Origin: Acidobacteriota bacterium | Lineage (GTDB): Bacteria > Acidobacteriota > Thermoanaerobaculia > Gp7-AA8 | Direction of reading: 5' to 3' | DNA length: 38,557 nt | Assembly: GCA_025463165.1 (NCBI GenBank) | Contig: JAOBAU010000350.1 | Coordinates: 1-38,557, forward strand | In this document: positions 1 to 38,557 of the stretch, in pieces | Layout: every line of letters begins with the position of its first letter | Numbering within the stretch: position 1 is the first letter of the stretch | The notes under the pieces: model-generated | What the model was told of the DNA's origin: nothing | The model's input: the letters and a program-made list of their open reading frames with translations, nothing else | The model's database searches: none | Translations under genes and position numbers: made by a program

Positions 1-603
1 GGACGAAGCACGGGCACGAGCGGCCGCACATGGATCATCGATCCGCTCGACGGCACCTCGAACTATCTGCAGCACTTTCCGATCTGGTCGGTGTCGATCG
101 GCCTGAAGCAGCGCGAGGAGATCATCGCGGGCGTCGTGTACGAACCGCTGCGCGATCTCGTCTTCTCCGCCGAGCGCGGCGCGGGTGCGTTTCGCAACGG
201 CGCGCGGATGCGCGTCTCCGAACAAGCGAGTGTCGAAGCGGCGTTTCTCGCGACCGGATTTCCGTTCCGCGCGCAGCAGTTCGTCGCCACCTACTGCCGG
301 ATCTTTCATGATGTGATCTCGATCGCGAAAGGCGTGCGGCGCGCAGGCTCCGCGGCGCTCGATCTCGCGTACACGGCCGCCGGTGTGTTCGACGGTTTCT
401 TCGAGCTGCATCTGTCGTCGTGGGACGTTGCGGCAGGCTCGCTGCTCGTCACCGAAGCGGGCGGCGTCGTGAGCGATTTCTCCGGCGGCGATCGCTGGCT
501 GGCGCGCGGCAACATCGTCGGCGCGCCGCGCGGCGTACACGCTGAGTTGCTGCAGCTGATCAATCGTTACGTGAGCGAGGATGAGCTCGACCGGCGCAAA
601 TGA
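1..603 (+). CDS. Inositol monophosphatase family protein (5' end missing)
   Basis: The reading frame is open from base 1 with no start, so the N-terminus lies outside the window; 200 residues are visible. The metal-binding motif WIIDPLDGTSNY sits at about residues 11-22, and the second family motif, WDVAAG followed by an EAGG turn, at about 141-153. These define the Mg2+/Li+-sensitive phosphatase superfamily (SuhB/IMPase, CysQ, FBPase-like). Family members hydrolyse phosphate monoesters such as inositol-1-phosphate or 3'-phosphoadenosine 5'-phosphate in the cytosol. The missing part would carry the first metal ligand (the Glu-Glu region). The substrate cannot be decided from the fragment. The stop overlaps the next start (ATGA at 600-603), implying translational coupling to the DNA glycosylase. 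Confidence 0.9.
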   Translation, partial: GRSTGTSGRTWIIDPLDGTSNYLQHFPIWSVSIGLKQREEIIAGVVYEPLRDLVFSAERGAGAFRNGARMRVSEQASVEAAFLATGFPFRAQQFVATYCRIFHDVISIAKGVRRAGSAALDLAYTAAGVFDGFFELHLSSWDVAAGSLLVTEAGGVVSDFSGGDRWLARGNIVGAPRGVHAELLQLINRYVSEDELDRRK

Positions 604-1205
604 AACCTCTGCCGCGTGACTTCTATCTGAACGACACGGTTTCCGTCGCCCGCGCGCTGCTCGGCTGCGTGTTGTGGCGCCGCCTCGATGGCGAGCTGCT
701 GGCCGGACGGATTGTGGAGGCCGAGGCGTATCTCGGTGCGAACGACATGGCGAGCCATGCGCGGCGCGGACTGCGATCGCCCCGCGTCGAGTCGATGTAT
801 CTCGACGGCGGTCACGCGTACGTCTACTTCACGTACGGCATGCACTACTGCATGAACGTCGTCACGCAGGAAGCCGACATCGCGGAAGCGGTGCTGCTGC
901 GCGGACTCGAACCGCTGCAGGGACTCGAATCAATGCGGACGCGGCGACCGAAAGCGAAGCGCGATCTCGATCTGATGAACGGGCCGGGAAAACTCTGCGC
1001 GGCGATGGCGATCGACAAAGCGCTCGATGGCGCGCCGCTCAATGGAAAGACGCTGTTCATCACGCCGCGGGACATTGAGGTGCGCGAGGAAGAGATCGCG
1101 GTGAGCGCGAGGATCGGCGTGGAGAATTCGGGTGAGGCGGCGCCGTGGCCGCTGCGGTTCTATTTGCGCGGCAACAAGTTCGTCGGCCACGGGCCGATGC
1201 GCTGA
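600..1205 (+). CDS. mpg: DNA-3-methyladenine glycosylase (AAG/MPG family)
   Basis: This is a base-excision repair enzyme that releases 3-methyladenine, hypoxanthine and related damaged purines by cleaving the N-glycosidic bond. At 201 residues it is the usual size for the bacterial family. The stretch GRIVEAEAYLG (about residues 37-47) matches the AAG active site, with the second Glu (about E42) in the place of the catalytic Glu. YFTYGMHYCMNV (about 78-89) is the signature around the base-flipping pocket, and NGPGKLCAAM lies further on. The ATG overlaps the stop of the upstream phosphatase, so it is the second gene of an operon. No odd features were seen. Confidence 0.95.
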   Translation: MKPLPRDFYLNDTVSVARALLGCVLWRRLDGELLAGRIVEAEAYLGANDMASHARRGLRSPRVESMYLDGGHAYVYFTYGMHYCMNVVTQEADIAEAVLLRGLEPLQGLESMRTRRPKAKRDLDLMNGPGKLCAAMAIDKALDGAPLNGKTLFITPRDIEVREEEIAVSARIGVENSGEAAPWPLRFYLRGNKFVGHGPMR

Positions 1206-1340
1206 TTCGCGCAGCGTCAGTCAACGGCTTCGCGGCGAATCTTTTCCAACGGCGCTGCAGCGCCTGGCAACGGAGCCTCACGTCGTGTAGGCTTCGCCAT
1301 CCAACGCTGCGGGCCGTGCCCGCCGCTCTTTCACAATTCA

Positions 1341-1501
1341 GTTCGAGACGGTGCTCGGGAAGCCGGTTTAAGACCGGCGCGGCCCCCGCCACTGTACCCG
1401 GAGACGACTCATACGCGGCCCCAGCGAGGCCCCCACTGCATTGTGCGGGAAGGGAGTATGAGAAGGATGACCCGGAAGCCAGGAGACCGACCGTCTCGGA
1501 C
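1341..1501 (+). ncRNA. Cobalamin (B12) riboswitch
   Basis: The canonical B12 box GAAGCCAGGAGACC lies at 1475-1488. It is enclosed by a perfect 7-bp P1 helix: GAGACGG at 1345-1351 pairs with CCGTCTC at 1491-1497. Upstream is a GCCGGT/ACCGGC hairpin (1362-1367 with 1373-1378) followed by the conserved CCCCGCCACTG segment (1383-1393). The element ends about 30 bases before a BtuB-like receptor gene. This is the usual arrangement: cobalamin binding sequesters the ribosome-binding site or ends transcription, so uptake is off when B12 is plentiful. It accounts for most of the 330-base gap between the flanking genes. The outer boundaries are approximate. Confidence 0.93.
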
Positions 1502-1533
1502 ACAACGCATGCACGCTTCGGAGGGAAGCCGTC

Positions 1534-3363
1534 GTGAAAACTGTCCTGTCATTTCTCCTTTTTCTTTTTCTTACCGCTGTTACCGCATTCGCGCAGACGA
1601 GTGCTGACATCGTCGTCACCGCCTCCGCGATTCCGGAGACGGTCGAGACGACGCCGGCCGCCGTCACCGTCATCACGCACAAGCAGATCGAAGAACGAGG
1701 CTCCACCGATCTCGCCGACGTGCTGCGCGAAGTGCCCGGCCTCTCGCTCAGCCGCACCGGGTCCGCAGGCCGCGCAACGTCACTCTTCACGCGCGGCGCG
1801 AACTCGACGCACACGCTCGTGCTCTGGAACGGCATCCAGCTCAACAATCCGTACTTCTCCGGCTTCGACTGGGGCCAGTTCTCGACCGCCGGCGTCGAAC
1901 AGGTCGAAGTCGTGCGCGGTCCGTACTCCGCGCTGTACGGATCGGACGCCGTCGCCGGCGTAGTCAACGTGTTGACTTCACCGACCGCGAGCTACTTTCA
2001 CGGCAGTGTCGAAGGTGGCAGCAAAGGCCTGCGCAACGCCGAACTGTCGGGCGCTTACGCCGGCACGACCGGCAAAGTCAGCGGCGCGTGGGGACATCGT
2101 GAAGATGATGGCTTCGCGCCCAACGACGACATCCGTCAAAACAGCGGGAATCTCTACGCGCAGTGGATGCCCGGCGCCAACTTCTCACTCGGCGCATCCG
2201 CTCGCCGCAACGCCTACGACCTCGGCATCCCGGTGAACACGAACTTCTCCGGCACCGAGCTCGTCCCGAGTCCGAATCGCCGCGGCAGCGGCAACGATCG
2301 GCAGATTGCGATTCCGATCACGCAGTCGATCGGCCGCTTCTCGTACGACGTCGCGCTCTCCGACAACAAGCGCCGCGATGACTTCCAGGATCCCGACGAT
2401 CCGTACGGTCTCACCGAATCGCGCACCGATTCGAAAGTGCGCCGCGCACGCCTTGTGACGCGCACCGTGACCGGCATCGGCACGATCGTCCTCGGCGGCG
2501 AATACGCGCGCGCGGTCGTCGATGACGCGTCGACCTACGGCGTCAACCTCGCCGGCAACCGCCGCACGGAGCGCTCGTTCTTTGTCGAGGATCGGCTGTC
2601 GCATGAGACCGAAAGCGGCGCGCACTTCGAGCTGTCGCTCGGCGCACGTCGCGACGACTTCGACACGTTCGGCAGCGAGACCTCGCCGCGCGTCGCCATC
2701 GCACTCGTGCAGAACGGCACGAAGTGGCGCGCTGCATACGGCCAGGCATTTCGCGCGCCCTCAGTCGGCGAACTCTACTTCCCGTTCTCCGGCAACCGCG
2801 ACCTCAATGCAGAACACAGCCGCAGCTTCGAGTTCGGTTTCGATCGCGGCCTCGGCACCGCATCGCAGCTGTCGCTGACGTACTTCAACAGCAGCTATCG
2901 CGACCTGATCATCTTCGATCCGGCAACGTTCATCTTCTCCAACATCGGCCGCGCGAAGAGCGACGGAATCGAAGCCGGCTTCTCGCGGCGCATCGCCAAT
3001 CAGTTCTACACCTCGCTCAGCTACACGTGGCTGCACAAAGACGAAGACTCATCGACCGGACTCCGTCTGGCGCGGCGTCCGGAGCACAGCGGATCGCTGG
3101 CTTTTGGATACACGCGCGGCTCGATCGACACGAACGTCTCCGTGATCCGCAGCGGCGCACGCAGCGACATCCTGCCGATCGCTCCCTACTCGCGCACCGA
3201 AAACCGCGGATACACGACCATCGACGTCAATCTGCAGTGGCGTGCGGCGCGCTTCGCACCGTATGTGCGGATCGAGAATTTGCGCGACACGCGATACGAG
3301 GAAGTGCTCGGATATCCGTCGCCGGGACGCCGCACGATCGTCGGCCTGCGCTTCGGAACGTAG
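1534..3363 (+). CDS. btuB: TonB-dependent outer-membrane receptor, BtuB-like cobalamin transporter
   Basis: A 609-residue protein starting at GTG behind GAGGG. A clear signal peptide (hydrophobic run to about residue 20, ending AFAQ) is followed by a TonB-box-like DIVVTAS. The plug domain (about 35-150) shows the BtuB-type RGANSTHTLVLWNGIQLN and VEVVRGPYSALYGSDAVAGV motifs. The rest is a 22-strand-barrel-like region ending in RDTRYEEVLGYPSPGRRTI and a terminal aromatic-rich strand, as in BtuB. It should carry cobalamin or a related corrinoid across the outer membrane using TonB energy. The upstream cobalamin riboswitch is strong independent support for this substrate. No BtuFCD transporter is present here, so inner-membrane transport must be encoded elsewhere. 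Confidence 0.93.
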   Translation: MKTVLSFLLFLFLTAVTAFAQTSADIVVTASAIPETVETTPAAVTVITHKQIEERGSTDLADVLREVPGLSLSRTGSAGRATSLFTRGANSTHTLVLWNGIQLNNPYFSGFDWGQFSTAGVEQVEVVRGPYSALYGSDAVAGVVNVLTSPTASYFHGSVEGGSKGLRNAELSGAYAGTTGKVSGAWGHREDDGFAPNDDIRQNSGNLYAQWMPGANFSLGASARRNAYDLGIPVNTNFSGTELVPSPNRRGSGNDRQIAIPITQSIGRFSYDVALSDNKRRDDFQDPDDPYGLTESRTDSKVRRARLVTRTVTGIGTIVLGGEYARAVVDDASTYGVNLAGNRRTERSFFVEDRLSHETESGAHFELSLGARRDDFDTFGSETSPRVAIALVQNGTKWRAAYGQAFRAPSVGELYFPFSGNRDLNAEHSRSFEFGFDRGLGTASQLSLTYFNSSYRDLIIFDPATFIFSNIGRAKSDGIEAGFSRRIANQFYTSLSYTWLHKDEDSSTGLRLARRPEHSGSLAFGYTRGSIDTNVSVIRSGARSDILPIAPYSRTENRGYTTIDVNLQWRAARFAPYVRIENLRDTRYEEVLGYPSPGRRTIVGLRFGT

Positions 3364-3373
3364 CCGCTAAACC

Positions 3374-3416
3374 GGTATCGGGAAGTGGTTTGACTCCATT
3401 TCCGCTTCCCGATACC
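3374..3416 (+). terminator. Long perfect inverted repeat after btuB (possible terminator)
   Basis: GGTATCGGGAAG (3374-3385) and CTTCCCGATACC (3405-3416) form a perfect 12-bp stem. A weaker inner TGG/CCA stem sits in the loop. It starts 11 bases after the btuB stop and ends 14 bases before the next ATG. No U-tract follows, so intrinsic termination is uncertain. It could instead shield the start region of the next gene, which lacks a visible Shine-Dalgarno sequence. Confidence 0.5.
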
Positions 3417-3429
3417 CTCCCCTGATCCC

Positions 3430-4674
3430 ATGGTCCTCTTCAATTACGCGACGAAGGAAATCACCGCAAAGATCGTCTATTACGGTCCGGGACTTTGCGG
3501 AAAGACGACAAATCTGCAGTTCGTCTACGACTCGTTGCCGTCCAACAACAAGAGCAAGATGCTCTCGCTGGCGACGAAAACGGATCGCACGCTGTTCTTC
3601 GATTTCCTTCCGCTCGACCTTGGAAAGATCCGCGGCATGCGCACCAAGCTGCAGCTCTACACGGTGCCGGGGCAGGTCTATTACAACTCGACGCGCCAGC
3701 TCGTTTTGAAGGGCGCTGACGGAATCGTCTTCGTCGCCGATTCGCAGGATTTCGCGGTCGACGCGAATCTCGAATCGCTGCAGAACCTGGAAGACAACCT
3801 GAAGCGCCAGGGGATTCGCATCCGCGAGATTCCGGTCGTGATGCAGTACAACAAACGCGACCTGCCGAACGCGTTGCCCGCCGAGGAGCTGGAGAAGGAA
3901 GTCAATAAGCTGCATGTGCCGCATTACTCGTCGGTAGCGACGACCGGCATCGGCGTCGAAGAGACGCTGAAGGGAATCACGCAGCTGGTGCTCGCGCATC
4001 TCGTGAAGAAGTACGGACTGGAAGGTTCGGAACCGCTCGAGCGCGAGATTCAGATTCTCAATCCGACCGTGCCGCGCGAGAAGAGCGCTGACTCGCTTTG
4101 GGACGATGATGATGACGAAGCAGTGCCGGCCGCCGCATCCGCCGCGCCACCGCCTCCCGCTGCAGCGGCTGTGAATCCGTACACGGTCGATGATGCGGAC
4201 GATGATGAAGACATCCCGCTCGTCGCCACGGAGTTGATCGGCTCGACCACATCATCTTCTTCCGCGACGGCGACCGCGCCGCCGGTTCCGACGCGCTCAC
4301 CGCAAAGTCCGTTCATGGAAGTGGAAGACTATTTCGCGACCAGCGCTCCGGCGCCGGCGGCGCCTCCGCCAACTGCACCGACGCCCGCGCCGGCGAAACC
4401 GTCGAAATTCTCCTCGCCGTTCGGTGAGCTGCCGATGGAAGTGCCGATGACGTCGATCGAGATTCCGTTGCCGGCCGGCATTCTCAATTCGCTGCCGGAC
4501 CTCGATGAGCCGCTGCCGCCGCCTGCACCGTCAGCCTCCGCACCGACGGAACGTCGTGCGACGGACGGACTCGTGAAAGAGGTGAGCATCCCTCTCAATC
4601 TTTCACTCGATGAGATCCGCCAGCATCGCCGTCTGCGGCTGAAGATCACGCTTGACGTGAACCTGCTGCCGTAG
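3430..4674 (+). CDS. mglA: MglA-like small Ras-family GTPase with long C-terminal extension
   Basis: The first 195 residues are a complete MglA-type GTPase. The P-loop is GPGLCGKTT (19-27), the switch II region is TVPGQVYYNSTR (78-89), the G4 motif is NKRD (141-144), and a G5-like SSVATTG is near 167. MglA is the polarity switch that sets the leading pole in Myxococcus and also positions pili and other machinery. The protein runs to 414 residues, about twice the normal length. Residues 205-370 are an acidic, Ala/Pro/Thr-rich low-complexity linker with runs of Asp. The last 35 residues (VKEVSIPLNLSLDEIRQ onward) return to ordinary amphipathic composition and look like a folded or docking tail. 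No mglB partner is adjacent. The GTPase assignment is firm; the role of the tail is unknown. Confidence 0.9.
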   Translation: MVLFNYATKEITAKIVYYGPGLCGKTTNLQFVYDSLPSNNKSKMLSLATKTDRTLFFDFLPLDLGKIRGMRTKLQLYTVPGQVYYNSTRQLVLKGADGIVFVADSQDFAVDANLESLQNLEDNLKRQGIRIREIPVVMQYNKRDLPNALPAEELEKEVNKLHVPHYSSVATTGIGVEETLKGITQLVLAHLVKKYGLEGSEPLEREIQILNPTVPREKSADSLWDDDDDEAVPAAASAAPPPPAAAAVNPYTVDDADDDEDIPLVATELIGSTTSSSSATATAPPVPTRSPQSPFMEVEDYFATSAPAPAAPPPTAPTPAPAKPSKFSSPFGELPMEVPMTSIEIPLPAGILNSLPDLDEPLPPPAPSASAPTERRATDGLVKEVSIPLNLSLDEIRQHRRLRLKITLDVNLLP

Positions 4675-4696
4675 AATGCTCCGCGCCTCCGCCCTG

Positions 4697-4783
4697 GGAG
4701 GAGTGGCCGAGTGGTTTAAGGCAGCGGTCTTGAAAACCGCCGTACGGGAAACCGTACCGTGGGTTCGAATCCCACCTCCTCCG
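4697..4783 (+). tRNA. tRNA-Ser(UGA)
   Basis: The acceptor stem GGAGGAG (4697-4703) pairs with CTCCTCC (4776-4782). The anticodon stem GCGGT/ACCGC (4724-4728 with 4736-4740) frames loop CTTGAAA with anticodon TGA at 4731-4733. The long variable arm typical of class II serine tRNAs lies between the anticodon and T arms. The T arm is GTGGG-TTCGAAT-CCCAC (4759-4775) and the discriminator is G at 4783. The following bases are CCG, so the CCA end is not encoded. Confidence 0.97.
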
Positions 4784-4891
4784 CCGGGCACGGCCCGGTG
4801 CGCTGCTTGGCGTAGCCTCGGCCTTCCTTCTTTTTCTTTTCCAACGGTTGTGCGACGAACAGTCGGCAGAAATTCTTTCCTCTCGTTGGAA

Positions 4892-4919
4892 TTGACATTC
4901 CTGCTTACGGCTTTAAGAT
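4892..4919 (+). promoter_or_regulatory. Sigma-70-like promoter for tRNA-Ser(GCU)
   Basis: A perfect -35 TTGACA (4892-4897) is followed by a 16-base spacer and a -10-like TAAGAT (4914-4919). The predicted start, near 4926, lies about 13 bases before the mature tRNA end. It is the clearest promoter in the window and suggests the two serine tRNAs are transcribed separately. Confidence 0.65.
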
Positions 4920-4938
4920 GCCACGAAGGCCACCAGAC

Positions 4939-5032
4939 GGAGAGATGGGTGAGTGGCTGAAGCCAGCGGTTTGCTAAACCGCCGTAGGGCCTTAAAGCTC
5001 TACCGAGGGTTCGAATCCCTCTCTCTCCGCCA
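4939..5032 (+). tRNA. tRNA-Ser(GCU)
   Basis: The acceptor stem GGAGAGA (4939-4945) pairs with TCTCTCC (5022-5028). The anticodon stem GCGGT/ACCGC (4966-4970 with 4978-4982) encloses loop TTGCTAA with anticodon GCT at 4973-4975. A long class II variable arm (about 4984-5004) follows. The T arm is GAGGG-TTCGAAT-CCCTC (5005-5021) and the discriminator is G at 5029. CCA is encoded at 5030-5032, unlike in the neighbouring tRNA-Ser(UGA). Confidence 0.97.
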
Positions 5033-5184
5033 ACTTTTCTCCCTCCTTTGCTTCCCTCAGCGGAACCTTTTCTCCACACGAAATAACCAGCTCAGGCACA
5101 TTTCGTGAAGCGAGTTCAGCTCGGCCTGAAAGGCGCGAGCAGTTCACGCAGTACTCATTTTTTCGGAGTTCTAAGGAGAATCCC

Positions 5185-5646
5185 ATGGCAAACACGAGCA
5201 AACGCGGTTTTGCGTCGATGGATCCGTCCCGGCAGAAAGACATCGCCAGCAAGGGCGGCAGAGCTGCACACGCGAAAGGCACAGCGCACGAGTTCACCTC
5301 GGATGAAGCACGCGTTGCCGGCCGCAAAGGTGGCGAGGCGGTGAGCCGCGATCGCGCACATATGTCGGCCATCGGCCGCGAAGGCGGACACAGCCGCGGC
5401 CGCGCCCGTCAGGAACAGCGTCCCGCCGATGTTTCGACCTCGAGCAACGTGCAGCAGAGCTCGTCCGGCAACAACAACGGCGGCATGACCGCGCGCGAAT
5501 CGAACGAGCGTCCGAGCTATATCGGACAGGAGCACAACAACGATCGCGGTACCGCGTCGCCGAACAACAGCAACGCATCGAGCTCCGGCTCGAGCTCGCG
5601 CAGCAACGAAACCGGCCGCGATTTCCAGGGCCGCCGCGACTACTGA
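5185..5646 (+). CDS. KGG-repeat general stress protein
   Basis: A 153-residue, very hydrophilic protein of the stress-induced KGG family (GsiB/YciG-like). The repeat SKGG, RKGG and REGG appears in the first 70 residues in the spacing typical of this family, each after a short Ala/Arg/Asp-rich helix. From about residue 75 the chain is a Ser/Asn/Gly/Arg-rich disordered tail. Such proteins are small cytosolic hydrophilins induced by starvation, desiccation or acid, and their molecular role is not settled. The start is chosen by the strong AAGGAG at about 5174-5179. It is a single gene flanked by non-coding DNA on both sides. It could have a DNA- or RNA-binding role, but the sequence does not prove this. 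Confidence 0.85.
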   Translation: MANTSKRGFASMDPSRQKDIASKGGRAAHAKGTAHEFTSDEARVAGRKGGEAVSRDRAHMSAIGREGGHSRGRARQEQRPADVSTSSNVQQSSSGNNNGGMTARESNERPSYIGQEHNNDRGTASPNNSNASSSGSSSRSNETGRDFQGRRDY

Positions 5647-5664
5647 GCGGTAGCGAAGTACGAC

Positions 5665-5730
5665 GGCAGGCACATCGCCTGTCCCGGACGACACGCGACA
5701 GGCGCGCAGCCCAGCGCCTGTCCGCCTGCC
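5665..5730 (+). other. Competing hairpins downstream of the KGG gene
   Basis: GGCAGGC (5665-5671) pairs with GCCTGCC (5724-5730) as an outer stem. Inside, GACAGGC (5697-5703) can pair either with the upstream GCCTGTC (5677-5683) or with the downstream GCCTGTC (5716-5722). The two inner hairpins exclude each other. It lies 19 bases after the stop and may act as a factor-dependent terminator or 3' stabiliser. No U-run follows. Confidence 0.5.
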
Positions 5731-5738
5731 TCCTCCTC

Positions 5739-5764
5739 GATGCGATAGGATCGCGCGTCGCATC
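5739..5764 (+). other. 5' leader hairpin of the lipoprotein cyclophilin gene
   Basis: GATGCGA (5739-5745) and TCGCATC (5758-5764) form a perfect 7-bp stem just upstream of the AAGGAGG ribosome-binding site (5772-5778). It may protect or modulate the leader. No function is shown. Confidence 0.4.
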
Positions 5765-5785
5765 GATACCGAAGGAGGTCATCCC

Positions 5786-6484
5786 GTGAAACGACTGACG
5801 TACACGTTCCTCGCACTCGCCATCACCGCCTGCGCTCCCGCGAACCGCGACGCTTCGACCAGCGTCGATTCGTCCGCGACCGCGCAACAGACCGCATCGG
5901 CTGTTCCCCCTCCACCGCCTGCGAGCCCCGCAAAGCAGGTCGACGAGCAGAAGCCGATCAGCTACTACACGGACAAAGTTGCCGAGATCCACACGACCGC
6001 CGGCGACATCAACATCCGCTTTTTTCCGGACGTCGCACCGAAGCATGTCCGCAACTTCATCGATCTTTCCGAGAAGGGTTTCTACAACGGGACGAAGTTC
6101 CATCGTGTCATCCCCGGCTTCGTGATTCAGGGCGGCGATCCGAACTCGATCTCCGGCGATCCGTCGACGTGGGGAACCGGCAACTCCGGCAAATACGTCG
6201 ATCTCGAGCCGAGCTCCATTCATCACGGACGCGGCATCGTCTCGATGGCGCGCGGCGGCGATCCGAACAGCGCCTCCTCACAGTTCTTCATCTGCGTCGC
6301 CGATGCACCGAATCTCGACGGCGGCTACTCGGTCTTCGGCGAAGTGACGAAGGGAATGGACGTCGTCGATCAGATCGTCTCCGCGCCGACCGGAGAGCGC
6401 AACCGTCCCGACAAACCGGAGGCGATCAAGTCGATCACCATCCGCGCCGCCACCGACGCTGAAAAAGGTCCGGCACCGAAGTAA
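5786..6484 (+). CDS. Peptidyl-prolyl cis-trans isomerase, cyclophilin type, lipoprotein
   Basis: A 232-residue protein that should catalyse proline cis-trans isomerisation in the envelope. It starts at GTG behind a perfect AAGGAGG. The N-terminus is a lipoprotein signal: hydrophobic LTYTFLALAI, then TAC with Cys16 as the probable lipidated residue. An Ala/Pro/Ser linker leads to a full cyclophilin domain from about residue 60. The domain shows FHRVIPGFVIQGGDP, carrying the catalytic Arg and Gln region, and SMARGGDPNSASSQFFI. It is followed 43 bases later by a second cyclophilin of very similar sequence that lacks a signal, so the pair looks like a local duplication split between compartments. 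Confidence 0.93.
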   Translation: MKRLTYTFLALAITACAPANRDASTSVDSSATAQQTASAVPPPPPASPAKQVDEQKPISYYTDKVAEIHTTAGDINIRFFPDVAPKHVRNFIDLSEKGFYNGTKFHRVIPGFVIQGGDPNSISGDPSTWGTGNSGKYVDLEPSSIHHGRGIVSMARGGDPNSASSQFFICVADAPNLDGGYSVFGEVTKGMDVVDQIVSAPTGERNRPDKPEAIKSITIRAATDAEKGPAPK

Positions 6485-6527
6485 CGGCGCTGGCACGCAG
6501 TCCGAAACGGAACAAGAAGGAGAAACG

Positions 6528-7055
6528 ATGAGCGACGACACCAGCAAGGTGGCCGAACTGCACACGTCGAAGGGCGACATTCACATCCGCTTCTTTCCCG
6601 ACGTTGCACCGGGTCACGTTCGCAATTTCCTCGATCTGGCCGGCAAAGGTTTCTACAACGGCACGAAGTTCCATCGCGTCATTCCCGGGTTCATGATTCA
6701 GGGCGGCGATCCGAACACGATTTCGGGCGCGCCCGGAACGTGGGGCACCGGCGGCTCGCCGACGCGCCTCAAGGCAGAGTTCAGCTCCATTCCGCATCGC
6801 CGCGGCATCGTCTCGATGGCGCGCTCCAACGACCCGCACAGCGCCTCGTCGCAGTTCTTCATCGTCGTGGCCGACTCGAAGTTCCTCGACAACCAGTACA
6901 CGGTCTTCGGTCAGGTGACGAAGGGGATGGAGATCGCCGATCAGATCGTCGGCGGCGCGCGCAACGCTCAGGATCGTCCGAATGAGCCGGTGTCGATCGA
7001 CTCGATCACGGTCCGCGACGCGACCGCGGACGAACAGGGTCCCGCTCCGAAGTAA
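6528..7055 (+). CDS. Peptidyl-prolyl cis-trans isomerase, cyclophilin type, cytosolic
   Basis: A 175-residue cyclophilin without a signal peptide, so probably cytosolic. FHRVIPGFMIQGGDP and SMARSNDPHSASSQFFIVVAD are the active-site stretches. It is closely similar to the preceding lipoprotein cyclophilin throughout the domain, down to the C-terminal ITVRDAT...GPAPK, which supports tandem duplication. The ATG is preceded by AAGGAG. The next gene begins two bases after the stop, so the cyclophilin and the sugar-kinase-like gene are probably cotranscribed. Confidence 0.94.
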   Translation: MSDDTSKVAELHTSKGDIHIRFFPDVAPGHVRNFLDLAGKGFYNGTKFHRVIPGFMIQGGDPNTISGAPGTWGTGGSPTRLKAEFSSIPHRRGIVSMARSNDPHSASSQFFIVVADSKFLDNQYTVFGQVTKGMEIADQIVGGARNAQDRPNEPVSIDSITVRDATADEQGPAPK

Positions 7056-7057
7056 CG

Positions 7058-8059
7058 ATGCCGCCTGCCGACACTCCTCTCCCGGCCGAAGCGGCGGCGC
7101 TGCTGCGCGAATGGCTGGGTGAGGAGTGGACGGCGCGGCCGCTGGCCGGCGATGCGTCGGTCCGGGCGTATTACCGGATCGCGGCGTCGGACGGAAAGAC
7201 GTTCGTCCTCGCGTGGTACCCGGAGGAAGTGCGCACCGACGTGCATCGCAACCTCGAAGCGCACGATGCCGTCGTCGAGCACGCGCGCATTCCGCGGGTC
7301 GTGCGCCACGACGCCGCGGCCGTGCTGCAGCAGGACGTCGGCGATCGGACGCTGTTCGACATCCTGCACGAGGACCGCGACGAAGGGGTGCGGCTCTACG
7401 AATCGGCGATCGAGCTGCTCGTTGATTTCCAGCACGCCGGCGTTCGTGAGGTGAACCCGCGCTTCACGGCGGAGTTCTTCCTGAACGAGCTGGCCATGAC
7501 GCGCGAGTTCTACGTCGAGAAGCTGATGGAGACGCCGCGCGCAGTCAGCGAGAGTCTCATTAATCCGTTTCGAAAGCTGGCCGAAAAAGCTGCCTCGCAT
7601 CCGTACGTTCTTTGTCACCGTGATTTTCACGGCCAGAATATCCATCTGTTTAATGAGCAGCTTTACGTGATCGACTTTCAGGACATGAGAATGGGGCCGG
7701 ACACATATGACCTCGCTTCGCTCCTGCGCGATCGCGGCGTCGGCGAGATCCTCGGCGACGCCACCGAGGAAGCGATGATCGGGCGCTATCGCGAGTTGCG
7801 TGAAGGCGACGACGGCATGCGCCGCCGCTACTTCGAAACGCTCCTGCAGCGTTCGCTGAAAATCCTCGGCACCTTCTCGCGTCAGCCGCTCGAGCGCGGA
7901 AAGATGCACTACCTCGATTTCATCCCGGCGACGCTCGACAGCGTTCGCCGTTGTCTCGCGGAACTGCCCGGCCATCGCGAGATCGCCGAGCTGTTTCCGA
8001 TGAGTTTCTCGCTCGGTGACGCGCGTGATCGAGCGATCCATTACCATTCGCGCCTTTAG
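7058..8059 (+). CDS. Aminoglycoside-phosphotransferase-fold kinase, AmgK-like (COG3178 type)
   Basis: A 333-residue protein with the APH/choline-kinase fold. The catalytic loop is CHRDFHGQNI (about residues 187-196), with the base Asp and a downstream Asn, followed by the metal-binding VIDFQDMRMGPDTYDLASLL. The DFQD...GP...YDL...LLRD pattern is characteristic of AmgK and its relatives. AmgK phosphorylates the anomeric position of N-acetylmuramic acid or N-acetylglucosamine in the peptidoglycan recycling shunt. The usual MurU nucleotidyltransferase partner is not adjacent, so the substrate is not certain. The gene begins two bases after the cyclophilin stop and has no separate strong ribosome-binding site. 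A generic sugar kinase is the main alternative. Confidence 0.8.
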   Translation: MPPADTPLPAEAAALLREWLGEEWTARPLAGDASVRAYYRIAASDGKTFVLAWYPEEVRTDVHRNLEAHDAVVEHARIPRVVRHDAAAVLQQDVGDRTLFDILHEDRDEGVRLYESAIELLVDFQHAGVREVNPRFTAEFFLNELAMTREFYVEKLMETPRAVSESLINPFRKLAEKAASHPYVLCHRDFHGQNIHLFNEQLYVIDFQDMRMGPDTYDLASLLRDRGVGEILGDATEEAMIGRYRELREGDDGMRRRYFETLLQRSLKILGTFSRQPLERGKMHYLDFIPATLDSVRRCLAELPGHREIAELFPMSFSLGDARDRAIHYHSRL

Positions 8060-8067
8060 GAGCAGCA

Positions 8068-9080
<1,013 letters not shown>

Positions 9081-9081
<1 letters not shown>

Positions 9082-9479
9082 TGCCGAAGCCGCCGTTCCG
9101 CCCGTCGTTCCTCGCGGGAGTCGCGCACTTCAACGCGCGCGAGTTCTGGGAGGCGCATGAATCGTGGGAGGAACTGTGGCTCGAAGCGGAGTCGGAGCTG
9201 CATCAGTTCCTGCAGGGGCTGATTCAGCTCGCCGCGGCGTATCACCACATCAAACGCGGCACGTTTCGCGGCGCGGTGCGACTCATCGACGCCGCGCTCG
9301 CGAAGCTCGCGCCGTTTCCGCCGCGCTTCTGCGGCATCGATCGGACGGAAGCGGAGTCGGCGGCTCGGCGCGACCGCGAGCGAGCGGCGCGCGCGGAGTC
9401 GCTTGTTGTGAGCGACTACCCGAAACTCGCACTTATTGATGAAAAGGCGTCATCAATCCCGCCGCGCGACGACTGGTGA
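9081..9479 (+). CDS. DUF309 family protein
   Basis: A 132-residue protein of the DUF309 family. The signature is FNAREFWEAHESWEELWL (about residues 13-30) followed by FLQGLIQLAAAYHH (about 38-51). The conserved His, Glu and Trp residues of this helical bundle are all present. The biochemical function of the family is unknown. It starts with GTG overlapping the last base of the isocitrate dehydrogenase stop, so it is translated as part of that operon. An Arg-rich stretch lies at about residues 90-110. Confidence 0.85.
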
Positions 9480-9538
9480 TGGGATACAATTTGTGCGGCC
9501 AACCCCAACGCAAAACTCACGACCGAGGATCCGACGAT

Positions 9539-10570
9539 ATGCAGGAAATCGATCAGCGGGACAGGGAGCTCTTAGGCGCTCTGCAGGGTGAGATTCCGCT
9601 CGTCTCCACGCCGTTTGCCGTCATCGGACAGATGATCGACATGTCGGAGAAAGAGGTCATCAAGCGAATCGAACGACTGCGTCGCGAGGGGCTGGTGCGG
9701 CAGTTCGCCGCGCAGTTCGACATGCGCGCGCTCGGGTATCGCTCGTGCCTCGTCGCTGCGAAAGTCAACGCCGATCGGATCGATGAAGCGGCCGCGGCCA
9801 TCAGCCTGCATCCCGGAGTTACGCAGAACTACCGTCGCAATAACGACTTCAATCTGTGGTTCACGATCGCCGTTTCGCCTTCTTCGCGGATCGGGCTCGA
9901 AAAGACCATCGAGCTCCTCGGCGACGAAGCGGGCTGCGACATCGTTCGCCCTCTGCCGACGATGAAACTCTTCAAGACGTCGGCAGGCGACGGCAGCGAG
10001 CATCACGTCAATGATGAACAGCATGGCGACGAGCGTTACGTGCCGCTCACGCCGCTCGAGACCGAATGCGTTCGTCTGCTGCAGCACGAGCTGCCGCTGC
10101 AGCCGCGGCCGTTCGAAGGGTTGGCGAAGAGCGGCACCGCCGGCGCCGACGAACTGCTCTCCACCGCGAGACTGCTCGTGAAGCGCGGCCAGATTCGCCG
10201 CTTCGGCGCGATCGTTCCGACGCGTCGTCCCGGTTTCTCCGCGACGGCGATGGGCGTCTGGATCGTTCCGGCCGAGCGCGCCGATGAAGTCGGCCAGCTG
10301 ATGGCGCAGAACCGCGCCGTCTCGCACTGCTACCTTCGTCCGACGTACAGCGACTGGCCGTACAACCTCTACACGACCGTGCACGGCCGCTCCATCGACG
10401 AGTGCGAATCGATCATCAACGATCTCGCCATCGACACCGGCATCGAGCAGAAGCAGACGCTCTATCCGGTGAAGGAGTACAAGAAAGCGCGCGTGATGTA
10501 CTTCGCGGCCGACGCCGACGAGTGGGAAACGCTGCACGGCGCGGCAGTCGCGGCGACCGCGGCCTCGTAG
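9539..10570 (+). CDS. Siroheme decarboxylase, fused two-domain (AhbA/AhbB or NirD/NirL type)
   Basis: 343 residues in two homologous Lrp/AsnC-like halves: a helix-turn-helix-like segment (about 1-60) plus RAM-like domain, then a second copy from about residue 170. The N-half has YRRNNDFNLWFTI; the C-half has RPTYSDWPYNLYTTVHG and ends with KEYKKARVMYF. These are hallmarks of siroheme decarboxylases rather than DNA-binding Lrp regulators. They remove the acetate carboxyls of siroheme to give didecarbosiroheme, feeding either heme d1 or the alternative (archaeal/sulfate-reducer type) heme b route. I chose ATG at 9539 because GAGGA (9525-9529) lies at proper spacing; an upstream in-frame start at 9476 is less likely. 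No other heme gene is in the window. Confidence 0.88.
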   Translation: MQEIDQRDRELLGALQGEIPLVSTPFAVIGQMIDMSEKEVIKRIERLRREGLVRQFAAQFDMRALGYRSCLVAAKVNADRIDEAAAAISLHPGVTQNYRRNNDFNLWFTIAVSPSSRIGLEKTIELLGDEAGCDIVRPLPTMKLFKTSAGDGSEHHVNDEQHGDERYVPLTPLETECVRLLQHELPLQPRPFEGLAKSGTAGADELLSTARLLVKRGQIRRFGAIVPTRRPGFSATAMGVWIVPAERADEVGQLMAQNRAVSHCYLRPTYSDWPYNLYTTVHGRSIDECESIINDLAIDTGIEQKQTLYPVKEYKKARVMYFAADADEWETLHGAAVAATAAS

Positions 10571-10573
10571 CGC

Positions 10574-11380
10574 TTACTGCGGCGTGATCAACGAGACGCG
10601 CTGCGTGGCGTTGTTCGTCACGCTGATGAACGACCAGTAGCGCAGTCCCGCCGTGACCGGCTCGATCTCCACACGCACGTTGCCGCGTCCGGTGAAATTC
10701 GCCGTCAGGTTCGGCAGCTCCGCGTATGCCGGGTTGTCGCTGAACGCCGTCGCACTCGGAATCGTTGCCACGCCGCCGGCCGGTGTCAGCGAAAGCGTTT
10801 GCTCGAAGAGCTTCGTGTTGTCGGCGGAGAACATCCGGACGATGACATCGCCGCGACCGGTCGGTGAGCTCGCGCCGTAGATGCGAAGCTGCGCGCGCGT
10901 CGCGGTGCTCGTCGGAACTTCGAGGAGCTCGGTCGTCGTCGAGGAGAAGTCGCGCTCGCGCACGACCGGCAGCTCGACGAAATCCGCAGGCTGCGACCAC
11001 TCGCGCAAACGAAGCGCGAAACTGATCGTCGCGGCGTGCTCTTTGTCGACGTAGAGGAAGACGCCGGGATTCGCCGGATTCTGATAGTCGCGGCTCGGAC
11101 GAATGTGAAATGTCTGCCCGCTCGCCAGCGCAGTCGGCTCGATGCCCTCGCCGGTTCTCTGAAACGCGAGCGCCTGCGAAGCGCCGCCGTTCCGGCCTGT
11201 GAACTCCGTCTCCCACAGCGAGCCGTTCGCGCCCGGCACGATCTGGATCGAGTACATCGGCACGAGGAGTTGTTCGTACTTCGCGCGGTCGAGCTCGATG
11301 TTGACCGGCTCAACGGCGAACGCGGCAAGCGACAGGAAAAACGCGACGACCACTGCGACGGCGTTGCGCATGACAGGCAT
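10574..11380 (-). CDS. Secreted protein of unknown function
   Basis: A 268-residue protein with a clear signal peptide (MPVMRN, then a hydrophobic run ending AAFAVEP). No family was recognised. The mature part is rich in Thr, Ser, Val and Asn, with alternating hydrophobic residues, suggesting an all-beta fold such as two Ig-like or jelly-roll domains. No catalytic motif is evident. The start at 11380 is favoured by GGGGAAG six bases upstream; an internal Met at 11371 would also keep the signal. It runs divergently from the MutS-like gene, with only 17 bases between start codons. It is convergent with the siroheme decarboxylase, whose stop is 3 bases away. Confidence 0.75.
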   Translation of the reverse strand: MPVMRNAVAVVVAFFLSLAAFAVEPVNIELDRAKYEQLLVPMYSIQIVPGANGSLWETEFTGRNGGASQALAFQRTGEGIEPTALASGQTFHIRPSRDYQNPANPGVFLYVDKEHAATISFALRLREWSQPADFVELPVVRERDFSSTTTELLEVPTSTATRAQLRIYGASSPTGRGDVIVRMFSADNTKLFEQTLSLTPAGGVATIPSATAFSDNPAYAELPNLTANFTGRGNVRVEIEPVTAGLRYWSFISVTNNATQRVSLITPQ

Positions 11381-11397
11381 TGTAAGCTTCCCCGCCC

Positions 11398-12930
11398 GTG
11401 CAGCCGTTCGGACAGCGCAAAGTCGCCGAGCGCGACATGGACGACATCGCTCTCTACCACCGTGCGCGCATCGAGCGCGATGGCGGAGATGCGGTCGATG
11501 AGCGGACGTGGTCCGATCTCGATCTCGACCTCGTGTTCGCCGAGGTCGATCGATGTGAGAGCGCGGTGGGACAGCAGTTTCTGTATCACCTGCTGCGCAC
11601 GCCAACGCTCGATACGAAACGGCTCGACGACTTCGACGAGCTCGCCGATCGGCTCGCGCGCGACGACCAAGCGCGCACCGCGATCGCGAAGTTGCTCGAG
11701 CGTCTCAATCGCGCGAAAGCGTTCTATCTGCCGAATCTTTTTCTGCTGCCGCTGCCGTGGCGTCCACGGTTTCGGTGGCTCTTTCCGCTGCTGACGTTTC
11801 TCGCGGTCGCCAGCGTCGCCGGTATCTTCATCGTGCCGCAAATGCTGTTCGTCGCCATCGCGATCTTTGCCGTGAACATCGGCATCGAGATGACGTTTCG
11901 CCGCCGCATCTACGAATACGTGCGGCCGCTGCGCGTGCTCGATTCGCTCCTCCGTACCGCGCGCGCCGTCGCGCAGATCCCCGTCGTCCGCGAACGTTTC
12001 CCGCAACTCGCCGCTGACGTCGCCGCGCTGCGTCCGCTCACGCGCTCGACCGTCTGGCTGGCGCTCGAGCGCGAAGGATTCGACGATCCGACGACGATCC
12101 TCTGGCAGTACCTCAACATGTTCTTCCTCGCCGACGTGAATGCGTTCGCGGCGAGCTTCGCGGCGCTCGAAGAAAAGCGCGACGTCGTGGAACGAGTGTT
12201 CAACGCCGTCGGCACGCTCGATGCCGCGATCTCCGTCGCATCATTTCGCGAGGGCGCCGAATTCTGGAGCCGGCCGCTCTTCACGCCGCGTGCGAAAGCG
12301 CTCGAAGCGATCGACGCCGCACATCCGATCATCGCCGAGCCGGTGCCGAACTCGATTCACATCGAACAGCGCAGTGTCCTCGTGACCGGCTCGAACATGT
12401 CGGGCAAAACGACGTTTCTGCGCACCATTGGCGTGAACGCCCTGCTCGCGCAATCGATCGCTACGACGCTGACGCGCGGCTGGCGCGCGCCGCTGCTCCG
12501 CGTGCAAAGCTCGATCGGACGCGGCGACGATCTGTCGCTCGGCAAGAGCTATTACCTCGCCGAAGTGGAGCGCGTCGCCACGCTCGTGCGCGACAGCGGC
12601 GGCGACATCCAGCATCTCTTCATCATCGACGAGATCTTCCGCGGCACGAACACGACCGAGCGGATCGCGGCCTCGCGCGGCGTGCTCGAATATCTGAATC
12701 GCGGCGACGATCTCGTGTTCGTCGCCACGCACGACGTGGAACTCATCGAGCTCCTCGGCGACGCGTACGAATCGCATCACTTCCGCGAGTTGATCGAAGG
12801 CGACGAGCTGCGATTCGACTACCGCATCCAGCCCGGCCGTTCGTCGACGCGGAACGCCATCGCGCTGCTGGAGCTGATGAAGTTCCCGCAGGAGATCGTG
12901 GAAGCAGCGAAGAAAACTCTGAGCCTGTAG
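11398..12930 (+). CDS. Membrane-anchored MutS-like ATPase
   Basis: A 510-residue protein with a MutS domain V ATPase in the C-terminal 200 residues. The Walker A is GSNMSGKTTFLR (about 330-341), there is a long spacer with DDLSLGKSYYLAEV, the Walker B is IIDEIFRGTNTTER (about 411-424), and the H-loop is ATHD. The mismatch-recognition and connector domains of MutS1 are absent. Instead there is a short helical N-terminus and two adjacent membrane segments (about 128-147 and 149-166). It therefore belongs to the poorly studied group of membrane-bound MutS-like ATPases and is unlikely to do ordinary mismatch repair. The start is GTG at 11398; ATG at 11437 is an alternative, and neither has a strong ribosome-binding site. 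Confidence 0.88.
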   Translation: MQPFGQRKVAERDMDDIALYHRARIERDGGDAVDERTWSDLDLDLVFAEVDRCESAVGQQFLYHLLRTPTLDTKRLDDFDELADRLARDDQARTAIAKLLERLNRAKAFYLPNLFLLPLPWRPRFRWLFPLLTFLAVASVAGIFIVPQMLFVAIAIFAVNIGIEMTFRRRIYEYVRPLRVLDSLLRTARAVAQIPVVRERFPQLAADVAALRPLTRSTVWLALEREGFDDPTTILWQYLNMFFLADVNAFAASFAALEEKRDVVERVFNAVGTLDAAISVASFREGAEFWSRPLFTPRAKALEAIDAAHPIIAEPVPNSIHIEQRSVLVTGSNMSGKTTFLRTIGVNALLAQSIATTLTRGWRAPLLRVQSSIGRGDDLSLGKSYYLAEVERVATLVRDSGGDIQHLFIIDEIFRGTNTTERIAASRGVLEYLNRGDDLVFVATHDVELIELLGDAYESHHFRELIEGDELRFDYRIQPGRSSTRNAIALLELMKFPQEIVEAAKKTLSL

Positions 12931-12990
12931 GCACGTGCACCGCACCGGTCCGGCATCGTTCTTGGACTTCACCGCACCGGAGGTTGTGCA

Positions 12991-13845
12991 ATGACTGATT
13001 TTGCGTTGCCCGCGGCGGCTGAGGCCGGTCACCGCAATCGGAACTTCGGACTCGTGGCGTTCGGCATCGTCCAGCTCGTCCTTGGCGCCGCGACCGGCGT
13101 GCTCGCGCTCGCCGTCAGCGCGTCTGACTCGCCGGCGCCGGAGCTCGCTTCGAACATCGTCCTCTTCGGAACGGCCACCCTCTACTTCTTCGCCGCCGGA
13201 ATCGGCTCGATTCGCGGCCGCCGCTGGGCGCGCGCACTGAGCGTCGCGGTCACCGCGATCTGGCTCGCGATCGGAACCATCGCCACGCTCGTGACGCTGA
13301 CGGTCGGCCCGGGCTCCGCATCACTGCTGCGCTACCTCGTCGCCGGCATCATCGTGCCGCTCGCACTGCTTCTCTTCTATCGCTCGCGCGACGTCGGTGT
13401 CACCTGCGATCTCCGCGATCCCGAACCGCGCTGGACCGATCGCGTCCCGCTGGCGGTGCTCGCCGTCGTCCTCGTGATGGCGTTCAGCTCCGTCACGCTC
13501 CTCGCAAACCTCGGCAACGCATCCGCGCAATTGCCAGCCGCGTTGCACGGCGCGCCGGCCGGCATCGCCGTCTTCGCGATGGCGCTGCTGTTCGCATATC
13601 TCGCGCTGCAGCTCTATCTGCTGAAGCAGTCGGCGTGGTGGACGACGATGATGCTGCACGTCCTCGGCGCGATCGCCGCGGTGGCATCGCTGATGACCGG
13701 CAGCGGCGTGAGACTCGGCGCGCTGTGGGCGATCATGATCGCCGCGTGGCTCGCGTACGCCGTCTTCCTCGTGCGGATTCGGCGCTACTTCATCGGCGTG
13801 CTGCCGCGCACGCGCGCGGCAGACACGCGACGAAACGCTATCTGA
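12991..13845 (+). CDS. Polytopic membrane protein of unknown function
   Basis: 284 residues with about seven to eight predicted membrane helices, at about 20-42, 52-72, 80-103, 110-130, 150-170, 185-210, 217-235 and 240-258. The helices are separated by short Arg-rich cytoplasmic loops such as RGRRWARA. No transporter or enzyme motif was recognised. The start is well supported by GGAGG at the right distance. It follows the MutS-like ATPase by 60 bases on the same strand. Its 3' end overlaps the convergent parvulin gene by 8 bases (13838-13845). Confidence 0.7.
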   Translation: MTDFALPAAAEAGHRNRNFGLVAFGIVQLVLGAATGVLALAVSASDSPAPELASNIVLFGTATLYFFAAGIGSIRGRRWARALSVAVTAIWLAIGTIATLVTLTVGPGSASLLRYLVAGIIVPLALLLFYRSRDVGVTCDLRDPEPRWTDRVPLAVLAVVLVMAFSSVTLLANLGNASAQLPAALHGAPAGIAVFAMALLFAYLALQLYLLKQSAWWTTMMLHVLGAIAAVASLMTGSGVRLGALWAIMIAAWLAYAVFLVRIRRYFIGVLPRTRAADTRRNAI

Positions 13846-14782
13846 TGTTTTCCGGGTAGACGCTGATCTTGCTGGCGTTGCGCAGCTCGTTGGTGAGCTT
13901 CGTGACCGCCTCGACGATCTCGGCGGAACGGGCCGCGATGATTCCTTCGCGGATCTTCGGTCCGGCCACATCGAACGGCTGCACGCCGGCGGCGCGCTTG
14001 TCCTCGACAAGGATCAGGTGATAGCCGAATGGAGTCTCGACGACACCGCTGATCTTGCCGATCGGCAGCGACCACGCGGTCGTCTCGAACGTCGGATCGA
14101 GCTGTCCCTTGCCGACGTAGCCGAGGTCTCCGCCGTCAGCGGCGGCGCCATCTTCGGAGTACTGCTTGGCGGCGGCTTCGAATGCACGCGACGTCGCGCG
14201 CAGTCCCATCTCGTCATTCGCGTTGTGAAGCGTTGCGACATTGAGCTCCATCGCCACGCGCTTGATCAGTTCGATCGCCTGCTCCTTCGACTTCGGCCGC
14301 GGGCCGGCGCCGTTCGGCAGGATGACGATGTGGCGAATGCGAAGCTGCTCCGGCGTCTCGTAGTCCTTTTTGTTCTCTTCGTAGAACTTGAGGACTTCTG
14401 CATCGGTGACGATCTGCGGCGAAACGACGTCGCGGACGTATCGATCGAAGAGCACCGATTCTTTCGCCGCTTCAATGTCGGCCTGCACGTCGGCGCGCTT
14501 GTCGAAGCCGCTCTTCAGCGCTTCCTGCACGAGCAGCCGCTTGCGCAGATAGTTGTCGAGGAACGCGGACTTTCCGCCGTTCTTCTCATACTGCTCGCGG
14601 CGCGCCGGGCTGACCGTCGCCCAGAGCGCATTGAGCTTGTCGGCGGTGATGACCTCGCCATTGATCGCGGCGACGGGACGCGAGCCGGGCGACGTCGATG
14701 CCGGTGCTGCAGGTGCGGCGTTCTGCGCGGCCATCGGCAGCGCGAGCGCCAGGAAAAGCATCGTGGTGCTGAATCTCTTCAT
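13838..14782 (-). CDS. Parvulin-type peptidyl-prolyl isomerase (SurA/PrsA-like)
   Basis: A 314-residue secreted chaperone-isomerase. A signal peptide (MKRFSTTMLFLALALPMAAQ) is followed by a Pro/Ala linker and a SurA-N-like helical domain starting VAAINGEVITADKLNALW. The parvulin domain runs from about residue 160 to 270, with the conserved RIRHIVI strand, FEAAAKQYSEDGAAADGGDLGYV and the TPFGYHLILVED ending. It should help outer-membrane or secreted proteins fold in the periplasm. The start at 14782 is set by GGAGG five bases upstream and by the signal peptide. It is the third prolyl isomerase gene in the first 15 kb. Confidence 0.9.
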   Translation of the reverse strand: MKRFSTTMLFLALALPMAAQNAAPAAPASTSPGSRPVAAINGEVITADKLNALWATVSPARREQYEKNGGKSAFLDNYLRKRLLVQEALKSGFDKRADVQADIEAAKESVLFDRYVRDVVSPQIVTDAEVLKFYEENKKDYETPEQLRIRHIVILPNGAGPRPKSKEQAIELIKRVAMELNVATLHNANDEMGLRATSRAFEAAAKQYSEDGAAADGGDLGYVGKGQLDPTFETTAWSLPIGKISGVVETPFGYHLILVEDKRAAGVQPFDVAGPKIREGIIAARSAEIVEAVTKLTNELRNASKISVYPENIR

Positions 14783-14984
14783 GAATCCTCCGGAGGACGG
14801 GAGTAGGACGTCGCGAGAGCACAGAGGTTTCGCGACTCGCTGACCAACAGGCGGGAACGGCGGGAGCATTCCGGAGCGGACGCGACGGCGCCGCCGTGCG
14901 AAAATCATCCGCACGAGATTTCCTCGTCAAGACCACGCGCAGCAGATTGCGGAAAAGGGGAGACGAGGGAGGGAGCGCAACCGA

Positions 14985-15034
14985 TCCGCAGGTGCGGAAA
15001 AACCTGCGGAAAAGATGCGGGCTTTTTCGCCCGC
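14985..15034 (+). promoter_or_regulatory. Double-hairpin leader upstream of dnaB
   Basis: Two consecutive perfect hairpins sit in the 285-base gap before dnaB. TCCGCAGGT (14985-14993) pairs with ACCTGCGGA (15002-15010), and GCGGGC (15017-15022) pairs with GCCCGC (15029-15034). They end 33 bases before the dnaB ATG, which has no obvious Shine-Dalgarno sequence. A leader-level control element or a transcription pause is possible. The rest of the gap (14783-14984) holds the divergent start region of the parvulin gene, and nothing else was recognised in it. Confidence 0.45.
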
Positions 15035-15067
15035 GCCAAACCGGTCTGAGAATCCGTCACCGTTCCG

Positions 15068-16465
15068 ATGGCCACTGCACAACTTGATGTCGTCCTCGAC
15101 AGACCTCTGCCCCAGAACCCGGAGGCGGAGCGCGCCGTGCTCGGCGCGATTCTGTTCAACAACAACGCGTTCTATCGCGTCGTCGGAACGATTGATACCG
15201 ACGACTTTTTCAAAGACGCGCATCGCACGATCTTCGCGACGATGCGTGCGCTCGCGGAAGAATCGCGCGAAATCGATCTGATCACGCTGAAGAACGAGCT
15301 CGCCAAACACGGCACGCTCGATCAGATCGGCGGACCGGGTTACATCGCGTCGCTCGTCGACGGAATCCCCGACATCGCGAACGTCGAGCGCTACGCGAAG
15401 ATCGTGAAAGAGAAGTCGACGCTGCGCCGTCTCGTCGTGATGGGCAACTCCGTCATGCGCGCCGCGCTCGACGCGCCCGGCGAACCTGGCGATGTGTTGA
15501 ACATCGCCGAGAAATCGATCTACGAGATCGCCGAGGGGAACATCGACAAGGGATTTGTCGTGCTCGAGAAGATCACGCGGACGAACATGACCGCGATCGA
15601 GCAGATGCAGGGCTCCGGAAAGCTCATCACCGGCATCCCCACCGGCTACGACCGCTTCAACGAATTCACGTCGGGCTTTCAGCCGCAGGATCTGATCATC
15701 ATCGCCGCCAGTCCATCGATGGGTAAGACGTCGTTCATGATGAACATCGCGGAGTCGATCGCGATCCCGGGACGCGACGGCCAGCCTCGCAACGGCGGCC
15801 AGCGGCTGCACTCGGTGGGCGTCTTCTCGCTCGAAATGTCGAAGGAGCAGATCGGCCTGCGCATCCTGTCGTCGGAGTCAGGCGTTTCGAATCATCTGAT
15901 CCGCGCCGGAATGTTGAGCGAGCGAAACTGGCGCGAGCTTGCTGACGCGTCGGCGCGACTGTCGAAAGCGAAGATCTACGTCGACGACACGCCGGGCATG
16001 GACATCATGGAGATGCGCGCGAAGGCTCGCCGCCTGAAGATGGAGGTTGGCCTCGACATGGTGATGGTCGATTACCTTCAGCTGATGTCGGTGAAGGGAA
16101 AGGTCGAGTCGCGCAACCAGGAAATCTCGCAGATCTCGCGCGGACTGAAAGCGATCGCGAAAGAGCTCAACTGTCCGCTGATCTCGCTGTCGCAGTTGTC
16201 GCGTCGTCCCGAGCAGCGGATGGGCGACCATCGCCCGCAGCTCGCCGATCTCCGTGAGTCGGGCTCGATCGAGCAGGACGCCGACCTCGTCTGCTTCATC
16301 TACCGCGACGAGGTGTACAACAAGGAGACGGAAGAGAAAGGGATCGCCGAGATCATCATCGCCAAACAGCGCAACGGTCCGATCGGCGATTTCAAACTCG
16401 TCTTCCGCCACGACATCACGAAGTTCTTCAACTACGAGCCGCAGCCGGATTACTCGCCGGAGTAG
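15068..16465 (+). CDS. dnaB: Replicative DNA helicase DnaB
   Basis: The 465-residue hexameric helicase that unwinds DNA at the replication fork. The N-terminal domain begins LPQNPEAERAVLGAILF. The RecA-like domain shows GIPTGYDRFN, a Walker A of ASPSMGKTSF (the usual family form is ARPSMGKTA, so the Arg is Ser here), FSLEMSKEQIGLRIL, a Walker B-like MVMVDYLQLM, and DLRESGSIEQDADLV. A hydrophilic insertion of roughly 14 residues (about 236-250) rich in Gly, Arg, Asn and Gln separates the Walker A helix from the next strand. Overall length is normal. The start is chosen from family alignment. REP-like copy 1 follows 14 bases after the stop. Confidence 0.97.
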   Translation: MATAQLDVVLDRPLPQNPEAERAVLGAILFNNNAFYRVVGTIDTDDFFKDAHRTIFATMRALAEESREIDLITLKNELAKHGTLDQIGGPGYIASLVDGIPDIANVERYAKIVKEKSTLRRLVVMGNSVMRAALDAPGEPGDVLNIAEKSIYEIAEGNIDKGFVVLEKITRTNMTAIEQMQGSGKLITGIPTGYDRFNEFTSGFQPQDLIIIAASPSMGKTSFMMNIAESIAIPGRDGQPRNGGQRLHSVGVFSLEMSKEQIGLRILSSESGVSNHLIRAGMLSERNWRELADASARLSKAKIYVDDTPGMDIMEMRAKARRLKMEVGLDMVMVDYLQLMSVKGKVESRNQEISQISRGLKAIAKELNCPLISLSQLSRRPEQRMGDHRPQLADLRESGSIEQDADLVCFIYRDEVYNKETEEKGIAEIIIAKQRNGPIGDFKLVFRHDITKFFNYEPQPDYSPE

Positions 16466-16479
16466 CGCGAGCGCAACGG

Positions 16480-16602
16480 ATCCCTCTCCCTGCGGGAGAG
16501 GGTGGCGCGAAGCGCCGGGTGAGGGGCGCGAAGTCGGCGGAAGCGTGGTTGCGAGCCCCTCATCCGCCGCTTCGCGGCACCTTCTCCCGGAGGGAGAAGG
16601 AT
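16480..16602. repeat. REP-like palindromic element, copy 1
   Basis: A composite of two units. Unit A (16480-16527) has a perfect CCCTCTCCC-TGC-GGGAGAGGG hairpin followed by a GGCGC-GAA-GCGCC hairpin and a GGGTGAGGGGC tail. Unit B, inverted (16555-16602), has the GCCCCTCATCC head, GCCGC-TTC-GCGGC and CCTTCTCCC-GGA-GGGAGAAGG. The GAGGGGC ends face each other across a 27-base spacer. It occupies the whole gap between dnaB and the next gene. Related copies are at 24237-24360 and 29912-30019. Confidence 0.9.
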
Positions 16603-16607
16603 CTGAT

Positions 16608-18083
16608 TTACTCCCGTCCCACCGCCCGCCACATTCGGGCGGCGACGATCTCCGCGTCGTCTTTCTCCTTCAGATAGCAGCCGAGCGTCTTCGGGACGGG
16701 GCGCGTGCGGAGGCGGACTTCCACGTCGTAAACCGGTTTCGTGGCGGAGCCGATCGGTTTGACGACGATCGATTCGATGTCGCTTGCGGCCACGTTCGTT
16801 GTTGTTCCGCGGCCGAGCCAGCTGCGGCGGATGCTCAGTCCTGCTCGTTCCGCGGTCACGACGGAGCGGCCGAAGAAGGCGTCGATCATTCCGAGCAGAA
16901 TCAGGAGCGCGAAGAATGCGAAGAAGATCGGGAAGACGATCGGCGCGTCGAGTTTGAGCATGAGGGCGATTGCGCCGCACCAGATGATGAGGAACAGCAT
17001 CGATCCGGCGATGGAACCGAAATCGCGGCGCGGGCGGATGCGGAACTCGAATCCGCCGCTCGGCAGCGGCTCGATCGTCACCTGTGAATCGGGCGGCAGC
17101 TCGCGGCGAACGAACTCCTCGCGATGCGCGAGCCGGTATGTCGCCACCTTCGCTTCGAGCTCGGCATCGTGGCCGGTGCGGAACACCGGCAGCTCGAAGA
17201 TCGCGTAGTAATCGACGCCCGGCAATTCCGCCGACGCTTCGAGTCGCCACAACACTCGATTGTCCGTCTGCCGTTCGTCGGTCGATTCCGCGTCGGGCGG
17301 CAGCTCGAATGAGAACGGCACGCGCATTCCGTCGGGCGACTCCGCGGCGGTCGATGCGCTGACGACGCGCGTCTCCTGCCACAACACGTTCTCGCGCGTC
17401 GAGCGGCTCTTGCCGCTGCCGGTCGTGATCGCGCGGATCGATGTCAGCACGAAACGGAATCCCGCTTCCGGCCGCTGCTGTGAATGCAATCGCAGCTCGC
17501 CGTAAAACGTCGCGCCGGGCTGCAGCGGAATGCGATCGACGGTGCACGTCGACGCGCCGAACTTCGCGCGACGCGCCGTCGCATAGATGGCGGCGGCGAT
17601 CAGTCCGACGCCGACGATCGGGAAGATCAGCGTGATCAGCACCGCGCGGTTCTGCTTCGCGAGCTCGCGCGACATCACGAACCAGACCGGTAGCGAGACC
17701 GCGTTCCAGAAAATCGCGAAGGGCCAGAGAAACAGCGCTTGTCCGACGCGGTTCTCTTTGATGACGCCCGCGACCCAGTCGGGACGCCAGTGCCACGGCG
17801 TCTCCGGATTCGACGTGCGCAGCGCCAGCTGCGAGGCGGCGACGCGTGTGCCCCAAATCGCGACCGCGACGATCGTCAACGCCACGCCGCAGAAAAGACA
17901 TCCGGACCCGAGCAGCACGACGATCGACTGCACCGGTGCGCCGCGCTGCAACTCGCGCCACGCCTGCACGAGAAGCATCAGGCCGGCGCCGAAGAACGGC
18001 ACCATGAACGCGCCGATACAGCCAACCGCGATTCGCGAGCCTCGCATCGCGGCGACGCCGGGAGGTTGCGCCGGATCGTTCAT
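16608..18083 (-). CDS. Membrane protein of unknown function (DUF3592-like layout)
   Basis: A 491-residue protein. Membrane segments are predicted at about 15-37, 48-70, 113-135, 145-165 and a close pair at about 370-413. Between them is a 200-residue soluble region (about 165-365) of beta-rich composition, containing short stretches such as LQPGATFYGELRL and VPFSFELPPDAE. That arrangement resembles DUF3592-type proteins with an extracytoplasmic beta domain. No enzymatic motif was seen. The start is placed at 18083 because GGAGGCGAG directly precedes it; the open frame upstream to 18377 lacks support and runs into the divergent gene. The divergent NfeD gene starts 46 bases away. Confidence 0.75.
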   Translation of the reverse strand: MNDPAQPPGVAAMRGSRIAVGCIGAFMVPFFGAGLMLLVQAWRELQRGAPVQSIVVLLGSGCLFCGVALTIVAVAIWGTRVAASQLALRTSNPETPWHWRPDWVAGVIKENRVGQALFLWPFAIFWNAVSLPVWFVMSRELAKQNRAVLITLIFPIVGVGLIAAAIYATARRAKFGASTCTVDRIPLQPGATFYGELRLHSQQRPEAGFRFVLTSIRAITTGSGKSRSTRENVLWQETRVVSASTAAESPDGMRVPFSFELPPDAESTDERQTDNRVLWRLEASAELPGVDYYAIFELPVFRTGHDAELEAKVATYRLAHREEFVRRELPPDSQVTIEPLPSGGFEFRIRPRRDFGSIAGSMLFLIIWCGAIALMLKLDAPIVFPIFFAFFALLILLGMIDAFFGRSVVTAERAGLSIRRSWLGRGTTTNVAASDIESIVVKPIGSATKPVYDVEVRLRTRPVPKTLGCYLKEKDDAEIVAARMWRAVGRE

Positions 18084-18129
18084 CTCGCCTCCGTGCGCGC
18101 ATGGTACGCGAAAGGCGGAGAATAGCCGG

Positions 18130-19455
18130 ATGAAACGGACGCTGCTTCTCGCGCTGCTCGCTCTCGCAATCACCATCAATGCAGGAGCGACCGTCCTGCG
18201 CGTCGCGATCAACGACGTCATCCACCCAATCACCGAAGAGCGGATCGGACGGGCGATCGATGAAGCGGAAAAGACCAAAGCCGACGCCGTGATCATCGAG
18301 CTCCGCACGCCCGGCGGATTGATGGACTCGATGCGCGGCATCGTCGAGAAGATCCTCCACTCCTCGGTGCCGGTCATCGTTTACGTCACGCCGAGCGGCG
18401 GCTACGCGGCGTCGGCCGGCTTCTTCATTCTCGAAGCGGCCGACATCGCCGCGATGGCGCCCGGCACGAACACCGGCGCCGCGCATCCGGTCGTCCTCGG
18501 CGGCGGCGAGATCGACGAGGTGATGAAAGCGAAGATGGAGAACGATGCGGCGGCGTTCATGCGAACCATCGCCACAACGCGCGGCCGCAACGTCGCGGTC
18601 GCGGAAAGCGCCGTGCGCCAGTCGAAGTCGTTCACGGAACAGGAAGCGCTGACGCAGAAGTTGATCGACGTCGTCGCCGCCGACACGCCGTCACTCCTCA
18701 AATCGCTCGATGGCCGCACGCTGCGACGCTTCAACGGCACGAACGCGACGCTGCACGTCGCCGGAAAGCCGGTCATCACGTACGAGATGACGATCAAAGA
18801 ACGGGTGCTGACGACGGTGCTGAATCCGAACGTGGCCTTCGTACTGCTGGTCATCGGCGTCTTCGCGCTCGTCGCCGAGTTCAATCATCCCGGCGCCGTG
18901 CTGCCTGGCGTCACCGGCGTCGTCTGCATCGCGCTCGCGCTCTTCGCGATGAACGTGCTGCCGACGCGTTACGCGGCGCTCGGACTGCTGCTCCTCGCCT
19001 TCACGCTCTTCGCACTCGAAGCGAAGTTCACGTCGCATGGCGTGCTCGGCACCGGCGGCATCGTCTGCATGGCGATCGGCGGATTGCTGCTGTTCGACGC
19101 GCCGATTCCCGAGATGCGCGTGAAAGTCGCGACCGCGATCGCCGTCAGCGTTCCGCTCGGCGCCATCACCGTCTTTCTGATGATGCTCGCGCTGCGCGTG
19201 CGGCGACAGCGTGTCGTCACCGGACAGGAAGGAATGATCGGTGAGATCGGCGTCGCGCGCACCGAGCTCGGACCGGAAGGAAAAGTGTTCGTCCACGGTG
19301 AGCTCTGGAACGCCATCGCGAAGAGCGCGTTGCCGCAGGGCACGCGCGTGCGCGTCGCGGCGATCAACGGTCTTCATCTCCTCGTCGAGCCCGCCGATTC
19401 GATAGAATCGCTTCCGTCCAACACGGCTCAGCGCAGCACCGGAGGTGTCTCGTGA
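18130..19455 (+). CDS. nfeD: NfeD-type membrane serine protease (long form)
   Basis: 441 residues. A signal peptide (1-20) is followed by a ClpP-class serine protease domain. Within it, [13 protein letters not shown] carries the likely nucleophile Ser95, [13 protein letters not shown] follows, and the Lys near 135 in [12 protein letters not shown] is in place for a Ser-Lys dyad. Four to five membrane helices (about 228-365) lead to a C-terminal NfeD OB-fold domain beginning [13 protein letters not shown]. In archaeal 1510-N the protease cleaves the hydrophobic C-terminus of its stomatin partner. A slipin gene follows here with a 4-base overlap, exactly the expected pairing. The start at 18130 is chosen because the signal peptide begins there; the open frame upstream is a shadow of the divergent gene. 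Confidence 0.93.
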
Positions 19456-20210
19456 CCCCAGGTATTCTCATTGTCGTCGTCTTCTTTGCGATCTATCTCT
19501 TCGCTTCGATCAAGATCCTTCCCGAGTACGAGCGCGGCGTCATCTTCCGTCTCGGCCGCCTGCTCGACGAAGCGAAAGGACCGGGCATCTTCCTCGTCTT
19601 CGCGCCGATCGATAAGATCGTGCGCGTCTCGCTGCGGCAGGAAGCGTTCGAAGTTCCGCCGCAGGACATCATCACGCGCGACAACGTCACGTTGAAGGTG
19701 AACGCGGTCGTGTTCCTGCGCGTCATCGAGCCGCGGCGCGCGGTCGTCGAAGTGTTCGACTATCGCTATCAGACATCGCAGTTCGCACAGACCACACTCC
19801 GTTCGGTGCTCGGCGAAGTGGAGCTCGACGAGCTCCTCGCACATCGCGACGCGCTCAACGCGCGCATCCAGAGCATCCTCGATCAGCACACCGAGCCGTG
19901 GGGCGTGAAGGTCATGAACGTCGAAGTGAAACAGGTCGACCTGCCGGAATCGATGCTGCGCGCGATGGCGAAGCAGGCCGAGGCGGAGCGCGAGAAGCGC
20001 GCGAAACTGATTCACGCCGAGGGCGAGTTCGCGGCTTCGCAGAGACTGGCGGATGCGGCGAAAGTGCTCGCCACTGAGCCGGCCGCTCTCCAGCTGCGCT
20101 ACCTGCAGACGCTCACGGAGATCGGCGTCGAGAAGAACACGACGATCGTCTTCCCGCTGCCGATCGACATGCTGTCGCTCCTGACGTCGTCGGCCATCAA
20201 TCAGAAATGA
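19452..20210 (+). CDS. Slipin / stomatin-like SPFH (band 7) protein
   Basis: 252 residues. One N-terminal membrane segment (about 4-22) is followed by the band 7 domain with [11 protein letters not shown] (about 31-41), [42 protein letters not shown] and the C-terminal [18 protein letters not shown]. This is the bacterial slipin (p-stomatin) class, oligomeric scaffolds of membrane microdomains. It starts at GTG within GTGA shared with the NfeD stop, with GGAGG seven bases upstream, so it is translationally coupled. NfeD is its likely processing protease. It also overlaps the next gene by 4 bases. Confidence 0.95.
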
Positions 20211-20779
20211 CGGACGTCGTGCTGCTCGAGGCGGCGCTGTTTCAGTTGCGCGCAGCGGCCGCCTCGATCACCGACGAGATGTTTGCGTCGCAGCTGAACC
20301 TCACCACAAGCGTCCTCGGCAACGCCATCGCGGCCGCTGCTGAATCGCTGAATGCATCGACGGTGAACGACGTCGAGTTCGCGCTGAGCGATCTCGCCGC
20401 GGTCGTCGATGAGTTGAATGCCGCGGATGCGGAGCTGATCGCGCCGGCGGTCGAACTGTTGCGACAGGACGTCGTGCGATTGAAGGAAGAGACGTCGCTC
20501 TCTGCTGATGTGATGTCGTCGATCGCCGCGTTGCAGACGAAGTTAAAAGCGCGACGCTCGGCGATCGAGCGAAACCTGTATCGCGCCGAGGGATCGCCGG
20601 AGCAGACGGCGCCGCATCCCGCTGAGGAGTTACGTGAGGATGCGATTCCGTTGCGCGAGGCGCTGGCGGCAGCGGGATTCGCGACGCCGGCGCTCGATGC
20701 GTTGATCGAAGAGCCGGCGTCGCTCGTGTTTCAGTCGATGCGCGATATCAGTGATGAGCTGGAAGTGATTACGGGCTAG
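20207..20779 (+). CDS. Unknown helical protein in the NfeD-slipin operon
   Basis: 190 residues, no family recognised. The composition is acidic and Ala/Leu/Glu-rich with heptad-like patterning throughout, suggesting a helical bundle or coiled coil. There is no signal peptide or membrane segment. Its ATG overlaps the slipin stop (ATGA, 20207-20210), making it the third gene of a tightly coupled unit, so it is probably a cytosolic partner of the slipin. Its TAG stop shares the palindrome CTAG (20776-20779) with the stop of the convergent kinase gene. Confidence 0.7.
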
Positions 20780-23661
20780 TTCGCCTTCGCCGCGAGCGCT
20801 ACGACATCCGTCGCTTCCACAAAGTGCGTCACGAGCAGCCGTCCGTCCGGCGAGATGTCGAAGTTTGCGATCGCGCCATCCTGGAACGACGTCAGCTTGC
20901 GCGGTTTTCCGCCCGCGATCGGCTGCACGAACACGTTCTCGGTCTCGCCTGACATCAGCGTGTAGACGATCGATTTGCCGTCCGGCATCCAGCGATAACG
21001 CCAGCCGCCGATCGGGAAGATCTTCGACGGCGCGCCGCCGGCGAGCGGCACGATCGCGAGCTTCGTCTTCGCGTAATCGTCCCATTCGTAGCTCATCGCG
21101 ACCTGCGTTCCATCGGGCGAGATCGCGGCGCCGCCGGCTTTGCCGGGCGTCAGCCGCTGCATCACGCCGCCGGCCGCCGACACCTTGAACACGCGCAGCG
21201 CCGTGTCCTCGTATGCGGTGAAGACGATCTCGCCGTTCGGCGCGACGTGCAGATCTTTCAGCACCGCGCCGCCGGCGACGAGCGTCGTCGACGCGCCCCC
21301 TTCGATGGCGACGCTGCGAATCAGATAACGATTTGTTTTCGCGTCGAGCGACGCGTAGATGATCCGCCTGTTGTCGGGCGAGAGCACGTACTCGTAGTCA
21401 TCGCCGCCGCTCGTGATCTGCTGCTTGTTCGTCCCGTCGAGATTGATGCGCCAGATCGAGCCCGACGACGCGGTGCGCGCGACGTAGAGCAGGCTCTTGC
21501 CATCGGGAAGAACGGTCGGCCGATATTCGGCGGTGATGTCGCGCGTCAGCGGAACGGCGACACCGCTCGCGGGATCCTGCAGCCAGATGTCGAATGTGCC
21601 CGATGCTGCGGACGAATAGACGATGCGGCCGTCCGCCGTCCACGCCGCGCCGCCCATGCCTGCCGACGACGCGAGACCGCGCGTCAGCTGCGTCGACTTG
21701 CCGTCCGCGCCGATGCTCCAGACATTCGATTCGCGTTTCACCTGCACCGCGCTGATGGCGGGACTCGTCGCGCCGACCGGCTCCGCGTAATCGTCGGAGT
21801 CATTCGTCAGCTGCGTCATCGTTCCAGACGGCCACGCCACGCGCAGAAGCTGCATGTTCCCGCTCGAGCGTTCGCTGGCTCCCGAGACGATCAGCGAGTT
21901 TCCGTCGGCGCTCCACGACACACCGCGCAGCACACCGCGCCAGCCGCCGAGCGAGATCGAGCTGACCTGATTCGACGGCAGCGCGATCGCGAAGAGCTCA
22001 GCACCGTGTATGACGACGATCGTCTTCCCATCGGGCGACCACGCCGGTGACAGCGCGCGATTCGGCAGCGCCCACTTGCCGACGCGGCGGAGATTCGAGC
22101 CGTCGCGTCCGATGATCATCACGACCGACGAGCTGAGGTTGAAGTCATCGCGCGCGAACGCGATCTGTCGTCCGTCGGGCGAGATGGCCGGCGTCGTGTC
22201 GGCGTCGTCGACGATCTTCACCGGTGTGCCGCCGAGGATCGGGAGCTCGTAGATGGCCGCAAAGACCGAGGCGTCGTAACGGGTGAAGATGATGTGGTTC
22301 GAGTCGGGCGTAAACGCCAGTCCGGCGTAATGCGAATTGGGAAGCGACGGCACGATCGTGATGCTGCTGCCGGTGGCGACCTGCTGCAGAAACATCGTCG
22401 CGCCGTTTCGATCGTGCGTCACGTACGCGATGTAGCGGCCGTCGCGCGAGATGGTTGCGTGCGTGACGCGGCCGCTGTTCGTCAACCGGCGCATCGCGAT
22501 CTCGGCGGCCGGTTCTTCCGCGACGGGAGCAACGATTGACGACGGTGGCGGCGCGGCGGTCGGCTTCGTGCGCAGACCGAAGATCAGCGCGACCGCGGCA
22601 ATGACGCAGGTGACGACCGCGAAGATCGTCGTCGGCAACTTGCGCGAATTGGTGAGCAGCGACGTCAACACGATCGCGTCGCCGGAGCCCGAATCGAGCT
22701 GGCGAACGACGTCGCGCAACTCGATGGCGATGTCGCGGATCGACTGATAGCGCTCTTCGCGATCCTTCACCAGGCAGCGGGAGACGATCCGCTGCAGGTC
22801 GGCCGTGGCGTTCGACACCGGCGGCGGCGCGGCGTGCAGAATCTGATGCAGCGTGTCGATGAACGACTCGCCATCGAACGGACGCGTGCCGCCGATGACC
22901 TCGTAGGCGATGCAGCCGAACGAGAAGATGTCGGAGCGCTGATCGATCGGCTTGCCGGCGATCTGCTCGGGCGACATGTAGCCGGCGGTGCCGATCAATT
23001 CACCCTGCTGCGTCAGCGCGCGCATCGTCGGCGAATCGGCGCCGATCGGATTCCAGCCGCGCGTCGGCTCGATCAGTTTCGCGAGGCCGAAGTCGACGAT
23101 CTTCGCGTAGCCCTCGGACGACACCATGATGTTGTCGGGCTTCAGATCGCGGTGGACGATGCCGGCCGCGTGCGCTTTGCCGAGCCCTTCGGCGATCTGC
23201 GTCAGCAGCTCGATGCGGCGGCGCAGCGGAACGGAGCCGCGCATGTATTCGCGCAGCGTCTCGCCTTCGATCAGCTCCATCGCGATGTAGTGAATGTCGC
23301 GGCGTTTCGGATCGCGCTCTTTCGCGAACGTCCGAACGGTGCGCGACGGACGGGCATGGCCGATCTCGTAGATGGCGACGATGTGCGGATGATTGAGCGC
23401 CGACGCCGAACGCGCTTCCTGCGCGAAGCGCTGCACGCGCTCGGTGTCGTTCGTCAGCTCGGCGGGGAGAACTTTCAGCGCGACGTCGCGGCCCAGACCT
23501 TCGTCGTGCGCGCGATAGACGTCGCCCATTCCGCCCGACGCCAGCAGCGAAAGGATGCGGTAGCGGCCGACGATGCTGTTGGCCGGCAGTGTCTCGCGCG
23601 CAATCTCGTCGGAAGGAGACCGCTGCGGAGAGACGACATTCCGGCCATCAAGAGAATTCAT
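20776..23661 (-). CDS. Ser/Thr protein kinase with C-terminal TolB/PD40 beta-propeller
   Basis: 961 residues. An intact Hanks-type kinase domain (about 33-300) shows a Gly-rich LLASGGMGDVY, the Lys in VALKVL (K63), HRDLKPDNIM (D172), the DFG in VDFGLAKL (D190) and GTAGYMSPEQI. One membrane helix (about 345-370) leads to an extracytoplasmic propeller of about 560 residues. The propeller contains many PD40/TolB repeats of the SPDGR/TPDSN/SADGN type. This receptor-kinase architecture, in which the propeller probably senses an extracellular ligand, is very common in Acidobacteriota. The start at 23661 is selected by GGGAGG at good spacing; an upstream in-frame start at 23739 is possible. It is divergent from arfB. 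Confidence 0.94.
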   Translation of the reverse strand: MNSLDGRNVVSPQRSPSDEIARETLPANSIVGRYRILSLLASGGMGDVYRAHDEGLGRDVALKVLPAELTNDTERVQRFAQEARSASALNHPHIVAIYEIGHARPSRTVRTFAKERDPKRRDIHYIAMELIEGETLREYMRGSVPLRRRIELLTQIAEGLGKAHAAGIVHRDLKPDNIMVSSEGYAKIVDFGLAKLIEPTRGWNPIGADSPTMRALTQQGELIGTAGYMSPEQIAGKPIDQRSDIFSFGCIAYEVIGGTRPFDGESFIDTLHQILHAAPPPVSNATADLQRIVSRCLVKDREERYQSIRDIAIELRDVVRQLDSGSGDAIVLTSLLTNSRKLPTTIFAVVTCVIAAVALIFGLRTKPTAAPPPSSIVAPVAEEPAAEIAMRRLTNSGRVTHATISRDGRYIAYVTHDRNGATMFLQQVATGSSITIVPSLPNSHYAGLAFTPDSNHIIFTRYDASVFAAIYELPILGGTPVKIVDDADTTPAISPDGRQIAFARDDFNLSSSVVMIIGRDGSNLRRVGKWALPNRALSPAWSPDGKTIVVIHGAELFAIALPSNQVSSISLGGWRGVLRGVSWSADGNSLIVSGASERSSGNMQLLRVAWPSGTMTQLTNDSDDYAEPVGATSPAISAVQVKRESNVWSIGADGKSTQLTRGLASSAGMGGAAWTADGRIVYSSAASGTFDIWLQDPASGVAVPLTRDITAEYRPTVLPDGKSLLYVARTASSGSIWRINLDGTNKQQITSGGDDYEYVLSPDNRRIIYASLDAKTNRYLIRSVAIEGGASTTLVAGGAVLKDLHVAPNGEIVFTAYEDTALRVFKVSAAGGVMQRLTPGKAGGAAISPDGTQVAMSYEWDDYAKTKLAIVPLAGGAPSKIFPIGGWRYRWMPDGKSIVYTLMSGETENVFVQPIAGGKPRKLTSFQDGAIANFDISPDGRLLVTHFVEATDVVALAAKAN

Positions 23662-23807
23662 CGGCGACCTCCCTGGGGATGATGCGAACGGCGATTGCTG
23701 TGAGCTGGTGTGATCGTTATACGCCCCGATGTCGAACAAGTTCGTCGCGCACCGGTGACGTTTTGAAGGCGAGCGGTTACAACAACGCGACGGGTATCAT
23801 CGGGCTC

Positions 23808-24224
23808 ATGCGCGATCTCGATCTCGGCGACGGCACGCTCGTTCCCGCCCAGCTGCTGCGCGGCGTGACGTCGCGCAGCGGCGGCCCCGGCGGCCAGAAC
23901 GTGAACAAACTGGAGACGCGCGTCACGATCGAAGTCGACGTCGAGGCGCTGCCGCTGCCGGACGAGAAGAAGCAGCTCGTGCGCGAGCGGCTTGCCGGAC
24001 GCATCAATCGCGATGGCGTGCTGCGCGTGACGTCGCAGGCGGAGCGGAGTCAGCTGGCGAATCGCGATCGCGCGCTGGCGCGAATGGAAGAGCTGCTGCG
24101 CGACGCGCTGGTGGTGCAGGCGAAGAGAAGGAAGACGAGACTCTCGAAATCGCAGAAGGCGAAGCGGCTCGATGAGAAGAAGAAGCGCGGCGAGAAGAAA
24201 AGGTTGCGAACGACGCTGGAGTAG
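23808..24224 (+). CDS. arfB: Alternative ribosome-rescue factor ArfB (YaeJ family)
   Basis: 138 residues, close to the 140 of E. coli ArfB. SRSGGPGGQNVNK (about 22-34) holds the peptidyl-hydrolase GGQ motif. The release-factor domain is followed by a strongly basic tail (about 105-138, rich in KRRKTR and KKK) that enters the empty mRNA channel of stalled ribosomes. It releases nascent chains from non-stop complexes. There is no stop-codon-recognition domain, which excludes RF1 and RF2. ATG at 23808 is used because the family starts here; the frame is open further upstream. REP-like copy 2 begins 12 bases after the stop. Confidence 0.94.
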   Translation: MRDLDLGDGTLVPAQLLRGVTSRSGGPGGQNVNKLETRVTIEVDVEALPLPDEKKQLVRERLAGRINRDGVLRVTSQAERSQLANRDRALARMEELLRDALVVQAKRRKTRLSKSQKAKRLDEKKKRGEKKRLRTTLE

Positions 24225-24236
24225 CACGCCGCACAC

Positions 24237-24360
24237 ATCCCTCTCCCTGCGGGAGAGGGTGGCCGAAGGCCGGGTGAGGGGCTTCGCTCCGAGCGGAGGT
24301 TGCGAATCGGCCGCACCCCTCATCCGCGCTTCGCGCACCTTCTCCCGAAGGGAGAAGGAT
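24237..24360. repeat. REP-like palindromic element, copy 2
   Basis: It has the same architecture and orientation as copy 1. Unit A (24237 to about 24282) has CCCTCTCCC-TGC-GGGAGAGGG then GGCC-GAA-GGCC. Inverted unit B (about 24315-24360) has GCGC-TTC-GCGC then CCTTCTCCC-GAA-GGGAGAAGG. Bases in the second stem of each unit differ from copy 1 but the stems stay paired. It fills the gap between arfB and the convergent methyltransferase gene. Confidence 0.9.
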
Positions 24361-24362
24361 GT

Positions 24363-25271
24363 CTATCCGCGCGTGATCTTCACCACCAGAAAAGGATTCA
24401 GCGCCGTCCGCGCCAGGACGCGCAATCCCGGCAGCGACATCGCCCGAAACAACAACGACATCGGCTCGGAGAACAACATGCCGTACCACCGCTGACGAAC
24501 CTGTCGAAAGCGCAGCCGCCGATGCGGGCCGAGCGCTTCCACGCGCAGCGTCGGATCGACCTCGCGCACCAGCCGGCGAATCTCACCGAACGTCGGCAGA
24601 AACCCTTCGCTCAGCGAATGAAAACGCAAACCGCGTCCTGTCCCGCGATGCCAGAAGTCGATCGGAAACGCGCCGTGCGGACAATCGACGTACACCGCGC
24701 CCTGGCGCGACGTCACCCGCACCAGCTCCGCGAGGAACTGCCGTCGCAGCGCATCGCGATTCGGCAGCGGCGCGACGCGATAGTCGGGATCGCGCGCTTC
24801 CTCGACGCCGATATGCTCGATCACGCCCGACGAGATCGCAACATCGAAGAACCCGTTCGGAAACGGCAGCCGCAACGCATCGGCGACGACCAGCCGTTCG
24901 GGCTGCGCGCGCTCGCGCCACTGCCACTTTCGCAACTGCGACAGATCGACGCCCCACGCTTCGAAGCCGCGCTCGGCAAGCAGATCGACCGACAAGCCGT
25001 TGCCCGCGCCGCAGTCGAGCACGCGCGCACCGCGCGGAAGCCGCGGCAGGTAGTAATCGATGATGCGCGACTGCGTGCCGATGAACTCCGCTTCCAGTCC
25101 CGCGAGATGATCGTCCGGCAACGGCTGGCAGGGCTCATATCGATCGTAGTAATTGCCTTCCGCGAAATCGGCGATGCCGCCTTCCATCGAGTAGACGCGG
25201 CGACACGTTTCGCACGTCAGCGGAGCGGCGAGCGGGCCGCGACAATACGGGCAGATGAACGGTATCGCCAT
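24363..25271 (-). CDS. SAM-dependent methyltransferase with N-terminal zinc ribbon
   Basis: 302 residues from the ATG at 25271. The N-terminus MAIPFICPYC with a second CETC pair (CX2C...CX2C) is a zinc ribbon like that of RlmA-type and Trm112-like proteins. The class I methyltransferase core follows: motif I VLDCGAGNGLSVDLL (about 84-98), motif II GVDLSQL, and post-I VVADALRLPFPNGFFDVAIS. The C-terminal part is longer than in simple UbiE-type enzymes. The substrate is unknown. A start nine codons upstream (25298) is an alternative; neither has a strong ribosome-binding site. The stop abuts REP copy 2. It is divergent from the LiaF-like operon. Confidence 0.85.
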   Translation of the reverse strand: MAIPFICPYCRGPLAAPLTCETCRRVYSMEGGIADFAEGNYYDRYEPCQPLPDDHLAGLEAEFIGTQSRIIDYYLPRLPRGARVLDCGAGNGLSVDLLAERGFEAWGVDLSQLRKWQWRERAQPERLVVADALRLPFPNGFFDVAISSGVIEHIGVEEARDPDYRVAPLPNRDALRRQFLAELVRVTSRQGAVYVDCPHGAFPIDFWHRGTGRGLRFHSLSEGFLPTFGEIRRLVREVDPTLRVEALGPHRRLRFRQVRQRWYGMLFSEPMSLLFRAMSLPGLRVLARTALNPFLVVKITRG

Positions 25272-25375
25272 GCGCGGCGAGATTAACCCGTCATTCACCG
25301 GTGCGCAGCCTCCGTTCGCCGATCAGTGCGAGACACGCGGCCGAAACGTCCGTACTTTGCCGGCGGAGGCTACAG

Positions 25376-25735
25376 ATGAACGGAAGCAAGCTCGTATTCG
25401 GACTGCTCCTCCTTTTGGTCGGCATCGCGGGATTCTTCGATGCCATCGACTGGTGGGAGATTGGAAATCTTTGGTCGTGGTGGCCGGTGGGACTCATCGC
25501 CATCGGTCTGTCGAATGAGATCAGCGCGCTGAGACATCGCAACAGCGACGGCGGCAGCGTGATGATCGCCATCGGTGTCTGGCTGCTGATCGGCACACAT
25601 CACTTTTTCGGACTGAACCCGCGCACCGCGTTCCCGGTCGGCGTGGCGATCTTCGGCCTCGGCATGCTGCTGCACGCCATCGTCGATCGCCCGAACAGAA
25701 AGAAGAACGAGGAGGAGATCCATGGAAACAGTTGA
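25376..25735 (+). CDS. Small LiaI/LiaF-type membrane protein
   Basis: 119 residues with four predicted membrane segments arranged as two hairpins (about 5-20, 32-48, 60-75 and 82-98). Each resembles the DUF5668/LiaF transmembrane unit, with the WWPVGLIAIGL pattern that recurs in its neighbour. It ends in a charged KKNEEE tail. ATG at 25376 follows GGAGG (25365-25369). It is the first gene of a four-gene signalling operon; the next gene starts inside it (14-base overlap). It likely modulates the envelope-stress sensing of the histidine kinase. The longer frame from 25301 is not supported. Confidence 0.75.
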   Translation: MNGSKLVFGLLLLLVGIAGFFDAIDWWEIGNLWSWWPVGLIAIGLSNEISALRHRNSDGGSVMIAIGVWLLIGTHHFFGLNPRTAFPVGVAIFGLGMLLHAIVDRPNRKKNEEEIHGNS

Positions 25736-26417
25736 TCGTCCATTCCGCATCACGCCGCGTCTGATCTTCGGCCTCGGCATCCTCGTCGTCGGTCTGCTCT
25801 GGACTCTCGACAACCTCGGCATCGTCGACTCCGAAGCGATCACCCGCTGGTGGCCGGTCATCCTCGTGCTCGTCGGCGTCGTCCGGCTCATGGATCGCGG
25901 CGGCCGTTTCGGCTCGTTCGCGTTCATCGTCGTCGGCGTACTGCTGCTGCTCGATACCGCGAACATCATCAACTTCAATCCCGGCGATCTGATCCCGCTC
26001 GGAATCGCGGTGCTCGGCGGAAAGCTGGTCATCGATGCGCTCGATCGGCGCGCGAAGCGCGACACGACCACCGTCGATCCATCCGCCACCATCAGCGCGT
26101 TCGCGTTCATGGGCGGCGTGAAACGCCAGAGCAGCTCGATCACGTTTCGCGGCGGCGACGCCAGTGCGATCATGGGCGGCATCGAGCTCGATCTGCGCAA
26201 CGCCAAAATCGCCGACGGCGAGGAAGCGGTCATCGATGCGTTCGCATGGTGGGGCGGCGTCGAGATCGCGGTGCCGGAGAACTGGAGGGTGGTCGGGAAG
26301 GTCATGCCGCTCATGGGCGGATTCGAAGACAAGACGCGCGGCAACAGCAACGGAACCGGTCCGATCCTCATCGTCCGCGGCGTCGCGCTGATGGGAGCGG
26401 TCGAGGTGAAGAACTGA
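25722..26417 (+). CDS. LiaF-like membrane protein (envelope stress modulator)
   Basis: 231 residues. The N-terminal half holds four membrane segments (about 12-30, 40-56, 62-80 and 85-102), with WWPVILVLVGVVRL repeating the motif of the preceding protein. The C-terminal half (about 120-231) is a beta-helix-like domain with repeated MGG (FMGGVKR, IMGGIELDL, LMGGFED, LMGAVEV), typical of LiaF/DUF2154-type proteins. In Firmicutes, LiaF holds the LiaS kinase off until the cell wall is damaged. Here the partner kinase downstream is of the LytS type instead. The start follows GGAGGAG (25711-25717). The spacing to the next gene is one base. Confidence 0.85.
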   Translation: METVDRPFRITPRLIFGLGILVVGLLWTLDNLGIVDSEAITRWWPVILVLVGVVRLMDRGGRFGSFAFIVVGVLLLLDTANIINFNPGDLIPLGIAVLGGKLVIDALDRRAKRDTTTVDPSATISAFAFMGGVKRQSSSITFRGGDASAIMGGIELDLRNAKIADGEEAVIDAFAWWGGVEIAVPENWRVVGKVMPLMGGFEDKTRGNSNGTGPILIVRGVALMGAVEVKN

Positions 26418-26418
26418 C

Positions 26419-27462
26419 GTGATGCATCCCGTCCTTGCAGACCGGAAACGGCTCGCGCTCTATCTGCTCGCGTGGGGCTTCGTCGCCGTGCTCGTCGCGC
26501 TGCTCGCGATCGAGCCGGGCGGTACGGCCCTGCGCGACGCGATCCGGCTGACCGTTCCGCCGACGCTGCTCTATGCGTTCGTCTGCATGGCCGGCTGGTA
26601 TCAGGCGCGCGCGCTGCCGCTCCGCGCGTCGCGCGCCTGGGTGCTGCTCGTCACGTATCTGCTGACGTCACTCGGCGCGAGCGGCATCTGGCTGGCGATG
26701 TTCAAACTGTGGGCGCGGCTGCTCGATCTCACACGCGTCGTCGATGCCCACGCGCCGGTCTTCATCGTCGCCGGCGCGCTGCTCTATCTGCTGGCGATGG
26801 CGCTCCACTATCTGATCGTCGCGTTCGAGGAAGCGCGCCAGATCGAGACGCGAGAGATGGAAGTGAAAGTGCTGGCGCGCGAAGCGGAGCTGAAGGTGCT
26901 GAAGGCGCAGCTCGACCCGCACTTTCTGTTCAACAGTCTCAATTCGATCAGCTCGCTCTGCGGCTCGAATCCGGCCACCGCGCGAACGCTGACGACGCTG
27001 CTCGCCGAATATCTGCGCAAGAGTCTGCGCATCGGCAGCGCGCAATCGATCACGCTTTCCGAAGAGCTGGAGCTGACCTCGAGCTATCTCGCCATCGAAC
27101 GGATTCGTTTTGGCCCCCGGCTCGAAGTCGAACAGACGATCGATGAGAGCGTGCGCGGATTCGCGGTGCCGCCGCTGCTGCTGCAGCCGCTCGTCGAAAA
27201 CGCGGTGCGTCACGGCATCGGCCAGTTACTCGACGGCGGAGTCGTGCAGATCGATGCGCATCGCGACGGCACGCGCGTCCGGATCAGCGTCGAGAATCGC
27301 TGCGATCCCGATCGTCCGTCGCATCGTTCCTCACATCAGGGTGAAGGAATCGGACTGGCGAACACGCGGCGCCGCATCGCGACGTACTACGGCGACGACG
27401 CGCGGATCGAAGTCATCGATGAGCCGGCGCGCTTTCGCGTCGCATTCTCGCTGCCGGGATGA
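26419..27462 (+). CDS. LytS/YehU-type sensor histidine kinase
   Basis: 347 residues. Four membrane helices (about 12-32, 42-58, 74-95 and 110-135) and a short coiled linker lead to a His_kinase domain. LDPHFLFNSLNSISSL carries the phospho-accepting His. The N-box is LVENAVRHGIGQ and the G-box is GEGIGLANTRRRI. It should autophosphorylate in response to an envelope signal passed by the LiaF-like proteins and phosphorylate the LytTR regulator encoded next. GTG at 26419 or ATG at 26422 could start it. The stop overlaps the regulator's start (ATGA). Confidence 0.93.
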   Translation: MMHPVLADRKRLALYLLAWGFVAVLVALLAIEPGGTALRDAIRLTVPPTLLYAFVCMAGWYQARALPLRASRAWVLLVTYLLTSLGASGIWLAMFKLWARLLDLTRVVDAHAPVFIVAGALLYLLAMALHYLIVAFEEARQIETREMEVKVLAREAELKVLKAQLDPHFLFNSLNSISSLCGSNPATARTLTTLLAEYLRKSLRIGSAQSITLSEELELTSSYLAIERIRFGPRLEVEQTIDESVRGFAVPPLLLQPLVENAVRHGIGQLLDGGVVQIDAHRDGTRVRISVENRCDPDRPSHRSSHQGEGIGLANTRRRIATYYGDDARIEVIDEPARFRVAFSLPG

Positions 27463-28196
27463 ACGACATGGACACGATCAAAGTCGCCATCGTCGACGAT
27501 GAGCCGGCCGCGCGCGCGATCGTCGCAGAGCACCTCGCCGACTATCCGCAATTCGCGGTCGTCGCCGAATGTGCGAACGGCTACGAAGCGGTGAAGGCGT
27601 GCGCCGAACATCGCCCCGATCTGTTGTTCCTCGACATCCAGATGCCGAAGCTCGACGGCTTCGAAGTGCTCGAGTTGCTCGAGGTGAAACCGAAGGTCGT
27701 GTTCGTCACCGCGTATGACGAGCACGCCGTCCGCGCGTTTGAAGTGCATGCGCTCGATTACCTGCTCAAGCCGTTCACGGCCGCCCGTTTCGCGGAAGTG
27801 ATCGCGCACGTCGAGCAGATGGTGCGTCGCGCGGAGTCGCAGCCGATTGCGGCGCTCAACGGCGTGCGCCGGCCGCTGCAGCGGATCGCCTTCCGCGAAG
27901 GTGGCGCGATCGACGTCGTGCCGGTGCAGCGCATCGATTACATCGAAGCGCAGGACGATTACGTCCAGGTCTCCGCCGCGGGGCGCAAACGGACCAGGCA
28001 GCAGACGCTTGGCGAGCTCGCCACGCTGCTCGATCCGATGCGCTTCGTCCGCGTCCATCGGAGCTACATCGTCAATCTCGACAGCCTCGCGCGCGTCGAG
28101 CCGTACGGGAAGGACAGCCGCGTCGTCGTCCTCAAAGACGGGACGCGGATTCCCGTCAGCCGCGCCGGCTACGAGCGGTTGCGCGAGCTGCTCTGA
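27459..28196 (+). CDS. LytTR-family response regulator
   Basis: 245 residues. The receiver domain (about 6-120) has acidic pocket VDDE (12-15), phospho-accepting Asp59 in FLDIQMP, Thr84 and the DYLLKPF Lys at about 104. A LytTR DNA-binding domain (about 145-245) shows the EGGAIDVVPVQRIDYIEAQ, FVRVHRSYIVNL and VPVSRAGYERL patterns typical of AgrA/LytR regulators. It is translationally coupled to the upstream kinase. Its 3' end overlaps the convergent DoxX gene by 41 bases. Confidence 0.95.
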   Translation: MNDMDTIKVAIVDDEPAARAIVAEHLADYPQFAVVAECANGYEAVKACAEHRPDLLFLDIQMPKLDGFEVLELLEVKPKVVFVTAYDEHAVRAFEVHALDYLLKPFTAARFAEVIAHVEQMVRRAESQPIAALNGVRRPLQRIAFREGGAIDVVPVQRIDYIEAQDDYVQVSAAGRKRTRQQTLGELATLLDPMRFVRVHRSYIVNLDSLARVEPYGKDSRVVVLKDGTRIPVSRAGYERLRELL

Positions 28197-28578
28197 TCGC
28201 GTTGTCGATCGCCCACGCGCCCGGTCCCTGCGCCGAGAGATAGAAAAAGAAGAAGCAGAAGAACATCGCCGGCTCGCCGCCGTTCACGTTCGGCCAGAAG
28301 CCGTTCGGCGCGTGACCGATGAAGTAGGCGAACGCCATCAGTCCGCTCGACAGAAACGCGGCGGTGCGCGTGAAGAGACCGATGGCGATCAGGATGCCGC
28401 CGAAGAATTCGATCCCGCCCGCACCGTACGTGATGAACGGCGGCACGCCCGGAGGCATGCCGCCGAAGAAACCAAACATTTTCTGTGCGCCGTGAGCCGC
28501 AAAGAGGATTCCGAAGATGATTCGCGCGATCGCCAGAATGCGGGGCGCCTGCGCGGTGTATCGATCGACGACGTTCAT
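28156..28578 (-). CDS. DoxX family membrane protein
   Basis: 140 residues with four membrane helices. ARIIFGILFAAHGAQKMFGFFGG (first helix and the conserved glutamine/lysine turn), EFFGGILIAIGLFTRTAAF and the aromatic-rich AMFFCFFFFYLSAQGPGAWAID are the DoxX signature. Family members are linked to quinol/thiol redox processes and to resistance phenotypes, but the biochemical role is not settled. Its ATG overlaps the stop of the upstream AHSA1 gene (28575-28578), so it is the third gene of the ArsR-AHSA1-DoxX operon. Confidence 0.92.
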   Translation of the reverse strand: MNVVDRYTAQAPRILAIARIIFGILFAAHGAQKMFGFFGGMPPGVPPFITYGAGGIEFFGGILIAIGLFTRTAAFLSSGLMAFAYFIGHAPNGFWPNVNGGEPAMFFCFFFFYLSAQGPGAWAIDNAIRAARATARSRRG

Positions 28579-29507
28579 GATTTTCCTTCGCCGGCGAGAT
28601 ACGCATCGAGCTGATCGAACGTACCGCCGAAACCCTGGTGCATCGACTTGTGGCCGGCCTTGTACGTCTCGCGCTCTTCGTCAGTCGCGCCGACCGTCGA
28701 ACCGGTGAGCGTCAGCGTCGTCTTTCCGTCGTGCTCCTCGAACGTCACGATGTTGAGCATCTCCAGCGGCCACGCGTCTGCAAAAGGCGCGCGCGTGATG
28801 TTGCCTTCGGGATCGGAGAACGAATTGATGAAGACGAGCCGCTCCGGCGGTTTGATCTCGCCGTAAATGAAGCGTCCCCACATCTCCCCGCCGCCGGCCG
28901 CGACCATGCAGTAGTGAAAGATTCCGCCCGGCCGCAGATCGAGTTTCACCACGCGAATTTTGAAGCCGGTCGGTCCCCACCACTGCGCGAGCCGTTCCGG
29001 TTCCGTCCACGCTCGGAAGACAAGCTCGCGCGGCGCATCGAACACGCGCGTGATGACGAGCCGATCGGCGAGCTGTTCGTCGAGACGCGCCAGCGTCTGC
29101 TGCAGCCCTTCGACCGCGCCGAATTTTTCCGCAACCTGCGCGCGCAGCTCGGCGGTCTCGAAGACCATGCGCACGGTGACCTGCGTCTTCGCGCCGATCT
29201 CGTCGAACGTCACCGTCGCTTCGAAGAGCGGTCCGCTCACATGCGAGTAGGTCATGCGCGACGGACGATCGATCTCGCGATAGATGATCCTGTTCGTGTA
29301 GTCGGTGCCGTCCGGCCCGTGCATGATGAAGTTCCATTCGCCGCCCGGGCGAACGTCCATCGTATGGATCGTGTTCGTGAACCCGCGCGGTCCCCACCAG
29401 CGCCTGATGTGCTCCGGCTCGGTCCACATCCGAAACACGAGCTCGCGCGGCGCGTCAAATACGCGCGTCGACACGATCTCTCTATTGCTTTCGCTGCTTG
29501 CGTCCAT
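28575..29507 (-). CDS. Tandem SRPBCC/AHSA1-domain protein
   Basis: 310 residues made of two complete AHSA1-type START-fold domains. Domain 1 (about 8-145) starts STRVFDAPRELVFRMWTEPE and has RWWGPRGF. Domain 2 (about 150-305) starts ITRVFDAPRELVFRAWTEPE and has QWWGPTGF. The near-identical openings show an internal duplication. Single-domain relatives are usually about 150 residues and are often encoded beside ArsR regulators, as here. The cavity probably binds a small hydrophobic ligand; no catalytic residues can be named. AAGGAG precedes the ATG, inside the 3' end of the ArsR gene (26-base overlap). Confidence 0.92.
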   Translation of the reverse strand: MDASSESNREIVSTRVFDAPRELVFRMWTEPEHIRRWWGPRGFTNTIHTMDVRPGGEWNFIMHGPDGTDYTNRIIYREIDRPSRMTYSHVSGPLFEATVTFDEIGAKTQVTVRMVFETAELRAQVAEKFGAVEGLQQTLARLDEQLADRLVITRVFDAPRELVFRAWTEPERLAQWWGPTGFKIRVVKLDLRPGGIFHYCMVAAGGGEMWGRFIYGEIKPPERLVFINSFSDPEGNITRAPFADAWPLEMLNIVTFEEHDGKTTLTLTGSTVGATDEERETYKAGHKSMHQGFGGTFDQLDAYLAGEGKS

Positions 29508-29835
29508 GCTTCTTCTCCTTCTTTTTCAATTCACGCAGATATGCGTCCAGCCGATCGAAGCTCTGTTCCCAGAACTCGCGGTAGTGCTCGATCCAGTCGG
29601 CGACCTCTTTGAGCGGGCCGGGCTCGAGATGGCACGGCCGCCACTGCGCCTCGCGGCTGCGGGCGATGAGTCCCGCGCGCTCGAGGACTTTCAGATGTTT
29701 CGAGATGGCCGGCATGCTCATGTCGAACGGCTCGGCCAGCGCCGTCACCGAAGCCTCGCCGCCGGTGAGCCGGGCGAGGATGGCGCGCCGCGTCGGGTCG
29801 GCCAGTGCTGCGAAAGTGGCGCTCAGTTGATCCAT
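29482..29835 (-). CDS. ArsR-family transcriptional regulator
   Basis: 117 residues from the ATG at 29835. A winged helix-turn-helix shows FAALADPTRRAILARL, then the recognition helix region DMSMPAISKHLKVLERAGLI. The metal-binding CXC of classical ArsR proteins is absent, so it belongs to the non-metal subgroup that pairs with SRPBCC proteins. A lysine-rich tail (KKKEKKHGRKQ) ends the protein. It is the first gene of the operon and probably autoregulates it from the direct repeats just upstream. A TTG at 29847 is a weaker alternative start. Confidence 0.93.
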   Translation of the reverse strand: MDQLSATFAALADPTRRAILARLTGGEASVTALAEPFDMSMPAISKHLKVLERAGLIARSREAQWRPCHLEPGPLKEVADWIEHYREFWEQSFDRLDAYLRELKKKEKKHGRKQRKQ

Positions 29836-29847
29836 CGTCGTATTCAA

Positions 29848-29879
29848 CCTGTCAGTTAAATATCCTGTTGGTTAAATAC
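29848..29879 (-). promoter_or_regulatory. Tandem 16-bp direct repeats upstream of arsR (candidate operator/promoter)
   Basis: CCTGTCAGTTAAATAT (29848-29863) and CCTGTTGGTTAAATAC (29864-29879) are adjacent direct repeats matching at 13 of 16 bases. They form an AT-rich island in GC-rich surroundings, 13 bases upstream of the regulator's ATG. They are plausible binding sites for the ArsR protein and overlap the expected promoter position. Confidence 0.55.
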
Positions 29880-29911
29880 AGCGTTTCGATTTCGCTGTCA
29901 AGATTTGCCTG

Positions 29912-30019
29912 GCCCCTCACCCGGCCTTCGGCCACCCTCTCCCGCAGGGAGAGGGATCGCGCCGCCGTTCAATCCTTCTCCCTCCGGGAGAAGGTGCCGC
30001 GAAGCGGCGGATGAGGGGC
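29912..30019. repeat. REP-like palindromic element, copy 3 (inside-out arrangement)
   Basis: The same two units as copies 1 and 2, but joined at their other ends. Inverted unit A (29912-29957) is GCCCCTCACCC, GGCC-TTC-GGCC, CCCTCTCCC-GCA-GGGAGAGGG. Unit B (29972-30019) is CCTTCTCCC-TCC-GGGAGAAGG, GCCGC-GAA-GCGGC, then GAGGGGC. Here the ATCC ends face inward across a 14-base spacer, whereas in the other copies the GAGGGGC ends do. It lies between the arsR promoter and the 3' end of the glycosyltransferase gene. Confidence 0.9.
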
Positions 30020-30030
30020 CTGGCGATTCG

Positions 30031-31194
30031 CTACACCACTCGCAACAGCGCGTCCGCCAGCGACCGCGCCGGATCCTCGGGCACCATCGTCCGAATCCGT
30101 TCCGCCGCCTGCTGGCCGATGGCGCGCCATTCCGCGCGACGCTGCCACGCGCGCTCCAGCGCCTCATCAAGCGCATCCTCGGTCGCCGCGGCAGCGAGAA
30201 ATCCGGTGACGTCGTTCTCGACGATCTCGGCATTCCCGGCAACGTTCGTGACGATCGGCACCCGTCCGCTCAGCATCGCCTCAACGAGCACGAGCGGCAG
30301 ACCTTCGCAACGCGTCGGCAGCACCAGTCCGTGATGATCGTTCCAGATCGCCGCGACGTCGCGCACGAATCCGCCGAACGTCACGCTCGTCAGTCCGAGG
30401 TGCCGCGCCATGTCCTCGAGTCCCGCGCGATGCGGACCGCTGCCGTAAAACGTGACTGACAGCGGCCGCTCGCGCCAGCGATCGCGCGCCAGCACGCGCA
30501 GCAAAAGATCCTGTCCCTTCTCCATCGGATACAAACGTCCGATGCAGGCGAGCCGGATTCCGTTTTGCTCGTCCGGCCAGTCGTCGCGGAGTTCCCACGG
30601 CACGAGAAACGGATTGCGCACCACGCTCGCATGCGGCAAACGAAATCCCATCTGCTCTTCGGTGAGCCGCAGGTTGTGCTCCGAAACGAAGTAGCAGGCG
30701 CGCGCCGATCGATAGACGCCGCGCAGCCGCTTGAGCCGCCGGTCGGTCGGCCAGTACATCTCCGACGCTTTCTGCGAGATCAGCACGTACGGCAGTTTCA
30801 GCCGGCGACAAACGTCCGCGAGCAGCCAGCCATCCTGATTGCCGCCCTGTGAGATCACGACGAGATCGGGACGCCGCGAGAAGTGGAAGCCGAGCTGCAG
30901 CCGCGCCGCTTCATGGATGAACGTGAACGGCCACATCAGAATCGCGATGAGCGAGAAGAGCTGGCGCGGGATGAATGGGAATCGCGTGAGATCGCGAACT
31001 CTGCCGCCGAGCGCGCGCAAACGCTGAATGCGCGGTTCTTTCGATTCGACGTAGCTCTTCAGCGCGGTGACGTGATGTCCGTCCGACGCGAGCTCGGCGG
31101 CGGTAGCGCTCCAGAGCTCTTCGCTGCCGCCCCAGGTTCGGTTGCCGCTGACGAAAACGAATCGGAGAGGCCGCGCGTGAGGGTCGGATTTCAT
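30031..31194 (-). CDS. Glycosyltransferase family 4
   Basis: 387 residues, a GT-B fold retaining glycosyltransferase. The N-domain starts LRFVFVSGNRTWGGSEELW, with the family GGSE loop for acceptor and nucleotide binding. The C-domain carries IRLACIGRLYPMEKGQDLLL and the EX7E-type element CEGLPLVLVEAMLSGRVPIV followed by GNAEIVENDVTGFL. It should add a sugar from an NDP-sugar to a glycan or lipid acceptor at the cytosolic membrane face. A hydrophobic stretch (about 76-95) may peripherally anchor it. The start is taken at 31194; in-frame starts at 31236 and 31287 exist and no strong ribosome-binding site decides. It is divergent from the UbiA-type gene, whose frame overlaps this start region. 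Confidence 0.9.
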   Translation of the reverse strand: MKSDPHARPLRFVFVSGNRTWGGSEELWSATAAELASDGHHVTALKSYVESKEPRIQRLRALGGRVRDLTRFPFIPRQLFSLIAILMWPFTFIHEAARLQLGFHFSRRPDLVVISQGGNQDGWLLADVCRRLKLPYVLISQKASEMYWPTDRRLKRLRGVYRSARACYFVSEHNLRLTEEQMGFRLPHASVVRNPFLVPWELRDDWPDEQNGIRLACIGRLYPMEKGQDLLLRVLARDRWRERPLSVTFYGSGPHRAGLEDMARHLGLTSVTFGGFVRDVAAIWNDHHGLVLPTRCEGLPLVLVEAMLSGRVPIVTNVAGNAEIVENDVTGFLAAAATEDALDEALERAWQRRAEWRAIGQQAAERIRTMVPEDPARSLADALLRVV

Positions 31195-31260
31195 GGAGTA
31201 ACGGCGGAAGGCGGCGCAGTATATCCTCGACTTCATTTGCGCGGACAGCTCAGAGAAGTC

Positions 31261-32241
31261 GTGCGCGCCGGCGAATGGTGGGAGCACAAGCTCGTCCCGA
31301 TCTTCGCCGCGTTCTATGCGACAGCGATCGTGCTCGACGTCCCGATCAGCGCGATGTGGCGCGCCGCGCTGACGATCCTCCTCTCGCTGATTCCGGGCGC
31401 CGCGTACGTCAGCGTCATCAACGACCTGACGGATCGCGATGACGATCTCGCCGCCGGAAAAACGAATCGGACAATCGGACGTTCACGGGTAACGATTGCG
31501 CTGCTGATTGCAGCAACGGTCGCGGCCGGAGTCGTCTTCGCCTGGCTCTGGCGCAACGACGCGCTGCTGCTCAGCTGTTACCTCGCCGCGTGGCTGGCGT
31601 TCTCGCTCTATTCACTGCCGCCGTTCCGTTTCAAATGCCGCGGACTCGCCGGCGTGCTGTGCGACGCCAGCGGCGCGCATCTTTTCCCGACGCTCGTCGC
31701 CGTGATCCTCGCCTTTCGCGCCGCCGGGCGCGGCATCAGCATTCCGTGGATCGTCAGCGTCGGCGTCTGGGCGTTCGCCTATGGCTTGCGCGGAATCCTC
31801 TGGCATCAGCTGACCGACGTCGACAACGATCGCAGCGCCGGCGTCCGCACGTTCGCGCAACGTCACCCGCCGCACGTCGCCGCCCGACTCGGCACCTTCG
31901 TCGCCTTTCCGCTGGAGCTGATCGCGTTCGGCGCGATGCTCTGGCGACTGCAGAGCGCGTGGCCGCTGCTGTTTCTCGCGATCTACGCGTTCATGTCGGC
32001 GCGGCGCATGCGCAACTGGAAGATGGCGGCGGCGATCGTCGCGCCGAAGCCGCATTTCTTCATCGTGCTGCACGAGTACTACAACGTGCTCTTCCCGATC
32101 TCGCTGCTGATCGCATCGGCGATTCGCTTTCCGATCGACGGCGTGGCGCTGCTCGCGCATCTGCTGCTTTTTCCGGCGCGCGCGACGCAGTCCGCGATCG
32201 ATTTCTGGAAGCTGCTGCCGCGGCTGCGTTATCAGAGATAG
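31261..32241 (+). CDS. UbiA-family membrane prenyltransferase
   Basis: 326 residues from GTG 31261. Eight to nine membrane helices hold both Asp-rich motifs of active UbiA enzymes: NDLTDRDDD on the second helix-loop (about residue 59) and DVDNDRSAG on the sixth (about 185-193). These bind Mg2+ and the prenyl diphosphate. UbiA enzymes attach an isoprenoid to an aromatic or sugar-phosphate acceptor. The acceptor here is unknown; ubiquinone or menaquinone genes are not adjacent. The start is uncertain: GTG 31177, TTG 31237 and GTG 31261 are all in frame, and the first would overlap the divergent glycosyltransferase gene. The 3' end overlaps the sulfotransferase gene by 10 bases. Confidence 0.88.
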   Translation: MRAGEWWEHKLVPIFAAFYATAIVLDVPISAMWRAALTILLSLIPGAAYVSVINDLTDRDDDLAAGKTNRTIGRSRVTIALLIAATVAAGVVFAWLWRNDALLLSCYLAAWLAFSLYSLPPFRFKCRGLAGVLCDASGAHLFPTLVAVILAFRAAGRGISIPWIVSVGVWAFAYGLRGILWHQLTDVDNDRSAGVRTFAQRHPPHVAARLGTFVAFPLELIAFGAMLWRLQSAWPLLFLAIYAFMSARRMRNWKMAAAIVAPKPHFFIVLHEYYNVLFPISLLIASAIRFPIDGVALLAHLLLFPARATQSAIDFWKLLPRLRYQR

Positions 32242-33113
32242 TCGGCCGCGTACGGCGCATACAACGGCTCGCCGCGCAGACAGCCGGCGCGTCCGCGATA
32301 GGCATCGATGAGCGTCGATGGGAGATCGGAAAGAGTCACCGGATCGCCCGGCCGCAGACGCTGCAACAGACGGATCGGCAGGCGCAGACGATTGCTGAAT
32401 ACAGCGCGTGCATACGCTCGTCCGATGCGGCCATCGCCGAAACGTCCGGCGAAACGCGAGAGTCGCGGATACCAGTAAAGCTCGACGGGCGAAAGCGCCG
32501 CGTTGATTCGCTCGCTCGGGACCGTGAAACGTTCGAGCCCGAGTCGGGTTTCGAGGGCGGCGGTGAACGCGTTCGAATCGTCGCGCAGCAGTTCGTACGG
32601 CAACGCGATCACGTCATCGAATCGTTTTCGATAGAGCTCGAGCAGCCGGCAGTAATCCCAGCCGTCGCGGCGTTCGCGCACCGCCGTCTCGAGCCGCGCG
32701 CAGAACTCCTCGAACGTCTGCGTGATCCCGCGCCGTACCGTTTGCGAATACATCGACGGAATCGCGGAGCGGAATCCGCGCGTGACGACGAGCACCTTCG
32801 CGTTCGGGAAGAGATCGGCGAGCAGCTCGCACGCGGCGGCCTGCGCCTCTTCCATCGGCACGGCCGGCTCATCGCGGAAGCGCGCGCTCGTTTCACCGAA
32901 CGATGCGATCGGCGTCGCAAGGCCTTCGCTGCTCGTGACGCGATATCGAATGCGCGACCGCGGCTCGGCGGCATCGCGCACGAGTCGATAGACGTCGGGA
33001 TATCCGGCCACTCCGCCGTGCGCGTACGAGAGCTGCGGATGACCGGCGAACCAGCGGCGCAGAAAGTTCGAGCCGGTTTTCGGATAGCCGATATGGATGA
33101 GATGGCCGGTCAT
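32232..33113 (-). CDS. Sulfotransferase family protein
   Basis: 293 residues. HIGYPKTGSNFLRRWF (about 7-22) is the 5'-phosphosulfate loop that binds PAPS. KVLVVTRGFRSAIPSMYSQ (about 105-123) is the 3'-phosphate motif with its Arg and Ser. It should transfer sulfate from PAPS to a hydroxyl or amine of a small molecule or glycan. It is cytosolic, as no signal is seen. It sits between a prenyltransferase and a small-molecule-type methyltransferase, pointing to tailoring of a natural product or glycolipid. It runs convergent to the UbiA gene (10-base overlap) and divergent from the methyltransferase, with 32 bases between starts. Confidence 0.88.
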   Translation of the reverse strand: MTGHLIHIGYPKTGSNFLRRWFAGHPQLSYAHGGVAGYPDVYRLVRDAAEPRSRIRYRVTSSEGLATPIASFGETSARFRDEPAVPMEEAQAAACELLADLFPNAKVLVVTRGFRSAIPSMYSQTVRRGITQTFEEFCARLETAVRERRDGWDYCRLLELYRKRFDDVIALPYELLRDDSNAFTAALETRLGLERFTVPSERINAALSPVELYWYPRLSRFAGRFGDGRIGRAYARAVFSNRLRLPIRLLQRLRPGDPVTLSDLPSTLIDAYRGRAGCLRGEPLYAPYAADYL

Positions 33114-33145
33114 GAATGCTTCTTCGTCGAGCGCGAAAAGGTAGC

Positions 33146-33955
33146 ATGCGCGCGATGAACGGAGCGACTTTCGGCGCGCGGTACGACGCCATCATTTCGG
33201 AGCCGCGCATGCGCGCGCTGTACGGCGCGAGCGGCTATTTCAACACCGGCTACTGGCCGGCGGGCGTGACGAAACTGGTCGACGCGTGCGACCGGCTCGT
33301 CGACGAGATCGCGTCGGTGATTCCTTCCGATGCGCAGACGATGGTCGACGTCGGTTGCGGTCTCGGCGCCGGCACGCGGCGGATCGCAGATCGCTTTCCT
33401 GCCGCGCTCGTCGTCGGCCTGAATCTTTCGTTGTGGCAACTGGCGCAGGTGAAAGCTCGCGGCGTCGGCGCGCTGGTGACAGACGCGGCGCGCCAAGCGC
33501 TCGCCAGCGACGCCATCGATGCGGTGACCGCGATCGAATCGCCGCAGCATTTCGATACGCGCGCGCATTTCTTCGCGGAAGCACATCGCGTGTTGCGGCC
33601 GGGCGGCGTGCTCACGTTGTCGGACATGCTGTTCATCAACGAAGAGACGATCGGCGCGTGGATGCTGCCGCCGGCGAATCGCATCACCACGCTCGCCGAT
33701 TACACGAGGACGCTCGCTGACGCCGGCTTCGTCGACATCAACGTTCGCGACGCCACCGACATCTGCTGGCGGCCGTATTGCGCGGCGATGCGCGGCGTGT
33801 TCGCGGGACACGAAGATTCGCTGCGCGCGATCGAGGAGTCGCTGTCGTTTTACCTGCTGGCGTCAGCGCGCAAAGCGGACATTCCGCGCATCAGCGCTTC
33901 GATGCAGAACGAAGTCGTCAGTTCTTCCGAGCCCCACCACGGCGTGTCGGGATGA
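33146..33955 (+). CDS. Class I SAM-dependent methyltransferase (small-molecule type)
   Basis: 269 residues. GYFNTGYWPAGVTKLVDACDRLVDEI near residues 30-55 is a pattern seen in natural-product methyltransferases. Motif I VDVGCGLGAGTRRIADRFP (about 75-93) and FAEAHRVLRPGGVLTLSDML (about 150-170) complete the class I fold. The acceptor is unknown. AAGG lies five bases before ATG 33146; an internal ATG at 33155 is possible. The last 35 codons overlap the convergent DLDDT toroid gene by 106 bases, an unusually long tail-to-tail overlap. The likely coding end is as given, but the extreme C-terminus after about residue 235 is not family-conserved by eye. Confidence 0.87.
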   Translation: MRAMNGATFGARYDAIISEPRMRALYGASGYFNTGYWPAGVTKLVDACDRLVDEIASVIPSDAQTMVDVGCGLGAGTRRIADRFPAALVVGLNLSLWQLAQVKARGVGALVTDAARQALASDAIDAVTAIESPQHFDTRAHFFAEAHRVLRPGGVLTLSDMLFINEETIGAWMLPPANRITTLADYTRTLADAGFVDINVRDATDICWRPYCAAMRGVFAGHEDSLRAIEESLSFYLLASARKADIPRISASMQNEVVSSSEPHHGVSG

Positions 33956-34824
33956 GGCGGCGCGAACGAGTTCGGCGACAGCCGCTTGCGCCCGCCGTGA
34001 TAGAGACCGGCGCGCGGCCATGCGCCTGACGGCAGTTGCGCGTCGACGATCGGCGTGAGATCGGGAGTGACGTTCCAGTCGAGCAGCGTGCAGGCGGCGA
34101 GCGCCGACTCCAGCGCGTTCGCCGGCGTTGACGCGGCGACGCGTTTCACGATCAGTGCTCCTGCTTCCGGCGCGATCGTCCGAAGCGCACGCGAGAAAAA
34201 GTACCAGACCGCGAACGGCCGCTCGTACCACTTGTCGCACGACGTCTCTTCATCCGCACGAAGAATGCGCAGCAGGTGATCGACGACCGGGCGCGTCTCC
34301 GCACGCTCACCGAGTGCGAAGAGGACATTCGCGTTTACGACCGCATCGACGTCGAACGGCTTCGCCGACGTGCGCGAAAAGAAGAACCACGTCGCCAGCG
34401 GATGCGCGAGCTGTTCGCATGACAGCAGCCATGTGCGAAAGAGTCCGCGGCGATCGCGATTGCTGAGGAGCAGCGTGGTGTTGTCCGGCAGCGCGCGGCC
34501 GGCAGCGCGCAGCACCGCGGTCGCGCACGACGTGTCGTCGAGATCGGGCGGGATCATTCGATGATGCGGATGCGCGCGGCTCCAGTGACGCCAGCGTCCG
34601 CGCTCATCCATTTCGCCCGCGAGGAACTCGAGCGCGCGCTCGTATACGACACGCGCATCGGATGCGAACGAAAGAGAGTGCGCGGCGATGGCGGTCGGGA
34701 AGACCGACGGATCGCGCTCGCTGTGACCGGGACGAAAGGCATCGACCGGAATCTCGCCGCTCGGCAGCTGGCTTCGCTCGAGAAACGCGATCGCGCGTGC
34801 GAGCGCGTCCGCTCCTACGACCAC
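33850..34824 (-). CDS. Small alpha-toroid protein with class II terpene-cyclase motif DLDDT
   Basis: 324 residues, start GTG 34824 with GGAGG four bases upstream, overlapping the ABC ATPase stop by 10 bases. The protein resembles prenyltransferase/squalene-cyclase toroid repeats: AIAFLERSQLPSGEIPVDAF, ALEFLAGEMDERGRWRHW, DAQLPSGAWPRAGLYHGG and GSEELTTSFCIEAL are successive barrel helices with QXXSGXW-like turns. IPPDLDDTSCATAVL (about 91-105) carries DLDD (94-97), the acid motif with which class II terpene cyclases protonate an alkene or epoxide. It is only half the size of squalene-hopene cyclase (one barrel). It may be a compact cyclase or a non-catalytic binding protein. A family match to an uncharacterised toroid group is the safest call. 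Confidence 0.7.
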   Translation of the reverse strand: MVVGADALARAIAFLERSQLPSGEIPVDAFRPGHSERDPSVFPTAIAAHSLSFASDARVVYERALEFLAGEMDERGRWRHWSRAHPHHRMIPPDLDDTSCATAVLRAAGRALPDNTTLLLSNRDRRGLFRTWLLSCEQLAHPLATWFFFSRTSAKPFDVDAVVNANVLFALGERAETRPVVDHLLRILRADEETSCDKWYERPFAVWYFFSRALRTIAPEAGALIVKRVAASTPANALESALAACTLLDWNVTPDLTPIVDAQLPSGAWPRAGLYHGGRKRLSPNSFAPPHPDTPWWGSEELTTSFCIEALMRGMSALRADASR

Positions 34825-36032
34825 TCGACCTCCACGGTCACGAGCTGATTGAGTTGCATCTGCGCGTTCGCGAGCAGCGTCGCGTCGGTGCGAACGTCGA
34901 GCGTGGCCGCGGCGTCGTGCCATCCGTACAACGCGAGCGGCTGCTTCGTTTCGAAATCCTGGATTGCGGCGCGCAGCGAATAGCGGCCGCCGACGAGCGG
35001 GAGCCGCGGCACGACGCACGTCAGCTCTCCATCGCCCGCGGCGAGCGAACGCCGTCTCAGATCGCTCGCGCCGCAAACGCAAACCCACTGATCGGCGGTC
35101 CAGATGCTGAAGCCCCACGCGGCGTCGACCGGCTCGTCGGCGCGATAACGGATCGTGATTCGAAGCGGTTCGCCGTTGCGAACCTCATCGCTTTGCAACG
35201 GCTCCGCGAGCACGTCGGTGATGACGATCGGTCCGATCGCGGGCGCAGCGATGCGGGTCATCGCGTCATCGGCGCCGAGGCGTCGTTCGAACATGTGGTT
35301 CAGCGTCTCGATGGCGGTGCCGCTGAAGGTGATCCGTCCGCGATCGAGCAGGATTCCGCGCCGGCAGAGCGACTGAATCTGATACGTGTTGTGCGACACG
35401 AGCAGCAGCGCGCCGCCGCGCTCGAGATATGCGTGCATGTGGCTGACGCACTTGCGCTGAAACGCGGCGTCGCCGACGGCGAGCACTTCATCGACGAGCA
35501 GAATGTCGGGTTTGAGATGCGCGGCCAGCGCGTACGCGAGCCGCGCCTTCATGCCGGAGCTGTACGACTGCACCGGGGCATCGATGGCGTCGCTGATCTC
35601 GGCGAAATCGACGACCTCGTCGAGCAACGCGTCCGTCTCGCGCCGCGTCAGTCCGTACAACGCGGCGCCGACGCCGACGTTCTCGCGGCCGGTGAGCAGC
35701 GGATTGAATCCGGTGCCGAGCTCGATGAGCGCTTCGACGCGCCCGCGCAGCCGCACTTCGCCGCCGTCCGGTTTGAGCAGACCGTAGAGAACTCGCAGCA
35801 GCGTGCTTTTTCCGGCGCCGTTCGCGCCGACGATGGCCAGCGATTCGCCGGCGCGAACCTCGAACGAGACGTCGTCGAGCGCGAGAAATTCTCCCGCTCG
35901 CAACGTCAGCGGCGATGCAGATGGCAACAGCTCACGCGCGGTATCGACGACGCCGTACCAGAGCGCGCGGCGCAGCTCGCGACAGTACTTCTTCGAGAGG
36001 TGCGAGACGGCGAGCACGGCGTCATTCGTCAT
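34815..36032 (-). CDS. wzt: ABC transporter ATPase, Wzt-like with C-terminal cargo-domain-like region
   Basis: 405 residues. The ABC domain (about 5-245) has Walker A GANGAGKST (about 69-77), an ELGTGFNPLLTGREN segment typical of polysaccharide exporters, signature YSSGM (about 158-162), Walker B ILLVDEVLAVGD and the H-loop SHN. After residue 270 comes a beta-sandwich-like domain (IRYRADEPVDAAWGFSIWT, LPLVGGRYSLRAAIQD) matching the Wzt C-terminal domain, which in O-antigen exporters binds the modified end of the glycan chain. It pairs with the TagG/Wzm permease two genes upstream. The start overlaps the P450-fusion stop (ATGA at 36029-36032). Confidence 0.92.
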   Translation of the reverse strand: MTNDAVLAVSHLSKKYCRELRRALWYGVVDTARELLPSASPLTLRAGEFLALDDVSFEVRAGESLAIVGANGAGKSTLLRVLYGLLKPDGGEVRLRGRVEALIELGTGFNPLLTGRENVGVGAALYGLTRRETDALLDEVVDFAEISDAIDAPVQSYSSGMKARLAYALAAHLKPDILLVDEVLAVGDAAFQRKCVSHMHAYLERGGALLLVSHNTYQIQSLCRRGILLDRGRITFSGTAIETLNHMFERRLGADDAMTRIAAPAIGPIVITDVLAEPLQSDEVRNGEPLRITIRYRADEPVDAAWGFSIWTADQWVCVCGASDLRRRSLAAGDGELTCVVPRLPLVGGRYSLRAAIQDFETKQPLALYGWHDAAATLDVRTDATLLANAQMQLNQLVTVEVEWS

Positions 36033-37579
36033 GCGCCGATCCACAGCTCCACCGGCGCGAGCGTCATCATCGAACGGAAATGTCGAACCGAAGCGAGCGG
36101 CTGCAGCGGACGAAATCCCGGCAGCTCGCGGATCAGCGTCGTCAGCGCCGCGTGGACGACGCGGCGCGCGAGCGGCGCGCCGACGCAGTAGTGAATGCCG
36201 TGGCCGAACGTCAGACCGCGCTGCGTGCGATCGAGCCGCAGCGTTGCGGCGTCGTCGAAATGTGCGGGATCGCGATTCGCGGCGCTGACGCAGAGCTGCA
36301 CGAGCGCGCCGCACGGAATCGTGACCCCTCCGAGCTCGACGTCGGCGGTCGTCCGCCGCGCGACGAGATGTTCGGCGGGATGCAGACGCAGCACTTCATC
36401 GATGAACGGCTGCAGCCGCGCCGGGTCGCGATCGATGTCGTGTCGCAACAGGCGCAAGACCGAATGTGCGATGGCGCGCTCCGTCGTGCTCGTCGAGGCA
36501 ATCCAGAAGAGGCGGACGAGACTGCGCGCTTCCGCCTCGCCGAGCAGACCGTCGCCATGGCGCAGCAGCGTTTGATAGAGCGACGCGCGCGCGACGAGCG
36601 TGTCGAGCGATGACAGCAGCGCGGGGAATGGCGAGTCCGTTTTGTACGCGGCGATCGATGCTTCGCGAATCGATTCCGTGAGCACGTCGTCGGCACCGAT
36701 GAGCTGCGCGGCGATGCCGAAGCTGATCGGCGCTGCAAACTCTGCGACGACGTCGAGCTCGCGCTTCACGAGCTGCGCCGCGTGTCGTTCCGCCGACGCG
36801 AGCAGTGCGTCGATCGCGGCGGGCGAGAAGTGGCGCGAGATCAGGCGGCGGATCGCCGTATGTTGCGGAGGATCGGCGGCGGCGAGCACCGCATCGATCG
36901 GCTCCCACGGACTGCTGGAGAAAAGTTGCGGCCGCGCGAACGCCGACTGCACGTCGTCGAAGCCGAGGACGAGGTGGAAGTCGTGACGCGGCAGATAGTG
37001 AACGGAGCCGTTCGCGCGCAACGCTTCGTAGTACGGGAACGGATCGCGCGCGACGGAAGGCGCGTTGAGGTCGAGCGTTTCAGCGGTGATGGCGATTGAT
37101 TTCGGAGGCGGCCAACCGTTCGCGACGCGCAGCGATCGTATCTGCTCGACATTGCTGATGACTTCGTAGCCATCTTCGCGCGCGGCGTCCAGCGCATCGG
37201 TGAGCCCGGCCGAAGCCGCGGTGATGCGATTCCAGTACGTGGCGTCGAGCGGAGCGTCGTCGGGCAGTGGTCCGCCGAACGTCGCGGAGTAAATCGGACA
37301 CGACGGCTTCCGCGCCGCGATGCGCGGCGCGGACGATGAGCCGATCGCGATCGCCTCGTCGCGCGACAACATGCCGGCCGCGTACGCCGCCGTGATCTCT
37401 CCCAAACCGCTGCCCGCCACCGCATTCGGAATCATTCCCGCATCACGCAAACGATCGACGTCGTCGAGTTGCACGCTCTCGAACGTCAGCAGCACGTAGC
37501 GTTCGCGCGGCGCGATCCGTTCGCGCAGCTGACCGGCGACCCGTTTCGCTTTGCGGATGATGCGCGGCAGGAGTGTCAT
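36029..37579 (-). CDS. Cytochrome P450 with N-terminal degenerate acyltransferase-like domain
   Basis: 516 residues. Residues 175-516 are a bacterial-type P450: DPFPYYEALRANGSVHYLP, DPPQHTAIRRLISRHFSP, the ExxR motif EVLR (395-398), and the heme loop FGHGIHYCVG with Cys465. The I-helix reads ASTSTTERA, so the usual acidic residue before Thr is Ser. Residues 27-147 resemble a shrunken FabD/PKS acyltransferase: GMIPNAVAGSGLGEITAAY (49-67) aligns with the GHSxGE nucleophile elbow, and CPIYSATFGG...YWNRI matches the later YW motif. The catalytic His and Ser positions are Ser57 and Gly58, and about 100 central residues are missing, so acyl transfer is unlikely. It lies between the ABC permease and ATPase genes with 4-base overlaps on both sides. 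Confidence 0.85.
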   Translation of the reverse strand: MTLLPRIIRKAKRVAGQLRERIAPRERYVLLTFESVQLDDVDRLRDAGMIPNAVAGSGLGEITAAYAAGMLSRDEAIAIGSSSAPRIAARKPSCPIYSATFGGPLPDDAPLDATYWNRITAASAGLTDALDAAREDGYEVISNVEQIRSLRVANGWPPPKSIAITAETLDLNAPSVARDPFPYYEALRANGSVHYLPRHDFHLVLGFDDVQSAFARPQLFSSSPWEPIDAVLAAADPPQHTAIRRLISRHFSPAAIDALLASAERHAAQLVKRELDVVAEFAAPISFGIAAQLIGADDVLTESIREASIAAYKTDSPFPALLSSLDTLVARASLYQTLLRHGDGLLGEAEARSLVRLFWIASTSTTERAIAHSVLRLLRHDIDRDPARLQPFIDEVLRLHPAEHLVARRTTADVELGGVTIPCGALVQLCVSAANRDPAHFDDAATLRLDRTQRGLTFGHGIHYCVGAPLARRVVHAALTTLIRELPGFRPLQPLASVRHFRSMMTLAPVELWIGA

Positions 37580-38397
37580 CCGAGTCGTGCGACGAGATGC
37601 GGACGTGCAAGGCGGTGGAAGAGCCATGCGACGATGAGCGTCGCGATGGCGAAGAACGTCACGGCCGCGAAGCCGTTCGCGGTTGTGCCGCCGAGGAGCC
37701 AGGAACGGGTCGTGTCGAGAAGCGGCGTGACCGGATTGAGGCGAACGATTCCGGCCGCCGGCGTCGGATAAATCACCGGCGTCAGAAAAAACCAGAACGT
37801 CGCGATCATCAGCAGCGCGCGGCTGACGTCGTCGTAGAGCATGCCGAGCGGCACAGCCAGGAGACCGAGCGCGAAGCCGAGCATCGCCAGCGCACCGAGT
37901 CCGACCGGCAGCAGCAGCGCGGTCGCGGCGACCGGAACCTGAAACGCGATGAGCGCGGCCGCGAGCACGAGCAGTCGCACGGCGCAATTGAGGAGTACGT
38001 CGAACACGCCGGCGAGGATCAGCGCTTCATGCGGCACGCGGCTGCGCGTGATCGTCTGCCGCGCCGCCGTCAGTTGCTGCAGCGGCGCGTTGAGCGCATC
38101 GACGAATACCTGCCAGCAGATCATTCCGGTGAGCACGTAAATCGGATACGGGATCGCGGTCGTTTCGATCGCGATGATGCGCCGCGACTGAACGTAAACC
38201 CAGATCAGCGTCGTGGCGAGCGTCGGCAGCAGCAGCCAGAGATAGCCGAGCGCGGTGCGGCGATGGCGCGCCTGCGCGTGACTCCGAAAGAGTCGCCACG
38301 CGACGCCTGGTGCATGACGCAGATCTGCAAACGCTTCCGCGAGAAATCGCCGCGGGTACCGCAACTCAGACTCCGACGTGTAAACGATCTCGCTCAT
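37576..38397 (-). CDS. wzm: ABC-2 type permease of polysaccharide/lipid export (Wzm/TagG-like)
   Basis: 273 residues with six membrane helices (about 45-65, 78-98, 125-150, 158-180, 187-205 and 240-262). The N-terminal cytosolic segment, MSEIVYTSESELRYPRRF and then AWRLFRSHAQARHRRTALGYLW, is typical of the TagG/Wzm/KpsM permeases that work with Wzt-like ATPases. The pair would move a lipid-linked product across the inner membrane. The start is 38397; its ATGA overlaps the stop of the upstream partial gene. Its own stop overlaps the start of the P450 fusion (37576-37579). Confidence 0.92.
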   Translation of the reverse strand: MSEIVYTSESELRYPRRFLAEAFADLRHAPGVAWRLFRSHAQARHRRTALGYLWLLLPTLATTLIWVYVQSRRIIAIETTAIPYPIYVLTGMICWQVFVDALNAPLQQLTAARQTITRSRVPHEALILAGVFDVLLNCAVRLLVLAAALIAFQVPVAATALLLPVGLGALAMLGFALGLLAVPLGMLYDDVSRALLMIATFWFFLTPVIYPTPAAGIVRLNPVTPLLDTTRSWLLGGTTANGFAAVTFFAIATLIVAWLFHRLARPHLVARLG

Positions 38398-38557
38398 GCC
38401 CGAATCGTGGTGCGATCGAGAGCGCGCCACAGCCGCGCAATCAGTCGCAGCGCCGGCTTCGGGACCGCGCACGCTACCAGCGCCGCGTAAGCTTCGAGCC
38501 AGAGCGGCTCGAAGAGGATGCTCGCCCGCGCGTGCCGGATGGCGGCGGCGCGAGGAC
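38394..38557 (-). CDS. 3' end of an unidentified gene upstream of the ABC permease (partial)
   Basis: On the minus strand the frame is open from the window edge to a TGA at 38394-38396, which overlaps the permease ATG. The 53 visible residues are Ala/Leu/Arg-rich and amphipathic (ending ALRLIARLWRALDRTTIRA), probably a C-terminal helix pair. No family can be named. The 4-base overlap and continuous frame suggest it is the preceding gene of the same operon. Confidence 0.55.
   Translation of the reverse strand, partial: PRAAAIRHARASILFEPLWLEAYAALVACAVPKPALRLIARLWRALDRTTIRA

Follow-up and report, generated by a model that had tools for sequence, protein, structure and literature searches.

A MutS-type ATPase from an Acidobacteriota bacterium carries a conserved hydrophobic hairpin and belongs to a separate, putatively membrane-working MutS family

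An open reading frame in a 38,557-nucleotide stretch of contig JAOBAU010000350.1 of an Acidobacteriota bacterium (the whole stretch is hereafter called the window) encodes a MutS-type ATPase with a conserved hydrophobic hairpin inside its predicted lever and clamp region. We read the protein as a membrane-embedded, dimeric MutS-family ATPase that may deliver its closing motion to a membrane-associated substrate rather than serve mismatch repair, a reading to which we give roughly even odds (about 0.5). The family to which it belongs probably acts on a target within the cell membrane, despite the mismatch repair name it bears in databases. This family and its sister family are called C1 and C2, labels coined in this analysis, and both may bear numbers in Ogata et al. 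2011.

Gene, ATPase motifs and alignments

The frame is open over its whole length, as originally predicted. Its start codon may be GTG 11398 or ATG 11437, the latter leaving more room from the divergent gene. The features of the region are as follows.

10577-11380, minus strand: divergent gene for a secreted protein, no Pfam family
11398-12930, plus strand: gene for the C1-type, putatively membrane-embedded MutS ATPase, 510 aa (open reading frame, Pfam, alignment)
11497-11712, plus strand: first half of the MutS core (domain III-like), residues 34-105; hhalign to E. coli MutS up to 347
11779-11826, plus strand: predicted membrane helix 1 (AlphaFold helix 128-143, hydropathy, alignment)
11842-11898, plus strand: predicted membrane helix 2, residues 149-167, the N-terminal half of a 43-residue helix (149-191) that continues as lever
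11875-11877, plus strand: N160, where predicted membrane helix 2 reaches its inner end; a conserved polar position (93% polar across the 71 rows)
12376-12921, plus strand: MutS_V ATPase domain, residues 327-508 (Pfam)
12388-12414, plus strand: Walker A GSNMSGKTT, residues 331-339
12517-12567, plus strand: signature-like segment 374-390; its invariant S384 aligns with E. coli MutS S668
12628-12663, plus strand: Walker B DEIFRGTNTTER, residues 411-422
12730-12732, plus strand: invariant H445, aligned with E. coli MutS H728
12991-13845, plus strand: downstream gene for a polytopic membrane protein, in which some eight hydrophobic stretches can be seen by eye

A scan of genome contigs with the window protein alone returned zero relatives, and a scan with five aligned relatives returned at least 587, of which 80 loci were kept. 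Alignment A2 comprised the window gene and 70 of these loci (71 rows); the ten left out were nine fragmentary loci and one (L058) fused to a neighbouring frame. A3 (39 of the 71 A2 rows), A4 (19 rows) and the tree set (74 rows) were hand-picked for spread. One locus (L182) proved to be a C1 gene and was left out of the C2 set.

The Pfam domain MutS_V matched the protein with E 1.2e-25 (91 bits, cut-off 30.2). MutS_III reached E 0.71 only, under its own cut-off, and MutS domains I, II and IV had no Pfam match at E up to 1. The claims that the protein is a MutS-type ATPase and that it lacks the mismatch-binding domain were thus both borne out. All 71 rows were identical at N333, G336, K337, S384, D411, E412, G416, T417, T444, H445 and D446, and these invariant residues aligned with the ATPase motifs of MutS1 (hhalign against E. 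coli MutS). With Walker A, Walker B, the signature serine and the switch histidine all in place, the protein is a member of the MutS ATPase superfamily. PF00005 (ABC_tran) gave no match at E up to 1, which places the protein outside the ABC transporters.

Predicted fold and hydrophobic hairpin

The conventional MutS domain names and borders were used for the fold comparison. The AlphaFold2 model built from A2 (pLDDT 93.6, pTM 0.92) matched best, among solved structures, Taq MutS (1nne_B; Z 33.4, rmsd 4.4, 418 residues aligned). The non-ATPase half modelled alone (pLDDT 92.7) aligned with MutS 269-603 at Z 12-14. Of 986 chains, 111 reached Z >= 8 and 115 reached Z >= 5; Foldseek alone gave no match to this half at E 0.001 or better. 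A profile without the ATPase, made from A3, still matched the Taq MutS core 270-331 with E about 1e-11. A MutS core/lever/ATPase fold is thus a confident and well-supported prediction.

In hhalign comparison with the MutS1 profile, residues 26-105 aligned with E. coli MutS 262-347, and the part from residue about 245 to the C-terminal end aligned with E. coli MutS 524 onwards. The segment between residues 105 and about 245 holds the hairpin, which starts, in sequence, only about 20 residues past the core helices, a point against the mechanism proposed below. This segment corresponds to the MutS levers and clamp, by an alignment with MutS1 that is of low confidence there. Because the hairpin lies within the segment that builds lever and clamp, it would be part of the machine and not an add-on at one end. 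The original prediction of a membrane-anchored ATPase holds in that the hairpin is joined to the ATPase, and is refined in that the hairpin is not a terminal tether.

The hairpin spans residues about 127-167. Kyte-Doolittle hydropathy over 19 residues peaks there at 2.48 (from residue 128) and 2.44 (from residues 140-141), and 10 of 5000 shuffled versions of the protein gave an equally strong hydrophobic pair. The MutS1 and MutS2 proteins of the same genome peaked at only 1.52. A hydrophobic stretch of 57-62 residues was kept at the hairpin position in 71 of the 71 aligned relatives; a separate second peak was scored in only some of the rows, since the peak finder passes over stretches next to a peak already found. 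The two adjacent membrane helices claimed earlier were thus recovered at the sequence level. Lysine and arginine were frequent ahead of the hairpin (122, 124, 130) and behind it (166, 168-170), where a K/R-rich stretch (166-170) follows N160, and were low in the turn (145-148). This pattern fits the positive-inside rule with entry from the cytoplasm and both ends inside. The conservation of the hairpin is well supported, and from the sequences we infer that it inserts into the membrane in cells.

The hydrophobic pair might instead be buried in a soluble fold, leaving the protein outside the membrane. A further moderately hydrophobic helix (231-243) in the soluble part would agree with this. 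However, every face of the helix is non-polar over residues 149-159: across the 71 rows, columns 149-157 contained zero D, E, K, R, H, N or Q, and in columns 149-159 their share stayed within 2%. In C1, the longest run of fully non-polar columns was 9 (71 rows; 11 in a 14-row subsample), compared with 7 each in MutS1 (14 rows) and MutS2 (9 rows). In addition, many relatives have extra N-terminal hydrophobic helices. Burial in a soluble fold is hence highly improbable.

Phylogenetic position and comparison with known MutS proteins

The tree was inferred from the ATPase region only, with the hairpin columns left out. C1 (30 rows) formed one side of a 100/94 branch and C2 (19 rows) one side of a 100/99 branch; a 100/98 branch separated C1 plus C2 from MutS1, MutS2, KamC and a group of clostridial 640-aa proteins. 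The window gene, which has full-length similarity to C1, a hairpin of the family's length and a place in the C1 clade, is a C1 member. The phylogenetic check named in the original prediction thus placed it in the joint clade, outside MutS1, MutS2 and KamC. Scores on the NCBIfam models were 126.4 bits against a cut-off of 480 and 99.8 against 641.7 for MutS1, 77.1 against 400 for MutS2, and 93.4 against 300 for KamC (NF052383); as all lie under the cut-offs, no named equivalog fits. No paper in the literature searched, with most subscription papers outside its scope, names a membrane MutS, and searches on KamC gave nothing useful. MutS7, MutS8 and other subfamilies of Ogata et al. 2011 are prokaryotic or viral and several are uncharacterised, according to PMC12292046 and PMC5698495.

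C2 shares with C1 a central hydrophobic segment ahead of the MutS_V ATPase. It differs in its motif (DLD[IVL]FG, against 'TWxDLD...DRTxSxxGQQxLY' in C1), in often having an extra N-terminal hydrophobic pair and in a distribution independent of C1. The N-terminal halves of the two families aligned with hhalign E 1.4e-27, which, together with the joint clade, fits a hairpin that arose once, ahead of the divergence of C1 and C2. The window genome (5.1 Mb, 471 contigs) has four MutS_V genes, namely MutS1, MutS2, the window gene and a C2 gene (L004; G000:C448, minus strand, 1495-3279). The last, a second membrane-type MutS of 595 aa with N-terminal and central hydrophobic segments, likewise falls, as C2 does, under no named model. 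Three clostridial MutS-type proteins of 631-641 aa (L143, L153, L155), shorter than MutS2, lay in a starred clade adjoining clostridial MutS2.

MutS1 (E. coli K-12 b2733, Taq MutS) shares with C1 the ATPase domain with all its motifs and the core/lever fold (hhalign E 9.4e-40, starting at E. coli MutS residue 262). Unlike MutS1, C1 lacks mismatch domain I, connector II and MutS1-type clamp motifs, has the putative membrane hairpin and forms its own clade. The clamp motifs of MutS1 (YNKVFGYYIEVTK and RKQTLxNAERYIT in the A5 consensus), which we take to contact DNA, were absent from the 71-row A2 consensus, in a region that aligns with MutS1 only at low confidence. By domains, model score, clade and clamp motifs alike, the window protein falls outside MutS1. 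MutS2 resembles C1 in lacking domains I and II and in its core and ATPase (structure match to the model at Z about 28). Unlike MutS2, C1 has the hairpin and its chain stops right after domain V; with no extension past the ATPase domain, it has neither KOW nor SMR. KamC, the lysine 5,6-aminomutase reactivase ATPase, is of similar size to C1 and has a MutS-type ATPase with, going by its NCBIfam name, a non-DNA role, but it groups with MutS2 in the tree (97/89). In the one copy of KamC read, flanking genes resemble, by eye, a lysine 5,6-aminomutase subunit.

Proposed mechanism

In MutS proteins, the ATPase lies at the opposite end from lever and clamp and the dimer closes on ATP, as described in PMC10897456 and PMC12231599. 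By analogy, two C1 subunits would dimerise through their ATPase domains, and each would insert two helices from the cytoplasm into the membrane, with a turn of about four residues connecting them outside. Membrane helix 2 would continue unbroken as the lever towards the core. Binding of ATP would close the ATPase dimer, and the levers would pass this closing motion to four membrane helices instead of a DNA clamp, the long helix 149-191 carrying it into the membrane. The homodimer (taken over from MutS), the topology of the hairpin and the direction of force are what we infer. Our guess at the substrate is a membrane-associated protein complex, and the most likely work would be to pull apart, open or reset it, much as MutS2 acts on collided ribosomes. 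MutS2, which splits collided ribosomes according to PMC10897456 and is thus a MutS ATPase with a non-DNA target, and KamC may serve as precedents.

If the membrane reading is true, evolution has made a membrane machine out of the DNA-clamping MutS fold, and the membrane would provide a third kind of MutS target after DNA and the ribosome. More tentatively, it is possible that, early in the evolution of MutS, levers that had gripped DNA were remodelled into membrane helices, and that C1 and C2 descend from this change as two ancient families of MutS motors working on the membrane. In them, an ABC-superfamily ATPase dimer would power conformational work within the membrane by a route of the MutS type, distinct from that of ABC transporters. 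According to PMC12292046, several MutS subfamilies have yet to be characterised.

Gene neighbourhood

The C1 gene is self-contained, with no linked partner. Clustering (blastp) of the ORFs around the 80 loci revealed no recurrent linked gene, the largest non-query cluster covering 12 loci at scattered offsets. A Pfam scan took 136 of the 148 immediate neighbours, those of <= 600 aa; Response_reg (6) and MerR_2 (4) were the top counts, the latter fitting a gene beside C1 in four Mucilaginibacter loci, and no neighbour beyond such common regulators recurred among the 136. No neighbour was common to the window gene and its four closest relatives.

The original prediction pointed to a neighbouring polytopic membrane protein gene and a divergent gene for a secreted protein. 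Both genes exist, but the suggested link to the ATPase gene did not hold. The polytopic membrane protein belongs to no Pfam family, and its gene was found in 9 of 60 relatives, not beside C1. Full-length C1 was found in 5 of the 60 relatives (own genome included), and the two coincided in the window's own genome only, so that the co-occurrence check came out negative. The secreted-protein family occurred in 17 of the 60 relatives, with up to 12 matches per genome, and was limited among them to the window's family and order. Two other readings were considered and rejected: in a search for defence systems, PADLOC gave weak P-loop matches only (E 1.8e-4 and worse), and PHROGs, searched for a phage origin, matched the ATPase half only.

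DNA handling at the membrane had been one of two earlier interpretations, the other being a wholly different substrate. The hairpin would then serve as an anchor, and the process might be DNA uptake, conjugation, replication or segregation. Classical MutS proteins all clamp DNA, and C1 occurs on plasmids as well, 5 of the 22 matching plasmid records covering >= 80% of the C1 query; the copies read from Staphylococcus (three, on plasmids) and Ruminococcus had the hairpin. Genes resembling impB/mucB-type polymerases lay, by eye, near 4 of the 80 loci, and the Pfam family IMS was found in 1 of the 136 adjacent genes. However, the lack of domains I and II and of the MutS1 clamp motifs in the C1 consensus argues against such a role, as does the lack of a recurrent DNA-processing neighbour in the clustering of 80 loci and among the 136 adjacent genes. 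The interpretation thus found no support, and we consider it rather unlikely. The four polymerase-like genes, each within five genes of C1 in Clostridium (L079, L099), Hymenobacter (L083) and a Bacillota MAG (L037), may be there by chance.

Alternatively, C1 might be a reactivase like KamC, stripping a damaged cofactor from a specific membrane-bound enzyme or resetting it. KamC shows that a MutS-type ATPase can bear the name of a reactivase, C1 has some score on the KamC model, and cobalamin-synthesis-like genes (by eye) follow C1 in one locus (L195). Against this, the score is far under the KamC cut-off, KamC groups with MutS2, and no fixed enzyme neighbour was found among the 136 adjacent genes; this alternative appears unlikely.

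Distribution

C1 is scattered across bacteria: the 80 kept loci, out of at least 587, fell in at least ten phyla, comprising Bacteroidota (41), Bacillota (20), Gemmatimonadota, Spirochaetota and Myxococcota (3 each), Acidobacteriota (2), and Calditrichota, Planctomycetota, Fermentibacterota, Pseudomonadota and Actinomycetota (1 each), with 3 loci having no assigned phylum. Many of these loci come from MAGs, so the phyla with a single record are uncertain. Annotated copies are named 'DNA mismatch repair protein MutS' or 'MutS family DNA mismatch repair protein'. Many bacteria thus carry C1-type genes under the former name, and repair gene counts and mutator analyses based on such records can be wrong.

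Genomes were counted with N-half profiles, a match having to score about 100 bits and cover most of the profile; weaker matches to the sister family or MutS1 were left out. In the window's phylum, 13 of 297 genomes held C1; the figures were 6 of 118 for the phylum of a Pedobacter and 2 of 119 for that of Clostridium punense. C2 was present in 95, 31 and 15 of the same genomes, respectively. C1 is thus scattered and rare within a phylum, and C2 is far commoner in the window's phylum. These counts bear on whether C1 and C2 form an obligate heterodimer, like MSH2-MSH6. Although C2 was found in 10 of 12 named genomes, these had been picked for holding C1. In the window's phylum, C2 occurred in 3 of the 13 C1 genomes, where 4.2 were expected (Fisher P 0.56), and the numbers were 1 of 5 in the Pedobacter's phylum and 0 of 1 in the Clostridium punense's phylum, with the sample-centre genomes left out. 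Co-occurrence no higher than expected argues against an obligate pair, which is very unlikely.

A relative was encoded in 5 of 16 pattern-matched viral stretches, and two of the matches in phage records that were looked at adjoin apparent host genes. In the record of Staphylococcus phage PhiSepi-HH3 (L191; MT880872.1, 130067-143497), the end carries tsaD, tsaB, ilvD and ilvB together with C1 and looks like host DNA inside a phage record. In the locus with cobalamin-synthesis-like genes (MT835495.1, 32817-52289), C1 lies between these and phage-like genes, the only such case noticed.
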